Under the pieces are notes generated by a model that did no database searches, was not told the origin of the DNA, and saw only the letters and a program-made list of their open reading frames with translations. Below, one piece after another: positions 1-64,000 of a stretch of DNA of 64,000 nucleotides. Origin of the DNA: Nitrospirota bacterium (GTDB lineage Bacteria > Nitrospirota > Nitrospiria > Nitrospirales > Nitrospiraceae); NCBI GenBank assembly GCA_040755395.1, contig JBFMAX010000003.1, positions 248,001-312,000 on the forward strand. Direction: 5' to 3'. How positions within the stretch are numbered: position 1 is the stretch's first letter; each line of letters starts with the position of its first letter. The position numbers and the translations under genes are program-made.

Positions 1-2041
1 GCAGCGTGGGCTCGTCCGGCGCCTGTCCCAGCAGGAGCGGTGCGAGCTGGGTGCTGAATTCGTGCTGCTTGGTTTCGAAGAGGCGCATCAGGGTATCCCC
101 CTTGCGTGCGCCGTCTTCGGCCGAGGCGATGCTCCCGAGCAGCTCCTCGAGACGGCTGCCTTCGAGAATGCCCAGAATGTCGGGCGTGGAGACGCGATCG
201 TCGTGCATGGCCGCGATGCGCTGGACCAGCCGGTCGAGCACTCGGTCTTCGGGCGAGTCGGGGTAGAAGAGATAGCGAATGATCGGCGCTCTGGTCTGGC
301 CGTGGCGATCGATGCGACCATTCCTCTGCTCCAGGCGGTTGGGATTCCACGGAAGCTCGACATGGTAGAGACGGCAGCAGCGCTCCTGCAGATTCAGGCC
401 TTCGCTTGCGGCATCAGTGGCCAGCAAGACCCGACAGCCCGGTTCACGAAAGCGGGCGATGCGTTGCCTGCGCTGACGAGCACTGAGATCGCCGACCAGG
501 ACTGCGTAGGCATTTTGCAGCAGAGGATGAGCGTCGAACGCCTCCTGCAATGCGGCAAGTGTGTCACGGTACTCGGTAAACACGATGGCCTTTTCGCCTG
601 GAACAGGGAGCACGTCGCGTTCGAGGTCGGCGATGAGCGCCACGATCTTGGGATCCGGTCGGCTAGCGACACGATCGAGCAGGTTCTCAATAGTCTTGAG
701 TTGCCGTTTCTCCGCGTTGCGCCGACGCGCATCGCGCGAGAGCGCTGTCCGCAGAACACGCAGGGCCGTGCGCTCGGCCTGGCTCTCCGCCAGGGGTAGA
801 TCGCTCTGGAGTTCGCGCAGCTCCGAAGGCTTGGGCGGGTCTTCGTGTTGTCTTGCTGCAAGGGCCTTCAGCCGGTTTGCCACCGTCTGTTTCAGCGCGG
901 CACGACTTGACAGCATGCGTTTCTTCACAATCTGCATCGCGAACGATACAAGGTCGGCTTCCTCTGAGCCCTCGGCGGATTTGATCGTTTTCGCACAGTA
1001 CTCCGTCACGAGGCGGAACATGTCGCGTTCCTCGTCAGTGAGATTTCTCACCTCGATTCGGCCCACAGGGTGGCGCACCGGGAAGGCGGGCACGACCCTG
1101 CCATCCGAGGTCGTTTTGACGATTTGCGGCTTGAGACGACGGATCATCGTGCGTGCGATACGCCGCTGCACGTCCTCGGTGCGACCGTGGAGGGTGGCTT
1201 CGGCGGGCTCGACGAGTTCCAAGAGCGAGCGGAAGCTGTGTCGATACCCGTTGTGGGGAGTGGCCGTGAGCAGGAGCAGCGTGCGCGAGGCGTTTCGCAG
1301 GTTGGGACCCAGACGGGTGCGCGCCGTCGAATAGGGATTCGCGGGGGTGCCGGATTCCGCAAGGTAATGTGCCTCGTCCACTACAATGACATCCCACGGA
1401 TGGGCCAGCGCCGCTGCATGCACATCGCGGCGCTTCAGATATTCGGTCGAGGTGATGACACGGTCGAAATAGGCCCAAGGCTGCACGCCCTCCGACACTG
1501 CGGTTTGGGCACGGTCGAGCGCCGCCGAGTTCTCGATGGGTTGGAACTCCAACCCGAATTTGTCCCACATTTCGTCCAGCCACTGGGGAATCAGCCCGGG
1601 AGGGACCACGAGGAGAATCCGTTTGCCGATCCCACGGGCGATCAGTTCCAGCAGGCAAATCCCCGCTTCGACGGTCTTGCCGAGGCCGACATCGTCAGCG
1701 ATCAGCAAACCGCGCCGTGGTCCGGCGAGCAGCCGCGCAAGCGGCGCGAACTGATAGGGCTCCGGTGAAATCCGTGCGGCAACAAACGCCGCATACTGCC
1801 CTGGGGGTGGAGATTGGAGGGTGAGCGCGTGATGAAGCGTCAGCCAGTGACTGAACGGGGTGAGGGAGCGGCGATCGAGCGTCGGCTCTGGCTCAATAAG
1901 TGGTTCAAACTCGTCCGGTGGGCACAGTGCTTCGATGGTCTCTCCGCTCGCAGGATCTTCTAATCGGAGCAAGATACGGTCACCAAGAACGGCATTGCTG
2001 CGCACACACCATCTGGAACCACGAAGATAGACGGATGTCAT
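1..2041 (-). CDS. drmD: SNF2-family helicase, DISARM DrmD-like (partial, 3' end off window)
   Basis: The first 680 residues are present and the gene runs off the left edge. The start is the ATG at 2041. Visible motifs are a Walker A (DDVGLGKT, about residues 116-123), DEAH at 222-225, LTATPHNG near 259-265, and in the second RecA-like domain LLATDAASEGLNLQ followed by an NRLEQRNGRIDRHGQ arginine-finger segment near residue 590. This is the RapA/SNF2 arrangement. The VVPPGLIPQWLDEM and ATPHNGYRHSFRSLLELV surroundings resemble DrmD, the helicase of class 1 DISARM phage-defence operons; that assignment is from memory. DrmD is usually the first gene of its operon, so methylase and drmABC partners would lie left of the window. 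A -10-like GATAAT ends 9 nt before the ATG. Helicase class is near certain; DrmD identity is moderate. Confidence 0.85.
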   Translation of the reverse strand, partial: MTSVYLRGSRWCVRSNAVLGDRILLRLEDPASGETIEALCPPDEFEPLIEPEPTLDRRSLTPFSHWLTLHHALTLQSPPPGQYAAFVAARISPEPYQFAPLARLLAGPRRGLLIADDVGLGKTVEAGICLLELIARGIGKRILLVVPPGLIPQWLDEMWDKFGLEFQPIENSAALDRAQTAVSEGVQPWAYFDRVITSTEYLKRRDVHAAALAHPWDVIVVDEAHYLAESGTPANPYSTARTRLGPNLRNASRTLLLLTATPHNGYRHSFRSLLELVEPAEATLHGRTEDVQRRIARTMIRRLKPQIVKTTSDGRVVPAFPVRHPVGRIEVRNLTDEERDMFRLVTEYCAKTIKSAEGSEEADLVSFAMQIVKKRMLSSRAALKQTVANRLKALAARQHEDPPKPSELRELQSDLPLAESQAERTALRVLRTALSRDARRRNAEKRQLKTIENLLDRVASRPDPKIVALIADLERDVLPVPGEKAIVFTEYRDTLAALQEAFDAHPLLQNAYAVLVGDLSARQRRQRIARFREPGCRVLLATDAASEGLNLQERCCRLYHVELPWNPNRLEQRNGRIDRHGQTRAPIIRYLFYPDSPEDRVLDRLVQRIAAMHDDRVSTPDILGILEGSRLEELLGSIASAEDGARKGDTLMRLFETKQHEFSTQLAPLLLGQAPDEPTL

Positions 2042-2428
2042 GGGGACTCGATTATCTGTGACCCATCAGAGGAGATGACCAGGTCTTTTTCATCAACGCG
2101 GTTTGAGCTTTAACGGATGTTGGAGCGAATCCGTAGTTTAGAGAAGCCGGCGATCCGAGTCTATACGGTCACAATGTCGGCCTTCTGCTATCCGATGCCA
2201 CAGCCGAGGGCATCACGGGTGTACGCACGGGGACCCCTATGTTCCTGGCTTAGTGCTACTGCGCCATCTCTGTGGGGCCTAAGAAGGTGGTTCCTTTTCG
2301 CGAACGTTCTTTCCAGGGATGGGTTCAGCGTGCTACAAACATCTGGAGACTCGTTGTCAACCGATCGCGCGGCTGCGCGTTTGACAGGGCAGCAGTCGGA
2401 GCAGTCCACCCCTAACCAGGAGGCAATC
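2042..2428. other. Gap between divergent genes
   Basis: About 390 bases separate the leftward helicase from the rightward small secreted protein gene. The helicase side carries GATAAT on the minus strand (2051-2056). Near 2355-2388 the sequence TGTCAA...TTGACA flanks a GCGCG-rich core and could fold. I see no convincing additional gene here; the open frame reading in from 2117 lacks a ribosome binding site and is an artificial extension of the next gene. Confidence 0.5.
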
Positions 2429-2755
2429 ATGAAGAGTCTGATTGTGGGCGTGTCGGCGGGGTTGGTGTTGGTCGGATCGGTGGCCTTTGCGGAGAGCGAG
2501 ACACCGGGGATCGACCGGCGGCAGGCCAATCAGGAACAGCGGATCGACCAAGGCGTCGCCAGCGGGCAATTGACCGAGCGCGAGGCGGCCAGGTTGGAAC
2601 GGCAGCAGGATCGGATCAATCGCATGGAGGACAGGGCCAAGTCCGATGGGGTCGTGACCAAAAGGGAGCGCGCCCGGATCAAGGCCGCGCAGGACCGCGC
2701 GTCCCGCGACATTTTCCGCGAGAAGCACGACCGCCAAGGTGCTCGGCATCGGTAA
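2429..2755 (+). CDS. Small secreted charged-helix protein
   Basis: This is a 108-residue protein. The ATG at 2429 follows a clear AGGAGG at about 2418-2423. An N-terminal signal peptide (MKSLIVGVSAGLVLVGSVAFA) ends near residue 21. The mature part is about 85 residues of strongly charged, probably helical sequence with many R, Q, E and D and spaced motifs such as RQANQEQRIDQG and LTEREAARLERQQDRI. Secreted proteins with this ID/SG-LTxREAxxLE pattern occur in many Gram-negative genomes, with no function known to me. No enzyme motif or metal-site pattern is visible. It is probably a periplasmic protein on its own promoter. Confidence 0.8.
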   Translation: MKSLIVGVSAGLVLVGSVAFAESETPGIDRRQANQEQRIDQGVASGQLTEREAARLERQQDRINRMEDRAKSDGVVTKRERARIKAAQDRASRDIFREKHDRQGARHR

Positions 2756-2830
2756 TGGAAAATAATGTGGAATGAGGAATTCCTCATCCGTCGGCGCTCA
2801 TGACTTGAGTCACGAGCGCCGACTTGTTTT

Positions 2831-3111
2831 CTAGCCTGCAGTATTCACGAGGATTCGTGACGTTCCACCCGTTGCAACGGGAGCGCACTGGGTACCGGAT
2901 ACCCGGTAGATGCGTCGTGAGACGGGCAAGCGCAGTCACGAGGGAGGGAAGCGTACCGGGGACCCGTTGCCAAGCTTCATGCAACGGGTGGTCAATACGT
3001 TGACCGACTGAGTGGCGAGCACGCCCGTCGGAACAGCGTATCGGGGTGCTCATTGCCCTGCTGTTGCAATGGGCCGAAGCCGTAGAAGCGTTCGTGAATA
3101 ATCCGGGCTAG
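2831..3111 (+). repeat. Inverted-repeat (MITE-like) element, copy A
   Basis: The element is 281 bp and bounded by CTAG. Its ends are inverted copies: CTAGCCTGCAGTATTCACGA on the left, and the right end reads CTAGCCCGGATTATTCACGA on the other strand. The interior shares several blocks with copy B at 58165-58391 in the opposite orientation, for example GTTCCACCCGTTGC, GAGACGGGCAAGCGCAG and GTTGACCGACTGAG. It encodes no protein. Inside are two CCCGTTGC/GCAACGGG palindromes. It lies just upstream of the CCA-enzyme fusion gene. Confidence 0.85.
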
Positions 3112-3161
3112 GCTTCCCGCGTCGCTTCCCGTCTCCTGTCGATATTGTTAGAATCCCTTGC

Positions 3162-5819
3162 GTGGATGTCGTCACCACCCACCTCAACGCCGATTTCGAC
3201 GGCATGGCCTCTATGGTCGCCGCGCGCAAGCTCTATCCCGGCGCGGCGTTGGTCCTGCCCGGCGGCGCGCAGGAAACGGTCCGCAGTTTCCTCGCGGTGC
3301 ATGATCTCGGCGTGACCCGCTTGAAAGATCTCGACCTGACGCAGGTCACGCGGCTGATCCTGGTCGATACGCAGGATCCGGAACGGATCGGTCCGCTGAA
3401 GGACCTCTGTGCGAAGTCGGAGGTCGAAGTGCACTGCTACGACCATCACGAAGCGGGAATCGACGACGCATCGGACACAGAAAAAGCGTTCCAGGCCCGG
3501 GTCGGACTGCGGGTCGTCGAGCCGGTCGGCGCGACGACGACCCTCATGATCGAGCAACTCCGAGCCAGGAATCTTCCGCTCACGCCGTTCGAAGCCACCG
3601 TGCTGGCGTTGGGCCTGTATGAAGAGACCGGCTCGCTGGCCTTTGTCTCCACGACGCCGCGCGATCTGGAAGCGGCGGCCTATGTCTTGCGGGCTGGCGC
3701 GGACCTGAACGTGGTGTCGGATACGCTGCGGCGCCCGTTGGACCCGGACCAGATCGCGCTGCTCAATGATCTGTTGCGTTCGAGCGAAACTTACTATCTG
3801 GAAGGCCGCAAGATCCTGGTCGCATCCAGCGCCTATGACCGGTACCGGGGCGATCTGGCCGGGCTGGTGCACAAGCTGGCGGAGTTGGAGGGGTTGGACG
3901 CGGTGGTCGCGGCCTTCGCGATGGAGGACAAGGTCCAGGTGATCGGCCGCAGCCGACGCCCGGAGATCGACGTGAGTTGGATCGCCCGGGAGTTCGGCGG
4001 GGGCGGACACGCGGTCGCCGCCGCGGCGAGCGTCAAAGGCAAGACCTTGATCGAGGTGAGGGAGCGGATCGTCCAGTTGCTCGCCGAGCGGTATCGCCCC
4101 ACCCTGTTGGCGAAAGACGTGATGACCAAGCCGGTCAAGTCGATCGGCATGGACGCCACGATCGCCGAAACCGAGACGCGCATGACCAAGTACGGCGTCA
4201 ACGTGCTGCCCGTGCTGGACGGAAAGGACCACTATCGGGGGCTGATCAGCCGGGAGATCGTGCAGAAAGCGCTGTTCCACGGATTGGCGGACGCCCGGGT
4301 CGAACAGCTCATGCAACCCGACGCCTATGCCGCTTCGCCGGACACGCCGTTCCACGAGATTCAGACCCGCATGATCGAGCAGAACCAACGATTTGTGCCG
4401 ATCCTGTCAGGCAGCAAGGTGGTCGGAGTGATCACCAGAACGGACCTGCTGCGCGCGCTCCACGACGACGTCCTCGCCGGCGCGAGGCCCAGGGCGAAGG
4501 ACGGAGAGCAGGCCATTGTCGGGACGATGCGCCGACGAAACGTCGGCGGGATGTTGCGAGCCAAGCTGCCGGCTCGTCTGGTGTCGTTGCTGAAGGAGGC
4601 CGGGGAACTGGCCGACCGGCTGGATGTGTCGGCCTACGTGGTCGGCGGGTTCGTCCGGGACCTGCTGCTCGGCATCGAGAACCTCGACGTAGACCTGGTC
4701 GTCGAAGGCGACGGCATCGCGTTCGCCCGCGCGCTGGCCCGCGCGAGCAGCGGCCGGGTCAAGGCGCACGAGCGATTCGGCACCGCCGTGGTGGTCCTGC
4801 CGGACGGGTTCAAGGTCGATGTCGCGACGGCTCGGACGGAATATTACGAATATCCGACGGCGTTGCCCACGGTCGAGCAGAGCTCGATCAAGAAGGACCT
4901 CTATCGGCGGGACTTCACGATCAACACCCTGGCGATCCGGCTCAATTCCCGCTCTTTCGGCCAGTTGATCGATTTCTACGGCGGCCAGCGCGACTTGAAG
5001 GAGAAGACGATCCGGGTTCTGCACGGCTTGAGTTTCGTCGAAGACCCGACGCGCGTCTTCCGCGCGATCCGGTTCGAACTGCGGTTCGGATTTCACCTGG
5101 GGAAAGAAACATCGGCGCTCATCAAGGGCGCGGTGAAGATGGACCTGTTCCACCGACTGTCCGGCCATCGGCTGCTCGACGAACTCAAATTGCTGTTCTC
5201 CGAACGGGAGCCGCGCCGCGCGGTGAGTCGGATGGCCGAATTGGATCTGCTGCGCTTCATCCACCCCAAGCTCGTCTGGTCCCCGCGGCTGGAGGAGTTG
5301 CTCGCCGGCGTGGAAGAAGCGCTGGATTGGTACCGGCTGCTCTATCTGGATCGACCGATGCACTCCTGGCTGGTGTCGATGATGGCGCTCCTGGAGGTGC
5401 TGCCGGCCCGCGCGGTCCGGGACCTGCTCAAGCGTTTCCCGTTCACGGAACAGGAAACCGAGAAGCTGAAAGCGGCGCGCTTCGCCCTGCGCGGGCTGCT
5501 GAGACGGTTGGCGAAACAGCCGCCTCCGCGTCCGGCCGAGACGACGCGGTTGCTGACGGGGCTCGCCGATGAAACGCTGATTTTCATCATGGCCAAGGAC
5601 AAGTCGGAGTCGGTGAAGCGACAGATCTCCGCGTATCTCACGACGTACCGGCACGTCAAGCCGTGGCTCACCGGCCGCGATCTTCAGGGAATGGGCCTCA
5701 AACCGGGGCCGCTCTATCGGAAAATCCTCGATGCATTGCTGGACGCCCGCCTGAACGGCGAAGTCAAAACGGAGGCGGAAGAGCGGGAACTGGCGAAACG
5801 GCTGGCCGGTTGTTCGTGA
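3162..5819 (+). CDS. DHH/DHHA1-CBS-CBS-tRNA nucleotidyltransferase fusion (CCA/A-adding type)
   Basis: An 885-residue fusion. The GTG start at 3162 is fixed because the DHH-family motif HLNADFDG starts at residue 7. A DHH phosphoesterase domain (DHH at 94-96) and DHHA1 domain (FGGGGHAVAAAAS, about 278-290) are followed by two CBS domains (about 310-440). The rest is a class II poly(A) polymerase/tRNA nucleotidyltransferase: GG in VVGGFVRDLLLG at 493-503, acidic catalytic pair in DVDLV at 509-513, RRDFTINTLAI near 582, and FVEDPTRVFRAIRF near 625. The family adds A or CC(A) to tRNA 3' ends; which nucleotides this one adds cannot be read from sequence. A TAGAAT hexamer ends 7 nt before the GTG, suggesting a leaderless message. 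Confidence 0.93.
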   Translation: MDVVTTHLNADFDGMASMVAARKLYPGAALVLPGGAQETVRSFLAVHDLGVTRLKDLDLTQVTRLILVDTQDPERIGPLKDLCAKSEVEVHCYDHHEAGIDDASDTEKAFQARVGLRVVEPVGATTTLMIEQLRARNLPLTPFEATVLALGLYEETGSLAFVSTTPRDLEAAAYVLRAGADLNVVSDTLRRPLDPDQIALLNDLLRSSETYYLEGRKILVASSAYDRYRGDLAGLVHKLAELEGLDAVVAAFAMEDKVQVIGRSRRPEIDVSWIAREFGGGGHAVAAAASVKGKTLIEVRERIVQLLAERYRPTLLAKDVMTKPVKSIGMDATIAETETRMTKYGVNVLPVLDGKDHYRGLISREIVQKALFHGLADARVEQLMQPDAYAASPDTPFHEIQTRMIEQNQRFVPILSGSKVVGVITRTDLLRALHDDVLAGARPRAKDGEQAIVGTMRRRNVGGMLRAKLPARLVSLLKEAGELADRLDVSAYVVGGFVRDLLLGIENLDVDLVVEGDGIAFARALARASSGRVKAHERFGTAVVVLPDGFKVDVATARTEYYEYPTALPTVEQSSIKKDLYRRDFTINTLAIRLNSRSFGQLIDFYGGQRDLKEKTIRVLHGLSFVEDPTRVFRAIRFELRFGFHLGKETSALIKGAVKMDLFHRLSGHRLLDELKLLFSEREPRRAVSRMAELDLLRFIHPKLVWSPRLEELLAGVEEALDWYRLLYLDRPMHSWLVSMMALLEVLPARAVRDLLKRFPFTEQETEKLKAARFALRGLLRRLAKQPPPRPAETTRLLTGLADETLIFIMAKDKSESVKRQISAYLTTYRHVKPWLTGRDLQGMGLKPGPLYRKILDALLDARLNGEVKTEAEERELAKRLAGCS

Positions 5820-5827
5820 AACATGAA

Positions 5828-5892
5828 CCGTGAAACGGTTCAACGTGGAGAGTTTTCTTCCGATTAACGAATAATCGTTGAACGATTCACGG
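5828..5892. terminator. Hairpin between convergent genes made of short-word repeats
   Basis: CCGTGAAACGGTTCAACG (5828-5845) pairs with CGTTGAACGATTCACGG (5876-5892) with one bulge, giving a long stem around a 30-nt loop. It sits between the convergent ends of the nucleotidyltransferase fusion and the lipoprotein gene, so it may terminate both. The words belong to the GTGAA/CGTTCA repeat family seen elsewhere in the window. Confidence 0.6.
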
Positions 5893-5895
5893 ACT

Positions 5896-6516
5896 TCACA
5901 GCGACGCCAGCCGCCGGTCGTGTTCCATCTTGCCGAACAGGTCGTTCAACGCGGCGTGCAGGGCCCGGTTCACCGGTCGCCTATCGTCGTCTTTCCCGCC
6001 TCGCGCCACCTCGCCGACCGCTTTGCCGAAGCCGCTATAGCTCTTCAGCAGGCGGCCGTTCCGCGGGTCCTTGAGCAACGCGTCGACTCTGGCGGCATAG
6101 ATGTAGTTGAAATCGAAGGCTCTGCTGGGGTCGATATAGATGGCGGCCTGCAGTTCCAGGTCGAGATCCGCGGTTCCCTCCCTGACGACCCGTCGGAAGG
6201 TCTGTCGGGCGGTCACGTATTGCAGGATAGCCGCTTCCCACTGTTCTCGCGGCGAGACCAGCGAATCGATCGGGCTGAGGACGTGGTTCTGCAATCCGGG
6301 ATCGGCGATCATCGTCGCGCCCGGCTCGACCATGAACGCACCCAAGGCTCCGAGCTTCAATTTGACCGAGTAGGGGAGTTGGTGTTTGGTCGGCACGACG
6401 GGCGCGGGATCGAACGGGATGGTCGCGCAGCCGGCGAGCAGGCCGATCAGCAACGGCGCGAGGAGAGCAGGTAAGGACACGGTGAAACGGGGTGTTCGCG
6501 CCGGCATCTTCGTCAT
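5896..6516 (-). CDS. Putative lipoprotein of unknown function
   Basis: About 206 residues from the ATG at 6516 (MTKMPARTPRF); the frame is open a little further upstream but without signal. A type II signal sequence with lipobox LLAGC precedes the mature Cys at about residue 29. The rest is soluble, with GAFMVEPGATMIADPGLQNH, an ILQYVTARQTFRRVVREG helix and a YIDPSRAFDFNYIYAARVD stretch. I do not recognise a named family. It faces the preceding gene convergently and is divergent from the YdjM-like gene. It is likely anchored in the outer membrane. Confidence 0.75.
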   Translation of the reverse strand: MTKMPARTPRFTVSLPALLAPLLIGLLAGCATIPFDPAPVVPTKHQLPYSVKLKLGALGAFMVEPGATMIADPGLQNHVLSPIDSLVSPREQWEAAILQYVTARQTFRRVVREGTADLDLELQAAIYIDPSRAFDFNYIYAARVDALLKDPRNGRLLKSYSGFGKAVGEVARGGKDDDRRPVNRALHAALNDLFGKMEHDRRLASL

Positions 6517-6624
6517 CCTCTGCGGTGTCGAGGTCGTTCTTCCAATTACCTTACACACCCATGCAGTCCGGCTTCAAGTGCGGCGCCGGCGCATCCGGTG
6601 CGAGTTCGCCGGGGGGCTCTGACG

Positions 6625-7164
6625 ATGGCGTCGGCGTTTTCGCATGTCGTGGTAGCCGCCGCGTTGGGGATGGCATGGAGACCGGCCGAGCGGTCGATGC
6701 GTTTCTGGGTGTTCGGTGCCGCCTGCTCGGTCGGACCGGATCTGGACGTCCTCGGGTTCTGGTTCGGCATTCCCTACGATCACCTGTTGGGCCACCGAGG
6801 CTTGACCCACTCGCTGTTCTTCGCCGTGCTGCTCGCCGCCGCTGTCGTTGCCGCGGCCTTCAATGGGCCGGAGTGGTCCGGCGCTCGTGTGAGAGTGTGG
6901 GGATACCTGTTTTGCGCGACGGCTTCGCATGGAGTGCTCGACGCCATGACCAACGGCGGCCTCGGCGTGGCCTTCTTCGCCCCGTTCGACGCGACCCGGT
7001 ACTTTCTCCCGTTCCGGCCGATCGAAGTCTCGCCGATCGGGTTCGGAGAATTCTTCACCGATCACGGGTTGGTCATCCTGGCCAGCGAAATCCGGTGGGT
7101 CTGGTTGCCCGCCCTTTTGTTCGCCGCGCCTCTTGTGTGGTTGGCGCGGCGCCGGCGCGGTTAA
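6625..7164 (+). CDS. YdjM/DUF457-like metal-dependent inner-membrane hydrolase family protein
   Basis: A 179-residue protein from the ATG at 6625 (MASAFSH), preferred over upstream GTG codons because the conserved SHxxVAxALG segment starts the protein. Hallmarks of the family are a DLD motif (VGPDLDVLGF), a GHRGLTHS motif, a second SHGVLDAMTNGG motif and several hydrophobic segments, with a basic C-terminus. These His/Asp residues are the proposed metal ligands of DUF457/YdjM proteins. Its physiological substrate is unknown. It ends 25 bp from the convergent pxpC gene. Confidence 0.85.
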   Translation: MASAFSHVVVAAALGMAWRPAERSMRFWVFGAACSVGPDLDVLGFWFGIPYDHLLGHRGLTHSLFFAVLLAAAVVAAAFNGPEWSGARVRVWGYLFCATASHGVLDAMTNGGLGVAFFAPFDATRYFLPFRPIEVSPIGFGEFFTDHGLVILASEIRWVWLPALLFAAPLVWLARRRRG

Positions 7165-7189
7165 TCGCCGGTCCGCACCTATGTTCCCC

Positions 7190-8149
7190 TTACCCGACCG
7201 GAGGGAGGAGGCGATCCAACGTGGCGCGCTGGGTTCGGGCGATCGCTCGCGCCTCAGCGGCGTCCACCGGAGTGAACCCGATCGTGTCACCGGGCATGAG
7301 CTGCGCGGCCAAGGGCAGGTCGGCCGAGATCGCGACGGCGATCTTGGGATAGCCGCCGGTCGTCTGGCAGTCGGCCATCAGGAGGATGGGCTGCTGATTG
7401 GCCGGCACCTGGATCGCTCCGGGGACCGTCGCATCGGACACGATCTCGGGCGGGCCGGAGTGCGGAAGCAGCGGGCCGGCCAGTCGGTAGCCCATTCGGT
7501 CCGCCTCGGGCAAGACGGTGTAGCGTCGGCTGACGAAGGTCTCGAGGGCTTGGGCGGTGAACGCATCCTGCTGAGGTCCGAGGACGACGCGGACGGTGGG
7601 AGCTGCGCTGTAGGCCGGTCGAATCGAGTCAGGGATGAAGCGGCCGATGAGAGTGCGCCAATCGGTCGGCGGGTATCCTCCGGTCAGCACATCGCCTTTC
7701 GCTAAGGCGCGTCCCTCGAATCCACCAGTCCTGCTGCGGAGATGAGTGGAGCGACTGCCGAACACGAGTGGCACGTCGAGACCGCCCGCCAGGGCCGCAT
7801 AGGCTCTCGCCCCGCTCCGGCGCCCGCCGAAGGTCAGGATGCTCCCGGCCTGCACGGCGACGGCGGTCCAGTCAGGCAGGGCGGCCCCGTCCACTGCAGG
7901 CGACAGATCCGCTCCGGTAATCGCGATCAGCGCATCGGCCTCGGCACGCAGCTCGGGGCCCTGGACGGTGATCTCCAAGCCGGCAGCATGATCGGGATTG
8001 CCGACGAGCCGGTTGGCGACTCGAAGCGCATACTGGTCCATCGCGCCGGCGATCGGCATGCCGTATCGTCTGAAACCGTAGCGACCCAGGTCCTGGACGG
8101 TCGTCAACAGACCGGGTCGAATGACGCGCAAGACGGCTCGTTCAGGCAT
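7190..8149 (-). CDS. pxpC: 5-oxoprolinase subunit C (biotin-dependent carboxyltransferase family)
   Basis: A 319-residue protein starting MPERAVLRVIRPGLLTTVQD, with the family's TVQDLGRYGFRRYGMPIAGAMD and the C-terminal LLMADCQTTGGYPKIAVAIS block. PxpC with PxpA and PxpB hydrolyses 5-oxoproline to glutamate with ATP. The start overlaps the end of pxpA by 8 bp, so translation is probably coupled. It is the last gene of a leftward MFS-pxpB-pxpA-pxpC operon. Confidence 0.95.
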   Translation of the reverse strand: MPERAVLRVIRPGLLTTVQDLGRYGFRRYGMPIAGAMDQYALRVANRLVGNPDHAAGLEITVQGPELRAEADALIAITGADLSPAVDGAALPDWTAVAVQAGSILTFGGRRSGARAYAALAGGLDVPLVFGSRSTHLRSRTGGFEGRALAKGDVLTGGYPPTDWRTLIGRFIPDSIRPAYSAAPTVRVVLGPQQDAFTAQALETFVSRRYTVLPEADRMGYRLAGPLLPHSGPPEIVSDATVPGAIQVPANQQPILLMADCQTTGGYPKIAVAISADLPLAAQLMPGDTIGFTPVDAAEARAIARTQRATLDRLLPPVG

Positions 8150-8915
8150 GGATTTCGGTCAGGCTGGCCACGCGGACGCCGGCGTCGGTGAGCGCTTTCC
8201 GGACCGCCTGGGCCAATCGGTCCGCGCCGGGTGTATCTCCGTGCAGGCAGAGGGTGTCCGCTCGGACCGTGACCGGAGGACCGTCCAGACTCGGCACGAT
8301 GCCGTCTCGCGCGAGACTCAGCGCACGTGCCAACACCGTCGCTTCATCGTGAATGACCGCTCCCGGCCGGTCTCGCGGGACCAGGGAGCCGTCCGGCCGA
8401 TAAGCCCGATCGATGAAGGCTTCCTCTGCGGTGATGAGGCCGGCCGCCTTGCCGGCGGCGATCAGCTCCGATCCGGCGAGTCCAACCAGGATGAGGCGAC
8501 GGTCGACCGTCGCGACCGACCGAGCGACAGCGTCGGCCAATCGACGATCGCGGGCCGCCATCGTATAGAGCGCGCCGTGCGGCTTGACGTGAGCCAGGCG
8601 TACGCCCGCCAAGGCACAGATGCCCGCCAATGCGCCGACCTGGTAGGCGATCAGATTTTCCACTTCGACCTCGGTGAGGGCGCGCTCGCGGCGGCCCATT
8701 CCGTCCGGATCGCGAAGGCCGGGGTGGGCGCCGATCGCGACAGCGTGGGCCGACGCCAGGTGCACCGTTCGCCGCATGAGATTCGGATCGCCGGCGTGAA
8801 CGCCGCACGCAATATTCACCGAGGTGACATGCGCCAATACGCGGGCTTCGACTTCCCATTGCGCCGGTTCGGCGGCTTCACCCAGATCGCAGTTCAGGTC
8901 GATCGTTCTTGTCAT
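8142..8915 (-). CDS. pxpA: 5-oxoprolinase subunit A (LamB/YcsF family)
   Basis: A 257-residue protein that begins MTRTIDLNCDLGEAAEP. It shows the family motifs VNIACGVHAGDP, VAIGAHPGLRDPDGMGRRE and HVKPHGALYTMA, and ends in the LCLHGDTPGA motif near the C-terminus. Length matches the family (about 250). It overlaps pxpB by 38 bp at its start and pxpC by 8 bp at its end. It works with PxpB and PxpC in ATP-dependent 5-oxoproline cleavage in the cytoplasm. Confidence 0.95.
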   Translation of the reverse strand: MTRTIDLNCDLGEAAEPAQWEVEARVLAHVTSVNIACGVHAGDPNLMRRTVHLASAHAVAIGAHPGLRDPDGMGRRERALTEVEVENLIAYQVGALAGICALAGVRLAHVKPHGALYTMAARDRRLADAVARSVATVDRRLILVGLAGSELIAAGKAAGLITAEEAFIDRAYRPDGSLVPRDRPGAVIHDEATVLARALSLARDGIVPSLDGPPVTVRADTLCLHGDTPGADRLAQAVRKALTDAGVRVASLTEIHA

Positions 8916-9606
8916 CGTCTTTCTTCTCTTTCAGCCGGTCGAATTCCTCCCGGTCGATGGAGACAAACCTCACCAGATCTCCCGGTTCCAACAGAAAGGG
9001 ACGGATCCGCGCCGGGTCGTAGAGCGTGAGCGGCGTCCGCCCGATCAACCGCCACCCGCCCGGGCTCGCCTGCGGGTAGATGCCGGTCTGCCGGCCGGCG
9101 ATCCCGACCGATCCGGCCGGGACGTTGATGCGGGGTTCGGGCAGGCGCGGCGCGGCGATCGCGTCGGGGACGATGCCGAGATAGGGAAAACCGGGACTGA
9201 ACCCCAACATGAACACACGATACTCGACCGAGGCGTGCAACTCGATCACCTGTTCCATCGAGAGGCCGGCTCGCTCCGCCAGGGCGGGCAAATCCGGTCC
9301 CGCCTCGCCGCCGTAGAGGACCGGGATCGCGACGGCGTGCTGTCGACCGACCGGCTCCATCGGGAAGTTGACGGCGAGAGTCATGAACGCTTCCCTGAGC
9401 GACACGAGGTCCTTCTCGACCGGGTCGACGTAGATTGCGGCCGACCGGTACGCAGGCACGACTTCGATGACGCCCGGAACACGCGAACGCTCGACGGCCT
9501 GGGCAAAATTCACCACGCGGTCGTTGACGGCAGGGTCGATGGAGTCGCCGAACTCGACAAGGAATCCGGCGTCGCCCAGCGGCAACATGCGCGGATACTG
9601 CGGCAT
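8878..9606 (-). CDS. pxpB: 5-oxoprolinase subunit B (allophanate hydrolase subunit 1-like)
   Basis: A 242-residue protein with the PxpB/KipI-like motifs GDAGFLVEFGDSIDPAVNDRV, ERAGLSMEQVIELH, FMLGFSPGFPYLGIVP and the GSVGIAGRQTGIYPQASPGGW block. The C-terminal tail is unusually charged (KEKKDDDKNDRPELRSG) and lies in the 38-bp overlap with pxpA. It lies 18 bp after the MFS gene. Together the three subunits form the ATP-dependent 5-oxoprolinase. Confidence 0.94.
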   Translation of the reverse strand: MPQYPRMLPLGDAGFLVEFGDSIDPAVNDRVVNFAQAVERSRVPGVIEVVPAYRSAAIYVDPVEKDLVSLREAFMTLAVNFPMEPVGRQHAVAIPVLYGGEAGPDLPALAERAGLSMEQVIELHASVEYRVFMLGFSPGFPYLGIVPDAIAAPRLPEPRINVPAGSVGIAGRQTGIYPQASPGGWRLIGRTPLTLYDPARIRPFLLEPGDLVRFVSIDREEFDRLKEKKDDDKNDRPELRSG

Positions 9607-9624
9607 CGCCTACCGCCCCTCCGT

Positions 9625-10908
9625 TCAATCCGGCAGCGGTTTCCCTCTCGTTTCCGGCGCGAACGGCAGCACCAGCAATCCCACCAGATAAATCAGCGCC
9701 ACGGTGCTGGCGGCTTTGCCGAACGTCCCCATGGCGGTCACCAGAAATCCGGTGAGGAACGGCGCGACTGAAGCCAACACACGGCCGGCGTTGAAACAAA
9801 ACCCCGCGCCCGTCGCCCGCAGGCGGGTCGGATAGAGTTCGGGAAGATAAATGGGAAAGCCGGTGAAGATGCCGTTGTTGAAAAACCCGAGGACCGGCAG
9901 CAGGGCCAAGACATGTGTGTACGCGTGCGGGGTCAGGAACGCGACCGGCAACATCAGCAGACTGCCGGCGCACATCAGCGCGAAAACCGGCCGGCGTCCG
10001 AACCGCTCGGCCAGCGGGCCGAAGCTGAGATACCCGCCCAAGGCGCCGACGTTCAACGCCATGATGGCATAGCTCACGTATTTGGCGAGCGCCGCGTGAT
10101 CCAGCCCCTGCATATCGGGCAAGGCTCTGATCAATGTGGGAGTCCAATTGGTAGCGCCCCACAGTCCGAAGACCGCGACGAACGCCAGAACAGAGCCGAC
10201 CAGCGTCGATCGGCGGAGATCGGGACGGAAGAGTTCCGGAAGCTTGATCGCCGACACGGCTCCCGAGCGACGCTCCAGCGCGCGCGCCTTCACCCACCGG
10301 TCCGGCTCCTTCACCCAGATGAAGACCACGATGGAAACGAAAGCCGGAAGGACGCCGACCACGAACAACACCCGCCAGCCGTAGCCTCCCAGCAAGAGGT
10401 TGAACGCGGCGGCGAGAAAGAAACCCGCCGCCCAGGCGGATTGGAGGATGCCGGCTGCCTTGGCGCGTTTGGTCTCCGGCCACGTTTCGGCGACGATCGC
10501 CGCGCCGGCCGCCCATTCGCCGCCGATGCCGAGCGCCGTCAGGAACCGGTAGAGCGCCAGGTGCCACCAATCCTGCGACAGCGCGGCCGCGCCGGTGAAG
10601 AGCGCATAGATGAGGATCGTCGCGATGAGCGTTTTGGTCCGTCCGACATAGTCGGCGACGATCCCGAACAACACGCCGCCGATCGCCCAGCCGATCAGGA
10701 AGATCGAAAAGATGATGCCGCCGTACCAGCCGATCTGTTCCGCATTGACCGTCCCGGCGGATGATCGGAGCAGTTCTTCGAGCGCCGGATGAAGGACGAT
10801 GGCGTAGATCGTGGCGTCCATCGAGTCGAACACCCATCCGAGCCAGGCCACGAACAGCACGAGCCATTGATAACGGGTGACGCCCCGTCGCCATGGTTGC
10901 GTCGTCAT
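9625..10908 (-). CDS. MFS transporter, candidate 5-oxoproline or organic-acid carrier
   Basis: About 427 residues from the ATG at 10908 (MTTQPWRRGVTRYQW). The ORF continues upstream through repeat-derived sequence that I exclude. Twelve hydrophobic segments are apparent, with the MFS loop 2-3 motif FGIVADYVGRTKTL and the GEWAAGAAIVAETWP segment typical of aromatic-acid/sialate-type H+ symporters. It is the first gene of the pxp operon, 18 bp before pxpB, which makes 5-oxoproline or a related acid a reasonable but untested substrate. Confidence 0.85.
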   Translation of the reverse strand: MTTQPWRRGVTRYQWLVLFVAWLGWVFDSMDATIYAIVLHPALEELLRSSAGTVNAEQIGWYGGIIFSIFLIGWAIGGVLFGIVADYVGRTKTLIATILIYALFTGAAALSQDWWHLALYRFLTALGIGGEWAAGAAIVAETWPETKRAKAAGILQSAWAAGFFLAAAFNLLLGGYGWRVLFVVGVLPAFVSIVVFIWVKEPDRWVKARALERRSGAVSAIKLPELFRPDLRRSTLVGSVLAFVAVFGLWGATNWTPTLIRALPDMQGLDHAALAKYVSYAIMALNVGALGGYLSFGPLAERFGRRPVFALMCAGSLLMLPVAFLTPHAYTHVLALLPVLGFFNNGIFTGFPIYLPELYPTRLRATGAGFCFNAGRVLASVAPFLTGFLVTAMGTFGKAASTVALIYLVGLLVLPFAPETRGKPLPD

Positions 10909-10918
10909 TTGGAATCCG

Positions 10919-11030
10919 GATACGGCGAACAGCCAGCAGCGAATAGCGGGCAGCGGGGAGCCCAGAAATTCGCGCGACCCCCTTCTTGCTCTCATTGCTC
11001 TCGGCTGCCGGCTACCGGCTATTAGCCAAG
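10919..11030. repeat. Short-word inverted repeat (CAGCGAATAGCG family)
   Basis: AGCCAGCAGCGAATAGCGGGCAGC on the left is mirrored on the other strand by GGCTAATAGCCGGTAGCCGGC from about 11004-11030. The array fills the space between the divergent MFS and dnaJ-like genes. The same word family is inserted in lhr at 21425-21516. Confidence 0.65.
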
Positions 11031-11074
11031 TAGACACCGGGAGTCAAGGTGAGAATTGCGGGCGCGAAGCTCGG

Positions 11075-11103
11075 TTGCCGCTGCTCCGGACGGGTGTTAT
11101 AGT
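11075..11103 (+). promoter_or_regulatory. Promoter of the J-domain gene
   Basis: TTGCCG (11075-11080), a 17-nt spacer, then TATAGT (11098-11103). The -10 hexamer ends 11 nt before the ATG at 11115, so the transcript would begin within a few bases of the start codon. Confidence 0.65.
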
Positions 11104-11114
11104 CTCGCGCTGTC

Positions 11115-11753
11115 ATGCCGCGCATCGATTACTACAAAATCCTCGGCGTCCCGCGTGAAGCCTCCGATGAGGACATCAAGAAAGCGTACCGCCGCCTCGT
11201 CTTTCAGCACCATCCGGACCGGAATCCCGGGAAGGCCGACGCCGAAGCGAAGATCCGCGAGATCAACGAGGCCTATGAAGTCATCGGCGACCCGGAGAGC
11301 CGCCGGACCTACGACCGGCTCCGCTGGGGCGTTGAGCCGCGCGAGGAGGCCGTCGATCCGTCGCTCATCCGCGAAGAAATGGAGAAAAAGCTGTTCGAGG
11401 AGGGACGGAAAGAGCTCTTCGCCGTCGTCATCAAGGATGTCAAGCGGATCAAAGTCGAATTGGCGCTCATCCGCGAACGCACGGTGGCCGCGCAGGGGTA
11501 CGACACGTTCCGCGAGGACATCGTGGCGGAACGGGCGACGGAGGTCATGGACGAGTTCCTGAGCCCGGAGATGGAGAGCCGCAAGAAGCGGCTGGTGGAT
11601 GTCGCCGTCCAGATGATGGCGGCGCAGGGCGTGATCAAGAAAGGCGACGAAGGGCAGACCAGAGAGTTGCGGGGGCGCTTTGAAGACATGATCCGCCGAG
11701 GAAGGGTGAGCGGTTTCACCGCCGCGCTGGAGCTGTTCTACCAGCGGCGGTGA
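11115..11753 (+). CDS. J-domain (DnaJ-like) protein
   Basis: A 212-residue protein. Residues 1-65 are a canonical J domain: [22 protein letters not shown], the HPD tripeptide at 33-35 and a [15 protein letters not shown] helix IV. The HPD loop stimulates Hsp70 ATPase. After the J domain there is no G/F-rich region and no zinc-finger repeat; instead about 145 residues of charged helix follow, so this is a class C J protein rather than DnaJ. Client or partner specificity is unknown. It stands alone and faces the amidohydrolase gene. Confidence 0.9.
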
Positions 11754-11759
11754 CGCCGC

Positions 11760-11845
11760 AATGGAGAATGAGGAATGTGGAATGAGGAATGTCTGGGATT
11801 GTGCGCGTGCCGTTCCTCATTCGTCATTTCTCATTTCCTTGGAGA
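11760..11845. repeat. Short-word inverted repeat (GAATGAGGAATG family)
   Basis: GAATGAGGAATGTGGAATGAG (about 11765-11785) is mirrored by a CATTCCTC-type run (about 11808-11845) on the opposite arm. It lies between convergent genes, and its right arm encodes the last residues (KEMRNDE) of the amidohydrolase, so that C-terminus is repeat-derived. It may also act as a transcription terminator. Confidence 0.65.
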
Positions 11846-13049
11846 GCGGCCCCGAGACGAACCGCCCCGCCTGCATCACCCCGACGATTTTCTCTTTGTC
11901 GCGGAGCATGGCGATGCGTTTCAGGGGGTTGCCGGCGACGACGACCAGGTCGGCCAGCTTGCCGGCCTCGATCGTCCCGACCGCATCGTCGATGCCCAGA
12001 AGCCGAGCCGCCGCCGCGGTGGCGGTCTGCAACGCTTCCATGGGGCTCATGCCGAGCGCGACCATCCGTTCCAGTTCCTGCGCGTTGTCACCGTGATAAT
12101 TGAACGGCGTCCCGGCGTCGGTGCCCAGGGCGATGAAGATCCCGCCGCGATGGGCTTGTTTGAACGCGGCCTCATGGCGGGCGCGCATCGTCTTCGCTTT
12201 GGCCACCGCGTGTTCCGGCACGCCGCAGGCCGGGCCGCAATCCGCGGTCGTGGCCAGCGCCGACAGCGTCGGCACCATAAACACATCGCGTTCTTTCATC
12301 AGCGACGCGGCTTCCTTGTCCATCAATGTCCCGTGCTCGATCGAATGGACGCCGGCCCGGACGGCGTTTTTCATCCCGCTTGATCCGTGCGCATGCGCCG
12401 CGACGCGCCGTCCGGCTCTTCCGGCTTCCGCGACGGCCGCGCTCAGCTCTTCAGGAGTGAACTGCGCCGCCTCGGGCGCCGTGCCCGGCGTGAGCACCCC
12501 GCCGGAAGCGATAACCTTGATGACGTCGGCCCCGGCGGCCAATTGCTCGCGCACGGCCGCTATGACGGCGACCGGCCCGTCGGCTTCGCGGCCGATGAAC
12601 CGCGCATGCCCGCCGGTCATGCAGACGGCGAGTCCGGCAGCCAAAATACGGGGCCCCGGCGTCAAACCCGACTCGATCGCGCGCTTCAGCGAAAAAATGG
12701 AATGGTCGCGAAACCCGAGATCGCGCACAGTCGTAAAGCCGGCCTCCACCGTCCGGCGGGCGAACTGCGCGGCTTTGAGCACGGTCATGGCCGGAGTGTC
12801 GCGGGCGAGCGTCGCCACGACGTCCGGCTCTCCGCCGAGGCACAGGTGCACGTGACAATCGATCAGGCCGGGGATGACGGTCAGCCCGCGCCCGTCGATC
12901 ACCCGCACGCCGCGCGGGATGCCGACGGCCCGGCTGTCGCCGACCGATGCGATGCGATCGCCGCGGATGACGATGGTCGCCCGTTCGCGGGATCGGCCGA
13001 GGCCGTCGATCAGCCGCACGTTCCGCAGGAGCAGCGCCATGGCGATCAC
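11817..13049 (-). CDS. Metal-dependent amidohydrolase (imidazolonepropionase/Xaa-Pro dipeptidase-like)
   Basis: A 410-residue protein with the amidohydrolase-superfamily ligands: HVH in GLIDCHVHL near residue 66, a probable carboxylated Lys in DVIKVIASGG, His in RVAAHAHG and HSIEHGT, and Asp in IALGTDAGTP. The N- and C-terminal beta-sandwich halves are present (LIDGLGRSRERATIVI and KLADLVVVAGNPL). The start is a GTG overlapping the stop of the haem-protein gene (GTGA); an in-frame ATG lies 9 nt later. The substrate cannot be read from sequence. It is the third gene of an overlapping three-gene operon. Confidence 0.88.
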   Translation of the reverse strand: MIAMALLLRNVRLIDGLGRSRERATIVIRGDRIASVGDSRAVGIPRGVRVIDGRGLTVIPGLIDCHVHLCLGGEPDVVATLARDTPAMTVLKAAQFARRTVEAGFTTVRDLGFRDHSIFSLKRAIESGLTPGPRILAAGLAVCMTGGHARFIGREADGPVAVIAAVREQLAAGADVIKVIASGGVLTPGTAPEAAQFTPEELSAAVAEAGRAGRRVAAHAHGSSGMKNAVRAGVHSIEHGTLMDKEAASLMKERDVFMVPTLSALATTADCGPACGVPEHAVAKAKTMRARHEAAFKQAHRGGIFIALGTDAGTPFNYHGDNAQELERMVALGMSPMEALQTATAAAARLLGIDDAVGTIEAGKLADLVVVAGNPLKRIAMLRDKEKIVGVMQAGRFVSGPLSKEMRNDE

Positions 13050-13642
13050 TCGCCGATCGGAATCGTGATCACGATCCCGCCTATGACGTCGTTCAGCTTG
13101 TAGTCGCGGCGGGGGCTATTGGGGTGGGTGTTGTGGCAGATGACGCAGGTTTGGGAGAGCGCCCTGTCCGCGTACACCCCTTGGAAGTAGCGGGCGTTGC
13201 CGATCCTGACAAATCCCATGAAGGGCTTGTCCGGCTCTTTCATCACGGCCTCCAGGCCCCGGCGTTCGAAGTCGCTGGTGGGCCCGTTCCAGACATAAAT
13301 GGGGGTCAGGCTGGCCAGCCGGTAACTGAGCTTGTACCCTTTTTCGGCCACCAGGCGACCCGACTCCATCAGAAATTGGGCGGGCAGGGGAAGCCCCTTC
13401 TCGTCCTTCCAATGTTCCACCGCCTCCACGACGCCCTGCTGCTGCAGCTTGTCCACGACATTCTTCGTGTAATTCGTCCGGTTGGCTTCGATGACCGCGT
13501 GGAGGTACTCGACCACTTTCTCCGGCGGCACCATGTCCGGTTTTCTGGCTTCCGCCACGACGAGGGCGATCGTCCAATAGGTCACGACGGCGACGAACGC
13601 GAACGCGGCGCCGGCGATAATCCAGACAATGGGTCGACTCAT
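13046..13642 (-). CDS. Membrane-anchored DUF3365 monohaem c-type protein
   Basis: A 198-residue protein with one N-terminal membrane anchor (about residues 6-30) and a periplasmic Tll0287-like DUF3365 domain. The haem-binding motif CVICH is near residue 166 followed by NTHPNSP. Family members are periplasmic haem sensors or small cytochromes. Its start overlaps the aminotransferase stop (ATGA) and its stop overlaps the amidohydrolase start, so the three are probably translated in series. Coupling of a haem protein to these metabolic enzymes is unusual. Confidence 0.85.
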   Translation of the reverse strand: MSRPIVWIIAGAAFAFVAVVTYWTIALVVAEARKPDMVPPEKVVEYLHAVIEANRTNYTKNVVDKLQQQGVVEAVEHWKDEKGLPLPAQFLMESGRLVAEKGYKLSYRLASLTPIYVWNGPTSDFERRGLEAVMKEPDKPFMGFVRIGNARYFQGVYADRALSQTCVICHNTHPNSPRRDYKLNDVIGGIVITIPIGE

Positions 13643-14856
13643 GGTCCGTTTCTCCTTGACGGCTGAGAGGCTGCGCCGTAGACGCGCGATGCGGCCTGCA
13701 CCGCCGCACCCGGCCTTACCGGCTTGCCGAAGCGGGCGGCGATCTCTTCCAAGGCGACGAGCAGCGCCTCCACGTGACTCCGCGTGGACGATTCACCCAT
13801 CAGGCCGATGCGCCAGACCGTGCCCTTGAGCGGGCCGAGGCCGCCGCCGATCTCGATGCCGTACTCGCGCAGGAGCGTCGCCCGCGCAGCGGCGTCGTCG
13901 AAGTGCGGCGGGAGGGTGACGCAGTTCAAGGTCGGCACGCGCCGGCCTTCCGCCGCCAGCGGGGTCAGCGAGAGTTCGGCGAGGCCGGCCAACAGCGCCG
14001 CGCTGTTCACCCGGTGCCGTTCGAATCGCGCCGGCAGCCCCTCTTCCTCAACCAGGCGCAACGCTTCCCGCAAGGCGTAGAGCATCGAAATCGGCGCCGT
14101 GTGGTGATAGGCTCGCGTGCCTTCGGTCCAGTACTCCGCCACCAACGCCAGGTCCAGGTACCAGCTCTGGCACGGCGCGCGGCGGCGGCGGATGGCGCCG
14201 AGCGCGCGGTCGTTCACCGTCAACGGGGCTAAGCCGGGCGGACAACTCAGGCACTTCTGCGTGCCGCTGTAACAGACATCGATGTTCCAGGCGTCCACGT
14301 CGAGCGGGATTCCTCCCAGCGACGTGACGGCATCGACGATGAACAACGTCTCGTGCTCGCGGCAGAGCCGCCCGATCTCTTCGAGCGGCTGCCAGGCGCC
14401 GGTGGACGTTTCGGCGTGGACGAGCGCGACGGCCTTGACCGATCCCGATCGGGCGAGCGACGCCCGCACATGCTCGGGCTCGATGATCCCGCCCCACGGT
14501 GCCTCGATCTTGATCGCCTTGCCGCCGCATCGCTCCACAATCGTCGCCATGCGCGTCCCAAAGACGCCGTTCACGCCGACGATGACCGTATCCCCCGGCT
14601 CGACCAGGTTGACGAGCGCAGCCTCCATGCCGGCCGAACCCGTCCCGGAGACGGCGATCGTGAAAGGGTTCGCGGTGCGGAACACGTTTCGAAGGAGGCG
14701 CTGGATGTCGTTCATGAGCGCGAGAAACGCCGGATCCAAATGGCCGAGAAGCGGCGCCGACATGGCGCGCAGCACGCGCGGATGGACCATGCTCGGGCCT
14801 GGTCCTAGAAGCAACCGCGGCGGCGGCACAAACTCGCCGATGGCTTCAGGAGTCAT
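13639..14856 (-). CDS. Class V aminotransferase (alanine/serine-glyoxylate aminotransferase type)
   Basis: A 405-residue PLP enzyme. Landmarks: LLLGPGPSMVHPRVL near the N-terminus, AVSGTGSAGMEAALVNL, the Asp in FIVDAVTSLGGIPLDVD, and the Schiff-base Lys in YSGTQKCLSCPPGL. The fit is to AGXT/PucG-like transaminases that convert glyoxylate to glycine with alanine or serine as donor. The last 25 residues are low-complexity. It is the first gene of the aminotransferase/DUF3365/amidohydrolase operon. Confidence 0.92.
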   Translation of the reverse strand: MTPEAIGEFVPPPRLLLGPGPSMVHPRVLRAMSAPLLGHLDPAFLALMNDIQRLLRNVFRTANPFTIAVSGTGSAGMEAALVNLVEPGDTVIVGVNGVFGTRMATIVERCGGKAIKIEAPWGGIIEPEHVRASLARSGSVKAVALVHAETSTGAWQPLEEIGRLCREHETLFIVDAVTSLGGIPLDVDAWNIDVCYSGTQKCLSCPPGLAPLTVNDRALGAIRRRRAPCQSWYLDLALVAEYWTEGTRAYHHTAPISMLYALREALRLVEEEGLPARFERHRVNSAALLAGLAELSLTPLAAEGRRVPTLNCVTLPPHFDDAAARATLLREYGIEIGGGLGPLKGTVWRIGLMGESSTRSHVEALLVALEEIAARFGKPVRPGAAVQAASRVYGAASQPSRRNGP

Positions 14857-15059
14857 GGCCCGAGCATCCCGGATAGGTCAAACGGACGATGTCCGCGGCG
14901 GACGGTCACGGCTCAGTTCCTCGGATTTACGCGAAGAAAAACCAGTATAGCCAACTTTTGATCGCTCCGCCAAGAGCGCGGCTGCGCCCACCGTGGAGGC
15001 GTGTTTGCGTTTCATGCCCTTCCAGGCGCGTGATATACTGTCACGCACATGAGACGACG

Positions 15060-16553
15060 GTGCATCCCGATCATTCGCTGACCAACCTGGCAGGCTCCGG
15101 CGCGGCCGGTGTCACGGGCGATTCATCCCCGGCTCCTCTCCCCTACGACCCTCGTTTCTCGCGCGTGGTGACGGTCCTCTCGGCGATCGTGCTGTGCGCA
15201 TCGATCGGCCTGTTCGCATGGTTCATGCTCTCGTTGCCTCGCCTGGACCGCGTGGCCTCGCCCGAACGTGCGCTCCACCTGATGGTCAGCCGGACGATGG
15301 ACGTGGAGGAAGCCCTGCTCCGGGCGCCGGAGTGGGAGCGCATCTTCTATGAAATCGCCGTCGGCAGCGACGCCAATGAGCGTGACCAGGCGATCGCGTG
15401 GTACGAAGAACTTTCGTCCTACTCGGAAGACCCTGCTGTCCATCTGAATTTGGCCGTCCTGGAGGCGGAATCGGGCCGCCTGTCCCAGGTGGCGAACAAG
15501 GCCGACGCCTGGGTGGAAGCGGAGGCGCCGTTCCCGCTGTTCGCGCGGCTGTTACGGGCGGCGTATCAGGGCGAGCGGATCAGCCTCGAGGAGGAACAGG
15601 GACTGCAGGCTGAATTGGCGGAGCTGCTTCCCGCCGGGTGGTTCTACGATCGGCTGGCCATCAGGCTGGCAAGACAGGCCGGCGACCATGCCCTGCTTGC
15701 GTCGGTGGAGACGACCTCGACGACCAGGGCGGAGGCTCTGTTGTGGCGCTCGCGCGCGCTGGCGGCCGCGGAGTTGGCCGTCATGCTGGTCGGCGGCTCG
15801 GTCTTGGTGTCGGTCTGGCTGCGACGGAATCGGCGGAGGGATGCGCTGCGGGTGGGATCGGCTTCGTTGCCGCCGCGGTGGCCCGGCGGGATCGGCGCGG
15901 CGGTCTTGTTGCGCGGCGGCGCGATCGGCGCGGTGCTGACCGTCGCCTTTCTGTTCGCCGCGATCGACTACACCTCCCTCCGGGTGCTGGCGATCCCGCT
16001 GACGAATCTCCCGTTGCTGCTGCTGGCCCGCCGACACCTGCTGAAACCGACCGGACTCGGGTTCGTGGAGGGCTTCGGCTTGAAACCCGCGTGGCGGGAC
16101 CTGCCTCGATTCGCGATGGTCGTCCCGGCCATCGTGGCGGCGGGTTTGCTGGGCGAATGGGTGTTGGGCAAGGTGACCGAACCGCTCAGCCTTTCCAGTC
16201 ACTGGACGGAATGGTTCGACGCCGATTTGGTCTGGGCGTCCCCGTCGGTCATGAGCATCAGCCTGCTCGAATATGTGATTTTCGCGCCCGTTTTCGAAGA
16301 ACTCGCGTTTCGGGGCTTGCTTTTCGCGATCTTGCGGCGGCGATACGGCTGGGAACGGTCCGCCCTCATCAGCGCCGGCCTCTTCGCCATCGCGCACGGC
16401 TACGGCCTGGTCGGATTTCTGAGCGTGTTCTGGAGCGGGGTGGTCTGGGCTTGGGCGTATGAAAAGACCGGGAGCCTGCTGCCCGGGATGATCGCTCATG
16501 CGACCAACAACCTCTTGGTCTGTCTGAGCGTCATCGCGTTGTTGCGTTTATAA
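15060..16553 (+). CDS. CPBP (CAAX) family intramembrane metalloprotease
   Basis: About 497 residues from a GTG at 15060; the frame is open further upstream but the -10-like TATACT at 15034-15039 argues for a start near here. A single N-terminal hydrophobic segment is followed by about 200 helical, TPR-like periplasmic or cytosolic residues, then a polytopic region with the CPBP motifs EELAFRGLLFAIL (EExxxR), an AHGYG motif and MIAHATNN. An out-of-frame ATG at 15049 opens a 10-codon leader peptide (MRRRCIPIIR). The helical N-terminal extension is unusual for a short CPBP protease. Confidence 0.85.
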   Translation: MHPDHSLTNLAGSGAAGVTGDSSPAPLPYDPRFSRVVTVLSAIVLCASIGLFAWFMLSLPRLDRVASPERALHLMVSRTMDVEEALLRAPEWERIFYEIAVGSDANERDQAIAWYEELSSYSEDPAVHLNLAVLEAESGRLSQVANKADAWVEAEAPFPLFARLLRAAYQGERISLEEEQGLQAELAELLPAGWFYDRLAIRLARQAGDHALLASVETTSTTRAEALLWRSRALAAAELAVMLVGGSVLVSVWLRRNRRRDALRVGSASLPPRWPGGIGAAVLLRGGAIGAVLTVAFLFAAIDYTSLRVLAIPLTNLPLLLLARRHLLKPTGLGFVEGFGLKPAWRDLPRFAMVVPAIVAAGLLGEWVLGKVTEPLSLSSHWTEWFDADLVWASPSVMSISLLEYVIFAPVFEELAFRGLLFAILRRRYGWERSALISAGLFAIAHGYGLVGFLSVFWSGVVWAWAYEKTGSLLPGMIAHATNNLLVCLSVIALLRL

Positions 16554-16558
16554 AGAAT

Positions 16559-16632
16559 GGGCGAGAGGCACGAGACAAGAGGCAAGGGGCTCGGGGCAAG
16601 GGGGGAAGAGACTCCGACCTCTAGCCGCGGGG
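16559..16632 (+). repeat. Short-word repeat (GAGAGGCAAGGGG family), inverted partner of 52814-52885
   Basis: The stretch reads as GAGAGGC/CAAGGGGC words and runs GGGGGGAAGAGACTCCGACC to CTCTAGCC. The reverse complement of 52814-52885 is nearly identical over about 60 bases, so this is a dispersed two-copy repeat in inverted orientation 36 kb apart. It follows the CPBP gene. Confidence 0.75.
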
Positions 16633-16779
16633 CTCTTGCTTCGCGCCTATTTCCAAAGCAGTAACCGGAAGTCATTGTGCTGCCAAAAGTTTTTATCCGG
16701 TTGCCCGCCGCCTCTTTACTGTTCGAGAACCGTGATTATTTAAACAACCGCCATAACCTTGCATGGAAGGAGGTGCCCT

Positions 16780-16959
16780 ATGGATTTCCTTTCAGCCTTG
16801 GATAAGGCCATGTCGATCTTTAATACCAATTGGATGGAAGGATTGATGTGGCTCTTGCTGATCATGGCGTTTGGGGCTTTTGTCCGCAGTACGTGGGAGC
16901 GGTTCTTTGGCAAGGCAGGGGAGGCTCAAGTGGGTGCTCATGTCAAGAAGGCTGCCTGA
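16780..16959 (+). CDS. Small single-span membrane protein
   Basis: A 59-residue protein with a strong ribosome binding site (GGAAGGAGG, 16765-16773) six nt before the ATG. Residues 20-36 (GLMWLLLIMAFGAFVRS) form one membrane span; a basic C-terminal tail ends in HVKKAA. Its last 20 bases overlap the start of the cupredoxin gene, so the two are likely translationally coupled. No family recognised. The role could be anchoring or assembly of the cupredoxin. Confidence 0.7.
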   Translation: MDFLSALDKAMSIFNTNWMEGLMWLLLIMAFGAFVRSTWERFFGKAGEAQVGAHVKKAA

Positions 16960-17362
16960 GCACAACGATCCGGCTGGGAAACTGCCCGCGTTTTTTACCG
17001 CTTTCGTCGTCGGTGCGGGGGTGTGGCTGCTGATCGCAGCGGCGGTGGCGGCTGCGCCCTCCGCCCCGTATTCCATTACGATCGACGGAGGGACGCCGTA
17101 CTTCCTCCCGAAAGCGGCGACGGTGGCCGCGCATGCGCCGGTCAAGTGGTACAACACGACCGGCACCCATCACACAATCACCCACGAAGGGTGCGAAACG
17201 GGAGAATCCTGTCTCTTCGACTCCGGCGCCGTTCCGCCGGACGGCAGCTATGAGCTCCCCGGGCTGCCGCCCGGGAATTACGGATACTACTGCAAGCTGC
17301 ATCCGATCATGCGCGGGGTCCTGACGGTCAGAGAGTCGGGAGCCCCGTCTTCAGCGTCCTGA
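16940..17362 (+). CDS. Periplasmic cupredoxin-domain (plastocyanin-like) copper protein
   Basis: About 140 residues from the ATG at 16940. A signal or anchor helix spans roughly residues 18-40, then a single cupredoxin domain. Type 1 copper ligands are visible: a His in the HHTITHEG segment and the C-terminal Cys-x2-His-x2-Met of YYCKLHPIM. Such proteins carry electrons in the periplasm. The 20-bp overlap with the tiny membrane protein upstream suggests a two-gene unit. Confidence 0.88.
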   Translation: MSRRLPEHNDPAGKLPAFFTAFVVGAGVWLLIAAAVAAAPSAPYSITIDGGTPYFLPKAATVAAHAPVKWYNTTGTHHTITHEGCETGESCLFDSGAVPPDGSYELPGLPPGNYGYYCKLHPIMRGVLTVRESGAPSSAS

Positions 17363-17444
17363 TGTAACCAGCCCACCGCGCGAACCGGGCGGCGCAGACG
17401 CACATGTGGAGCGCCGTGCGCCTCGCATGGTAACATCCGGGCGC

Positions 17445-20400
17445 ATGCCGCTCTCCCGCTTCCATCCCGTTATTGCCGACTGGTTCCGGACGCGATTCGG
17501 CGAGCCGACCGACGTCCAGGTGCGTAGTTGGCCGGCGATCGCCTCCGGCTCGGATGTTTTGATCGCCGCGCCCACCGGATCGGGCAAAACCCTCGCTGCC
17601 TTTCTCTCCTGCATCGATGCGCTCTTCAAGCAGGCTCTCGCCTGCGAGCTGGACGACCGTACCCAGGTGCTGTACGTCTCGCCGCTCAAAGCGCTGAGCA
17701 ATGACGTCCAGAAAAATCTGCAGCAGCCGTTAGCGGAGATCGGGCAGGCCGCGCTGGCGGCGGGCCTGCTCCTGCCCGAGATCCGCGTGCTGGTCCGGAC
17801 CGGCGATACGCCGGCTTTGGACCGGCAGCAGATGCTGCGCCGTCCGCCCCACATTTTGATCACGACGCCGGAGTCCCTGTATCTGTTGCTCACCGCGGAA
17901 AAGAGTCGGCTGATGCTGCGCGATGTGCGCACGGTGATCGTCGATGAAATTCATGCGCTTGCGCCGAACAAGCGCGGCGCCCATCTGGCCCTGTCGCTGG
18001 AACGGCTCGAGGCTCTGACCGCTGCGCGGCCTGTCCGCATCGGGCTGTCCGCGACCCAGCGCCCGATCGAAACGGTCGCCGAGTTTCTCGTCGGCGACCG
18101 AGTTCGAAGTTCCGAGTTCGAAGTTCGAGGTTATTCGATTTCAGAAAGTCCGAACTTCGAACGTCCTGCTCCGAGAACTTCGAACTTCGAACCTCGAACT
18201 TCGAACTCGATTGCGCCCTGCGCAATCGTCGACGTCGGGCACCGGCGCGACATGGACGTGGCGGTCGAGGTCCCAAAGGATGAGTTGGGCGCGGTGGCCA
18301 CCAACGCGATCTGGCGCGACATCTACGACCGTGTGGCCGAACTGGTGCAACAGCACCGGTCCACCCTGGTCTTCGTGAACACACGCCGGCTGGCCGAGCG
18401 GGTGGCGCACGACTTGGAAGAGCGCTTGCAGCATCTGGGCGCGCAGGTGGTGGCGGCGCATCACGGCAGTTTGTCGAGACAGATCCGGCTGTCCGCCGAG
18501 GAACGGTTGAAAACCGGGCGGACTCGCGTGGTGGTGGCGACTGCGTCGCTCGAACTGGGGATCGACGTAGGCACCGTCGATCTGGTCTGCCAGATCGGCT
18601 CGCCCCGCGCCATCGCCACGGCCTTGCAGCGGATCGGCCGGTCCGGACACTGGATCAAAGCCGTCCCGAAAGGCCGACTGTTTGCCACGACCCGTGATGA
18701 ACTGATCGAATGCGCCGCCCTGGTGCGGGCGATCCGGCGCGGCGCGCTGGATCGCCTCGACGTGCCGACCGCGCCGCTGGACATTCTGGCGCAGCAGATC
18801 GTGGCGGCCGCCGCGACCCAGGAATGGCGTGAGGACGAGCTGTTCGCTTTGTGCCGGCGCGCGTATCCGTACCGCGAACTGGACCGTAAAGACTTTGACG
18901 CGGTGGTGAGGATGCTGTCCGATGGCATTCCGGCCGGCCGCGGCCGCGGGCGGGCCTATCTGTATCACGACCGGATCAACCGGCGCATCAAAGCGCGGCG
19001 CGGCGCGCGCTTGGCGGCGATCACGTCGGGAGGCGCCATTCCGGACACGGCGAATTACACGGTGATCGCCGAGCCGGACGGAACGGTGGTCGGCTCGGTG
19101 GATGAAGACTTCGCGGTGGAAAGCCTCGCCGGGGACATCATTCTGCTGGGGAATGCGTCCTGGCGCATTCGCAATGTGGAGACGGGCAAGATGAGGGTGG
19201 AAGACGCGCACGGCGCTCCGCCGACCATTCCGTTCTGGCGCGGCGAAGCCCCGTCGCGCACTGCGGAGCTCTCGGCTGAAGTCGCGGCGTTACGGCAAGA
19301 GATAGCGAAGCAGGCGTGTGGCATGAAGCAAGAGGCCAGCGGTGGCGAGAGCCTTTTAGGCAATCCCCTTGCCTCTGGCTTCTTGCCCCTTGCCTGGCTT
19401 AAGAAGGAGTGCGGGCTGGATCAGCGCGGAGCGGAACAGGCGGTGGCGTACGTGGCTTCGGGAGTCGCGGTGCTCGGCGCGGTGCCGACTCAAGAGACCG
19501 TCATCGCCGAGCGGTTTTTCGACGAGAGCGGGGGGATGCAATTGGTCATTCATGCGCCGTTCGGCGGATGTCTGAACCGCGCCTGGGGCTTGGCGCTCCG
19601 CAAGCGTTTTTGCGTGACCTTTGATTTTGAGCTCCAGGCCGCCGCGACGGACGAGGGCGTCGTGATCTCGCTGGGCGAGCGGCACAGTTTTCCGCTGGAG
19701 AGCGTCTTCGGGTTTGTGCGGTCGGAATCCGTGCGCGAGGTGCTCACACAGGCGATTCTCGCGGCGCCCATGTTCGCCAGCCGGTGGCGCTGGAACGCCA
19801 CCCGCGCGCTGGCGCTGCTCCGGTTCGCCAACGGCAAACGCGTGCCGCCGCAGATCCAACGGATGCGCGCGGAAGACCTGCTGGCCGCCGTGTTCCCGGC
19901 GGCGTTGGCGTGCCAGGACAATATGCGCGATCCGCATGCGCCAAGGGATCTGCCCGATCATCCACTGGTCAAGGAAACCGTGCGGGACTGCCTCACCGAG
20001 GCGATGGACCTCGACGGGCTCATCGCGGTCTTGCAGCGCATTGAGCGGGGCGAGATCCGCTGCGTCGCGGTGGATACGCCGGTTCCCTCTCCTTTCTGTC
20101 ACGAGATTCTCAACGCCAATCCCTACGCCTACCTGGACGATGCGCCGCTGGAAGAGCGGCGCGCCCGCGCGGTCGAGATGCGGCGCACGTTGCCGCCCGA
20201 GATGGCCGGGAACATCGGGGCGTTGGATCCTGCGGCCATCGCGGAGGTGAGAGAAGAAGCCTGGCCGGTCGTCCGCGACGCCGACGAGCTGCACGATGCG
20301 CTGCTGACGCTGCTCTGGGTGCCCCGCGACCAAGTGCCGGCGTGGGAGGCGTACCTGCCGGTATTGATGGAGTCCGGACGGGCGATTGAACTGCAGGTGC

Positions 20401-21941
20401 GAGGCGAGGGGCGAGAGGCGAGGGGATGGACGGCGACGGAGAATCGTGCAGCGGTCGAACGCATGTTCGCCGGCGGCGATGAAGCAGCGTTGGATGCCAC
20501 GGTGCTGGGGTGGATGGAAAGCATCGGCCCGACAACGGCGGCGGAATTGGCTGAGCGGCTGCACGTGCCCTCTGACTGGGTTCAGGGCTCGCTCATTCGT
20601 CTGGAATCTACCGGCCAAGCCCTGCGAGGCCATTTCCGACCAATTCCACATTCCCCATTCCATATTTCACATTCAGGCGCCGCCGCGCCGGTCGAGTGGT
20701 GCCATCGCCGCCTCCTGGCCCGCATTCACCGGCTGACGATCGCTCGTCTCAGGAAAGAGATCGAGCCGGTGACCGCCGCCGAATTCATGCGGTTTCTGTT
20801 GCAGTGGCAGCACGTGGTACCGGGCTCGCGCCAACATGGCGAACCGGGCTTGTTGAAGGTCATCGAGCAACTGGCCGGGTTCGAGGCGGCCGCGTCGGCC
20901 TGGGAATCGCAGATCCTGCGTGTCCGAATGGCCAAGTATGAGCCGGAGCTGTTGGACCGGCTCTGTCTCAGCGGGGCCGTGAGTTGGGGGCGACTGACTC
21001 CGCATCCTCGTTTGGCCGACGGATGGGGAGCAGAGTCCAGCCGGCGTGGGCACCGAATCGTTCCCACCAGCGTGGCCCCGATCAGCCTGTTCCCTCGGGA
21101 GGAGGCGGCCTGGCTGCTGGCAACGTTCGGAGAGGAACGCCGACAGCCTGACGACACCTCTGGTCTCAGCTCGGTCGCACAGGACCTCCAGGGGTACCTG
21201 CGGGAGCGCGGCGCGAGTTTCTTCGCCGACCTGGTTCGGGGCACCGGGCACTTGCCGTCGCAGGTCGAAGACGGCCTGTGGGAGTTGGTCGCAGCGGGAC
21301 TGGTGACGGCGGACGGATTCGACAACCTGCGGGCCCTTATGGACCCGCGACGCCGGCGGGCGGAAGGGCGAGCGCGGCTGCGCCGGCCGCGACACGCGGC
21401 GGGACGGTGGTCGCTGCTGCGGGAAGCTGTCAGCCGGCAGCGAATAGCGAGTAGCGAACAGCGGACACACAGCGGCTCGGAGCTATCAGCGACCAGCTCT
21501 TCGCTATCTGCAAACATCCTGGCCGAACAGGTTGCCCGCCAGTTGCTCCGCCGCTACGGCGTGGTGTTTCGCGACCTGCTTGGGCGGGAATCGCTCAGCC
21601 TGCCGTGGCGGGATCTGTTGGTTCAGTATCGGCGGCTCGAATTGCGGGGCGAGGTGCGCGGCGGGCGGTTTGTCAGCGGGTTTACCGGCGAACAGTTCGC
21701 CTTGCCGGAGGCGGTGGAGTCGCTGCGGGCGTTGCGGAAGAGCGGCGGGAGCGGCGCGGCCGGTCAGGAGATCAAACTGTCCGCCGCCGATCCGTTGAAC
21801 CTGGTCGGCGTCATTCTGCCGGGGCCGCGCGTGCCGGCCCAGCCGTCCAACTTCATCGTGTTCCAGGACGGCATGGTTCTCAGGGTTGATGCTGCCTCGG
21901 CCGTGGTCTCTATCGACGCGGCCCGGTCATCGAACCGTTGA
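17445..21941 (+). CDS. lhr: Lhr-type ATP-dependent DNA helicase with in-frame repeat inserts
   Basis: About 1498 residues from the ATG at 17445. Walker A APTGSGKT at 42-49, DEIH at 167-170, LSATQRP at 201-207, then ATASLELGIDVGTVDLVC and the QRIGRSGH motif VI; winged-helix and Lhr core regions follow. Lhr is a superfamily 2 3'-5' helicase linked to DNA repair. Five stretches of short-word repeats interrupt the frame without stop codons: about residues 219-256, 623-651, 984-995, 1066-1079 and 1328-1357. The first lies between motif III (SAT) and the second RecA domain. The 3' end overlaps the convergent DUF3015 gene by 15 bp. TAACAT ends 8 nt before the ATG. Confidence 0.92.
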   Translation: MPLSRFHPVIADWFRTRFGEPTDVQVRSWPAIASGSDVLIAAPTGSGKTLAAFLSCIDALFKQALACELDDRTQVLYVSPLKALSNDVQKNLQQPLAEIGQAALAAGLLLPEIRVLVRTGDTPALDRQQMLRRPPHILITTPESLYLLLTAEKSRLMLRDVRTVIVDEIHALAPNKRGAHLALSLERLEALTAARPVRIGLSATQRPIETVAEFLVGDRVRSSEFEVRGYSISESPNFERPAPRTSNFEPRTSNSIAPCAIVDVGHRRDMDVAVEVPKDELGAVATNAIWRDIYDRVAELVQQHRSTLVFVNTRRLAERVAHDLEERLQHLGAQVVAAHHGSLSRQIRLSAEERLKTGRTRVVVATASLELGIDVGTVDLVCQIGSPRAIATALQRIGRSGHWIKAVPKGRLFATTRDELIECAALVRAIRRGALDRLDVPTAPLDILAQQIVAAAATQEWREDELFALCRRAYPYRELDRKDFDAVVRMLSDGIPAGRGRGRAYLYHDRINRRIKARRGARLAAITSGGAIPDTANYTVIAEPDGTVVGSVDEDFAVESLAGDIILLGNASWRIRNVETGKMRVEDAHGAPPTIPFWRGEAPSRTAELSAEVAALRQEIAKQACGMKQEASGGESLLGNPLASGFLPLAWLKKECGLDQRGAEQAVAYVASGVAVLGAVPTQETVIAERFFDESGGMQLVIHAPFGGCLNRAWGLALRKRFCVTFDFELQAAATDEGVVISLGERHSFPLESVFGFVRSESVREVLTQAILAAPMFASRWRWNATRALALLRFANGKRVPPQIQRMRAEDLLAAVFPAALACQDNMRDPHAPRDLPDHPLVKETVRDCLTEAMDLDGLIAVLQRIERGEIRCVAVDTPVPSPFCHEILNANPYAYLDDAPLEERRARAVEMRRTLPPEMAGNIGALDPAAIAEVREEAWPVVRDADELHDALLTLLWVPRDQVPAWEAYLPVLMESGRAIELQVRGEGREARGWTATENRAAVERMFAGGDEAALDATVLGWMESIGPTTAAELAERLHVPSDWVQGSLIRLESTGQALRGHFRPIPHSPFHISHSGAAAPVEWCHRRLLARIHRLTIARLRKEIEPVTAAEFMRFLLQWQHVVPGSRQHGEPGLLKVIEQLAGFEAAASAWESQILRVRMAKYEPELLDRLCLSGAVSWGRLTPHPRLADGWGAESSRRGHRIVPTSVAPISLFPREEAAWLLATFGEERRQPDDTSGLSSVAQDLQGYLRERGASFFADLVRGTGHLPSQVEDGLWELVAAGLVTADGFDNLRALMDPRRRRAEGRARLRRPRHAAGRWSLLREAVSRQRIASSEQRTHSGSELSATSSSLSANILAEQVARQLLRRYGVVFRDLLGRESLSLPWRDLLVQYRRLELRGEVRGGRFVSGFTGEQFALPEAVESLRALRKSGGSGAAGQEIKLSAADPLNLVGVILPGPRVPAQPSNFIVFQDGMVLRVDAASAVVSIDAARSSNR
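18099..18213. repeat. In-frame palindromic repeat array in lhr (TTCGAACTTCGAAC family)
   Basis: GTTCGAAGTTCCGAGTTCGA on the left arm is mirrored by AACTTCGAACTTCGAACC on the right arm around a spacer. It encodes about 38 residues (around 219-256) rich in S, E, F, R and N that are not part of Lhr helicases. Being free of stops and in frame, it is a protein-level insert. Confidence 0.8.
19313..19398. repeat. In-frame repeat array in lhr (GCAAGAGGC family)
   Basis: Left-arm words GCAAGAGGCC are mirrored by GCCTCTGGCTTCTTGCCCC. It encodes a linker with MKQEASGGESLLGNPLASGF. The words match the repeats at 16559 and 52814. Confidence 0.65.
20396..20430 (+). repeat. In-frame single-arm repeat in lhr (GAGGCGAGGGG family)
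   Basis: GAGGCGAGGGGCGAGAGGCG encodes RGEGREARG. Only one arm is present, unlike the palindromic inserts. Confidence 0.5.
20640..20682 (+). repeat. In-frame single-arm repeat in lhr (CATTCC family)
   Basis: A run of CATTCC-type words encodes IPHSPFHISHS. The words match the intergenic GAATGAGGAATG arrays read on the other strand. Confidence 0.5.
21425..21516. repeat. In-frame palindromic repeat array in lhr (CAGCGAATAGCG family)
   Basis: CAGCCGGCAGCGAATAGCGA is mirrored by a CTATCAGCGACCAGCTC...TCGCTATCTGC arm. It encodes about 30 Ser/Arg/Gln-rich residues (SRQRIASSEQRTHSGSE and on). Confidence 0.7.
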
Positions 21942-22346
21942 CCGCGCGGCCCATTCTTGTCTCAAGGCCGCCAGCATCGTCACGGGGGTTGTCCGATCCA
22001 TGCCTGCAAGGATCGGATATCGCTCCTGAACGAAGGCCAGGAACTCCATCTGCCGGTCGGGAGGCACGTTCATCAAGCTGCCGAGCGACAGGAGATATTC
22101 TCCGCTTCCTCGCGCCATGTCCTGTTTCAAGTTCTCATAGTTCATCCAGGCGAACGCCTCAACCTTCAGGTCCTCCCGCACCAGGCCGTCCTCCGTGAAC
22201 CAGGTCTTGCCGGACGTGGAGGACAGGAAGTTCGTCATCCCGTCGGACGTCGTGTCCAGAGTCGCTTTCAAGGTGCAGGCCGATACAGTCAGCGCAAGCA
22301 AGGCGACTGCGCACAGAGCCGGCAGCGCGGATTTCAAGGCGTTCAT
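21927..22346 (-). CDS. DUF3015-type lipoprotein
   Basis: A 139-residue lipoprotein with a lipobox VSAC (Cys at about residue 24) and the DUF3015 pattern TLKATLDTTSDGMTNFLSSTSG. The family is widespread in Gram-negative envelopes without a known role. The ATG at 22346 has a good GGAGGA ribosome site. A promoter with TATAGT lies about 50 nt upstream. The 3' end overlaps lhr by 15 bp. Confidence 0.88.
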   Translation of the reverse strand: MNALKSALPALCAVALLALTVSACTLKATLDTTSDGMTNFLSSTSGKTWFTEDGLVREDLKVEAFAWMNYENLKQDMARGSGEYLLSLGSLMNVPPDRQMEFLAFVQERYPILAGMDRTTPVTMLAALRQEWAARSTVR

Positions 22347-22398
22347 GGGATTCCTCCTCTCCTGGACGGAAGACCGATCACCGGTTCACGATGGTCCT

Positions 22399-22426
22399 AC
22401 TATAGCACAGGTCGCAGCCGAGTCAG
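22399..22426 (-). promoter_or_regulatory. Promoter of the DUF3015 lipoprotein gene
   Basis: On the minus strand CTGACT (22426-22421), 16-nt spacer, TATAGT (22404-22399). This gene has a normal leader of about 45 nt with a ribosome site, unlike the leaderless set. Confidence 0.55.
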
Positions 22427-22434
22427 CCTATGGC

Positions 22435-23166
22435 TCATGACTTGCCGATCCATATACTGCGGTTCGGCCGCTCGCGGTCGAATCGAACGACGCCGGTGTC
22501 CCCTTCGTGCCAGGCCGAGACTTCCTCGGGGGCGAGCAGATGAGATTCTCCTTCCTGCGAACGTCCAAGGTGATCGCGATAGCGGTAGCGGATGCGCCAC
22601 TGGCGGACGCGATTGATGGTGGTATTGGTCGGTCCGATGTGAACGACCGTTCCTTCCGCAACGAGTCCCTCTCGCGACAGGCGCCACGCCCGTAGGATCG
22701 ACCGCAGGCTGACGAGCGTCAACCCGCCGCCAAGCAATGTGAAGACCCCGCCCAGTCCTGTAAAAACCATCGCCGCGATCCGCTCGTCTTCGGCGGACGC
22801 CCGGCTCGACTGCGGCTCGCCGGACAGGTAGGTCACGGAAAACGGATGGCCTGCCTCAATCCGTTCCCATTCCTCCACGGACACTTCAGCCGAGTCCTCG
22901 ACGGCGTCGCCTTGTGCGGTCGTGAAACGGTAGGCGATCACGTAGCGAGTTCGCGAACGCTCCCCGCGTTTGGCCCGCTCGATGGCCTTGTCCAACACGA
23001 TAGCCTGAGCAGTGATCCCATGCTCACGGTATCGTTCTTCCAGCCGGCTCTCTTGGATGCCGTTCGCCAAGAAGACGACGCCGACCACAAGAAATATCGC
23101 GCCGGTCCAAAGCCCTACGGACCGGCGCGCGAGCTTGAACGCAGAAAATGATGGGCGCGAGAACAT
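22435..23166 (-). CDS. DUF3592 membrane protein, paralogue 1
   Basis: A 243-residue protein with a first membrane span near residues 18-38, a small soluble beta-rich domain, a second pair of hydrophobic segments near 125-150, and a C-terminal soluble domain that ends VVRFDRERPNRSIWIGKS. It is clearly paralogous to the next gene, which ends VVRFDRGRPRRSVWLGKA. DUF3592 function is unknown. It lies 9 bp after its paralogue and is the last gene of the run. Confidence 0.82.
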   Translation of the reverse strand: MFSRPSFSAFKLARRSVGLWTGAIFLVVGVVFLANGIQESRLEERYREHGITAQAIVLDKAIERAKRGERSRTRYVIAYRFTTAQGDAVEDSAEVSVEEWERIEAGHPFSVTYLSGEPQSSRASAEDERIAAMVFTGLGGVFTLLGGGLTLVSLRSILRAWRLSREGLVAEGTVVHIGPTNTTINRVRQWRIRYRYRDHLGRSQEGESHLLAPEEVSAWHEGDTGVVRFDRERPNRSIWIGKS

Positions 23167-23175
23167 GATGGTCTT

Positions 23176-23943
23176 TCACGCCTTGCCGAGCCACACGCTT
23201 CGCCGCGGCCGGCCGCGATCGAAGCGCACGACGCCCGTATCGCCCTCTTTCCAGGTTTCAGTCTCTTCAGGGGACAGCGCGCCGCTCTTGCCTTGGTGGA
23301 TTCTGCCGCGGTCGTCCCGGTACTGGTAGTGGATGGCCCATTGCTGGACGCCATTGACCCAGAGGCGGGTCGGACGCACATCCGTCACCGTGGCCTCGAT
23401 AGGAAACCCCTCACGGAGCAGCCATTCCCTTGTGCGGAGCTGACCGAGGCCTCGGAAGAAGAGAACCCCGCCGACACCGGTGAACACTCCGCCGAGGACC
23501 GTGAAGATGATCGGGAGCATCCACCCGCCGACCTGGCCTTCAACTCTGTAATGTTGCGGGTTGTCGGGCAGATAGGTGACCCGAATGGGCTCCCGTTCGA
23601 CCAACGTATCCCAGGTTTCCGCGCTCACCTCGGCGTCGCCCGTGATCAAACCGTTCGGGGCGACAAATCGAAAGGTGACGCGATAGGCAGGGGCCGTACG
23701 GCGTCGGCCGCCGCTGGAGGAGGATGTCCTGATCTCCTTTGTGAGGACCATGCCCTCGATTGTCCGTCCCTCCGCGTCGAGGCGCTTGCTCACAACGAGG
23801 TGTTGCGAGCCGACGTAGAGCCCGATGACCAGAAACGGCGCGCCGACGAACAACCAGACGCCGCCGAACCAGAACCAGAAGTTTCTCGCGCCAGGTCGAA
23901 CCACGGAGATACCCCGGGACGAAGCTCTGAGATCGGAGTACAT
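23176..23943 (-). CDS. DUF3592 membrane protein, paralogue 2
   Basis: A 255-residue protein sharing the layout of paralogue 1: TM near residues 25-45, soluble domain with YRVTFRFVAPNG, a glycine-rich TM pair (FTVLGGVFTGVGGVLF), and a C-terminal domain with ETWKEGDTGVVRFDR. The tandem arrangement suggests duplication. It begins 4 bp after the hydrolase gene ends. Confidence 0.82.
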   Translation of the reverse strand: MYSDLRASSRGISVVRPGARNFWFWFGGVWLFVGAPFLVIGLYVGSQHLVVSKRLDAEGRTIEGMVLTKEIRTSSSSGGRRRTAPAYRVTFRFVAPNGLITGDAEVSAETWDTLVEREPIRVTYLPDNPQHYRVEGQVGGWMLPIIFTVLGGVFTGVGGVLFFRGLGQLRTREWLLREGFPIEATVTDVRPTRLWVNGVQQWAIHYQYRDDRGRIHQGKSGALSPEETETWKEGDTGVVRFDRGRPRRSVWLGKA

Positions 23944-23947
23944 GAAT

Positions 23948-24757
23948 TCAGGAAAATACCCTCTGGACGAGGATCTTCTTCATCTTCTTCTGGATGCACT
24001 TGTCCTTGGGAACTTCTCCATGCGACAGCAACTGGGGAATCGCTTTGACCGGGTCCCGATACTTCCGCTTGCACTTGCCGGTCTTTTCCGTGTTTTGCTT
24101 TTTCTGGTTGCTCTTCCCCGCGTGACTCTCGATCTTGCCGGAAAGCAGCCGATCGAACGGGATGAAGTGATCCCCGGCAAACGGCGGGTTTTGCTGCCAC
24201 CGATTGAAAAAATACTCCACGTTGTCGGGAACCGGCCGCGTGATGTTTTTCCGCAAGCCTCCTTTTCCCACCCCGTCCAGGACGCCGAGGAAGGCGATCT
24301 TCCTGCCGTCGATTCTTTTGACGATCTGCAGCACGGCGTCCCCGCCGTAGCTGTGACCGATCAGGACGATCGGCATGGACGGGTTCTTGGCGTCGATTCT
24401 CTTGATGACCTCCTGCATTTGCTTGATGAAGGTCTCGTCGGTGGGCGGAGAAGGCGTGATCTTCCAGGCGAAGTCGTCCGGGTCCGCCGCCGGCACGCCG
24501 GGGTTGCCTTTCCGGTCGATCTCGTTCCAGTTCGAGATGTGGACATAGGCCCCTTTCTCGCGCAGAAACTTTTGGAACTTCTTGCCGGGCACGCAGCAGC
24601 CGGTGAAGCCGTTGACCAGAAACACGAACGCGGTGTACTTGTCCGCCTGCTCGATGGCGTTGTCCAGCGCCTGGTCGGCGGACGCCGGAAGCGCTGCCGA
24701 CAGCGCCAGAGCAATGGAAATCGTGACGCGGAGTCCGACCTGGAGCCAGCGGTTCAT
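23948..24757 (-). CDS. Secreted alpha/beta hydrolase-like protein with basic C-terminus
   Basis: A 269-residue protein with an N-terminal signal peptide (cleavage after ASA near residue 27). GHSYGGD is the nucleophile elbow GxSxG. A vicinal Cys pair (GFTGCCVPGK) is present early. After the hydrolase core the C-terminal 60 residues are strongly basic (KSNQKKQNTEKTGKCKRKYR and IQKKMKKILVQ). It is probably periplasmic or exported. A lipase-like or esterase-like activity is plausible; the substrate is unknown. Confidence 0.75.
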   Translation of the reverse strand: MNRWLQVGLRVTISIALALSAALPASADQALDNAIEQADKYTAFVFLVNGFTGCCVPGKKFQKFLREKGAYVHISNWNEIDRKGNPGVPAADPDDFAWKITPSPPTDETFIKQMQEVIKRIDAKNPSMPIVLIGHSYGGDAVLQIVKRIDGRKIAFLGVLDGVGKGGLRKNITRPVPDNVEYFFNRWQQNPPFAGDHFIPFDRLLSGKIESHAGKSNQKKQNTEKTGKCKRKYRDPVKAIPQLLSHGEVPKDKCIQKKMKKILVQRVFS

Positions 24758-24791
24758 TCGCGCCGATCCCTCTCTTCCGCGTGTTCCGCCG

Positions 24792-25784
24792 TCACCGGCC
24801 CTTTTCCCCCGATGCCTTTTGGCCTTTCCCCGCCAGGCTCTTCTCGTCTTCGTCTTCCTCCTCTTCGTCCTCTTCCTCGTCCTCTTCTTTCCCCGACTCT
24901 GAGCCGGTGGAGTCGGACGGTTTGCCGGAGGTCTTGCTTCCCTTGATCTTCGGATTTCTTCCCGACATGCCGCCGCCGAGTTTTACGTCGTCGAACGTGC
25001 CTATGCCGTAAATGGTAATGGCGACCGTCTTGACGTTCTTGGGCGGCGCTTCGAAAGTCGCGCGGAGGGTCTTCTCATCCTGGCCTTGGTTGAGTCTGCC
25101 GTGGGTAAACCCGTCGAGTTTCTTGATCGGGTATGTGGTGCCTGTTTCATAGTCCAACAGGTGTGTGTATTTCCCGTCTTCGCTGGTTCCCAGGCTCTCC
25201 GAATGTTTCTTCTCTTTGCCGCCTTCGTAATTGAGGGACACTGTCGCGGATAACACGGCCCCCCGAACCACCACGTCTTTCAATGTGGCCGTGACGTTTT
25301 TATCGAAATCCGTCTGAATCGTGTGGGAACCCAATCCGCCTGAACCTTTCCCGGAGCTGTCCTCTGCGTCTTCGTCCTCTTCCTCGTTTTCTTCCTCGTC
25401 CTTTTCTTCTTCTTCGGCTTCTTTTGAGGCGTCAAGCCGTTTGGCTGCGGGGGCGCTCTTGGATTTCTTGGCCTCCGGCTTGGAGGACTTCGCCGCGAGG
25501 AGGAGCCGGCCTTCCTGCGCGATGTCGCCGACATCCTGATTCACCTGATTCGGCGCTTGCGTCGAGCCCGCCAACTGAGCGGCCGGTGGAGGCTGGATCT
25601 GTTGGGGAGCCGCCGCGGCGATCGCCGCCGGCCGCGCGCTCGACTCCACGTCCTGCCGCGCCACCGCGACGGTTTCCCCCATGCAGCAGGTGAGAAGCAA
25701 ACAGCCCAGAGGAACGAGACCCGTGAACCGGCGTGTCATTCCGTTCCCTGAGGCCTTGCTGAAAACCTCAAGACTGACTTTCAT
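24792..25784 (-). CDS. Secreted, strongly acidic low-complexity protein
   Basis: A 330-residue protein with a good GGAGGT ribosome site. A signal sequence (about residues 16-42) contains GCLLLTCCMG and may be lipidated. Pro/Ala-rich and Lys-rich linkers are followed by an Asp/Glu tract (residues about 121-145), a roughly 130-residue folded beta-type segment, and a second Asp/Glu-rich tract near the C-terminus (GKEEDEEEDEEEEDEDEKS). No known family. The acidic tracts may bind cations or the basic tails of operon neighbours. Confidence 0.75.
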   Translation of the reverse strand: MKVSLEVFSKASGNGMTRRFTGLVPLGCLLLTCCMGETVAVARQDVESSARPAAIAAAAPQQIQPPPAAQLAGSTQAPNQVNQDVGDIAQEGRLLLAAKSSKPEAKKSKSAPAAKRLDASKEAEEEEKDEEENEEEDEDAEDSSGKGSGGLGSHTIQTDFDKNVTATLKDVVVRGAVLSATVSLNYEGGKEKKHSESLGTSEDGKYTHLLDYETGTTYPIKKLDGFTHGRLNQGQDEKTLRATFEAPPKNVKTVAITIYGIGTFDDVKLGGGMSGRNPKIKGSKTSGKPSDSTGSESGKEEDEEEDEEEEDEDEKSLAGKGQKASGEKGR

Positions 25785-25872
25785 GTGAGACCTCCTTCAT
25801 TCTCGACTTTCAAAAATATTCGTTCCGATCAGCCGTCTTCTGACCGAATGCGTGCGGGCTTGCCCGGGCAGC

Positions 25873-26739
25873 CTATCCCGCAGACTCTCGGACGAGACGG
25901 GCGGTCAAGACGTACTTGATCTTTCCGGACTCAATTCCAAAGCACCATTGCTTTTTCTTGAAGGTCTTGAGCTTGAAGCTTCCTTGATTCGCATGGGCAA
26001 GCAATTTGTCGCGCTTTTTCGTCTTGTTGTACCCTTTGACCCACTTGACGCGATCCTTACAGACGGTTTCAGCCGCCCCCTTCCAGACTTCGGTCAGGGC
26101 ATCGGCGATGACGCCCTTGACCTCATCCTGTTTCAATGCCGTGCCGGCCAGCGCAAGACCCGGTTCCGCCGTAGCGGCTCCCACCGTCTGGAGCGTCGTG
26201 CCGGTCGCGGCCGCGTATTTCCGGAGCGCATCGCGTACGTTGCTGAACCCCTTCGGGAGGGCCACATAAATGTTGGCTGTGAGCTCGAGATCTGAGCGTA
26301 ACGGGCCCTGGTAGAGGACGATCGGCTTTCGTGTTTCGGCGTCTTCAAGCGGAATCACCGAGCCCTCCCGGCACACCACTGCGAGAGTTGTGACCGGCTG
26401 TACCTCGGCATTTCCCTGCTCGGCGAGCCGCAAGACAATCGTGACCGCGTCCTTCTCCCCGCCCTTGTCGGTCATTGATTCTTTACAGCGTAGATCGTGG
26501 AGCTGCAGGGTGTAGGTGTCATTCGACGATGATGGAGTCCCTTCAGCGCTCCCCTCCTTCCTGGACTTTTTCTTGGACTTTCCAGGCAAAAACTGTCGGA
26601 TGTGTTGATCGCTCTCCTCCTTGGACGGATCCTCTGCCGGTTCCGCGGCGAAAGACCCTCCGCTTGTTGCAAATAGGAGCGCCGCGCTTCCCATACACAA
26701 AGCTCTGCGTGCGATGGAGTACATTCGATGTGCATTCAT
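25873..26739 (-). CDS. Secreted protein of unknown function
   Basis: A 288-residue protein from the ATG at 26739 (MNAHRMYSIARRAL), preceded by AAGGAGGT. The open frame extends far upstream in the shadow of the M48 gene and is not coding there. A signal peptide is followed by a KSKKKSRKEGSAEGT basic linker, a beta-rich domain with TLQLHDLRCKESM and VTIVLRLAEQGNAEVQ, and a Lys-rich C-terminal half (VKGYNKTKKRDKLLAHANQG). Four Cys may form disulfides. No family recognised. Confidence 0.75.
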   Translation of the reverse strand: MNAHRMYSIARRALCMGSAALLFATSGGSFAAEPAEDPSKEESDQHIRQFLPGKSKKKSRKEGSAEGTPSSSNDTYTLQLHDLRCKESMTDKGGEKDAVTIVLRLAEQGNAEVQPVTTLAVVCREGSVIPLEDAETRKPIVLYQGPLRSDLELTANIYVALPKGFSNVRDALRKYAAATGTTLQTVGAATAEPGLALAGTALKQDEVKGVIADALTEVWKGAAETVCKDRVKWVKGYNKTKKRDKLLAHANQGSFKLKTFKKKQWCFGIESGKIKYVLTARLVRESAG

Positions 26740-26839
26740 GAAGTGACCTCCTTCGTGAAGTGACCGGAGCGAATCACGAGCTGCGACGGAGAACTGTTCA
26801 CGTCGAAAATGAGCCGGTCCTGTGCGCGCCGGGGGACCG

Positions 26840-28093
26840 TCAGGACCCCTGGAGATCATCCAGGGCCTTCCGGATCCGTTCGGCGTCTCTTGCGCCGGGG
26901 TTGAGAGAAAGATACTTCTCAAACGCCATCGCGGCGGTCTTTCGGTCTCCGAGCTTGTAATACGCAAGTCCCATCTCTCTGTAGGCGTCGGCGAATGCGT
27001 CGTCGGCTTTGATCGCCGCGACGAAGTGACCGATGGCCCGCTTGGACGCCTCGGAACCGCTGCCTGTCTCCAGGTCGATCTTTCCAAGGTAGTAGTGCAG
27101 CACGGGGTCGTTGTCCTTGGCCGCCAGCGCTTTTTCAAACATCGCGGCGGCTGTCTTAAACCGCTTGCGTTCGTAGTCCAGCTTGCCGACATTCACCACC
27201 AGCTCGCGCGTCCGCCGGTTGAACTCGTCGGTATTCACCAGAAGCTTCCGGCTTGCCAAATCCTGGCTGTATTTCGATTGGACCAAGCCGGTGAGCTTTG
27301 CAATCCGCGACTTGTTGGTGGGGTGGTCGCCGTAGAAGAAGTTTTCGAGGGCGCCCTGGTCGCCGTATTCTTTCAGGAGTTGCTCGAACGTCTTCGGCGC
27401 TTCCCGCGGGTCGTAGCCGGCCTTGACCAGGTAATCCAGCCCCACGACATCGGCTTCGGTTTCGCTGGCGCGGCCATGGCCGCTGATGGCGGCCTTCATC
27501 GAGTACTCGTAGGTTTTTTGCAACAACGCAGGCGGGAGTGTGACCTTGCCGCTGGCCTCGGCCGCCTGCGCGGCCAGTTGGCCCAGCACCTGAAAGCCGT
27601 AACTGCCTTCGATGCCCTTGGTGACATGGCTTTCCGTGACATGCGCGATCTCATGCGCCAGGACCATGGCCAATTGGGCTTCGTTTTCCATGCGGGCGAG
27701 CAAGCCGGCGTTGACGTACAGGAGCCCGCCGCCGAACGTGAAGGCGTTGATGCTCGCATCGTTGACGACGCGAATGCTGTATGTGAATGGGCGCGGGTGC
27801 GCGACGGCGACGAGTCGCTGAACGATGTCGTTCAGATAAGTGTCGAGCAGCGGATCGTCCCACAACCGTTGGCTGCTCTCATACTTCTTCGCGTTCTCCT
27901 GCGCCATCCGTTCTTCATCAGCCTCGGTGAAGGTCGGCCGATTCATGACGGCGCTGCCGACCGACATCCCTGTCTGAAGATACCGGTCCGTGCCGGCCGG
28001 CAGTTGTTTCATCAGGTCCTCGCAGCCGGCCACGGCGAAAAGTGCATATGCGGCGATCACGGGTACGGCGGGATGACACATGCGTCGAGGCAT
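26840..28093 (-). CDS. M48-family zinc metalloprotease lipoprotein with TPR repeats (BepA-like)
   Basis: About 417 residues from the ATG at 28093 (MPRRMCHPAV), with GAGGAGG before it. The lipobox AVAGC places the Cys at residue 24. The catalytic HEIAH lies at 147-151 with the third ligand in the ETEADVVGLDYL motif. The C-terminal third has TPR repeats (LHYYLGKIDLETG, ADAYREMGLAYYKLGDRKTAAMAFEKYL). BepA-like enzymes control outer-membrane assembly in the periplasm. It precedes the secreted-protein genes. Confidence 0.93.
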   Translation of the reverse strand: MPRRMCHPAVPVIAAYALFAVAGCEDLMKQLPAGTDRYLQTGMSVGSAVMNRPTFTEADEERMAQENAKKYESSQRLWDDPLLDTYLNDIVQRLVAVAHPRPFTYSIRVVNDASINAFTFGGGLLYVNAGLLARMENEAQLAMVLAHEIAHVTESHVTKGIEGSYGFQVLGQLAAQAAEASGKVTLPPALLQKTYEYSMKAAISGHGRASETEADVVGLDYLVKAGYDPREAPKTFEQLLKEYGDQGALENFFYGDHPTNKSRIAKLTGLVQSKYSQDLASRKLLVNTDEFNRRTRELVVNVGKLDYERKRFKTAAAMFEKALAAKDNDPVLHYYLGKIDLETGSGSEASKRAIGHFVAAIKADDAFADAYREMGLAYYKLGDRKTAAMAFEKYLSLNPGARDAERIRKALDDLQGS

Positions 28094-28131
28094 AATGGCC
28101 TCCTCTTCCACAAAAAACCGGACACGGGTTC

Positions 28132-28338
28132 TTACCGGCCTTTATCGCGCCGGTCTGCTGAGGCGTGCCGCTCGCTGAGCTTCGACCACAACGCCTCCCA
28201 CAGCTCGGCGCTGCTGTGAAACGCCCGGCGTCGCCCCTCGCCGTCCTCGACCGTTCCCACCAGGTGTCTTGCCCGTCTTTTCGTGCCGGGACCGTCCTTG
28301 CCGCCCCGGCGGTAGATGCGCACGATGTACGACTCCAT
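28132..28338 (-). CDS. Small basic conserved-type protein
   Basis: A 68-residue protein from the ATG at 28338 (MESYIVRIYRRGG); the frame is open further upstream but that part is AT-poor filler over the operator region. It is basic, with a YIVRIYRRGGKDGP beta strand, a loop, and FHSSAELWEALWSKL helix. It has no known domain. It sits 38 bp upstream of the M48 gene, downstream of paired direct repeats, and may be the first gene of the operon. Confidence 0.65.
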   Translation of the reverse strand: MESYIVRIYRRGGKDGPGTKRRARHLVGTVEDGEGRRRAFHSSAELWEALWSKLSERHASADRRDKGR

Positions 28339-28349
28339 CCGAACCCCCG

Positions 28350-28375
28350 GATCGACGACGGTTGATCGACGACGG
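28350..28375. repeat. Direct repeat GATCGACGACGG x2
   Basis: Two perfect 12-nt copies at 28350-28361 and 28364-28375 with a 14-bp period, just upstream of the start codon of the 68-residue gene. It could be a protein-binding site or a chance duplication. Confidence 0.4.
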
Positions 28376-28394
28376 CGTGATGAAAAACGCATGC

Positions 28395-28431
28395 ATCCTA
28401 CCGGAGAAGCCCTTACCGATGACTTACCGAT
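28395..28431 (-). promoter_or_regulatory. Candidate SARP-type operator and -10 element
   Basis: On the minus strand ATCGGTAAG occurs twice (28431-28423 and 28420-28412) with an 11-bp period, one helical turn. A TAGGAT hexamer follows at 28400-28395, 11 nt further on. Established SARP-family regulators (OmpR-type helix plus BTAD) bind short direct repeats with 11-bp spacing next to a -10 box. The neighbouring gene encodes such a regulator. The link is inferred. Confidence 0.45.
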
Positions 28432-28534
28432 CATGCGGGATGGAAATGTCGTGTGGATGACGCGAGTTGCAAGACGGCGGCAGGGGGTGACGGGTGGACT
28501 TCGCCCTGCGCCGGGAGGATGCGCGGCGGTCGAT

Positions 28535-31500
28535 TCAGGCTGAGGTGGAAGGCACGTCGGATGTGACGCCGGTTCGGCGGTCGCTGCGGGCGGCGCTCGG
28601 TTGTTGTAACGTCTGGCGGAACCGTTCGATCTCCGGAGACGGCGCCAGGTCGAGCCCGGCTTTCAAGGCCTGCCGGCATCGGTGATACACCGACAGCGCA
28701 TCGGCGGGGCGATCGAGGGCGCGATAACATTGCATGAGTTCCAAATACAGCTCCTCGGCGAGGTCGTCGGCGGCCAGACCTTGTTCCAGCAGAACGATGG
28801 CTTGGTCATAGAGGCCCATCCGCATCAGGCGCCGGGCGTGCGCGATTGCGAAGCGGAGGAATCGGGTCTGCAGCCGCGCGCGCGACGAAAGGGCCCACGT
28901 CGCGTCTACTCCGTCGAGGAACCGGCCGTGGTACAAGCTCAACACCTTGCGGGCGGCAGCCGTCAGGTCCGCCTCGTCTCCTTCCCGCTCAGCCGCGCTG
29001 AGCAGGCGTTCGAACGACCAGGCGTCGACCCAGACATCGCGCGGCTCGAGGGTGAGGCGGTTGTGAGTGAGTCTGAGGGCGGCGTCCGACCCGAGCAGCC
29101 GGCGCAGCCGATGCAGCGCGACGGTGAACACCCGATAGGCGGCGTCGGCGTCGGCGTCCGGCCAGAGCGCGTCGGTCAATTTCTCGATCGGGACCCCGCG
29201 CCCGCCCAGAGCAATCAGCGCCATGAGCAGCTCGAGCGGGCGGCGCTGGGTCTTGCCTTTGAATCGAAGGGGCGTGCCGTCTTTCACCACGGCGAAGCGC
29301 CCCAAGGTATAGACCTTGATCGGCCAGGGCCAGTCGTCGGCCGGTATGTCGGCCGGCGGCGCGAGGGCATGCCGCCGGACCGCCTCCTTGACGTAGTCGG
29401 GCTCGATACCCGCATCGAGCGCGTGCGCATACAGCCGGGCGATGCGATCGCGCGTCCACCACGGAAGACCGGCGAGGCCAAGGGCTTTGCCGAGGCGCAA
29501 GGCTTGCCGGAGTAAGGCCGATCCTTCCTGCTCTCGCCGCAACGAGAATTCGAGCTCCGCCTCCGTGAGGTCGCACATGTATTCGAGGGATCGGCCGCCG
29601 ATGGCGCGGGCGATCCGGCGCGCGCCGTTCAGCGAGTTCCGTGCGCGGGTCGCCTGGCCCGTCTCCAATGCAATGCGCGCGTTCGCCATCAGACAGATCG
29701 CCTCACCGAACGGCATGCCGCTGGCCCTGACCATCGTCAGGGCCGACTGCGCGCATTCTTCGGCGTGGGCCAGTTGGCCTTTGTGCAGAGCCACCATCGA
29801 GGCCAGGTGATGATAATACGAGCCGTCGAGCAGACTCTGGGGGCGGAGGGCGAAGGATGTCTGGTGAAGCCGGCGCTCGGCCGCCTCGACGTCGCCTCGT
29901 ATGAGGAGCAGAAAAATTTCCGCGCCCAGGCGTTGAATCTCGACCATACGGATGCCCGTGGCGTCGGCCAGCCGGCGGCCTTCCTCGACTTCGTGCAAAC
30001 CCTGTTCGATGTCCCCGGTGTGCCAGTACACGATCGCCAGCGAGGCGTGCCGCCACAGGCGGGTCATCGGGGCGACGTCCTGCCTTGTCCATTCTGCGTG
30101 GATCTCGGCGATGAGGTGCTTCGCTTTGGCGAGGTCCCCCCGCCACGTGCAGTAATACAGCAGATGGTTGGCTTGCATCAGGCGGGTGTTGATGTCCGCC
30201 CCCGACCAGAGCAGCGCTTCGGCTTTCCCGGCCCATGAGGGAAGATCCGGGTGATCGGGCCAGCGGTTGATGAGCATCGTAAAGGTCGCAAAGGTGACGC
30301 GCGCTTCGATCTCGGACGACGGATAGTCCGGATACCGGCGGCGAAGGTCGTCGAACAGCTCTCGGCACCGGTCGAACTGGACGAAATCCCGCCATTCGAA
30401 GAAGACGCTTTCGACGAGACCCAGCCAGGCGAGATACGAACCGGCGGGATCGTCCGTCTTCTCGAACAGCGCGAACGCCCCGTTGAAGTGCGCCCGTGCC
30501 TCGACCGGATCGAACGGCAGCCGGCAGGTCCCCAGCCAGTAGCGGAGCCACGGTGTCTTCTCAAGCATCTCGCCAGGGACGGCCCGAATCCACTGCGCCA
30601 AGGCCGGGCCGCGACCCTGGGCCGCCATCACCGGCGCCTGCAGGAGGACCAGTCGGATCAGCCTGTCCCAGTCGCCGGCTTCGATCAATAATGCGGCGGC
30701 GTCTTCGATGAACCCGTCGGCTTCGAGCAACGCCGCCGCCCGGCGCCGCAGGCGGTTCAGCTCCGGCTGGGAATAGGCTGCACGGGCGCGAGACTGCAGG
30801 AAGGCCCGGAACAGCGGATGGTATTCATAGGTCGGGGATGGGCCGGCAAGCTTGAAGGTGAAGTAATTGCGACGCACCAGTCCGTTCAGCAAAGCCTCCG
30901 CCTGTTCGATGCCAGTCAACTGTCTGGCCGTCTCAGCCGTGATCTTGGGGAGGAGAGACGTTTGCAGCAGCATGGCGCGCGTCGTGTCGTCCGTGCGCTT
31001 GAACAGTTCCTCCGCGAAATAGTCGAACAGCATCACGTGGCCGGAGGACAGGTCCCGTGTTCGTCGTCTCCCGCAAGGCGATCCATGTTCGACCAACAAC
31101 ACGAGGCCGGTGACCCAACCCTGCGTTTCTTCATGCAGGGCGCGAAGTTGCTCCGTGCTCAGTCGGGATCGCAGCCGGCCGATCGCAAGACTCTCCCGTT
31201 GGGTCAGCCGCAGATCGTCCCAGCCCAAAAGGGCGAGCAAACCGGATGCGAGCAGGTGAGCCAAAGAGGACGGAGGATCGGCGCGGCTGAGGACGATCAC
31301 CGTGACGTCGGGCGGAATTTCGGCGAGCCCGATCGACAGCAGGTCGTGCAGCGGCGAGTCTTCCGGCAGGCGCTCGAAATTGTCGAACACTGCGACGCCG
31401 GGCTGTTTGATCCGGGCGAAGAACAGGCGGAAGAAGTTGCGGGTGAAGGCCGGGAGGCCAGGCAGATATTCCGGCGTCAGGAGCGGGAGTTGCGCCTTCC

Positions 31501-31819
31501 TGCGGGAAGCGCCATGCCCGACGGCGAGTCTTAGATAATAAAAGAACGACGCGGGGTCTCCGTCGCCCGGGTCGATGCTGTACCAGATGTGAGGCAGTCT
31601 CCGAGCGCCGAGGTAGCTGGCCGCCAGCGTCGTCTTCCCGGACCCGGCCGGGGCGGTGAGCCAGACGACCGGTCTTTTGCGGGCCGCATCGAGGAGGCGG
31701 AACAGCCGCTTCCGCTCATGCACCACGGGCAGAGTCGGGCGGGTGAGCTTGGCCAGCCTCGGAGTGCGTACGGCCATGGACGTCCGGACAGGGGTGGCGG
31801 CGATGGTCTCACACTTCAC
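28535..31819 (-). CDS. Large BTAD/SARP-like ATP-binding transcriptional activator
   Basis: A 1094-residue protein. An N-terminal STAND/AAA NTPase has Walker A TAPAGSGKTTL (about residues 54-64), Walker B VAVFDNFERLP and the MalT-like LSRADPPSSLAHLLASG segment. The middle is TPR-like. At about 855-950 an OmpR-type winged helix (VYTLGRFAVVKDGTPL... RVFTVALHRLRRLLG) is followed by a BTAD domain (LYHGRFLDG... ELYLELMQCYRALDRPADALSVYHRCRQAL). Such proteins are ligand- or ATP-gated activators. The start is a GTG at 31819; an ATG at 31777 is an alternative. It lies just upstream of the operon it may control. Confidence 0.9.
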   Translation of the reverse strand: MKCETIAATPVRTSMAVRTPRLAKLTRPTLPVVHERKRLFRLLDAARKRPVVWLTAPAGSGKTTLAASYLGARRLPHIWYSIDPGDGDPASFFYYLRLAVGHGASRRKAQLPLLTPEYLPGLPAFTRNFFRLFFARIKQPGVAVFDNFERLPEDSPLHDLLSIGLAEIPPDVTVIVLSRADPPSSLAHLLASGLLALLGWDDLRLTQRESLAIGRLRSRLSTEQLRALHEETQGWVTGLVLLVEHGSPCGRRRTRDLSSGHVMLFDYFAEELFKRTDDTTRAMLLQTSLLPKITAETARQLTGIEQAEALLNGLVRRNYFTFKLAGPSPTYEYHPLFRAFLQSRARAAYSQPELNRLRRRAAALLEADGFIEDAAALLIEAGDWDRLIRLVLLQAPVMAAQGRGPALAQWIRAVPGEMLEKTPWLRYWLGTCRLPFDPVEARAHFNGAFALFEKTDDPAGSYLAWLGLVESVFFEWRDFVQFDRCRELFDDLRRRYPDYPSSEIEARVTFATFTMLINRWPDHPDLPSWAGKAEALLWSGADINTRLMQANHLLYYCTWRGDLAKAKHLIAEIHAEWTRQDVAPMTRLWRHASLAIVYWHTGDIEQGLHEVEEGRRLADATGIRMVEIQRLGAEIFLLLIRGDVEAAERRLHQTSFALRPQSLLDGSYYHHLASMVALHKGQLAHAEECAQSALTMVRASGMPFGEAICLMANARIALETGQATRARNSLNGARRIARAIGGRSLEYMCDLTEAELEFSLRREQEGSALLRQALRLGKALGLAGLPWWTRDRIARLYAHALDAGIEPDYVKEAVRRHALAPPADIPADDWPWPIKVYTLGRFAVVKDGTPLRFKGKTQRRPLELLMALIALGGRGVPIEKLTDALWPDADADAAYRVFTVALHRLRRLLGSDAALRLTHNRLTLEPRDVWVDAWSFERLLSAAEREGDEADLTAAARKVLSLYHGRFLDGVDATWALSSRARLQTRFLRFAIAHARRLMRMGLYDQAIVLLEQGLAADDLAEELYLELMQCYRALDRPADALSVYHRCRQALKAGLDLAPSPEIERFRQTLQQPSAARSDRRTGVTSDVPSTSA

Positions 31820-31836
31820 TGCCCTGGGGCAAGTTC

Positions 31837-31866
31837 TTGACTCCGGGAAAATCGCTTCCGTAGGAT
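31837..31866 (+). promoter_or_regulatory. Promoter of the FadL-like gene
   Basis: TTGACT (31837-31842), 18-nt spacer, TAGGAT (31861-31866). The -10 ends 9 nt before the ATG at 31876, consistent with a leaderless or nearly leaderless transcript. Confidence 0.6.
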
Positions 31867-31875
31867 GCGCGCCCT

Positions 31876-33261
31876 ATGCACGACCGCGATCCGAGGCGTC
31901 TGCTGGGCCTCGTAGGCTGGGTCTGGGTCCCGCTGTTATGGGGCGTGGGCGCGTCCCCGGCCTGTGCAGACGGCTTTCGCAATCCTTTTCAAGGCTCGGC
32001 GGCCATCGGGCAGGGCAACGCGTTTGCAGCTCAAGCTGACGACCCGACGGCGGTCTTTTACAATCCAGCCGCCATGACGAGGTTGCGGGGGGTCCAGCAC
32101 GCCGTCGGCGTTCAATTCGTCAGCCCTCACACTCGGTTCACGAGTCCAAGCGGGGCTCAGACGACCAACGATCTCGGCGGGCCGGTCGGCTGGCCTCCGC
32201 CCGGCCAACTGTATCTCACGGCCAACTTAGAACGATCGGGCCTGCCGATTCTCCGGGATCTAAGCCTGGGTCTGGGCCTGCTGTCGCTCTATGGGTTCGG
32301 CAACAAGTACCCGGAACGCGCGCCGTTCTCTTCCACGAGTTACCAAGGCAGCCTTCCGCTGCTCGACATCAAGCCCACCCTGGCCTACAAGGTTTCGGAT
32401 CGCCTCTCGCTCGGACTCGGCGCGGACATCTTCACGTTCGCGAGTTTTATCGGTGAGGGGCAAACGGAAAGCCTGTCCATTTCGTCCGGCGCGGGCAACA
32501 TCCCGGCGGGCAGCCGTGTGGAGTTGAACGGCAAGGGGACCACCGCCGGCCTGAACGCCAGCGTGCTCTACACGCTGATCGGCACGGCGGACCGGCCGCG
32601 GGTGAGTCTCGCCGGGGTGTGGCGCAGCCAAGCGGTTCTGCCGGTGCACGGACAGCTGCTCGTCAACGGAGCGCCGGTCGCCGACGCGTCCGCGAATTTC
32701 CTGTTGCCCGAGGTTTGGACGCTGGGACTGGCGGTCTGGCCTCTTCACGACGCTGAGCGCGCGTGGAAGGTCGAGGTGGATGTGGACTACACGCGGTGGC
32801 GGTCGGTGAGAAATGTGGACGTCGCCCTTTCCACCGGCGCCGCCATCACCAACCCGCAACACTGGAACAACAGCGTGTCGATCGCCGCGGGGACGGAATA
32901 CAAGTGGCTCCGCCTGCCGGAACATGAAGCCTGGCAACTGGCGCTCCGCGCCGGCTACAACCGTTCGCACACGCCCATCCCGGATGCGAATTACAATCCG
33001 GTCATCCCCGACGCCGACGTGCATGTGTGGTCGGTCGGGCTGGGCCTTTTCTGTCAGGAAGGCGGACGGTTTTTGGGACTGGTGGACTGTGGCGGCGCCG
33101 GCGGCGGCTGGTTGACCCGTCAGGCGATCGGGCTCGACCTCGCCTATCAACTTCTGCTCTTTGAACCCCGCACGGTCACCGGCCACCCCGATCCCGGCGT
33201 CAACGGCACGTATCGGACCACGACCAATGCCGGAAGTCTGACCTTGCGGATCAACTTCTAA
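31876..33261 (+). CDS. FadL/OmpP1-family outer-membrane transporter
   Basis: A 461-residue protein with a signal peptide cleaved after ACA near residue 32 and the characteristic N-terminal DGFRNPFQGSAAIGQGNAFA, DDPTAVFYNPAAMTRL block. Many amphipathic beta strands follow and the protein ends in an aromatic residue (LTLRINF), as expected of outer-membrane barrels. FadL-type porins take up hydrophobic molecules. It is monocistronic and convergent with the VIT-VWA gene. Confidence 0.93.
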   Translation: MHDRDPRRLLGLVGWVWVPLLWGVGASPACADGFRNPFQGSAAIGQGNAFAAQADDPTAVFYNPAAMTRLRGVQHAVGVQFVSPHTRFTSPSGAQTTNDLGGPVGWPPPGQLYLTANLERSGLPILRDLSLGLGLLSLYGFGNKYPERAPFSSTSYQGSLPLLDIKPTLAYKVSDRLSLGLGADIFTFASFIGEGQTESLSISSGAGNIPAGSRVELNGKGTTAGLNASVLYTLIGTADRPRVSLAGVWRSQAVLPVHGQLLVNGAPVADASANFLLPEVWTLGLAVWPLHDAERAWKVEVDVDYTRWRSVRNVDVALSTGAAITNPQHWNNSVSIAAGTEYKWLRLPEHEAWQLALRAGYNRSHTPIPDANYNPVIPDADVHVWSVGLGLFCQEGGRFLGLVDCGGAGGGWLTRQAIGLDLAYQLLLFEPRTVTGHPDPGVNGTYRTTTNAGSLTLRINF

Positions 33262-33285
33262 CGAGTTGGGCGTGTGTCGCGAAGG

Positions 33286-33320
33286 GCGGCGAGGTCGAAC
33301 CGTTGCTCCGACCTCGCCGC
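33286..33320. terminator. Bidirectional hairpin between convergent genes
   Basis: GCGGCGAGGTCG (33286-33297) pairs perfectly over 12 bp with CGACCTCGCCGC (33309-33320), loop 11 nt. It lies between the fadL-like and VIT-VWA genes. No strong T-tract follows on either strand, so it may be a barrier hairpin or a weak intrinsic terminator. Confidence 0.7.
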
Positions 33321-33334
33321 TACTTGGATGCCCG

Positions 33335-35800
33335 CTACGTGTTGTTGATCTGCGGGGCGATATAGCGCACGACTTTCAATTCAGCCAGCATGGCCAAGTT
33401 CTGGATGGGCAGCCGGCCGATCACCGGCGTGCCGGTCTTCGGCTTGAGCAGCAGCTCGAAGCCGAGTTGCCGCAGTAGCGCCAGCGTCGCTTCCGACGTG
33501 TCGCTCAGCCATACCTGAATTTCCGCCTTGCCCTGTTTGACGAAGGCGGCTTCCTCGGGCGTCGGCGTGTGAATCTTGTCTTTCAGCCGCTTGACGATCG
33601 CCGCCAGACTTCGGTGCAGCTTCGCGGCGTTCTGCGCAGCGGATCGATCCGGCGCGGTCTCCTCGTGGGAATAGGAGACGGCCTCGTCCGTTTCGATCAT
33701 GGCTCGCTGCTCCATCGCCTTTCCCAAGATACCTCGGTCGGTCATCGGCGGCGCGGCTGCAGCGCTCGTCATCGGAAGCGGTCTGTTGCCTTCGCCCGTT
33801 CCGCCGAAGATGCCTTCGTAGCTCACACCCTCGGGAATCTCGACCGGCACGTCGATCCGCCGCGGTCGGCCGCCCTCCGTGATCGTCATCTCTTCGACGG
33901 CTACGAACGAGGTGTACTGCGTCATGAGGCGGTAGTCGAGCCCCAGTTGCGTGATCGCCAGCCGCACCTCCGCCTTCGGCGTCCCGCGCTGAATGCCGGT
34001 GAAATCCTGCGCCATCAGGTCGTCGATACGGGCGCGCGCCCACAGGGTGGCGAGCACGTCGTGCCGCGGTTGCTTCTCCGGCAGCTCCACCCTGATCTCG
34101 CGCGTGACGGGACGGCCGGCCAGCTTGCCGTGCAGCTTGATGGTGCTCTTGCCCGGCGCTGTGTAGCGGCCGGTCAGGATGACGGGCTTGGCGCTGAAGA
34201 GGTCCGGCAGACGACGGGGATACACGTCCTTAACCTTCAGCGCGTCCCACTCGACGGACAGGTCGGTCAGCAGCGGGTTGCGCACGCGCTCGTGGAAACG
34301 CCGCGCGGCGGCCGACCCGTCGTCGTTGAGGCCGACGTACTCGACTTCGCCCCGGCCTTCCTCCGCCATCTTGTCCAGCAGGACCCGATTGACCGCGCTG
34401 CCGATGCCGAACGAGAAGACCCGCGCGTTCGGGTGTTTCCGGATTTCGGCGATGATCTCCATGTCATTCCCGACATAGCCGTCCGTCATGAAGCAGACGA
34501 TCCGGATGTGCTCCTGCGAATCCGACGGATCGAGCGCGGCCTTGATCGCCTTCATCATTTCCGTGCCGCCTCCGCCGGACCGCGATTGCAGGAACGTCAG
34601 CGCCTTGCGCAGGTTCTCCTTCGCGGCGGGCACCGGTTCGGGAAACAGGATGTGCGTGTCGCCGGAGAAGGTGATGAGGTTGAACCGGTCTTGCGGATAG
34701 AGCCCCTCCAGCGCCAAGCGCATCGTCTCCTTGGCCTTCTCGACCGGGAAGCCGGACATGGACCCGGAGGTGTCCAACACGAAGACCAGTTCTTTGGGGG
34801 TGACGTCGGCCGGCGTCACGCGATCGGGCGGCTGAAGGATCAGCGTGAAGAAGCCGTCCTTGCCATGGCGATGTGCGAGCACGGCGTCCTGGATCTTCCC
34901 GCCGGCCACGTCGTACCGCAGGATGAAATCCTTGTTGGGAATCGAAGCCCGGTTCTTGAGACGAACGACCGCGCGGTCGGGTACAGGGTTGTCGATCGTG
35001 ACCTCATGCGTCTTGGACTGAATGTTCCGGATCGGTACGCCGGCATCGAGCATGACCTCGATGGAAATATCATGGCCGGTTCTTGTCCCCGGAGGCATAA
35101 CTGTCGGCGTGATCCGCGAGGCGTCCGGCACTTGGTCTGTATCGTAGGCCCAGCCGCCGCCCAGCTTGTTCCCGGTCGGCTGGCCGGGGATGTAGCGCGG
35201 TCCGACGACCATCGGAACGACCAACTCATAGGCGCCCTCCTCGTACTTCAACACTTCCACATAGCTGATCGTGACGGTGATCTGCTCGCCCGGCATGATA
35301 TTGGCCACCGACTGTGTAAAGATGTTCGGCCGTTCCTGGTCGAGCAGACCGGTTCGGTGGCCTTTGGCTTTCGCCGCCTCGTAGATGGCCTGCGCGTCCT
35401 CCCGCTTCGTGATCTTGGCTTTTACGACGCGGTCGCCGACCGTCAGCGTCATGTCGTCCACCGCAGCCCGCTGCGGCAGCGGGAAGGTGTAAACGGCTTC
35501 GATCTTGTCCGGGAACGGATTCTCGAACCGCTGGGTCACGCGGGCGCGGGCGAGGAATCCGCTGACCTCGATCTTCACGTCCGTGTGCTTGAGGGGGAAC
35601 AGTTGCGCGGGCTTCCCGTCGGCATCGAGGGCCGTCAGACCCCCTTGTGGCTCGCTGTGCGGGGGAGCAGGGACCGGAGCCGGTGCGGCCACCCTGGCGA
35701 AGGCGAAGCCAGGCCGGATGGAGAGCAGCGCGGCGACCAAGGCCGCGGAGATGACCAGCCATCGAGGAACGGGGTGGAGCGGAACGGCGTTTCTTCTCAT
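33335..35800 (-). CDS. VIT- and VWA-domain exported protein
   Basis: About 821 residues from the ATG at 35800, with a strong AAGGAGGA site. The signal peptide is near residues 12-35. A VIT domain (about 55-185, with VTQRFENPFPDKIEAVYTFP and KAKGHRTGLLDQERPNIF) precedes a VWA domain whose MIDAS DTSGSMS is at 343-349. A C-terminal region of about 300 residues follows. The family resembles inter-alpha-trypsin-inhibitor heavy chains and the marine proteobacterial sortase-target proteins, but no LPxTG or C-terminal anchor is present. Likely periplasmic or surface adhesion. Confidence 0.9.
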   Translation of the reverse strand: MRRNAVPLHPVPRWLVISAALVAALLSIRPGFAFARVAAPAPVPAPPHSEPQGGLTALDADGKPAQLFPLKHTDVKIEVSGFLARARVTQRFENPFPDKIEAVYTFPLPQRAAVDDMTLTVGDRVVKAKITKREDAQAIYEAAKAKGHRTGLLDQERPNIFTQSVANIMPGEQITVTISYVEVLKYEEGAYELVVPMVVGPRYIPGQPTGNKLGGGWAYDTDQVPDASRITPTVMPPGTRTGHDISIEVMLDAGVPIRNIQSKTHEVTIDNPVPDRAVVRLKNRASIPNKDFILRYDVAGGKIQDAVLAHRHGKDGFFTLILQPPDRVTPADVTPKELVFVLDTSGSMSGFPVEKAKETMRLALEGLYPQDRFNLITFSGDTHILFPEPVPAAKENLRKALTFLQSRSGGGGTEMMKAIKAALDPSDSQEHIRIVCFMTDGYVGNDMEIIAEIRKHPNARVFSFGIGSAVNRVLLDKMAEEGRGEVEYVGLNDDGSAAARRFHERVRNPLLTDLSVEWDALKVKDVYPRRLPDLFSAKPVILTGRYTAPGKSTIKLHGKLAGRPVTREIRVELPEKQPRHDVLATLWARARIDDLMAQDFTGIQRGTPKAEVRLAITQLGLDYRLMTQYTSFVAVEEMTITEGGRPRRIDVPVEIPEGVSYEGIFGGTGEGNRPLPMTSAAAAPPMTDRGILGKAMEQRAMIETDEAVSYSHEETAPDRSAAQNAAKLHRSLAAIVKRLKDKIHTPTPEEAAFVKQGKAEIQVWLSDTSEATLALLRQLGFELLLKPKTGTPVIGRLPIQNLAMLAELKVVRYIAPQINNT

Positions 35801-35876
35801 GGCATCCTCCTTGTGCGGGACGGCAGCATGCCGCCTCACCAAGGGAATGCCGCGAGGGAGCGAATCCTTTCAGGGC

Positions 35877-36074
35877 TTACACGTCCTCGCGCACGGAGAA
35901 GAACTCGCTGCGCTCACGCGGTCGGCGGCGTGGGTGAGGGAGGTAGAGCGGGAAATAGTAGGGTCCCGCCCCTTGAAGACCCGGCCTCAGCACTGGAACG
36001 ATGAGGTACGCTGAGGCGCGCTTGGTATCCTGCGAGCCGGTGTCGAGCATGCCGCGCACAATCATGCTGTCCAT
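35877..36074 (-). CDS. Mini-ORF in the sigma/VIT-VWA cluster
   Basis: A 65-residue ORF with a good GGAAGGAG site six nt before its ATG at 36074. Sequence MDSMIVRGMLDTGSQDTKRAS continues to a short hydrophobic stretch (AYLIVPVLRPGLQGAG) and a basic, Pro/Arg-rich end. It lies downstream of its own probable promoter (36166-36194) and 76 bp before the VIT-VWA gene. No homologue recognised. Confidence 0.5.
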   Translation of the reverse strand: MDSMIVRGMLDTGSQDTKRASAYLIVPVLRPGLQGAGPYYFPLYLPHPRRRPRERSEFFSVREDV

Positions 36075-36165
36075 GCTGTCTCCTTCCTATTCGGTGAGGC
36101 CGGGTGCCCCCTTTCTGACATCCGTGATCTGGCTCCGTAGAACGCATACGGCCATGACCCTTTGA

Positions 36166-36194
36166 TCTATAGCCAAGATCATCGGATCTGTCAG
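36166..36194 (-). promoter_or_regulatory. Internal promoter upstream of the mini-ORF and VIT-VWA gene
   Basis: On the minus strand CTGACA (36194-36189), 17-nt spacer, TATAGA (36171-36166), close to sigma-70 consensus. It would give the VIT-VWA gene transcription independent of the sigma factor gene. Confidence 0.6.
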
Positions 36195-36214
36195 TGACCA
36201 GAGTGTAGGGAACA

Positions 36215-36236
36215 GGACCCCCTGTTAGAGGGGTCC
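36215..36236 (-). terminator. Intergenic hairpin after the anti-sigma-like gene
   Basis: GGACCCC pairs with GGGGTCC around an 8-nt loop. No T-tract follows, so it may be an attenuator or processing site between the sigma/anti-sigma pair and the downstream genes. Confidence 0.5.
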
Positions 36237-36256
36237 CTGCCGACTTGCAGTCTGTT

Positions 36257-37552
36257 TTAGTGAGAGGCCAGGGGAATATCTACAACCAGCCTGGCGTTTG
36301 CGGCAGGGTCCGGATTCACGACATAGACCGCTCGTTCGTCGGGAGAGCCGAGTCGGCTCGGGTCAACGTGTTCGATGACGAGAGACTTTGCTCCTGGTTT
36401 GCTCCGCTCGACCACGGATGCCAAATCCGTGATGTCCATTTCCGGCTCGCGCGAGAACAGAATGAACAGGCGACCCCGAGGCGCGACGCCTTCGCGCATC
36501 GGCCCGACCGGAAGCGGGATCACATAGCGCGTGCCGGCGGTCACTTCCGGCCCCTCCGGCTGTTGCTCTTTGTTCGGAGGCGGTGGCGGCGGAGGGAAGA
36601 ACAAGCTCGCTGTTCCTGGTCTCTCCTCGTACCAGACAAAGAGATAGCCGTGGTCGTTGGTTTCGATCGTGAGGCGCGGGTGATCGCGTTTGGTGAAGGC
36701 GGCCAAGGAGTCCACTTCCACATCGCGGCCGTCCCGGCCTCGAAGGAGGAAGCTATAGCGGAACCCAAGCGGTTTGGCGCCGATGTCCCGTTCCTCTAGG
36801 TAGGCACTCTCACCGGTTGGGGCGCGTGGCGTTTCCGCCATCGTCCGCCGGCCTTCTCCGTAGAACAACGCGCGTGCGCTCACCGGCGCCGCGCCGATGG
36901 CGCCCAAGGCCCGCATGGTCGGCGCGGACGCTGCCGGTCCGGCCTGTTGCGGGGCCGATGGCGGAGCCGCTGGTGATGGAAGGTCGGCCTTGGGCGGCAG
37001 GCGACCGGCTTGGGGCGCCGGCTCTTCCTGCTCCGGCGCCGCCTTCTGTTCCGCCCGAGGCGCGATGGCGCGGGCCGGGGCCTCAGGGGCAGCGGGCTCG
37101 GACTTCGGGACAAGCGTGCGCGGTTCGTGTCGCGCTTGCGGTTCTGTCGATGCCGGAGCCGGGGCTTGCGTGGGCGGCTTCGCATCCTCGGCGGCCATGG
37201 GTGGGACGGACGTGCGCAGGGTCTCTTCGTAGAGCCGGGTGCCGACGACAATCGCCACGACGGCGGCCGCCAGTCCTCCGGCCAAAGCCGCATTCACCGG
37301 CCGGCGGAACCATTCTGTGAAACGAGCAGCCCACGATGTGGTAGTCGTAGCCGGCGGTCGCTCCAACGCCGCGAGGATGCGCCGCCGGCTGACCGGGTCG
37401 TTGAGCAGTTCCTTCAACGCCTGTTCATCGGCGAGCGCGTCGAAGAGCGCCTGATCGCGCAAGGCCGCTTCAAACAGCGCGCGGCGCTCCTCGGCCGTCA
37501 ACGTGTCCGTCGCGAATGCCCCCAAAAGTTTTTCTAGATCGCGTTCAGCCAT
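36257..37552 (-). CDS. Anti-sigma-factor-like membrane protein with DUF4384-like C-terminus
   Basis: About 431 residues from the ATG at 37552 (MAERDLEKLLGAFATDTLT). The N-terminal 60 residues are helical and resemble anti-sigma domains without the zinc HxxxCxxC motif. One membrane span lies near residues 92-108 (NAALAGGLAAAVVAIVVG), then a long Pro/Ala-rich periplasmic linker. The C-terminal 150 residues are beta-rich (YSFLLRGRDGRDVEVDS, PRLTIETNDHGYLFVW) and look like DUF4384. It follows the ECF sigma gene by 92 bp and probably sequesters it at the membrane. Confidence 0.8.
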   Translation of the reverse strand: MAERDLEKLLGAFATDTLTAEERRALFEAALRDQALFDALADEQALKELLNDPVSRRRILAALERPPATTTTSWAARFTEWFRRPVNAALAGGLAAAVVAIVVGTRLYEETLRTSVPPMAAEDAKPPTQAPAPASTEPQARHEPRTLVPKSEPAAPEAPARAIAPRAEQKAAPEQEEPAPQAGRLPPKADLPSPAAPPSAPQQAGPAASAPTMRALGAIGAAPVSARALFYGEGRRTMAETPRAPTGESAYLEERDIGAKPLGFRYSFLLRGRDGRDVEVDSLAAFTKRDHPRLTIETNDHGYLFVWYEERPGTASLFFPPPPPPPNKEQQPEGPEVTAGTRYVIPLPVGPMREGVAPRGRLFILFSREPEMDITDLASVVERSKPGAKSLVIEHVDPSRLGSPDERAVYVVNPDPAANARLVVDIPLASH

Positions 37553-37644
37553 CTTCAGAAAGCGTGAATCGTTAAAGGTGAAACGGCAATCGTAAAGCGC
37601 TCGCAATTCCTCATTCCTAATTCCTCATTCATAATTTCATTCTC
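37553..37644. repeat. Short-word repeats between sigma and anti-sigma genes
   Basis: GTGAATCGTTAAAGGTGAAACGG-like words followed by CTCATTCCTAATTCCTCATTC words fill the space upstream of the anti-sigma ATG. Both word families recur elsewhere in the window. Confidence 0.6.
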
Positions 37645-38142
37645 TCACTCCCATCCCCCTCCCATCAGACGTAAGAGCTGCTTCCGGCACCGAGAGTCCC
37701 AGGTGTAGATCGTATTGATGGAATGTTGACCCATGAGCTGCTGAATTTCCGGAAAGGTTTTTCCTTCCAGTTTCAGCCGGAAGAGTTCCCGGCAGTGGGG
37801 ACCGAGCCGGTCGAGGGCCGCGATCAGCCGTTCGACCGTCTGCTTGCGTTCCAATTCCGTTCCCGGGTTGTCACGCCCATCGGCAATGTGGAGGTCGTCG
37901 ATGGATGCCGCATCATACTCGCCGCGCCGTTCCATCTTCCGGTGCAGGTCCAGCATCTTGAACCGCAAGACTTGAAAGGACAGCGGGACCAGTTCGGTCA
38001 ACTCCGTGACGTGACCGTATTTTTCGTGCAGCACGAGCATGACGTCCTGAACCAGGTCCTCAGCCGCTTCCCTCGATAGACGGGATGTGGCGAACGCCAG
38101 GATCCTTTCGCGCAGTCTGGAAAGAATCTCATCCCGGTCCAT
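37645..38142 (-). CDS. ECF-type RNA polymerase sigma factor
   Basis: A 165-residue protein with a region 2 (RLSREAAEDLVQDVMLVLHEKYG, then LSFQVLRFKMLDLHRK) and region 4 (LGPHCRELFRLKLEGKTFPEIQQLMGQHSINTIYTWDSRCRKQL). Length and layout fit ECF sigma factors. The promoter region has TACAAT at 38190-38185 and the palindrome GAGTTGATCAACTC at 38213-38226. It is the first gene of the sigma/anti-sigma/mini-ORF/VIT-VWA cluster and likely transcribes part of it. Confidence 0.9.
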   Translation of the reverse strand: MDRDEILSRLRERILAFATSRLSREAAEDLVQDVMLVLHEKYGHVTELTELVPLSFQVLRFKMLDLHRKMERRGEYDAASIDDLHIADGRDNPGTELERKQTVERLIAALDRLGPHCRELFRLKLEGKTFPEIQQLMGQHSINTIYTWDSRCRKQLLRLMGGGWE

Positions 38143-38212
38143 CGCGCCTCTGGCAGTTCTTCGTGCGCTGGTGAGTACGATCCGATTGTATCAGGCGAGC
38201 GCCGCTTCGTTT

Positions 38213-38226
38213 GAGTTGATCAACTC
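38213..38226. promoter_or_regulatory. Palindrome upstream of the ECF sigma gene
   Basis: GAGTTGATCAACTC is a perfect 14-bp palindrome about 20 bp upstream of the -10-like TACAAT. It overlaps the stop codon of the amidohydrolase gene. It may be an operator. Confidence 0.4.
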
Positions 38227-39191
38227 GGGTGCTTTGGCAAAAAGCGATCGAATGACCCAAACGCGAGCCCGAGCCGCCGGCAGATCAGGTACTGCCGGTC
38301 GAACCGATTCTTCGTGCGGACGATCATGGCGAGTGCGCGCAGGCCAAGGCGCCCCCAGGCCGCGATGTGAAATACGGAGAGGGGATAGTCGGTGCCGAAC
38401 AGAAGCCGGTCGTGCAGCTCCGGATGGCGGCGCAGGTGGAGCAGCATCTTGAAGCGGTTCGGGAGGGTCAGGGCCGAGATGTCGGCGTAGAAGTTCCGGT
38501 ACTGCCGGACGAGCGTCTGGAAGGTCGGCAGGAACTTTTCATAGAGCATGAGGCCGTAACTGCAGGCATGAGCGGCAATCACCGTCACACCTTCGTCCAG
38601 CGGCGCGCGCAGCCTCGCCGGATCGCCGACGGATTGGTCTTTCCCGATGAGGCTGAATTCATACCCGACATGGCTCAAGAGCGGCAACCGGCGTTCGGCC
38701 AACGCCCGATAGAACGCCTTGTACCGGGGATCGGCCGGGTCGAACTGCTGCGCATTCGGCAGGACCTTCACCAGGACGGCGCCCGCGTCCGCGCAGCGGT
38801 GGACCTCGTCCACCGCGTCGCGGCGATGCGGATTGATCGACACGCCGGCCAGAAACTCGTCGGGATAGGCCCTGGCCACGTTGAGGACATAGTCGTTACT
38901 GATCAGAAATTCGGTCTGCGCGCGGTCCAGGCGACCGGTCTGGTCATAGACGCCGTCCATCCCCAGTAGCACCGCTTTCCGGACGTGATATGAGGCCCGG
39001 AGTTCGGCCAGCAGGTCGTCGAGGTATTTCTGATTGGCTCGCTTCGGGTCGTTCGTGGAGAGGTCGTGCTTCCAGAGCAGAAAGCGAAACAACGGACTCT
39101 TGAGCATCTTCGGCGAGATGTAACAGCCGTTGCCCGCGTCGGGCAGGGCGGCGAGATGCACGTGGCAGTCGATCAGGGTTTTGCCGGTCAT
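38220..39191 (-). CDS. Amidohydrolase-2 family TIM-barrel protein
   Basis: About 323 residues from the ATG at 39191 (MTGKTLIDCHVHL). Metal ligands typical of the family: HxH in DCHVHL, His in LLSHVGYEF, His in VIAAHACSYG, and Asp in LLFGTDYPLS. Family members are decarboxylases or hydrolases acting on small carboxylates; the substrate is not evident. It is followed by the sigma gene on the same strand. Confidence 0.87.
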   Translation of the reverse strand: MTGKTLIDCHVHLAALPDAGNGCYISPKMLKSPLFRFLLWKHDLSTNDPKRANQKYLDDLLAELRASYHVRKAVLLGMDGVYDQTGRLDRAQTEFLISNDYVLNVARAYPDEFLAGVSINPHRRDAVDEVHRCADAGAVLVKVLPNAQQFDPADPRYKAFYRALAERRLPLLSHVGYEFSLIGKDQSVGDPARLRAPLDEGVTVIAAHACSYGLMLYEKFLPTFQTLVRQYRNFYADISALTLPNRFKMLLHLRRHPELHDRLLFGTDYPLSVFHIAAWGRLGLRALAMIVRTKNRFDRQYLICRRLGLAFGSFDRFLPKHPS

Positions 39192-39225
39192 TGGTCGATG
39201 GCCATTACTCACTCAATTGTAAAGG

Positions 39226-39310
39226 AGCCGTCATATGTCCTCGTATCTCGTCGGGCGTGGTTCGTATCTCGCGAGATACGCTTCACGTGAGACGCTTCAC
39301 GCTTCACGCG
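39226..39310. repeat. Short-word repeats (GAGATACG and GTGAAGCG families)
   Basis: CTCGTATCTCGTCG, GTATCTCGCGAGATACGC and CACGTGAGACGCTTCACGCTTCACGC stand between two leftward genes. Its reverse complement resembles 49330-49410. The right part overlaps the end of the Aas-like gene. Confidence 0.65.
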
Positions 39311-42300
39311 CCTGGAGCCGTTCCATGGCGATGCGCTTGAGCGCGCGCAGGTCCAGTTTGCCGCTGCCCAGCACGGGCAGGGCGTCCACTTTGATGAAGT
39401 GATCCCGGCGCGGGATGAACAGGTTGGAGAAGCCGGTCGCCGCGACCTTGTCCAGGATTTCCGGAATCATCGGCTCATCCAGCGTGTGCAGCACCGCCAA
39501 CTGCTCGCCCTTGCGTTCGTCCGGGATACCCGTGACAGCGAAGACTTGGCCGTCGACACCGGCCGCCTCATGCAAGGCTTCCTCCACCCGCCCGTGGGGC
39601 ACCATCTCGCCGCCGATCTTCGAGAAGCGGGAGAGCCGGTCGGTGATGGTGATGAAGCCGTCTTCGTCCACCTGGGCGATGTCGCCCGTGATATACCATC
39701 CGTCCCGCATGGCCTTCGCCGTGAGGTCCTCGCGGCCGAGATACCCGCTCATGACGTTCGCGCCGCGCACCAGCAGCATGCCGGGCGTATTGGGAGGCAG
39801 CGGTTCGAACGTGTCCGGATCCACGATGCGTACGCAGACGCCCGGGAGCGGTTGCCCGACGGTGCCCCGGCGCGACGCCGGTTGGAAAAAGCCGGAGGCT
39901 CGGAAATCCGGCAGGTTCGTCGAAATGACCGGCGCGCACTCGGTGACTCCGTAGCCCTCCACCGGCCGGATGCCGAACCGATCGTGGAACGTCTGGGCGA
40001 ATTTCTCGGGTAGCTTCTCCGCGCCGGTGATGATGACCCGCAACGTGCTCAACTGCTCGGGTGTGCACCGGCGGTAATACAGTTGAAGGAAAGTCGGCGT
40101 GGCGACGAGTAAGGTGACACGGTACCGGGCAACGAGGTCGCCGATCGCGGCGGCGTCGAGCGGAGAGGGATGGAACACGATGCCCACTCCGTGGGTGACG
40201 ACGAACCAGAAGATCAGAAAGCCGAACGAGTGGAAGAACGGAAGGATGCCCAACGCGACATCGCTTCGCTGCACGTGCAGGACCTGAGCCGCACCTTCTA
40301 CGTTGGAGTCGATGCTGAAGTGGGAGAGCATGACGCCCTTCGGCTCGCCGGTGCTGCCGCTGCTGAAGATGATCGTTGCGAGGTCGTCCATGGTGGTTCT
40401 CCTCGACTGGCCGCAGGCGAGTTCGATGATTCGAGTGGGCGCGAGGATCGCAAGAAGGAGCGCAGCGAGTCTTTGACCGCGTCCGATCGTCTTGGCGATA
40501 TCTTCCAGCCAGATGAGCGTCACGCCCTCCGGCACTTCCAGTTTGGCTTTCTCCACGAATCGGCGGCTGGTGACGACGGTGCGCAGGCCGGCCTGCCGGC
40601 AGGCGGACTCCAACCCGGCTCGGCCGACCGTGTAGTTGAGATTCGCGCTGGCTTTCCCGCAGAGCGTGGCGGCGACGTTCGCGAGCGCGCCCCCGACCGA
40701 CGGCGGGAGCAGCAGCCCGACGTGCGGTTGGTTGTCCCAATGAGGGCGCAGCGCCCGGGCCAGGGCGATGGCGCCGATCAGCGCGTTGAGGCAGGTGACA
40801 TGGGGCCGCGTGGCGTCGGCCATGGCGAAGCGGAACGGATGCCGGCGCATCGCGCGAATGAAGCGCCGGTGCAGCGGCCGGCAATCCGGCTTGCGCAGGC
40901 GCCAGGCGGCTTCACCCAGCTCTTGGACGGCCTGCCGCACCCGGTAGGCCGGAGTGTCGGGAGGCAAAGGAGGACCGAAGGACACGGTGACGGGATAGGG
41001 GATGCGCTCGGGGAGCTTGGTCAGGAAACGGCCACCGACGTAACTGAAGATGCTGCCCCAGATGCGGTCCAGATGGACCGGGATGATCGGGACCGTCCGG
41101 CCTTTCACGATCCGTTCGAATCCCCGACGGAACGGCAGCATCGCCCCGGTGCGCGTGATCTGACCCTCGGGAAACATGCAGACGAGGTCGCCGTCGTCCA
41201 GCGACCGCCCCGCCTCGCGGAGCGCGCGGAGAATCATGCGCGGCCCGCCGGAGGAGGAAATCGGAATCACCCGCATGGCCCGCATGAAGGGCTTGAGCAG
41301 CGGATGGTTGACGTATTCGGTGTCCACCACAAAGCGGATCGGCCGGTCCAGGCTGGCCATCAGGAGGAACCCGTCCACGAACGAGATGTGGTTGGGAACG
41401 AGCAGCGCTCCGCCTTCCTGAGGAACCTGCTCCCGTCCGATGACGCGCAGCCGATACACGGTGTGGGTGAGCAACACCAGGATGAGTCGGAGGAAGGCGT
41501 CGGGCAGGAGCCGCAGGGCCCAGGCGGTTCCCGCGACGGTCGCCAGCGATGCGGCGAGGAGGATGCCGCCGGGAGAAAATCCGGATCGCGACAAGGCTTC
41601 GGCGGCCAGCGAGCCGATCAGGATCCCGCCGAAGACGAAGGTGTTGCTCATCGCGATCACGGCTCCGCGCCGATCTCCCGGCGACCGCCACTGGATCAGC
41701 GCGTTGATCGGCACGATGAGCAACCCGCTCGACACGCCGAGCAGCGCCATGAAGACAAGCGTGCGCGGCATGCTCGGCGTGATCGATCCGAGCAGGCCCA
41801 GGAACAGAGCCAGGCCGCCAGCGCCCAGGGGAATCAGACCGTACTCCACCTTCGCGGCCGACAACCTTCCCGCGAGGAAAGCGCCGCCTCCGACGCCGAC
41901 GGCGAACAGCGCCAGCGGCGCGCCCGAAAAGGTATCGGAGAGGCCGAGGACAGCCTTGGCGTAGACCAGCATGTCCTGGCCGACCAGGCTGGCGACGGTC
42001 CAGAAGAAGAAGGCGCCCGCGACGGCGAGCCGCAGCACGCGATCCGCCCGGATAGCGGACCAGGCCCCCCGGAGCGTCGCGGCGAGCCCGCCTTCGGATC
42101 GCGCCGGGACGACGCGGGGAACCGCCCAGGAGGCGATGAAGCCCGCCACGGCGCACGCCGTCAAAATCAACCCGGCCTTCCAGGGCGAAGGATCGGTGAC
42201 GTCCAGCAACACGCCTCCCGCCGCCGTGCCAAGGATGATGGCCAGGAACGTGCAGAGTTCCAGGACGCCGTTGCCGGCCGACAGGCGTTCGTGCGGCAGC

Positions 42301-42722
42301 ACCTCCGGCAGAATCCCGTACTTGGCCGGGCTGAAGAGCGCGCTGTGGACTCCCATGAGCCCGAGAATGGCGAGAGGCCACACGGTTCCGGAGGGATTGA
42401 GCAGCAGTACGGCTGCACCCGCCGCCATGAGCAATACTTCGACGGCCTTCATGGCGATGATGACCGTGCGTTTGCTGACCCGGTCGGCCAACACGCCGGC
42501 GAACAGAGAGACGATCATCAGCGGGAGGGTGATCGCGACAAAGGCCAGTGTGGTCTGCGTCTGAGCGGCGGCTTCGAAAGCCGGCCCCGACGCGCCGACC
42601 TCCGCCGCAACGGCCTTGATCCCCAGCAGCGCCACGATCAGTTTCCAGGCGTTATCGTTGAACGCGCCGCAGAATTGGGCGATCAAGAGGCCGCGAAGGG
42701 GATGGCGGTGCAAATCGGGCAT
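39297..42722 (-). CDS. MFS-acyltransferase-acyl-ACP synthetase fusion (Aas/LplT-like)
   Basis: About 1141 residues from the ATG at 42722 (MPDLHRHPLRGLL). Residues 1-410 are an MFS/LplT-like lysophospholipid flippase region. A PlsC acyltransferase follows with NHISFVD at about 444-450 and FPEG at about 517-520. The C-terminal half is an AMP-binding acyl-ACP or acyl-CoA synthetase (FSSGSTGEPKG at about 786-796). The combination imports and reacylates lysophospholipids. Organisms such as Escherichia split LplT and Aas into two proteins. Confidence 0.93.
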   Translation of the reverse strand: MPDLHRHPLRGLLIAQFCGAFNDNAWKLIVALLGIKAVAAEVGASGPAFEAAAQTQTTLAFVAITLPLMIVSLFAGVLADRVSKRTVIIAMKAVEVLLMAAGAAVLLLNPSGTVWPLAILGLMGVHSALFSPAKYGILPEVLPHERLSAGNGVLELCTFLAIILGTAAGGVLLDVTDPSPWKAGLILTACAVAGFIASWAVPRVVPARSEGGLAATLRGAWSAIRADRVLRLAVAGAFFFWTVASLVGQDMLVYAKAVLGLSDTFSGAPLALFAVGVGGGAFLAGRLSAAKVEYGLIPLGAGGLALFLGLLGSITPSMPRTLVFMALLGVSSGLLIVPINALIQWRSPGDRRGAVIAMSNTFVFGGILIGSLAAEALSRSGFSPGGILLAASLATVAGTAWALRLLPDAFLRLILVLLTHTVYRLRVIGREQVPQEGGALLVPNHISFVDGFLLMASLDRPIRFVVDTEYVNHPLLKPFMRAMRVIPISSSGGPRMILRALREAGRSLDDGDLVCMFPEGQITRTGAMLPFRRGFERIVKGRTVPIIPVHLDRIWGSIFSYVGGRFLTKLPERIPYPVTVSFGPPLPPDTPAYRVRQAVQELGEAAWRLRKPDCRPLHRRFIRAMRRHPFRFAMADATRPHVTCLNALIGAIALARALRPHWDNQPHVGLLLPPSVGGALANVAATLCGKASANLNYTVGRAGLESACRQAGLRTVVTSRRFVEKAKLEVPEGVTLIWLEDIAKTIGRGQRLAALLLAILAPTRIIELACGQSRRTTMDDLATIIFSSGSTGEPKGVMLSHFSIDSNVEGAAQVLHVQRSDVALGILPFFHSFGFLIFWFVVTHGVGIVFHPSPLDAAAIGDLVARYRVTLLVATPTFLQLYYRRCTPEQLSTLRVIITGAEKLPEKFAQTFHDRFGIRPVEGYGVTECAPVISTNLPDFRASGFFQPASRRGTVGQPLPGVCVRIVDPDTFEPLPPNTPGMLLVRGANVMSGYLGREDLTAKAMRDGWYITGDIAQVDEDGFITITDRLSRFSKIGGEMVPHGRVEEALHEAAGVDGQVFAVTGIPDERKGEQLAVLHTLDEPMIPEILDKVAATGFSNLFIPRRDHFIKVDALPVLGSGKLDLRALKRIAMERLQAREA

Positions 42723-42806
42723 GTCCGTACGGTGGGGTTTTTCCAGCACGCCATTACTATGGAGGAACTTTGCGGAAAGATCAAAGGATAGGAATCGCAC
42801 AACGGT

Positions 42807-42835
42807 TTGACAAGACCGCGGAAGCTGATTACGGT
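42807..42835 (+). promoter_or_regulatory. Promoter of the FAD oxidoreductase gene
   Basis: TTGACA (42807-42812), 17-nt spacer, TACGGT (42830-42835). The -35 is perfect and the -10 is weak. Confidence 0.5.
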
Positions 42836-42895
42836 TGATTCCCAGTAGGTGTTCTTGCCCGGGACGGGTCCTGAGCGAACAGCGCTGTCGGAGGC

Positions 42896-44383
42896 ATGAT
42901 GATCAATCGCCGGGAGTTTCTCAAGGCGGCCGGAATCGCGCTGGCGCTGCCGTGGGCTTGCGCCGGGTGGAGTCGTCCGCCGTCCGGGGCGGTGCTGAAC
43001 GATCTGCATTCGGAGTTGAACCCGACCCGAGTGAACGAGGTCGTGCCGGTGCGCTCTCCGGACGATCTCCGGCGCGCGATCGAGCGGGCCGCGCGTGAGG
43101 GCAAGGCCGTCTCCGTGGCCGGGGGGCGGCATGCGATGGGGGGCCAACAGTTCGGGACCGACACCGTCCATCTGGACACGCGGCCGTTCAACCGCGTCCT
43201 GAACTTCGAGAGCCGCAGCGGCCTGATCGAAGTGGAAGCGGGCATCCAGTGGCCGGACCTCGTCGAAGCGACGTTGACATTGCAGAACGGCGCGTTGAAC
43301 CAATGGGGGATCGTTCAGAAGCAAACCGGGGCGGACCGGCTCAGCCTCGGCGGTTCGTTGGCCGCCAACGTTCACGGCCGAGGCTTGACGCTCAAGCCGT
43401 TCGTGGGCGACATCGAGTCGTTCAGGTTGATCGACGCCCAGGGACGCGTTGTGACGTGCAGCCGGAATGAGAACGGCGAACTGTTCCGGCTCGCAGTGGG
43501 GGGCTACGGCCTGTTCGGCGTCGTGTCGTCGGTCACGCTCCGGCTGGCTCCCCGGCGGAAACTCATGCGGGTGGTCGAGTTGGTCGGCATCGACGAGGTC
43601 ATGGCCAAGTTCGAGCACCGGATCGCGGACGGCTTCCTGTACGGCGACTGCCAGTTCGCCATTGATCCCGCGTCCGACGATTTCATGCGCCGCGGGATTT
43701 TTTCGTGCTACAAGCCGGTTGATCCCGCCACGCCCATCCCCGCCGGTCAACGGGAGATCGCCGAAGAACAGTGGTTGCGGCTCTTGTACCTCGCGCACGC
43801 CGACAAGACGCAGGCGTTCGGGACCTACGCTGAGGAGTATCTCGCGACCAACGGCCAGATCTACTGGTCCGATACGCATCAGATGAGCTTTTATCCCGAC
43901 GCCTACCACAAGTCGCTCGATCGGCGGTTGCGCGCGCCGGCGGCGGGATCGGAGATGATCACCGAGGTCTATGTGCCGCGTTCGGAGTTGGCCTCGTTCT
44001 TCGCGGAGGCGCGGGAAGAGTTTCGCAGGAACAAGACCGACGTGATCTACGGGACCATTCGCTTGATCGAACGCGACGACGAGACGTTCCTCGCGTGGGC
44101 GAAAGATCGCTGGGCGTGCACGGTGCTGAATCTCCACGTTGAACATACCCCGGAGGGGATCACGCGCGCGGCGGCGGCCTTTCGGCGGCTCATCGATCTG
44201 GCGAGGAAGCGGGGCGGCAGCTATTACCTCACGTATCACAAGTGGGCCGCCCGCGAACAAGTGGAGGCCTGCTACCCGCAGTTTCCCGAGTTTCTGAGAC
44301 TCAAGAAGCGGTACGACCCGCAAGAACGCTTTCAGAGCGACTGGTACCGCCACTACGCACGCCTGTTCGCGGATGTGCTGTGA
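42896..44383 (+). CDS. Tat-exported FAD-binding oxidoreductase (GlcD/FAD_binding_4 type)
   Basis: A 495-residue protein with a twin-arginine signal (MINRREFLKAAG) and a FAD_binding_4 fold: VSVAGGRHAMGGQQFG is the flavin-binding segment, and GGSLAANVHGRG and VGGYGLFGVVSSVTLRLAPRR follow. Substrates of this group include lactones, sugars and amines; which one applies here is not visible. The stop overlaps the next gene by 4 bp (GTGA), so the small membrane protein may be its membrane partner. Confidence 0.9.
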   Translation: MMINRREFLKAAGIALALPWACAGWSRPPSGAVLNDLHSELNPTRVNEVVPVRSPDDLRRAIERAAREGKAVSVAGGRHAMGGQQFGTDTVHLDTRPFNRVLNFESRSGLIEVEAGIQWPDLVEATLTLQNGALNQWGIVQKQTGADRLSLGGSLAANVHGRGLTLKPFVGDIESFRLIDAQGRVVTCSRNENGELFRLAVGGYGLFGVVSSVTLRLAPRRKLMRVVELVGIDEVMAKFEHRIADGFLYGDCQFAIDPASDDFMRRGIFSCYKPVDPATPIPAGQREIAEEQWLRLLYLAHADKTQAFGTYAEEYLATNGQIYWSDTHQMSFYPDAYHKSLDRRLRAPAAGSEMITEVYVPRSELASFFAEAREEFRRNKTDVIYGTIRLIERDDETFLAWAKDRWACTVLNLHVEHTPEGITRAAAAFRRLIDLARKRGGSYYLTYHKWAAREQVEACYPQFPEFLRLKKRYDPQERFQSDWYRHYARLFADVL

Positions 44384-44607
44384 CCGCTCCCCCTCGCAAG
44401 CTGGTCGTGCTGTTGTGGGCGCTCCTCTTCGCCTTTTGCCTCCGCGTGCTCGGGCAGGCGCTCGTGGCGTTCGCCGGCGTGACCTGGTTGCCGCCGATGG
44501 CGGTCCGCTGGTTCGGCGGCGCGATTCCTATCGTGTTCCACTGGGTGCTGGCGTGTTCCGTCATCGCGTTCGGCCATTATCATCGGACGCGACTGTCCGC
44601 ACGTTGA
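44380..44607 (+). CDS. Small two-span membrane protein
   Basis: A 75-residue protein beginning with a GTG that overlaps the oxidoreductase stop codon by GTGA. Two hydrophobic segments (LVVLLWALLFAFCLRVLGQALVAFAG and a second near 48-65) predominate. No family recognised. Coupling suggests a role with the FAD enzyme. Confidence 0.7.
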   Translation: MTAPPRKLVVLLWALLFAFCLRVLGQALVAFAGVTWLPPMAVRWFGGAIPIVFHWVLACSVIAFGHYHRTRLSAR

Positions 44608-44621
44608 TCGGTAGGTCCCAC

Positions 44622-45254
44622 ATGCTGCTCTCGGAACCATCCACCATGCTGACGGACTACGGGCTCTCGGCGCTGTGTGGTCTGTGTGCGTGGCGCTTGT
44701 GGCGGACAGCCAACGAGGCGGGCCGGACGAGCGTGCGATACTGGAGCGCCGGACTCGCCGGTCTCGGGACGGCGGCCCTCGCGGGCGGCACGTTCCACGG
44801 GTTTTCTTTAGTCTTGACCCAAGCCGTGCTTCACGGTTTGTGGAAAGTCACGGTCTATGCCGTCGGCGTTGCCGGCTTCTGCCTCTTCGTCGGCGCCCTG
44901 GTCGCTTCCGTTCCGGCGTCGCCGAGACGGCTTCTCGTCCCGATCCCCGCCGTCAAGCTCGCGGTCTATGCCGGCTGGATGGTCGGGCACGACGACTTTC
45001 GCTACGCGATCTACGACTATGCGGCGACGCTGTTGGTCATTCTGGCGCTGCAGGCCCATGCGGGATTGGTGCGCCGGGAACCTGGCGCTTCGTGGATCGC
45101 CGGAGGCGTGCTGGTCGCGTTTGCGGCGGCGGTCGTCCAGCGCAGCGGCCTGTCGCTTCATCCGCACTTCAACCACAACGATCTCTATCACGTGATTCAG
45201 ATGGCGGGGATCTATCTGTTCTATCGAGGCGCGCGGTTGCTGAAGGACCGCTGA
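44622..45254 (+). CDS. Polytopic membrane protein of unknown function
   Basis: A 210-residue protein with about seven hydrophobic segments. It starts MLLSEPSTMLTDYGL. A His-rich loop near the C-terminus (SGLSLHPHFNHNDLYHVIQMAG) and another His-bearing segment (GTFHGFSLVLTQAVLHG) could bind a metal. It follows the small membrane gene by 14 bp and ends 12 bp from the convergent next gene. Confidence 0.75.
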   Translation: MLLSEPSTMLTDYGLSALCGLCAWRLWRTANEAGRTSVRYWSAGLAGLGTAALAGGTFHGFSLVLTQAVLHGLWKVTVYAVGVAGFCLFVGALVASVPASPRRLLVPIPAVKLAVYAGWMVGHDDFRYAIYDYAATLLVILALQAHAGLVRREPGASWIAGGVLVAFAAAVVQRSGLSLHPHFNHNDLYHVIQMAGIYLFYRGARLLKDR

Positions 45255-45266
45255 AGAAACCCCTTG

Positions 45267-45962
45267 TCAGTGCAGCCACGCGAAGAGCAATGCGCCTCCG
45301 CTCAGGCACGCCAAGGCGCCGACGACTGCGATGCGCCATGCCGCGACCTTTGCGGAGGCGGCGGACAAGGACGACGAAAGACCTTTCATCAGCAGCCAAG
45401 TGCGCAAGTCCCCGGCGCCTACCTTGGTTAAGCCTCGGCGCTCGCACGACTCAATGAAATCATCCAGGATCGCGCGACGTAGCTGGGATCGCACGAGCCG
45501 AGTCGCCGCGGCGGGGAGTCTGAGGCGGCCGACCGCGCTCGCGACCAAGCGGTCCACGACCTGGTCGATCCGCCGGCGCAATTCGTCCGGTGTCAGGCCG
45601 GAAGGCATCAGATCGCCGGGTGTGACGGGAAGGCGCTCGATCCAGGCCCGACATTCCTGCTCGAATACGGACAAGCCCCGAACAAGAGCGGTCAGAAACC
45701 CTGAGAGCGCGCCGCCCACAAGCCCCGCGACGACGAAAAGGGACGTCAACGTCCAACCGCCGATGGTCGCCCACGCGCTAGCCCCATGGACGCTGCGAGT
45801 TGCGACGATGGCGGCGAGGAGCAAGACGCCGGAGCCCAAACCGGCGTGCAGCGGAATCAGGGACAGCGCCGACCGAACGAACGTCTTGGCCGTCCGGGAA
45901 AGTGCGGCCGAAGGAGCCGCCCGGGGATCAGCGCTCTCCCGGGCTCCCTCATTCGTGTCCAT
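45267..45962 (-). CDS. Membrane protein of unknown function
   Basis: A 231-residue protein with two central hydrophobic segments (SGVLLLAAIVATRSV and LTSLFVVAGLVGGALSGF), a soluble helical region (ELRRRIDQVVDRLVASAVGRL), and a C-terminal membrane span ending LLFAWLH. Its start overlaps the end of the MutS-like gene by 14 bp. No named family. Confidence 0.7.
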   Translation of the reverse strand: MDTNEGARESADPRAAPSAALSRTAKTFVRSALSLIPLHAGLGSGVLLLAAIVATRSVHGASAWATIGGWTLTSLFVVAGLVGGALSGFLTALVRGLSVFEQECRAWIERLPVTPGDLMPSGLTPDELRRRIDQVVDRLVASAVGRLRLPAAATRLVRSQLRRAILDDFIESCERRGLTKVGAGDLRTWLLMKGLSSSLSAASAKVAAWRIAVVGALACLSGGALLFAWLH

Positions 45963-47850
45963 GAGCCGATTCTCCGTCCGTCTTGTCCGCTACCGGCAAC
46001 CCTTCCAGCGCCATGATCCGCAGCGCGTTCGTCGTGGGGCAGGGGCCTTCGCGCAACGTGTAGTCGAACTGCAACGCGCCGGCCGCCACCGTTTCCTGAA
46101 AATGCGCATTGGTCAGGCGGGGGACCTCCCGTTCCAGCTCGGTTAACTCCAAATCGTGCGTGGTCACCAACCCGAAGCCGTTGCCTTGCGCAAGCGCGGC
46201 GATGTAGGCACGGCTGCCGATCAATCGCTCCCGGTTGTTGGTGCCTTTAAAAATTTCATCGATCAGAAAGAGCACCGGCGGCGCCGACCGATCGCGCGCC
46301 GCGTCGAGGATCGTTTTGAGTCGCTTCACCTCCGCGTAAAAGAACGAAAGCCCCGCTTCCAGCGAATCGTCCACGCGGATGCAGCAGGCCAGCCGCACCC
46401 AACTCCACTCCAACCGGTCGGCGCAGACGGGAGCGCCGGCCTGCGCTAAACACACATTGACCCCGACGGTCCGCAAGAACGTGCTCTTGCCGGACATGTT
46501 GGAACCGGTGATCAGGACGATCCGCCCGGCCCCTCGCAAATCCAGATCGTTCGCGATCCGCCGGTCCGGCCGGATCAAGGGGTGGCCGAGTCGACGGGCG
46601 ACCAACGTCGCCGGATAGCCGTTGTGCTCCCCCGCTTCGGTCGATGACGCCGGAACCGGCCATTGATACTCCGGGTGCAGATACGCGAAGGTGGCGAGGG
46701 CGGAAGCAGCCTCCAATTCCGCCAGCGTCTCGAACCAGAGGGGCAGGCGGGACAGCATAAGGCGCTGCAAGCGCCGGAGTTTCCGCGTATAGAACAAATC
46801 CCAGGGGCCGACGGCGTTGACGGCCAGATGGATCAACGGGTTGGCGCGAACGCTGAGCTTGTGCATGATCGCGGCGGCCCGCCGGATCGCATCGGAAGGC
46901 CTCAGATCCCCGCGCACGAGCGGCGCGCACAGCCGGCCCAGCGCTGGCGCGGCGCGATAGGCGCGGCGCTCGAGGCAGGCGAAGACGGCCCCCAGTTTCT
47001 CCAACTGGAAATGGATGCCGACGGCTTTCTCGAAGATTTCTTCGCTGCGTCCGGCAAACAGCATGTGCACCAGCGCATAGGCGCCGAACGACAGCATCCA
47101 ATAATTCGGCAGCCAATGCAGGAGGGACCCCGACGCCAGCAGCAGCGTGGTCGCCATCAGCCCGGTCTGGATGCCCAGCAGAGGCGCAAGACCGGGGTAG
47201 TGAACGGGTAAGTGCAGGACGGCGTGAAGCCGCCGGCCGTTGATCTCCTCGTCGTCGCCGACCAGCTTGGCTTCGAGAACCAGCCGGTCCCGGAGCAGCG
47301 GCAGTGAAACGAGTTCCCTGACCAGCGCCTGTCGATTGCTCCAGCCGGCGGGATCGAACGGTTGGGAGAGCAACCAGGTCGACAGTCGTTCCCGGCCGTT
47401 CGACGACACCGTGGTATCGAGCAGATGCTGAAGTGAATGGGGACCGACGAGATCCAAGTCGATGGCGTAGGGGTGCTGATCGGCCGGCGGCGCCGGCTTG
47501 GCCGGGATCTCGTCCCAATTGAGAGTCACGCGAGCCAGATGAGTCCGCTTGATCTCGCGCCACAACCGCAGGCGATGCAAGCGGTCTTCGAGCCTGTTAT
47601 GATAGCGCGCCACCGCTGCGAACACGGCGACGAACAACGCCAGCGATGCGTTGCCGACATGGTACCAGCCGAGTTTGTAGGGAAGGAGCGTGCAGAGCGC
47701 CCCGGCCACGAAGATCGCCAGTCGCCACCGGGTCACGAGCGTGCCGGCACCCGCGCCTCGTTGGTGCAGACGGTCGAGCCTGCCCAACAGCCGGTGCAGC
47801 GCGCGTTCGCGATTCGGTCCGATCCGCGGCCGATCCTCCGGGAACATCAT
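45949..47850 (-). CDS. Membrane-anchored MutS-like ATPase
   Basis: A 633-residue protein. The C-terminal MutS domain V has Walker A TGSNMSGKST, the N-2 region and Walker B LFLIDEIFKGTNNRERL, and TTHDLELTEL. Unlike MutS there is no mismatch-recognition domain I; the N-terminal half has two hydrophobic regions (IFVAGALCTLLPYKLG... and LLLASGSLLHWLP...), so it appears membrane-bound. It is of a MutS-related group of unknown role. Its 3' end overlaps the next gene by 14 bp. Confidence 0.87.
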   Translation of the reverse strand: MMFPEDRPRIGPNRERALHRLLGRLDRLHQRGAGAGTLVTRWRLAIFVAGALCTLLPYKLGWYHVGNASLALFVAVFAAVARYHNRLEDRLHRLRLWREIKRTHLARVTLNWDEIPAKPAPPADQHPYAIDLDLVGPHSLQHLLDTTVSSNGRERLSTWLLSQPFDPAGWSNRQALVRELVSLPLLRDRLVLEAKLVGDDEEINGRRLHAVLHLPVHYPGLAPLLGIQTGLMATTLLLASGSLLHWLPNYWMLSFGAYALVHMLFAGRSEEIFEKAVGIHFQLEKLGAVFACLERRAYRAAPALGRLCAPLVRGDLRPSDAIRRAAAIMHKLSVRANPLIHLAVNAVGPWDLFYTRKLRRLQRLMLSRLPLWFETLAELEAASALATFAYLHPEYQWPVPASSTEAGEHNGYPATLVARRLGHPLIRPDRRIANDLDLRGAGRIVLITGSNMSGKSTFLRTVGVNVCLAQAGAPVCADRLEWSWVRLACCIRVDDSLEAGLSFFYAEVKRLKTILDAARDRSAPPVLFLIDEIFKGTNNRERLIGSRAYIAALAQGNGFGLVTTHDLELTELEREVPRLTNAHFQETVAAGALQFDYTLREGPCPTTNALRIMALEGLPVADKTDGESAHGHE

Positions 47851-47972
47851 GCCGGCGACGATACTGGTTACCTGCGATCAGGTCAATATCGAACGCAGGC
47901 GATAGCGCGAGGCGATGAGCTATAGAAACCGCAACCAAAGCCTTCCTAGAGCCCTTCGCCTATAGCCGTGTA

Positions 47973-48860
47973 GTGAGCCAGATGACGAGCGAATGGATCG
48001 AAGTGCGGATCCGGTCCTCGGTCGATTCGGGAGAATTGGTCGCGTTGCTCTCCGACCCGGCCGTGCAGGGCGCGTGGCAGGAGCCCGACCTGATTCATCT
48101 CTACTGGCCGGTCGAGCGGTGGAATCCCGATGTGCTGCAGGACCTGCGGACGGTGTTGAAGGAACTCGGCGAGCGGGAACCGGAAGGGCGCATCACGATC
48201 GATCGGTTGCCTGATCGGGATTGGAACCAGGTGTGGGCGCAGTCGGTGCAGCCCATCCGCATCGGCCGGCGCGTCGTGATCCGGCCGAGCTGGCGGCGAG
48301 CAGATCTCCGATCCGGCGACGTGGAGCTGGTCATCGATCCGAAGCAGGCCTTCGGCACGGGACACCATGCCACCACGCAACTGTTGATCGAATGGCTGGA
48401 AGAGGTGATCCGCGGCGGCGAGTCCGTGTTGGACGTGGGGACGGGAAGCGGCATCCTGGCGATGATCGCCCTCCGGCTCGGCGCCCGGCGCGCGCTGGCG
48501 ATAGACACCGACCCGGTCGCCGTGGACTGCGCGCGGGAATATGCGGTCGTGAACGGCTTCGGTTCGGAGTTGGAGCTGCGGACGGCCGGGCTGGAAGATC
48601 TCGATCCTCGGCAGCAGCCTCCGTATGATTGGATCCTGGCGAACCTCGACCGCAATACGCTGATCGGCTCGGCGCCGGCGTTCGGCCCGTACCTGCGTCG
48701 CAAGGCCAAGGCGTTGCTCTCGGGTATCCTGGACGGCCAACAGGCAGAGATCGCCCGCGCGTTCGCCGCCGCGGGTGCGTACATCGGAAACCTGCGCGAG
48801 CGGGACGGTTGGCTGGCGTTGGAGCTACTGGCGCCGGACTCGTGCGAGGGAGGTCCCTGA
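47973..48860 (+). CDS. prmA: Ribosomal protein L11 methyltransferase
   Basis: A 295-residue protein with the PrmA motifs: FGTGHHATTQL, the SAM-binding VLDVGTGSGILAMIAL, and DWILANLDRNTL. PrmA trimethylates L11. The start is GTG at 47973 or ATG at 47982. The MOSC gene starts directly after the stop codon. Confidence 0.93.
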   Translation: MSQMTSEWIEVRIRSSVDSGELVALLSDPAVQGAWQEPDLIHLYWPVERWNPDVLQDLRTVLKELGEREPEGRITIDRLPDRDWNQVWAQSVQPIRIGRRVVIRPSWRRADLRSGDVELVIDPKQAFGTGHHATTQLLIEWLEEVIRGGESVLDVGTGSGILAMIALRLGARRALAIDTDPVAVDCAREYAVVNGFGSELELRTAGLEDLDPRQQPPYDWILANLDRNTLIGSAPAFGPYLRRKAKALLSGILDGQQAEIARAFAAAGAYIGNLRERDGWLALELLAPDSCEGGP

Positions 48861-49346
48861 ATGAACCGCTCGGCGAGGCCGGTTGTTCCGCATATCCATC
48901 AGATCAACGTCTCCGACGGCGGGGTGCCGAAACATCCGGTGCCGGAGGCGCACATCACCGTCTGCGGAGTGAGCGGCGACCGGCAGCGGAGCGTGAAGAT
49001 TCACGGAGGGCCGGAGCGGGCGGTCTGCCTTTATTCGCTGGAAATGATCGAGGCGCTGCGCGCGGAAGGTCATGCGATCGCGCCAGGCTCGGCCGGCGAA
49101 AATCTCACGGTGGCCGGCTTGGACTGGGCTCAACTGAAGCCGGGCGACCGGCTGAAGGTCGGTGACCGGGTGAGGCTGGAGATCACCGGCTATACGGCGC
49201 CCTGCGAACACAACGCCCGCTGGTTTTTAAACGGCGACTACAAACGGATCTCGCACAAACGTCATCCGGGCTGGAGCCGGTTGTATGCGAGAGTGCTGGT
49301 CGAAGGAACGGTCAAGCAGGGTGATCCGGTCAGCGTTGAACGGTGA
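48861..49346 (+). CDS. MOSC-domain protein
   Basis: A 161-residue protein with the MOSC fold: HITVCGVSGDRQ, VKIHGGPERAVCLYS, GSAGENLTVAGLDWAQLKPGDRL, and the molybdenum-cofactor-ligating Cys in TGYTAPCEHN. MOSC proteins bind sulfurated molybdopterin. The gene abuts prmA with no spacer. Confidence 0.88.
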   Translation: MNRSARPVVPHIHQINVSDGGVPKHPVPEAHITVCGVSGDRQRSVKIHGGPERAVCLYSLEMIEALRAEGHAIAPGSAGENLTVAGLDWAQLKPGDRLKVGDRVRLEITGYTAPCEHNARWFLNGDYKRISHKRHPGWSRLYARVLVEGTVKQGDPVSVER

Positions 49347-49422
49347 AGGGTGAAGCGTCCCCCGTGAAGCGTATCTCGCAGATGAGATGCGGACGACGAG
49401 ACACGAGATACAAACGACGCCG
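49330..49422. repeat. Short-word repeats (GTGAAGCG / GAGATACG families)
   Basis: GTGAAGGGTGAAGCGTCC, GTGAAGCGTATCTCGCAG and GACGAGACACGAGATACAA fill the gap before the methyltransferase gene. The reverse complement resembles 39226-39310. Confidence 0.65.
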
Positions 49423-50079
49423 ATGAATCGGATTCTCGAACCCGAAATCATGGACGATCCCGAGCAGGCGGCGGCCTATGCGCGGGCAAATTTCGAGAAG
49501 GAGAATCAGACGTTCGTCGATCTGTTCCGGGAGTATTTCCCCGATCTGACCAAGGGCCACGTGCTGGATCTGGGATGCGGGCCGGCCGATATTCCGATCC
49601 GCTTGGCCCGCGCCTTACCCGAGTGTCGCATGACCGGTGTGGATGCGTCGGAGCCCATGATCCGTTTGGCCCGGGAGGCTGTGCAGGCGGCTGGCCTGGC
49701 GGATCGCATCACGCTGCGGTGCAAACGCTTTCAACAGGTGACGCTGCCGGAGCCGGCCGAGGCCGCCGTCTCGAACAGTCTGCTGCACCACCTCCCGAAT
49801 CCGCTGCAGTTCTGGCACAAGCTCACGCAACTGGTCAAACCGGGCGGCTGCGTCTTGGTGATGGATTTGTTCAGACCGGAGTCGCCAGAGGCGGCTCAAG
49901 CCATCGTGGATCGGTACGCGGCGAGCGAGCCGGCGATCCTGCGCCGGGACTTTTATAACTCGCTGCTCGCGGCCTTCACCGAGGACGAGGTCGCCGCGCA
50001 ATTGGCCGAATTGAACTTGACCCGCCTGCTGGTCGAGGTGATCGACGACCGCCACTGGGTGGTGGGAGGGAGGATCTAA
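49423..50079 (+). CDS. Class I SAM-dependent methyltransferase
   Basis: About 218 residues from the ATG at 49423 (MNRILEPEIMDDPEQ). The upstream extension is repeat sequence and was not used. Motif I is VLDLGCGPADIPIRLA; further motifs are MTGVDASEPMI, AAVSNSLLHHLP and LVKPGGCVLVMDLFRP. The substrate is unknown. It follows the prmA-MOSC pair. Confidence 0.88.
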   Translation: MNRILEPEIMDDPEQAAAYARANFEKENQTFVDLFREYFPDLTKGHVLDLGCGPADIPIRLARALPECRMTGVDASEPMIRLAREAVQAAGLADRITLRCKRFQQVTLPEPAEAAVSNSLLHHLPNPLQFWHKLTQLVKPGGCVLVMDLFRPESPEAAQAIVDRYAASEPAILRRDFYNSLLAAFTEDEVAAQLAELNLTRLLVEVIDDRHWVVGGRI

Positions 50080-50150
50080 CAATTGTGAATGATGAATTTG
50101 GAATTATGAATTGTAGGAATGATGAAATGATGAATGGATGAATGAACGAT
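50080..50150 (+). repeat. Short-word repeats (GAATGATGAAT family)
   Basis: GTGAATGATGAATTTGGAAT, TATGAATTG and AATGATGAAATGATGAATGG words lie between the methyltransferase and FGE-like genes. The words are related to GAATGAGGAATG. Confidence 0.6.
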
Positions 50151-50169
50151 GCGCGCGGATGGTCGAAGA

Positions 50170-51003
50170 ATGAACGCGAGGCGGGATGTTCTGGTCGTTT
50201 CGCTTCTTGTTCTGCTGATCGCGATGTTCTGGGCGGGGTCAGGCGACGCCCAGCTCGACCGGCTCCGCAAGCTGAAAAAAGACGCCGCAGCGCCGGCTGC
50301 TGAAGAGACGCCCATGGTGTCGATCCCCGAGGGGCCGTTCTGGATGGGCCGCGACGGAACCGAAGCCCTGGAGGACGAACGACCCCGACATCAGGTCTGG
50401 CTGGACGCCTACTCGATGGATGTGTACGAAGTCAGCACGGCCCGGTACGCGCGGTTTCTGGCTGCGACCAAACGCCCGCCGCCGTGGCAATGGGAGACCG
50501 TGGACCTATCCGTGCACGGAGACCGTCCGGTGATCGGCGTGGATTGGGAAGATGCCGAGGCCTATTGCCGCTGGGCGGGCAAGCGGTTGCCGACGGAAGC
50601 GGAATGGGAGAAGGCGGCGCGCGGGACGGACGAACGGCTGTATCCCTGGGGCAACCAGACACCGACGGCGTCCTTGGCCAACTTCGCGCTGGGCGCGCGG
50701 TTCAGCTACAGCCAGGTCCTCATGCCGGTCGGACACTACAAGCAGGGCGCAAGCCCTTACGGCCTCTATGAGGTGGCGGGCAACGTCTGGGAATGGGTGC
50801 ACGACTGGTATGGTGCTCACTATTACGAAGTGAGCCCCGAACGCAACCCGCAGGGACCGGAACAGGGACAATTCAAGGTCCTGCGCGGCGGCTCATGGTC
50901 CGATCTGCCGAAGTATCTTCTGACTTATGGCCGGTTCAAACTCCCTCCGACCACGCGCAACAGCTTTACAGGCTTTCGCTGCGCCAAGTCCGGTACGCCC
51001 TAA
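50170..51003 (+). CDS. Formylglycine-generating-enzyme (SUMF1)-like exported protein
   Basis: About 277 residues from the ATG at 50170 (MNARRDVLVV). A signal/anchor is followed by an FGE-sulfatase fold: MVSIPEGPFWMGRDGTEALEDERPRH, VYEVSTARYARFL, KRLPTEAEWEKAARG, YGLYEVAGNVWEWVHDWYG and the VLRGGSW block. The active-site Cys pair of true FGE is not found at the expected place near the end, so it may be a non-catalytic or substrate-binding relative. No sulfatase gene lies nearby. Confidence 0.88.
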   Translation: MNARRDVLVVSLLVLLIAMFWAGSGDAQLDRLRKLKKDAAAPAAEETPMVSIPEGPFWMGRDGTEALEDERPRHQVWLDAYSMDVYEVSTARYARFLAATKRPPPWQWETVDLSVHGDRPVIGVDWEDAEAYCRWAGKRLPTEAEWEKAARGTDERLYPWGNQTPTASLANFALGARFSYSQVLMPVGHYKQGASPYGLYEVAGNVWEWVHDWYGAHYYEVSPERNPQGPEQGQFKVLRGGSWSDLPKYLLTYGRFKLPPTTRNSFTGFRCAKSGTP

Positions 51004-51013
51004 TCTCTTCCGA

Positions 51014-52114
51014 TCAGTAGAGGCTTTTGCTGACCTCGTTGGACAGGGCGCTTTCGTTCCCGGCGCTGTCATAAGCCGAGACGGCAAAGTAGTAGGTCTG
51101 GCCCGCGGGGAGGTTCGCGACTGTGTAGGCTGCAGTTTTGCCGAGCACATAAGGTGAGCCGGAAACGTCATACTGGCCGGGTCTGGTCCCCACGTACACC
51201 TTATACCCCGCCAGATCGCTTTCCGTGTTCGGGTTCCACGTCAATACGGCAGATCCGGTCACAGCTGCCGGCGGAGGCGATGCCGGAGGCGGCGGCGGGG
51301 ACACGGAAGGAGGTTGCTGCGGCTGAGGCGAAGGCGGAACGTCCGGAAGGGAAGGAGCGGGCGGTTGCAGGATCGCAGTGATTTGGGGATGTTGCAGCAG
51401 GTTTCTGGCGGAACGGGGACTTCCGGCTGTTGATCCCACCCCTGCGGCGGCGACCGGTTGCGCAACGGGTGGGCCAGGATTCATGGAGGACAAGTGAGCC
51501 GATGCCGGAAGGGGAGAGATCGGCGGAGAAATCGCTTGAACAGACGCGGACGCTGCTCTGAGCGGCGCGCCGGTTGATGCGGTCCCGATCGACGCTTCTG
51601 TAAGGGGCCTCGTGCCGGTAGCCGGAGGCGACGATGTAGGAGGGAGGGAGACGGCGGGGCTTGGGTCTGAGAAGGGAACGCTCGAGAGCGGCCGTGTCGT
51701 CAATTTCCGGTTGAGCGGCTGAGGGGAGCGCGCGGGGTTCGGCGATTTCGGAGCCGGCAGTGCCGGAGGCTGCTGCGTGAGCCGGTGAGGCGGGTGGGGC
51801 GCTGTTGTCGTTGGCTCGGCCGGCCGTGGACTCGGAATCTGGGCGACGGGCGGCCGGTGAATCAAGCTATGGCCCCCGGTGCCTCCGGCCGTCGGCGAAG
51901 ACGGCGTCACCGGCTGATCGGAAATGGCCGGCTGCGGCGGCAGGGCGGGGGGCCTGATCAATGACAAGGTCTGCTCGCCGGCCCAGACACCGTTCGACCA
52001 GGCGAGGGCCGTCACGATCAGCACGAGGTGACAACTTCCGAGCGTCTTCCGGCTCCGCACCGACTCCTCTTTGTCAGCAGCAATTAAAAACCGCCTTTGC
52101 ATAGCAACACGCAT
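51014..52114 (-). CDS. Pro-rich exported protein with C-terminal fibronectin type III domain
   Basis: About 366 residues from the ATG at 52114; ATGs at 52210 and 52102 are alternatives. A signal peptide (LGSCHLVLIVTALAWSNGVWA) is followed by a long Pro/Ser/Thr/Ala-rich disordered stretch and an FN3 domain (AVLTWNPNTESDLAGYKVYV, YTVANLPAGQTYYFAVSAYD). The C-terminal domain is typical of surface or extracellular proteins. Two-residue composition bias makes the middle hard to place in a family. Confidence 0.8.
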   Translation of the reverse strand: MRVAMQRRFLIAADKEESVRSRKTLGSCHLVLIVTALAWSNGVWAGEQTLSLIRPPALPPQPAISDQPVTPSSPTAGGTGGHSLIHRPPVAQIPSPRPAEPTTTAPHPPHRLTQQPPALPAPKSPNPARSPQPLNRKLTTRPLSSVPFSDPSPAVSLPPTSSPPATGTRPLTEASIGTASTGAPLRAASASVQAISPPISPLPASAHLSSMNPGPPVAQPVAAAGVGSTAGSPRSARNLLQHPQITAILQPPAPSLPDVPPSPQPQQPPSVSPPPPPASPPPAAVTGSAVLTWNPNTESDLAGYKVYVGTRPGQYDVSGSPYVLGKTAAYTVANLPAGQTYYFAVSAYDSAGNESALSNEVSKSLY

Positions 52115-52325
52115 GCCTGGCTCTTGCCATCGAGATTCTCTTTTTCTTGCTGTTGATTTTGTTTGAATTTGAGGCACCCCACGCATTTCGCAGGCCGTCG
52201 GCCTGATCACGAGTCAAGCAGAGGTCATTGTCGAAGTGAAGGCATATCCCTGCGCTAAGGAACCAGCTTGTACGATCTTGCGGTGGGGAAGGAACTTTGA
52301 TGATCGAGAGGCACGTGCGCCGGGC

Positions 52326-52793
52326 TCAGGCGCGAAGAAGGACGGCGGCGATCACCAGCACGGTCAGCGCGGTCAAGACGGTCAGGTAAACCGTGACGCT
52401 GCGATCACCCAGCCAGGCCGTCTGCCAGCTTTCCGGATAGAGGGGCTTGTCCAGCAGATACAGCCCTTCTTCATAAAGTCCCAGCGCCCGTTCGATCTCG
52501 ATGAGCGCTTGTTTCGCCATCCGGTGACGGTCGCGTTGCTGGAGGATCAAATAGCCGAAGACGCCCGAGAAGAGAATCACGCCGGTCACGGCGAACAGTT
52601 TTCCCATCACGTCGTGGCGGGATCCGCCCTGCACGGCCAGCATCGTTACGAGGAGCAGGACGAGGAAGGCGCTGGCGAAAGCGGTCAGGCGCATCATCTG
52701 TTCTCGCCGGCGGAACACCTCTTCCTTGTACCAAGGATAGAGAATTTTCAGCACCTCCAATTGTTCCTCGCCCAGAGTCCGCATGTCCGGCAT
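52326..52793 (-). CDS. Small two-span membrane protein of unknown function
   Basis: A 155-residue protein with two central spans (AFASAFLVLLLVTMLAV and LFAVTGVILFSGVFGYLIL), a helical cytosolic segment, and a C-terminal span (VTVYLTVLTALTVLVIAAVLL). No family recognised. The start MPDMRTL has a second ATG at 52784. Confidence 0.72.
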   Translation of the reverse strand: MPDMRTLGEEQLEVLKILYPWYKEEVFRRREQMMRLTAFASAFLVLLLVTMLAVQGGSRHDVMGKLFAVTGVILFSGVFGYLILQQRDRHRMAKQALIEIERALGLYEEGLYLLDKPLYPESWQTAWLGDRSVTVYLTVLTALTVLVIAAVLLRA

Positions 52794-52813
52794 CCTTTGC
52801 TTCGAAAATGGGC

Positions 52814-52885
52814 GCGGGGCTAGAGGTCCGGGGCTAGAGGTCGGAGTCTCTTCCCCCCTCGCCCCGAGCCCCTTGCCTCTCGCCC
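52814..52885 (-). repeat. Short-word repeat, inverted partner of 16559-16632
   Basis: Reads GCTAGAGGTCCGGGGCTAGA then GGTCGGAGTCTCTTCCCCC. Its reverse complement matches 16559-16632 nearly base for base. It lies between the membrane protein and the hydrolase gene. Confidence 0.75.
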
Positions 52886-52931
52886 AGCCATGATGTTCAT
52901 GCTGCGCGGGTGAGCCGAAGGCGCATGAGGA

Positions 52932-53723
52932 CTAATCACCAACCCGCGACAGATGACGGACCAGCCATTCCGAGATCAACGTCGTCATGGTGTGGAAGTC
53001 TTCCGCCTTCGTAAACTGATGATCGGCGCCGGGCACAATCTCCAAGCGCTTTTCTACCTGCAGTGCGTCATACAGCCGCCGGCTTTGGTGCAGCGGCACG
53101 TGTTCGTCCTTGTCGCCCTGGACGATCAGGGTCGGCGCCGTGACGGATACGGCCGGGGCATAGGCGATGTGCCGCAGGCAGTCTTCGTAAAAGGCGTAAC
53201 GCAGTTTGATCCGGCCGGGCCCACCCATGATGTTAGGGACGGTGTCGGTCGTTTTCCACTTCGCCATTTCGTCGTCGCCGAATTCCAGCCGTAACTCCTC
53301 CGCGAAATCCACGACCGGACACTTCAGCGCCAGGCAGGCCAAGCGCGACCCGGCCGCCCCGGGCCAGCGCGATGCGGCGAGGATGGATACCAGCCCTCCG
53401 AAACTGGAGCCGACGAGCCCGATGCGGCGATAGCCTCGATCCGCGACGCGATCGAGGGCGGCAAGAGCCTGACCGACGGCCACGGCGACCGTGATCTCTT
53501 CGAACGGGCCGTCGCTCTCGCCCATGCCGAAAAAATCGAACCGGAACGTGGCGATGCCCTGTTCCGTCAGAAGGCGGGTGAGCGTCGTATTGGTCGTGCT
53601 GTTCTTGTGCGAAAGGAACCCGTGGCACAGCACGGCGATACGGTCGGTCGGTTGCTGGGGGGTCGCGAGGATCGCGGCGACCTCGTGGCGATGAGGGTCG
53701 GAAAAAGAAAGAGCCTGTTCCAT
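52932..53723 (-). CDS. Alpha/beta hydrolase
   Basis: About 263 residues from the ATG at 53723 (MEQALSFSDPHRHE). The oxyanion-type motif VLCHGFLSHKNS, the nucleophile elbow GLVGSSFGGLVS, and the acid and His ends (IVQGDKDEHVPL, VPGADHQF) make a complete triad. It is a DAAP/esterase-like soluble hydrolase of unknown substrate. It is separated by 67 bp from the VWA lipoprotein gene. Confidence 0.9.
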   Translation of the reverse strand: MEQALSFSDPHRHEVAAILATPQQPTDRIAVLCHGFLSHKNSTTNTTLTRLLTEQGIATFRFDFFGMGESDGPFEEITVAVAVGQALAALDRVADRGYRRIGLVGSSFGGLVSILAASRWPGAAGSRLACLALKCPVVDFAEELRLEFGDDEMAKWKTTDTVPNIMGGPGRIKLRYAFYEDCLRHIAYAPAVSVTAPTLIVQGDKDEHVPLHQSRRLYDALQVEKRLEIVPGADHQFTKAEDFHTMTTLISEWLVRHLSRVGD

Positions 53724-53790
53724 GTGCGGCATTCTACCAGACATGGAGCAGGCTTGTCCGATTGATGGGGGAGAGGAGACCGGTGTCTGC

Positions 53791-54573
53791 CTAGACTTTG
53801 CCGGAGCGCACGCGGAAATCGACGTTATCGCGAAGCCATTTCCAGAACCGCTCCTGCTCGTGCAGGTCCGCGCCGGGTTGCAGCTTCTCTTTCCAACTCT
53901 TCATGACCTCGGCGTCCACGGTCCACAGCCGCACGCGCTGACGCGGGACATGGGTGCGCCACTGTTCCCCGACTTTGGGGCTGACGTAGGCCAGCCGCAG
54001 CGTGACGTTCCTCGACAAATATTCGAGCGGTTTGAGGTCGATCCGCTGGTACAGCTCCTGCGAGCCGGCTGTGCCGCCTGACGCAGTGGCGTCCGGCACG
54101 CCGTCCGTGATCACCACCAGATTGATCGGCGCGAGGACGAGATTCCGCTCTTTGGTGATGCGGGCGACTTCCTGGAAAAAGGGGTTGAAGTCCGTGACGG
54201 TATCAGTGGGGGAAAACCACGTGCGTAGATCCGCCTCGATCCGGGCCACATCCTTGCCTTCGAAGTCGTGAATCGGGTGAAAGGCTTTCGGCTCGCTGAG
54301 ATGTTTGCCGCCGACGCTGGCGACGAACAACGCCTGCGGCTTGTCCAACCCGCCCAGCTCGTTGAGGTGGCCGTAGATGTAATGGGCGAGGAACGACATG
54401 GCGCTGTCATAGTAGCCCGAATGCCTGAATGAGCCGCTGGCGTCCACGCCGATGAACAGCGTGGACTTGGGCTTCCGCGGTTCGTCGGATTGAGCCACGC
54501 AGCCGAGCAAGGTCGCCGCCACGACGACGGCGGCCACGAGCGCGGTCCACACGGTGCGGCGTAGGCGCCTCAT
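53791..54573 (-). CDS. VWA-domain lipoprotein
   Basis: A 260-residue lipoprotein from the ATG at 54573. Lipobox TLLGC. A VWA fold opens with FIGVDASGSFRHSG, i.e. a MIDAS-like DxSGS, and has LVVITDGVPDATASGG. Its start overlaps the preceding membrane gene by 4 bp (ATGA), so the two are co-translated. It is probably an envelope sensor or assembly factor in a two-protein module. Confidence 0.87.
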   Translation of the reverse strand: MRRLRRTVWTALVAAVVVAATLLGCVAQSDEPRKPKSTLFIGVDASGSFRHSGYYDSAMSFLAHYIYGHLNELGGLDKPQALFVASVGGKHLSEPKAFHPIHDFEGKDVARIEADLRTWFSPTDTVTDFNPFFQEVARITKERNLVLAPINLVVITDGVPDATASGGTAGSQELYQRIDLKPLEYLSRNVTLRLAYVSPKVGEQWRTHVPRQRVRLWTVDAEVMKSWKEKLQPGADLHEQERFWKWLRDNVDFRVRSGKV

Positions 54574-55808
54574 GACGTCACCTTTTTCGGTTGCCACCGG
54601 ACGGCGGGCAGGAGCTCCCTCGTTTCGATGACTTCCTGCAGGCTCTTGAACGGAATGCTGAAGACCGGGCGCGCGGTAACCAGGATCATGGCGAAGTTCA
54701 ACACGGCGGCGGCTACGTGCAGGACCGGGAGCATGAGATATTCCATCAGCTCGTTGGCCTTGCCGTGGAGCCATCCGGCTTCCCGCTTGAAGTCCTCCAA
54801 CGGAGCGCGCCACCAGTTGTGGGGTTCCGCAGGAAGCGGGCCCGCTCCTTCCTCCGCCGCCGGTTGATGCATCGGCCGGCGGGAGATGAAGGCGAGCAGA
54901 GGAGGCGTGCCGTATTGTCCGAAGAGGAACCACGTCATGCCGCGGACGCCAAGCCAGCCGAACGTCGCCAGGGAGAGCGTGAACCCGATCCCCGGACGGA
55001 ATTGCTCGCCGGTCTGCTGGGCGATCCAGGGTGTGATCGCGTCGACCAGCTCCCGGTAGAGGAACATGACTTCGAAGACCATCACGAACAGCTCCACCAG
55101 AAGCATTTGCACCAGGAACTTGTACTCGTGGTGCTTGATGGCGTCGGCGAGCACCTGGATACAGGCAAAACTTCCCATGATCAGCATGAACAAGAAAAAG
55201 TAGAGAATCGCGCCGGTCAGGGTTGAAGCCTCGGCGCCCGTGATGCCGGCGAGCACCTCCGTCACCGTCGGCATGAGGGTATAGGTGAAAATCAGCGCCT
55301 CCAGCAGACACCAGAAGATCAACAGCACAAAGGCGATCCAGGGCACGCCGGGCTGAAAGTAGCTTTGGGTCATCTGGCCCGTCATCTTGAAGGGGAGGAT
55401 CACCAGTTGTTTCAAAGTTTCCGCCCCCAGCTTCAGCGCCAAGCGGCCCAACGTGAAGAGCCAGCCGACCACGACCATGACGAATCGCGCCAGGCCGACC
55501 CAATACATCCAGACGGCAAATGCGGCGTCCCACCAGGCGAGGAGCAACATCTTGAGGATCTCGATGCGCCCCGAGCGGAACGGCAACGTGTACAACGTCA
55601 GGTGCGTGCACCACACGGAGCCGATCCAGAGAAGAACGGGAAAGAGGAGCAAGAGATAATAGACGCCGGCCAACCATCCGGTCGCGGACGACAGCACAAA
55701 CGACATGAGCGCCCGCTGCATGTCGGGAATCCATGAAAGCGGGATGGTCAGAAAGTCAAACAGGCTCTGCCAGGGCTCGGGGACGATGTGGGCGATCTGA
55801 TCGGGCAT
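54570..55808 (-). CDS. Polytopic membrane protein partnered with the VWA lipoprotein
   Basis: About 412 residues from the ATG at 55808 (MPDQIAHIVPEPWQ). Roughly eight hydrophobic segments are seen, several Trp/Tyr-rich (LLWIGSVWCTHLTLYTLPFRSG, FAVWMYWVGLARFVMVVVGWLF). A soluble C-terminal segment contains MHQPAAEEGAGPLPAEPHNWW and then two more spans. No named family. The ATGA overlap with the VWA gene marks an obligate pair. Confidence 0.75.
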   Translation of the reverse strand: MPDQIAHIVPEPWQSLFDFLTIPLSWIPDMQRALMSFVLSSATGWLAGVYYLLLLFPVLLWIGSVWCTHLTLYTLPFRSGRIEILKMLLLAWWDAAFAVWMYWVGLARFVMVVVGWLFTLGRLALKLGAETLKQLVILPFKMTGQMTQSYFQPGVPWIAFVLLIFWCLLEALIFTYTLMPTVTEVLAGITGAEASTLTGAILYFFLFMLIMGSFACIQVLADAIKHHEYKFLVQMLLVELFVMVFEVMFLYRELVDAITPWIAQQTGEQFRPGIGFTLSLATFGWLGVRGMTWFLFGQYGTPPLLAFISRRPMHQPAAEEGAGPLPAEPHNWWRAPLEDFKREAGWLHGKANELMEYLMLPVLHVAAAVLNFAMILVTARPVFSIPFKSLQEVIETRELLPAVRWQPKKVTS

Positions 55809-55915
55809 GTCGGCCCCCTTGTGTATAGATGTTCGGCTCCCGCGCAAGCGCGGTCGATTGCGGGCAATGGCGGGATTAGACTTCTGCAAAAAGCGTGGCA
55901 GAGGGAAGGAGGGCT

Positions 55916-56167
55916 ATGTCGCTGAAATTCCTGGTAGCGGGATGGCTGATTTCACCCAGTTGGTATAGGTGGGTGCGGATAGGGCCGTACAAGAAAGGAC
56001 ATGACGACTTCTGGACAGGAGGGCCCCCGTTTCTTATTCAGCCGGGCTCGCCCCGAGCACGTAACCGATCTTCGCGGCGAACAGGAGGAAGCTCAGCAGC
56101 AGCAAACCGAAGCTGGCCCAGGCGGCGGCTTGAACGGCGAGCGAACCGAGGGGGAGGCTCCAGGTGA
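55916..56167 (+). CDS. Candidate small ORF antisense to the oxidase-like gene
   Basis: An 83-residue ORF with a strong ribosome site (GGAAGGAGG) 4 nt before the ATG at 55916. It starts MSLKFLVAGWLISPSWYRWV and its last 45 residues are antisense to the convergent gene, where composition is Arg/Ser/Gly-rich as expected of a shadow. The first 40 residues lie in intergenic DNA and could be genuine; the rest may be run-on. Confidence 0.3.
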   Translation: MSLKFLVAGWLISPSWYRWVRIGPYKKGHDDFWTGGPPFLIQPGSPRARNRSSRRTGGSSAAANRSWPRRRLERRANRGGGSR

Positions 56168-57317
56168 GAGAGGCCACAACGGCCAGCCCCATCGTTCCCA
56201 GACTGAGGGCGCCGATCTGGACCGCGCGCCAGCGGTCGACGATCTTCGTCAAATGTTCCAGGTACGGCCCCCGCTTCTTGCTGCTCGCCACCCGCGCCAC
56301 CGCCAAGCTGACCGGCAGCAGATGCGACAGCGCGCCGAAAATGGTTTGGAGGATGAACCCGACGAGCGCCACATGGGTATAGGCGACCAAATGCAGGGTG
56401 CCGAAGGGAACCGCCGGCGGGTCCCACAGATAGTTCACCGTCACGAGGACACCCATGATGACGGCGAGGAAGAGAAAAAACGTGGCGGTGAGCAGATGAT
56501 CCGAAGCGGCGCCGCCCGGTTTGCCGGCCGCGAGCCAGGTCTGCAGCATGTTGTAGGCATAGAGTGCGGCCCCGACGACAAGCGTACCGCCCCCGGCGAT
56601 CTCCGTCCACAGCGATGAAAGAAAAAATCCCGTGATCAGCACGGCGATGCCCGCGGGCAGCAGCAGGAACACCGTACGAGCGAGAACAGGGCTGTAGAGC
56701 GAAGCCTGCAGCACCGTCGGCAGCAGATTGTGCATGGTGCCCACGATGGTCAGGGTGACGAACCCCAGCAGGTTGAGGTGGATGTGGGCCAATCGAGCGT
56801 GGGCGACGGAGGTCGGAGGGACGAGTTGAAAAGCCATCCCTTCCCCCATCGCCAGCCCGGCGAACAACGCCAGCAACGCCAACCCATAGAAGAGGATGTT
56901 GAGCGGTGGCGAGTTCAGGCTGCGACGCGCCTGCCCGAGCGCGTCGCCCGCCAATGAGACAAAGGCTGCGAAGACAAACAGCCCGGCGACGCCGACGATT
57001 GTGTAGTGTTGCAGCGTAAAGCCGGCCAGCATTCCGACCGCGCCGCCATTGACGGCAAGGTAGAGGAATGGGTGCGAATTGCGCCGGTCGCGCCCGGTCA
57101 TGAGGAGCGGCGGGATGAACGCCAGCATCGCGCCTAAAATCATCTGGGCGACCCCGCCGACCAAGGCTCCGTGCACGTGCAGCAGGCGGAGCCAGGACGG
57201 GAGCGGCGTTCCTCGGACGATCCCGATGAAAATGGCGAGACCCAAGAGCGAAGACAGCACCAGCCAGCCGAAGCCGGTCAGCAGAAAGACCAGCGGACGA
57301 ATCTGCAATCGCGCCAT
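56034..57317 (-). CDS. Haem-copper-oxidase subunit I-like multispan protein
   Basis: A 427-residue protein with about 12 hydrophobic segments. Three copies of a 21-residue His-starting module are seen at 49-69, 180-200 and 315-335 (pattern H-x2-L-[LV]-G-[GF]-[VI]-x3-I-x-G...P). A pseudo-three-fold layout is a known feature of haem-copper oxidase subunit I. It resembles short COX1/NnrS-like proteins without an obvious Cu_B site or partner genes nearby. It lies 9 bp from the end of thiD. Confidence 0.65.
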   Translation of the reverse strand: MARLQIRPLVFLLTGFGWLVLSSLLGLAIFIGIVRGTPLPSWLRLLHVHGALVGGVAQMILGAMLAFIPPLLMTGRDRRNSHPFLYLAVNGGAVGMLAGFTLQHYTIVGVAGLFVFAAFVSLAGDALGQARRSLNSPPLNILFYGLALLALFAGLAMGEGMAFQLVPPTSVAHARLAHIHLNLLGFVTLTIVGTMHNLLPTVLQASLYSPVLARTVFLLLPAGIAVLITGFFLSSLWTEIAGGGTLVVGAALYAYNMLQTWLAAGKPGGAASDHLLTATFFLFLAVIMGVLVTVNYLWDPPAVPFGTLHLVAYTHVALVGFILQTIFGALSHLLPVSLAVARVASSKKRGPYLEHLTKIVDRWRAVQIGALSLGTMGLAVVASLTWSLPLGSLAVQAAAWASFGLLLLSFLLFAAKIGYVLGASPAE

Positions 57318-57326
57318 CGTTGAGCG

Positions 57327-58118
57327 TTATCCCTCCAGAAAATAGAAATGATTGGTCGGTCCCCTGCCGTGACCGATCGCCAGCGCGTGCCGGATCGCCT
57401 CCGTCAGATAGGCTTTCGCGGTCTGGACCGCGTCCGGCACGGACTTGCCTCGGGCCAGTTGCGCGGCGATCGCGGAGGCGAACGTGCAGCCGGTGCCGTG
57501 GGTGTGAGGGGTGTCGATGTATTCGCCTTTGAAGACGTTAAAGAATCGCCCATCGAACAGAAGGTCCGTCGCCCGTTCGGCGAGCAAGTGACCGCCTTTG
57601 ATCAGCACGTGCGTGCAGCCGAACTGGCGAATCACTTTCGCCGCGCGCCTCGCGTCGGCCAGCGACGTGATTTCGATGCCGGAAAGCTGTTGCGCTTCGT
57701 GGATGTTGGGTGTGACGACCAGCGCCAGCGGGATCAGCTCGTTCTTCAGCGCGTCGATCGCGTCGGGCTTGAGCAGCGCGTGGCCGCTTTTGGACGCCAT
57801 GACCGGATCGACGACCAGGTTCGTCACGTTCTGCGGCTTAAGTAGGTTGACCACGACCCTGATGATCTCCGCCGAGGACAGCATCCCGGTCTTCACGGCG
57901 GCGATGTCGAAGTCATCGAACACGGCGTCCAGTTGGGCCGCGATGATCGAAGTGGGCAGCTCGAACACGTCGGTGACTTCCTCGGTGTTCTGGGCCGTGA
58001 TCGCCGTGATCACCGACATGGCAAACACGCCGTTCGCCGACATGGCCTTGATGTCGGCCTGGATCCCGGCTCCGCCGCCGGAATCCGATCCGGCGATCGT
58101 CAATACTTGTTTGATCAT
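57327..58118 (-). CDS. thiD: Hydroxymethylpyrimidine/phosphomethylpyrimidine kinase
   Basis: About 263 residues from the ATG at 58118 ([18 protein letters not shown]). Family motifs: [27 protein letters not shown] and the catalytic end [19 protein letters not shown]. It phosphorylates HMP(-P) in thiamine biosynthesis. A TAGACA-16-TATAAT promoter lies upstream with the -35 at the border of element B. A tenA gene at the right edge is thiamine-related as well. Confidence 0.94.
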
Positions 58119-58139
58119 CACGATGCTCCGAGATGGCTC

Positions 58140-58167
58140 ATTATACTCGGCTTGGGAAAACTGTCTA
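58140..58167 (-). promoter_or_regulatory. Promoter of thiD, abutting element B
   Basis: On the minus strand TAGACA (58167-58162), 16-nt spacer, TATAAT (58145-58140). The first three bases of the -35 lie in the CTAG end of element B, so insertion of the element may have formed or changed it. Confidence 0.6.
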
Positions 58168-58391
58168 GCCCGCATTATTCACGAACGCTTCTGCTGCAAT
58201 CGTGGATTCGCTGCTGCGACAAGCCTGGCGGCGGGCGTGCTCGCCGCTCAGTCGGTCAACATACTGTTGCAAGTATGCCTCCCTCCTTCGCGGCTGCGCT
58301 TGCCCGTCTCGCGACGCGACTCCCGGGTACCCGTTGCTCTTTCATCGCAACGGGTGGAACGCGACGAACCGTCGTGAATAATGCGGGCTAG
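58165..58391 (-). repeat. Inverted-repeat (MITE-like) element, copy B
   Basis: A 227-bp element with CTAGCCCGCATTATTCACGA at both ends in inverted orientation and CTAG at each border. Its interior matches copy A (2831-3111) in reverse orientation. It includes the hairpin ACCCGTTGC/GCAACGGGT at 58329-58355. It lies between thiD and the BamE-like lipoprotein and has no coding capacity. Confidence 0.88.
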
Positions 58392-58443
58392 CGGCAGGCA
58401 ACTCAGCGGGGATGCAATCCGGAATGGATGGTGGCGCTCGCGC

Positions 58444-58758
58444 TCACCGGCAGGTCTCTTGTTGCCACTCTCGCAACACGTTCTGCGCGTCGAAGGTCAG
58501 CACATAAGCGCGGCAGGAGGCGCCTCTCACAGAGCCCGCGTAACCGGCGGTCGCGCTGCCACGCTCGTAGTAGGTCCATACCGTTCCGCCGTTTGCCAGA
58601 GACTGCTGATGGTGCGGGACCCCATAATGCTCCAGCACCATCTCTTGCGTCGCGTCATTGATCTTGTCGTGAAAATAGTTGGTCTCCAGATGCCCGCAGG
58701 ACGCCGCGGCGCCGTGGAGGAACAAGACGGCAAGCAACCGGGAAGAGCATCGAAGCAT
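58444..58758 (-). CDS. BamE/SmpA-like lipoprotein, paralogue 1
   Basis: A 104-residue lipoprotein with a signal sequence ending AAASC. It has the NYFHDKINDATQEMVLEHYGVP and TVWTYYERGSA motifs and ends in a Cys-containing strand (CRAYVLTFDAQNVLREW). It shares these landmarks with 61010-61303. It resembles the small BamE/SmpA fold. The function of this diverged version is unknown. Confidence 0.75.
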   Translation of the reverse strand: MLRCSSRLLAVLFLHGAAASCGHLETNYFHDKINDATQEMVLEHYGVPHHQQSLANGGTVWTYYERGSATAGYAGSVRGASCRAYVLTFDAQNVLREWQQETCR

Positions 58759-58773
58759 AATCAGTCTCCCTGT

Positions 58774-59229
58774 TTACGGAGCGACTTCGAGTCTGAGGAT
58801 CGTGTTACCCATATGATGGATGCGAACCTGGAGCCCCTCGCGGATCACCCCGCCGTTACTGGCCGGCCGATTGTATCCTCCGGTGGGGATGAAATCGGAG
58901 TAGTGAAACCTCACGCCGTTCACCGTGAAGGACTCGAATCCATGCCCGTCGTGTAGCCTGAACTCATAGTCCTGAATCGTGCCTTCTGCAATCTGTGTCT
59001 CATGCGCCGCCAAGGCCTGCGTCATCCGGTAATGGTCAAAGACATTCCAGCCGATCCACAGCAACGCAAAACCGAGCAGGAGATCGCCTGCGAGCTTCCA
59101 CGCTCCGGATCGCTCCGCCCTCTTTGACCGGAGCACGATCGCTCCGACCGCCAACCCCGCCACGCCGACGATCGCCGCCGGCCACGGAAACGTCTGCCAG
59201 GAAATCTCAAAGACGGTGCGGTAAGTCAT
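58774..59229 (-). CDS. Membrane protein of unknown function
   Basis: About 151 residues from the ATG at 59229 (MTYRTVFEISWQ), rejecting the upstream extension. Two N-terminal spans (AAIVGVAGLAVGAIVL and LLLGFALLWIGWNVF) are followed by a periplasmic beta-rich domain (FTVNGVRFHYSDFIPTGGYN). No family recognised. It precedes the BamE-like gene by 15 bp and may share a transcript. Confidence 0.75.
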   Translation of the reverse strand: MTYRTVFEISWQTFPWPAAIVGVAGLAVGAIVLRSKRAERSGAWKLAGDLLLGFALLWIGWNVFDHYRMTQALAAHETQIAEGTIQDYEFRLHDGHGFESFTVNGVRFHYSDFIPTGGYNRPASNGGVIREGLQVRIHHMGNTILRLEVAP

Positions 59230-59365
59230 CGCCACCGGATGCGAGAAATGCGTTGGTCTGCCGAGTCCGCTAAGCGCGTCGGCACTCACTCTACCAGAAA
59301 CCCGGTTTTCTGGATACACAGCGCGGGTGTCGCGTTGGAGGTGTCAGGAGTTATACTTCCTTTCG

Positions 59366-60142
59366 ATGGCCTGCTCCGGCGCCTCTTCCAGGCTGATGCT
59401 CGGCTTCCTGGCCGTTCTCCTCGGGGCCGCGCTTCAAGGCTGCGCCACGGACCACCGCGCGATCGGGCGCCAGCCGGACACGATATCGGACCAGGTACGC
59501 GACGGCGCCGTCCTCATGAAACGGATGCGCGGACACCCCTGTTGCGACAGGGTCGCGGGGACCGCCGGACAGCAGGCGCTGGCTCGGGCAGCCGTTGGAT
59601 TCCTCGGAAAATCGCGGATCGAAGTGAACGGCCGACGCTTCACGTTCGACTGCTCCGGTCTCGCCCGCGCCGTGTATGCGACGCAAGGCATCGATCTGTA
59701 CAATGGCCTGGGGGAGTTGGACGGCGGGAACGGCGTCGGGCGCATCTACGGACATGTCGTGCGGCACGGACGGATCCATTATGGCCCGACCGTCCGTCCC
59801 GGCGACCTGGTGTTCTTCCACAATACCTGGGATTTCAACCGGGATGAGGCTTTCAACGATCCGCTCACGCACGTGGGTGTGGTGGAGACGGTCGAGCCGG
59901 ACGGCACCGTGCTCTTCGTCAGCCAGGTCTCAGGAGGGATCGAACGGTACCGGATGAACCTGAAGACGCCCGACCGGCACCGCGCCAACGACGGGCGCGT
60001 GCTCAACGACTATCTGCGCCGGAAGACATTCAGCGATGCGGATGGGACCCAGTACCTCACCGGCCAACTCTTCGCCGCCTTCGGTACCCTCGTCAACGAG
60101 CAGCCTTCCCCATTTTCTAGCCACCACGCCGTGTGGTCTTGA
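59366..60142 (+). CDS. NlpC/P60-family lipoprotein, probable cell-wall peptidase
   Basis: About 258 residues from the ATG at 59366 (MACSGASSRL). Lipobox LQGC. The catalytic Cys is in TFDCSGLARAVYATQG, and the His in DPLTHVGVVE; the C-terminal part has FVSQVSGGIERYRMN. It likely cleaves peptidoglycan stem peptides in the periplasm. A TATACT ends 8 nt before the ATG. Its 3' end overlaps the convergent Abi-like gene by 26 bp. Confidence 0.85.
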   Translation: MACSGASSRLMLGFLAVLLGAALQGCATDHRAIGRQPDTISDQVRDGAVLMKRMRGHPCCDRVAGTAGQQALARAAVGFLGKSRIEVNGRRFTFDCSGLARAVYATQGIDLYNGLGELDGGNGVGRIYGHVVRHGRIHYGPTVRPGDLVFFHNTWDFNRDEAFNDPLTHVGVVETVEPDGTVLFVSQVSGGIERYRMNLKTPDRHRANDGRVLNDYLRRKTFSDADGTQYLTGQLFAAFGTLVNEQPSPFSSHHAVWS

Positions 60143-60998
60143 GAAGCAAATGAATTAGTGAGAAGAGGCGGTGGAACAAGTAGTCTACGTGCTCGTTCAG
60201 CTCTAATGGCACTTGCGTAGTCTCGCTGTGACGAATCCTAAACTTGTTTCCTATTGTAGTTAGTTCGCGCGCCTCATTCTCCAGCGCTGCTCGAAAGTTC
60301 GGCTCTCTCGCGCTTCTGCCGAGCAGTTCTGCTGCCGACGTTGCTTTATCTTTCCCAGGCTCGATGGTCTTTAGCCGTTCCCAGGCATCCCAAAGTTTTT
60401 CTAGGGATTCACGACGGACGTTCGGATCCGGGTCGAGATACTTTTTTCTTGCGGCTTCTAGTAGAGAATTGAGTTCTGAATCGCCCGTGTTAAACACAGC
60501 CGCAACCAGAGGTGCGCTGAGCACCTCTGGTGCAAGTCGAACGACAAGACCTGCTGAGTTTAGTTCATAAGCCAGGCCGTTGCGGGAAAATATCCTATTA
60601 ACCTCTTCTCTAAAAGCACTACGACCTTCCTCGACTTCAAATGACAAATGGCTGTGGCCATAAAAGCTGTGGTAATCGAGCCCTACCGGTTTTGCGACAG
60701 CCTCGTGGCAGAACTCCAATAGATCCAAGATCGCAAGAGGTGGTGGGACCTCTTCCCCTCTTAATGGCCATGCAATTTCTGGGATCACAGCCTTCAATGC
60801 CAGAGAAAATGCCGTCGAATCACACCCTGCGATACCCCGTCCGTCTGGGCATCCCCACGGAAATTGATAACCAAACGAGCCATCCTCAATACGCCGTTCG
60901 ATGACAGCAACAATCCCACCCCAAACGTTAGTGGGAATATCGTCTCTTGTCCTAGGACGTGTACCCAGTTCTCTGTCGCTGAAGTAATCTGCGGGCAT
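60117..60998 (-). CDS. Abi-like (abortive-infection-type) protein, low-GC
   Basis: About 293 residues from the ATG at 60998 (MPADYFSDRELG) with AGAGAGG upstream. The sequence is visibly more AT-rich than its surroundings. The middle has FREEVNRIFSRNGLAYELNSAG and LEKLWDAWERLKTIEPGKDK, and the end TTIGNKFRIRHSETTQVPL then a helical segment. These are features I associate with Abi/AbiJ-like proteins with a HEPN-like C-terminus; the RxxH is not the full HEPN RxxxxH. It is a likely acquired defence-type gene. Moderate-to-low certainty. Confidence 0.5.
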   Translation of the reverse strand: MPADYFSDRELGTRPRTRDDIPTNVWGGIVAVIERRIEDGSFGYQFPWGCPDGRGIAGCDSTAFSLALKAVIPEIAWPLRGEEVPPPLAILDLLEFCHEAVAKPVGLDYHSFYGHSHLSFEVEEGRSAFREEVNRIFSRNGLAYELNSAGLVVRLAPEVLSAPLVAAVFNTGDSELNSLLEAARKKYLDPDPNVRRESLEKLWDAWERLKTIEPGKDKATSAAELLGRSAREPNFRAALENEARELTTIGNKFRIRHSETTQVPLELNEHVDYLFHRLFSLIHLLLKTTRRGG

Positions 60999-61009
60999 TG
61001 CAAGCCTCT

Positions 61010-61303
61010 CTAGCATCTCTGCCGGTTCCAGTCGTGTAATATCTTATCCTTGTTGAAAACCAAGACGTACTGGGTACAAAAACCGCCTGTTCCTTCAACT
61101 ACAGCTGAGCGATTTTGATAGGTCCATACAACACTTCCATCAGCTAAGGCTCTTTCAAGATGGGGTGGGCCAAGCCGCTTTGTTACTTCGTCCTGAGTCG
61201 CTTTGCCTACAGCTTCTTGAAGATAGTTGACCTGCCAAGGTGTGCATGCTTCTAGAAAGAAAACTGCAAGGGTCAACACAAGCAATTTCTTACGTGCTGG
61301 CAT
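61010..61303 (-). CDS. BamE/SmpA-like lipoprotein, paralogue 2
   Basis: A 97-residue lipoprotein with a FLEAC lipobox, NYLQEAVGKATQDEVTKRLGPP and SVVWTYQNRSAV, ending CTQYVLVFNKDKILHDWNRQRC. It mirrors the 58444 protein in pattern and Cys placement while being AT-richer. It lies 11 bp upstream of the Abi-like gene and is probably cotranscribed with it. Confidence 0.7.
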   Translation of the reverse strand: MPARKKLLVLTLAVFFLEACTPWQVNYLQEAVGKATQDEVTKRLGPPHLERALADGSVVWTYQNRSAVVEGTGGFCTQYVLVFNKDKILHDWNRQRC

Positions 61304-61779
61304 CCTCTCGTCCCCCTTTTCCTAATAATTGAGGCTCCACGCGGTGACGGCGCGGGCGTTGGACGTGAATTCTTAATAGCGGAGACCAGTCTGCCAGAAA
61401 TTGCGCGCGTCCAGCGAGGGCCTTCCGAGGCCGCGCGTTGCGCGAGCACATCGGCAGATCGGGCGACCACCTTATTTACCCCCCCTCTCACGGACCGGCG
61501 CGCATCACGGAAATAAAAAATGAGTGGTGGCTGGGCTGTCCCAAACTGCGCGTGTCGCGACCCATTGCGATGGAAGAGCAACGGGTCCCCCGGCACATTC
61601 TGATCGTGCGCGTTCAAGGAATGTAGAGCTAGATGGACTTTTAAGGAAGGTTTTCCAGGCAATGGGCATGTTAGCCGGTCACCAAACTGAGCTCTTTGAT
61701 GCGTGAATGAGCAGGGCCGAGTTTCTTGATCATCACGTAAATGATCGGTTGGCTAGGCTCCGCCTGTTTCTTCCTCGTC
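61304..61779. other. Non-coding stretch with degenerate repeats
   Basis: About 475 bases without a supported gene. It holds a degenerate copy of the CCCGTTGC hairpin family (ACCCATTGCGATGGAAGAGC and ACGGGTCCCCCGG at 61560-61594) and a CTGTCCCAAACTGCGCGTGT segment that matches the left arm region of the element at 62834-62953. Nothing else recognised. Confidence 0.5.
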
Positions 61780-61902
61780 TCATTCTAACAGCAAGACAAC
61801 CTGCGCATTCTGGGGAATCTTTTCGAGAAATTCCGGGTGTTCCCGCACGTACCGGTCGAATTCCAACCCTAAGAGGCTATTGCGCTTTTCGAGAACGTTC
61901 AA
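61780..61902 (-). CDS. DUF5647-like small protein, apparently shortened
   Basis: Start TTG at 61902 with AAGGAG upstream, 40 residues: MNVLEKRNSLLGLEFDRYVR and EHPEFLEKIPQNAQVVLLLE. The in-frame TGA comes where DUF5647 proteins continue, and the next codons read DEEETGGA before a further stop, so a nonsense change is possible. It follows DUF2283 by 13 nt. These two families are often adjacent and are thought to be toxin-antitoxin-like. Confidence 0.55.
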   Translation of the reverse strand: MNVLEKRNSLLGLEFDRYVREHPEFLEKIPQNAQVVLLLE

Positions 61903-61915
61903 CAGAACTCTCCTT

Positions 61916-62140
61916 TTATCGCGCAGGAGTTGCCATGGTTTCGAAACTGACGAGCGGCATCTCCGTGCCTGAAGGGACAAAATTCAGCTTTTCAAAGCCA
62001 ATGACCTGCCCCTTGCGATCTTTCATAAGGATCACATCATCGCCAGTCTCCTCACACAGATGTTCCTGGTCAGGGTCTCCAAACCACACCGTCAGCGTGT
62101 TTCCCACCGGATCGAAGAAGAGCTTTATTTTCTTCTCCAT
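61916..62140 (-). CDS. DUF2283-family protein
   Basis: A 74-residue protein MEKKIKLFFDPVGNTLTVWF, with DVILMKDRKGQVIGFEKLNF. This is the DUF2283 pattern, found beside small toxin-antitoxin-like genes. It precedes the DUF5647-like gene. Confidence 0.75.
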   Translation of the reverse strand: MEKKIKLFFDPVGNTLTVWFGDPDQEHLCEETGDDVILMKDRKGQVIGFEKLNFVPSGTEMPLVSFETMATPAR

Positions 62141-62230
62141 ACTTCGGTTCCTCTGTGAGACGCTTCTTTAGGGGATTAATCGAGCCTGCCACGCTTTCGC
62201 TTCAAAAGAAAAAGGGGCTTTGGTGGTTGG

Positions 62231-62443
62231 TTAAGTTGCTTCGACGTATTCCACGTGGGTGCGAGGCTCTGGAATCAGCTCCCCGTCCGCCCGCAGGGCC
62301 GAGAGATGCAGTGCAATGGCTTCCTCCATGAGGCGATGAAGCTCCTCAAGCGTATCGGCTGTAACTGCCACTCCTGGTAGATCCGGCACATACGCGCTGT
62401 AGTTACTGCCTGGCGCTGACTCGATGACGATCGCGTATTTCAT
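62231..62443 (-). CDS. hicB: HicB-family antitoxin
   Basis: A 70-residue protein MKYAIVIESAPGSNYSAYVP with DLPGVAVTADTLEELHRLMEEAI, the partial RNase-H-like HicB fold. No C-terminal DNA-binding helix is visible. It overlaps hicA by 4 bp at its start. Confidence 0.85.
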   Translation of the reverse strand: MKYAIVIESAPGSNYSAYVPDLPGVAVTADTLEELHRLMEEAIALHLSALRADGELIPEPRTHVEYVEAT

Positions 62444-62637
62444 TGTCCGCTCCTCTCAAGGTCTGCTTGAACCAGTATGCTCTTTAACGTCTTCGGATGT
62501 ACCTCGTGAGATGGATGCCCGGCAATGGTCACCTTGCCTGGCTTCGTCGGATGTTTGTACTGCCGGTGGCTCCCCTTTGTCACAACCAGATACCATCCGT
62601 CCGCTTCGATGCGTTTAATGATATCACGTATTTTCAC
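62440..62637 (-). CDS. hicA: HicA-family mRNA interferase toxin
   Basis: A 65-residue protein MKIRDIIKRIEADGWYLVVT with the catalytic-His segment GSHRQYKHPTKPGKVTIAGHP. HicA is a dsRBD-fold ribonuclease neutralised by HicB. The gene is first in the hicA-hicB pair. Confidence 0.88.
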   Translation of the reverse strand: MKIRDIIKRIEADGWYLVVTKGSHRQYKHPTKPGKVTIAGHPSHEVHPKTLKSILVQADLERSGQ

Positions 62638-62833
62638 TTCTGTTCGACCACCATTTTTTCATGCACGCGTCCCCACCGAATCGCGTGAAACGGGCCTCGT
62701 GAAGCGTGAAGCGTCGACAGTTTCGGAGGAGTTGCAAGATGCGAGTGACGACCACGGAGGGAGAGATGCCTGGCGTGCTGATTGGTGAGCGAAGCGCCCA
62801 CCCTCCTTCCTATCGCGGCCGGTGTCTCTGGCG

Positions 62834-62953
62834 GGCAGGCGGCGGGGTTGTCCCACACTGCGCGCGTCCACCGAGCACCGCCCATTCTGATAGATATACG
62901 ATTGATCTTGTGTGCGCGGTGCGCGAGCACAGGGACAACCCTGCCGCCTAGCC
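62834..62953. repeat. 120-bp element with 21-bp terminal inverted repeats
   Basis: GGCAGGCGGCGGGGTTGTCC at 62834 is matched on the other strand from 62953 by GGCTAGGCGGCAGGGTTGTC with one gap and one mismatch. The loop is about 77 bp and has TGCGCGCG words. It has no coding capacity. A related segment is seen near 61530-61560. Confidence 0.7.
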
Positions 62954-63423
62954 CTCCTTATTTTTTCACACCGGCCACTGCTCCTCGTCCGCTCTCCCAT
63001 TCTTCCCAATCTCTGCCTCACGTGGCCAGTATGTTCCCTATACCGAGCTGGCCGGGGAGGCTCGCGACGCGTCAATCAGAGCGCCGTTGGGTCACCGCAC
63101 TTGCTAAGCTGGAGTGGCCGGCTCAGCCGGTGGCGAGGACTGTTTGAAGCTGCGTTCGCGCAATGCGCGGAATGCAGCGAGTTCCGCAGCCAAGTGGAAG
63201 GAAAGCGTGGAGCAGTCAACGGCGCTCTGTGGCTGCGAGCGGAGAGAGCCTCCCAGCCCTGGCCCTCCACTCTCCGAACTACACCGGCTACTTCTCACTC
63301 TTACTGATTCCATTCGCTCACGTTCCTGCCTCTCATGGCTTGGTGTAGGGCAGCGGGTGGGGCCGACCTGGGAACCCGTCCGCGCGGAGCGGGGTCCCTA
63401 CACCGGGCGGGGTGCGAGCGTGC

Positions 63424-63454
63424 ACCCGTTGCAACCGGGCGAAGAGCAACGGGT
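63424..63454. repeat. CCCGTTGC/GCAACGGG hairpin
   Basis: ACCCGTTGC (63424-63432) and GCAACGGGT (63446-63454) form a 9-bp stem like those in elements A and B, outside a full element. Confidence 0.6.
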
Positions 63455-63486
63455 ACCCGGCTGGTCGGGCGACAGGACCCGGTGCG

Positions 63487-64000
63487 CTACACCGGCCACT
63501 CTTCCTCGTTCCACGCCATCTCCCAAAACATCCATTCATACCGCGAACTGATCACGAACGCCTCCTCCATCCGCCGTTTCTCGTCACGTCCCGCATGCTT
63601 CGCCCATTCATCCACCTGCTTCCGCATCCACTTCTGCACCTCGGCGAATTCCGGAGAAGCGTAGAGGAGGAGCCAATCGCGATACGGATGCCCGGCTTGC
63701 GGCGGGCCGTCTTTCAAAAGATGCTGCCCGACCACACAATAAATCCAGGCGCAGGGGAGCGCAACCACGGCGATCTCGCAGGCTGAACCCGCTGCGGCCA
63801 CGGCCAGCATGTGCCGCGTGTAGGCATAGTTGGTCGGGGCCATCGGGACCGAAGTCATCTCTTGCGGCGTCATCCTCCAGCGCTTCCCGTAGCTTTCATG
63901 CAGGCTCCGTTCGACGGTGATGGTTTCTTCGGCGAGCTTGGTAAACCGCAAGGCCGATTCCGAATCCGGCGCCTTCTGGGCCCCGGCGGAAAAGACTCGG
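63487..64000 (-). CDS. tenA: TenA-family thiaminase II (partial, 5' end off window)
   Basis: The C-terminal 170 or so residues are present; the start lies beyond the right edge, the frame being open up to base 64000. Motifs: MTPQEMTSVPMAPTNYAYTRH, ALPCAWIYCVVGQHLL (Cys catalytic region), HPYRDWLLLYASPEF and SSRYEWMFWEMAWNEEEW at the end. TenA salvages thiamine pyrimidine breakdown products; thiD lies 5 kb away. Confidence 0.93.
   Translation of the reverse strand, partial: RVFSAGAQKAPDSESALRFTKLAEETITVERSLHESYGKRWRMTPQEMTSVPMAPTNYAYTRHMLAVAAAGSACEIAVVALPCAWIYCVVGQHLLKDGPPQAGHPYRDWLLLYASPEFAEVQKWMRKQVDEWAKHAGRDEKRRMEEAFVISSRYEWMFWEMAWNEEEWPV

Follow-up and report, generated by a model that had tools for sequence, protein, structure and literature searches.

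The beta-barrel assembly-enhancing protease of E. coli, BepA, is a soluble periplasmic protein in which an M48 metalloprotease domain is followed by TPRs. LoiP is an M48 outer-membrane lipoprotein that lacks TPRs. BepA is described as acting on the outer-membrane protein LptD during LptD maturation (PMC7950410, PMC8423444). Although proteases of the M48-TPR type are common, most of their clients are unknown, and a fixed protease with changing exported neighbours would point to candidate clients. Here we describe an M48-TPR protein from a Nitrospirota bacterium, encoded in a window of 64,000 nucleotides, which is the whole stretch of DNA analysed (contig JBFMAX010000003.1, positions 248,001 to 312,000).

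Organization of the gene block

The original prediction placed seven genes in a row, separated by gaps of 4-100 bp and with strong ribosome sites before several of them, and this description was borne out. Seven ORFs in the same direction occupy the minus strand of the window from 22435 to 28338. In the 5' to 3' order of the block, the genes and the features within them are as follows.

28132..28338, minus strand: P0007, 68-aa ORF, a doubtful gene (ORF call; weak ribosome site)
26840..28093, minus strand: P0004, M48 metallopeptidase lipoprotein of 417 aa with C-terminal TPRs (PF01435 and TPR families)
25873..26739, minus strand: P0001, exported orphan protein of 288 aa with a Lys-rich C-terminal part (signal-peptide-like N-terminus)
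24792..25784, minus strand: P0002, exported protein of 330 aa with two D/E tracts flanking a beta-domain (sequence and domain homology)
25362..25430, minus strand: P0002 acidic tract 1, residues 119-141 (charge profile)
24975..25340, minus strand: P0002 beta-domain, residues about 149-270 (homology)
24840..24890, minus strand: P0002 acidic tract 2, residues 299-315 (charge profile)
23948..24757, minus strand: P0003, exported alpha/beta-hydrolase of 269 aa with the motif GHSYGG, S136 and H246 (motif, homolog and model)
24023..24136, minus strand: P0003 basic insertion, residues about 208-245 (loop before H246)
23176..23943, minus strand: P0005, DUF3592 membrane protein a, 255 aa, arranged TM-domain-TM-domain (PF12158)
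22435..23166, minus strand: P0006, DUF3592 membrane protein b, 243 aa (PF12158)

The gaps, in the same order, are 38, 100, 88, 34, 4 and 9 bp. Three genes are preceded by a strong Shine-Dalgarno sequence, which is GAGGAGG for the M48 gene and AAGGAGG for both P0001 and P0002; no clear ribosome site was seen in the sequence upstream of the P0003 hydrolase gene and the DUF3592 genes. Terminator-like sites within the block are not more frequent than in shuffled sequence, and the arrangement is compatible with the seven genes being transcribed as a single mRNA. The 68-aa P0007 gave no Pfam or NCBIfam match and no relative among 98 family genomes, and may not be a gene.

Directly upstream of the cluster and on the same strand lies the gene for a 1094-aa BTAD/AAA-type transcription regulator (28535-31819), which could control the cluster. 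A VIT/VWA protein, an anti-sigma-like protein and a sigma-70-like factor are encoded nearby (33335-38142), and the sigma gene with its partner likewise adjoins the cluster in two related genomes, G097 and G182. A search for anti-phage defence returned no convincing PADLOC match.

The M48-TPR lipoprotein

The M48-TPR identity proposed for P0004 was confirmed by Pfam (E 7.7e-27), with PF01435 scoring 94.8 bits against a cut-off of 20.3. A lipobox, VAGC within the sequence FAVAGC and ending at Cys24, was recognized by eye, and the close orthologs carry LTGC at this site. Around the HEIAH motif (residues 147-151), H147, E148, H151, E211, E213 and D215 (P0004 numbering) are invariant across seven homologs. 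The invariance of these zinc-site residues points to an intact site, and P0004 should be an active protease.

P0004 and BepA have in common the order of an M48 domain and TPRs. The NCBIfam BepA model matches residues 54-266 of P0004 (E 2.7e-39), which is the M48 part only, and the BepA equivalog NF052400 scores 135.3 bits, far from its cut-off of 570. P0004 further differs from BepA in its shorter TPR region, its gene neighbourhood and the presence of a lipobox. With LoiP it shares the M48 domain and the lipoprotein signal, and the LoiP model NF052399 gives 54 bits against a cut-off of 365.

More distant M48-TPR proteins, 30-33% identical to P0004, are encoded in relatives (L049, L088-L090). 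Unlike the protease of the window block, these keep the same partners throughout, and no DUF3592 match was seen in their vicinity. They form a compact trio, conserved in several relatives, of an exported protein of about 250-280 aa, the distant M48-TPR protein and a lipoprotein of about 197 aa (L049 6569-9138, L088 5158-7699, L089 5484-8016, L090 5082-7674).

Conserved ends and a variable middle

The two genes at the 3' end were expected to encode DUF3592 proteins, in agreement with PF12158 scores of 32.4 bits for P0005 and 28.7 bits for P0006, both above the gathering threshold of 25.3. The two proteins are paralogous, with two hydrophobic membrane segments each. DUF3592a is rare, being matched in 6 of 147 family genomes at E<=1e-3 and closely only in the window genome (G000), G090 and G182. 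Orthologs of P0005 were identified in G090 and G097, and those of P0006 in G090, G097 and G182.

The complete seven-gene set was found in no other genome searched. When gene order was compared among relatives, the prediction of a conserved block held for its ends, as M48-TPR and DUF3592 co-occur, and failed for the three middle genes, which do not. In a wide search of 267 class genomes, close orthologs of P0004 were present only in G182 (77%) and G097 (70%), after which identity drops to 30-34%; in both of these genomes the DUF3592 pair, or member b of it, is present as well. In G097, the genes follow one another on one strand as amidohydrolase, a 487-aa protein, M48-TPR, a 94-aa exported protein, an Ig/WD40 exported protein, a 387-aa exported coiled-coil protein, DUF3592a, DUF3592b and a small membrane protein. 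The exported genes in between have no detectable similarity to P0001-P0003 and no strong charge tracts. The M48 gene of G182 stops 309 bases short of the end of its contig, and another contig begins inside DUF3592b and continues into the same small membrane gene. The two contig ends are consistent with the gene order of G097, the missing middle falling at the same place. A frame of M48-TPR, variable exported genes, DUF3592a and DUF3592b is present in three genera (G000, G097 and, across the contig break, G182).

The position of the frame differs, following the BTAD gene in the window genome and the amidohydrolase gene in G097 and G182. That the M48-TPR/DUF3592 order is the same despite differing flanks supports the frame; the counterpoint is that it comes from three genomes only, in one of which an assembly gap interrupts it. 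The frame is also loose, since G090 carries the DUF3592 pair alone (54-58% identity) with no M48-TPR gene beside it, and the small membrane gene found 3' of the pair in G090, G097 and G182 is missing in the window. The pair-only case of G090 had suggested that the DUF3592 genes are unrelated to the rest of the block, an interpretation that was dropped given G097 and G182. In G016 (L075), the M48 protein encoded near DUF3592 is of a different membrane type and was not counted.

We tentatively interpret the locus as an envelope-protein cassette, with a conserved M48-TPR/DUF3592 frame and exchangeable exported contents, and rate this interpretation just short of an even chance. A membrane-anchored, BepA/LoiP-like M48-TPR lipoprotein protease at the 5' end and two DUF3592 proteins at the 3' end would be kept together, and the genes in between would provide lineage-specific exported cargo, here a Lys-rich orphan, an acidic-linker beta-domain protein and an esterase-like hydrolase of the cutinase/lipase fold. 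By analogy with BepA, the TPRs would hold exported client proteins, and the M48 protease would mature these clients or clear misfolded ones. The DUF3592 pair may act as an accessory, probably in the inner membrane. The genome comparison shows the ends to be linked, in few genomes, and the charged middle to be lineage-specific; the function, with the client relation, the quality control, the cellular location and the DUF3592 role, is what we infer. If true, the cassette would give the first functional context to DUF3592, a domain rarely named in the literature searched. The broader proposal, in which the protease and the DUF3592 pair constitute a portable handling module for rapidly changing exported proteins that each lineage loads with its own envelope or secreted cargo, seems unlikely to us.

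A competing explanation is an insertion hotspot between the amidohydrolase/sigma genes and Lhr, where unrelated genes pile up with no joint function, and we take it as a serious possibility that stays somewhat below even. DUF3015 adjoins Lhr in most relatives examined, and in several of them genes for the sigma factor and the amidohydrolase lie a few kb off, with the cluster absent. Which genes occupy the interval from Lhr/DUF3015 to the sigma/amidohydrolase genes varies among relatives, a PIN-like gene was noted by eye within the G097 region, and G090, as described above, lacks the protease next to its DUF3592 pair. The high Lys content of the middle genes and their G+C content, the lowest of the block, are as expected for a separate origin. 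Because the amidohydrolase-Lhr region is generally variable, part of the linkage could reflect a common insertion site. A hotspot does not readily account for the co-occurrence of M48-TPR and DUF3592, in the same order and with differing flanks, in those genomes that encode a close ortholog of the M48 protein. The frame and the hotspot are poorly separated by three genomes.

The exported proteins of the middle

P0003 has the hallmarks of an alpha/beta-hydrolase fold, namely a GxSxG elbow, GHSYGG at residues 134-139, and a conserved H246, and its Pfam matches lie below the curated cut-offs (Hydrolase_4, 20.9 against 27; Lipase_3, 18.7 against 22). A homolog from a Nitrospinaceae MAG, 35% identical over residues 106-224, retains S136, D161 and H246. 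The assignment of the catalytic acid is uncertain, with D161, D196 and D202 as candidates that are all conserved in both sequences. A structure model of P0003, of modest confidence (mean pLDDT 56), could be superposed on cutinase with Z 9.4 and on monoglyceride lipase with Z about 9; Foldseek alone gave no match for P0003 below E 0.001. P0003 has the GxSxG nucleophile motif, the conserved His and the modelled fold in common with hydrolases of these types, and differs from them in sequence (9-15% identity) and in a long basic insertion before the His. The basic tail that had been ascribed to the hydrolase is in fact this internal insertion, immediately preceding H246, which is a low-confidence loop in the model and is shorter in the Nitrospinaceae homolog. 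P0003 is confined to its own genome among the class and phylum genomes (1/270 and 1/396, respectively), and no relatives were found in phages, plasmids or viral contigs. The gene for the sole relative found (L065 6753-7715) adjoins genes for Sel1-like exported and mechanosensitive-channel-like proteins, an unrelated neighbourhood.

The beta-domain of P0002, which appears beta-rich from a reading of its sequence, is shared, at 40% identity (L050 ORF 8308-9990), with the C-terminus of FlgT-like proteins in another genus, g4. The full-length protein is present in one of 270 genomes, the window's own; no copy of the domain was found on plasmids and no second copy in the same genome. P0001 has no relative in 396 phylum genomes other than its own (1/396), in genome_contigs or on plasmids, and its single-sequence structure model has a mean pLDDT of 41.8. 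A match of P0001 to CDtoxinA (E 0.1) fell below the cut-off and was taken as a chance match.

Tracts of opposite charge had been predicted in the three exported proteins, and the acidic side of this prediction stands. The two acidic tracts of P0002 stand out clearly, reaching a net charge of -16 per 25 residues compared with at most -7 in the other listed ORFs of the window. On the basic side, P0001 and P0003 are unremarkable: their stretches carry +7 to +8 per 30 residues, and window ORFs reach +10 per 25. The Lys contents of P0003 (10.7%), P0001 (10.0%) and P0002 (9.7%) are the three highest among 22 window genes compared, and the three genes are adjacent; the other 19 have at most 7.0%. The P0001-P0003 genes have a G+C content of 57-59%. 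High Lys and lower G+C in the three middle genes may reflect a common origin or common selection.

The original proposal was of an envelope or extracellular complex, assembled from the three proteins by way of their charges and subject to processing by the M48 protease. The adjacency of the exported genes, the exceptional acidic tracts of P0002 and the concentration of the highest Lys contents in three neighbouring genes are in its favor, and we nevertheless consider such a complex improbable, as the basic tracts are unexceptional in amount, P0001-P0003 occur together nowhere else among the genomes searched, and the genes that replace them in G097 have neither strong charge tracts nor detectable similarity to them. 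P0001 and P0003 were absent from all relatives searched, and the only P0003 relative found is in an unrelated neighbourhood. Acidic linkers around folded domains, moreover, commonly serve as spacers or in solubility and cation binding. A stable acid/base complex of P0001-P0003 may exist in the window genome, and the comparison with relatives lends it no support. As unrelated exported genes take their place in relatives, the charged proteins seem to be exchangeable cargo of the frame rather than members of a fixed, charge-matched complex.

Another kind of exported protein, recognizable by a CC motif and by GGYG...LPxGTYDV repeats, is encoded at L061 4933-6122 and L085 13982-15445; none was found in the window. 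The genes for these repeat proteins are located upstream of the DUF3592 genes in G090, and in G097 upstream of the M48-TPR gene.
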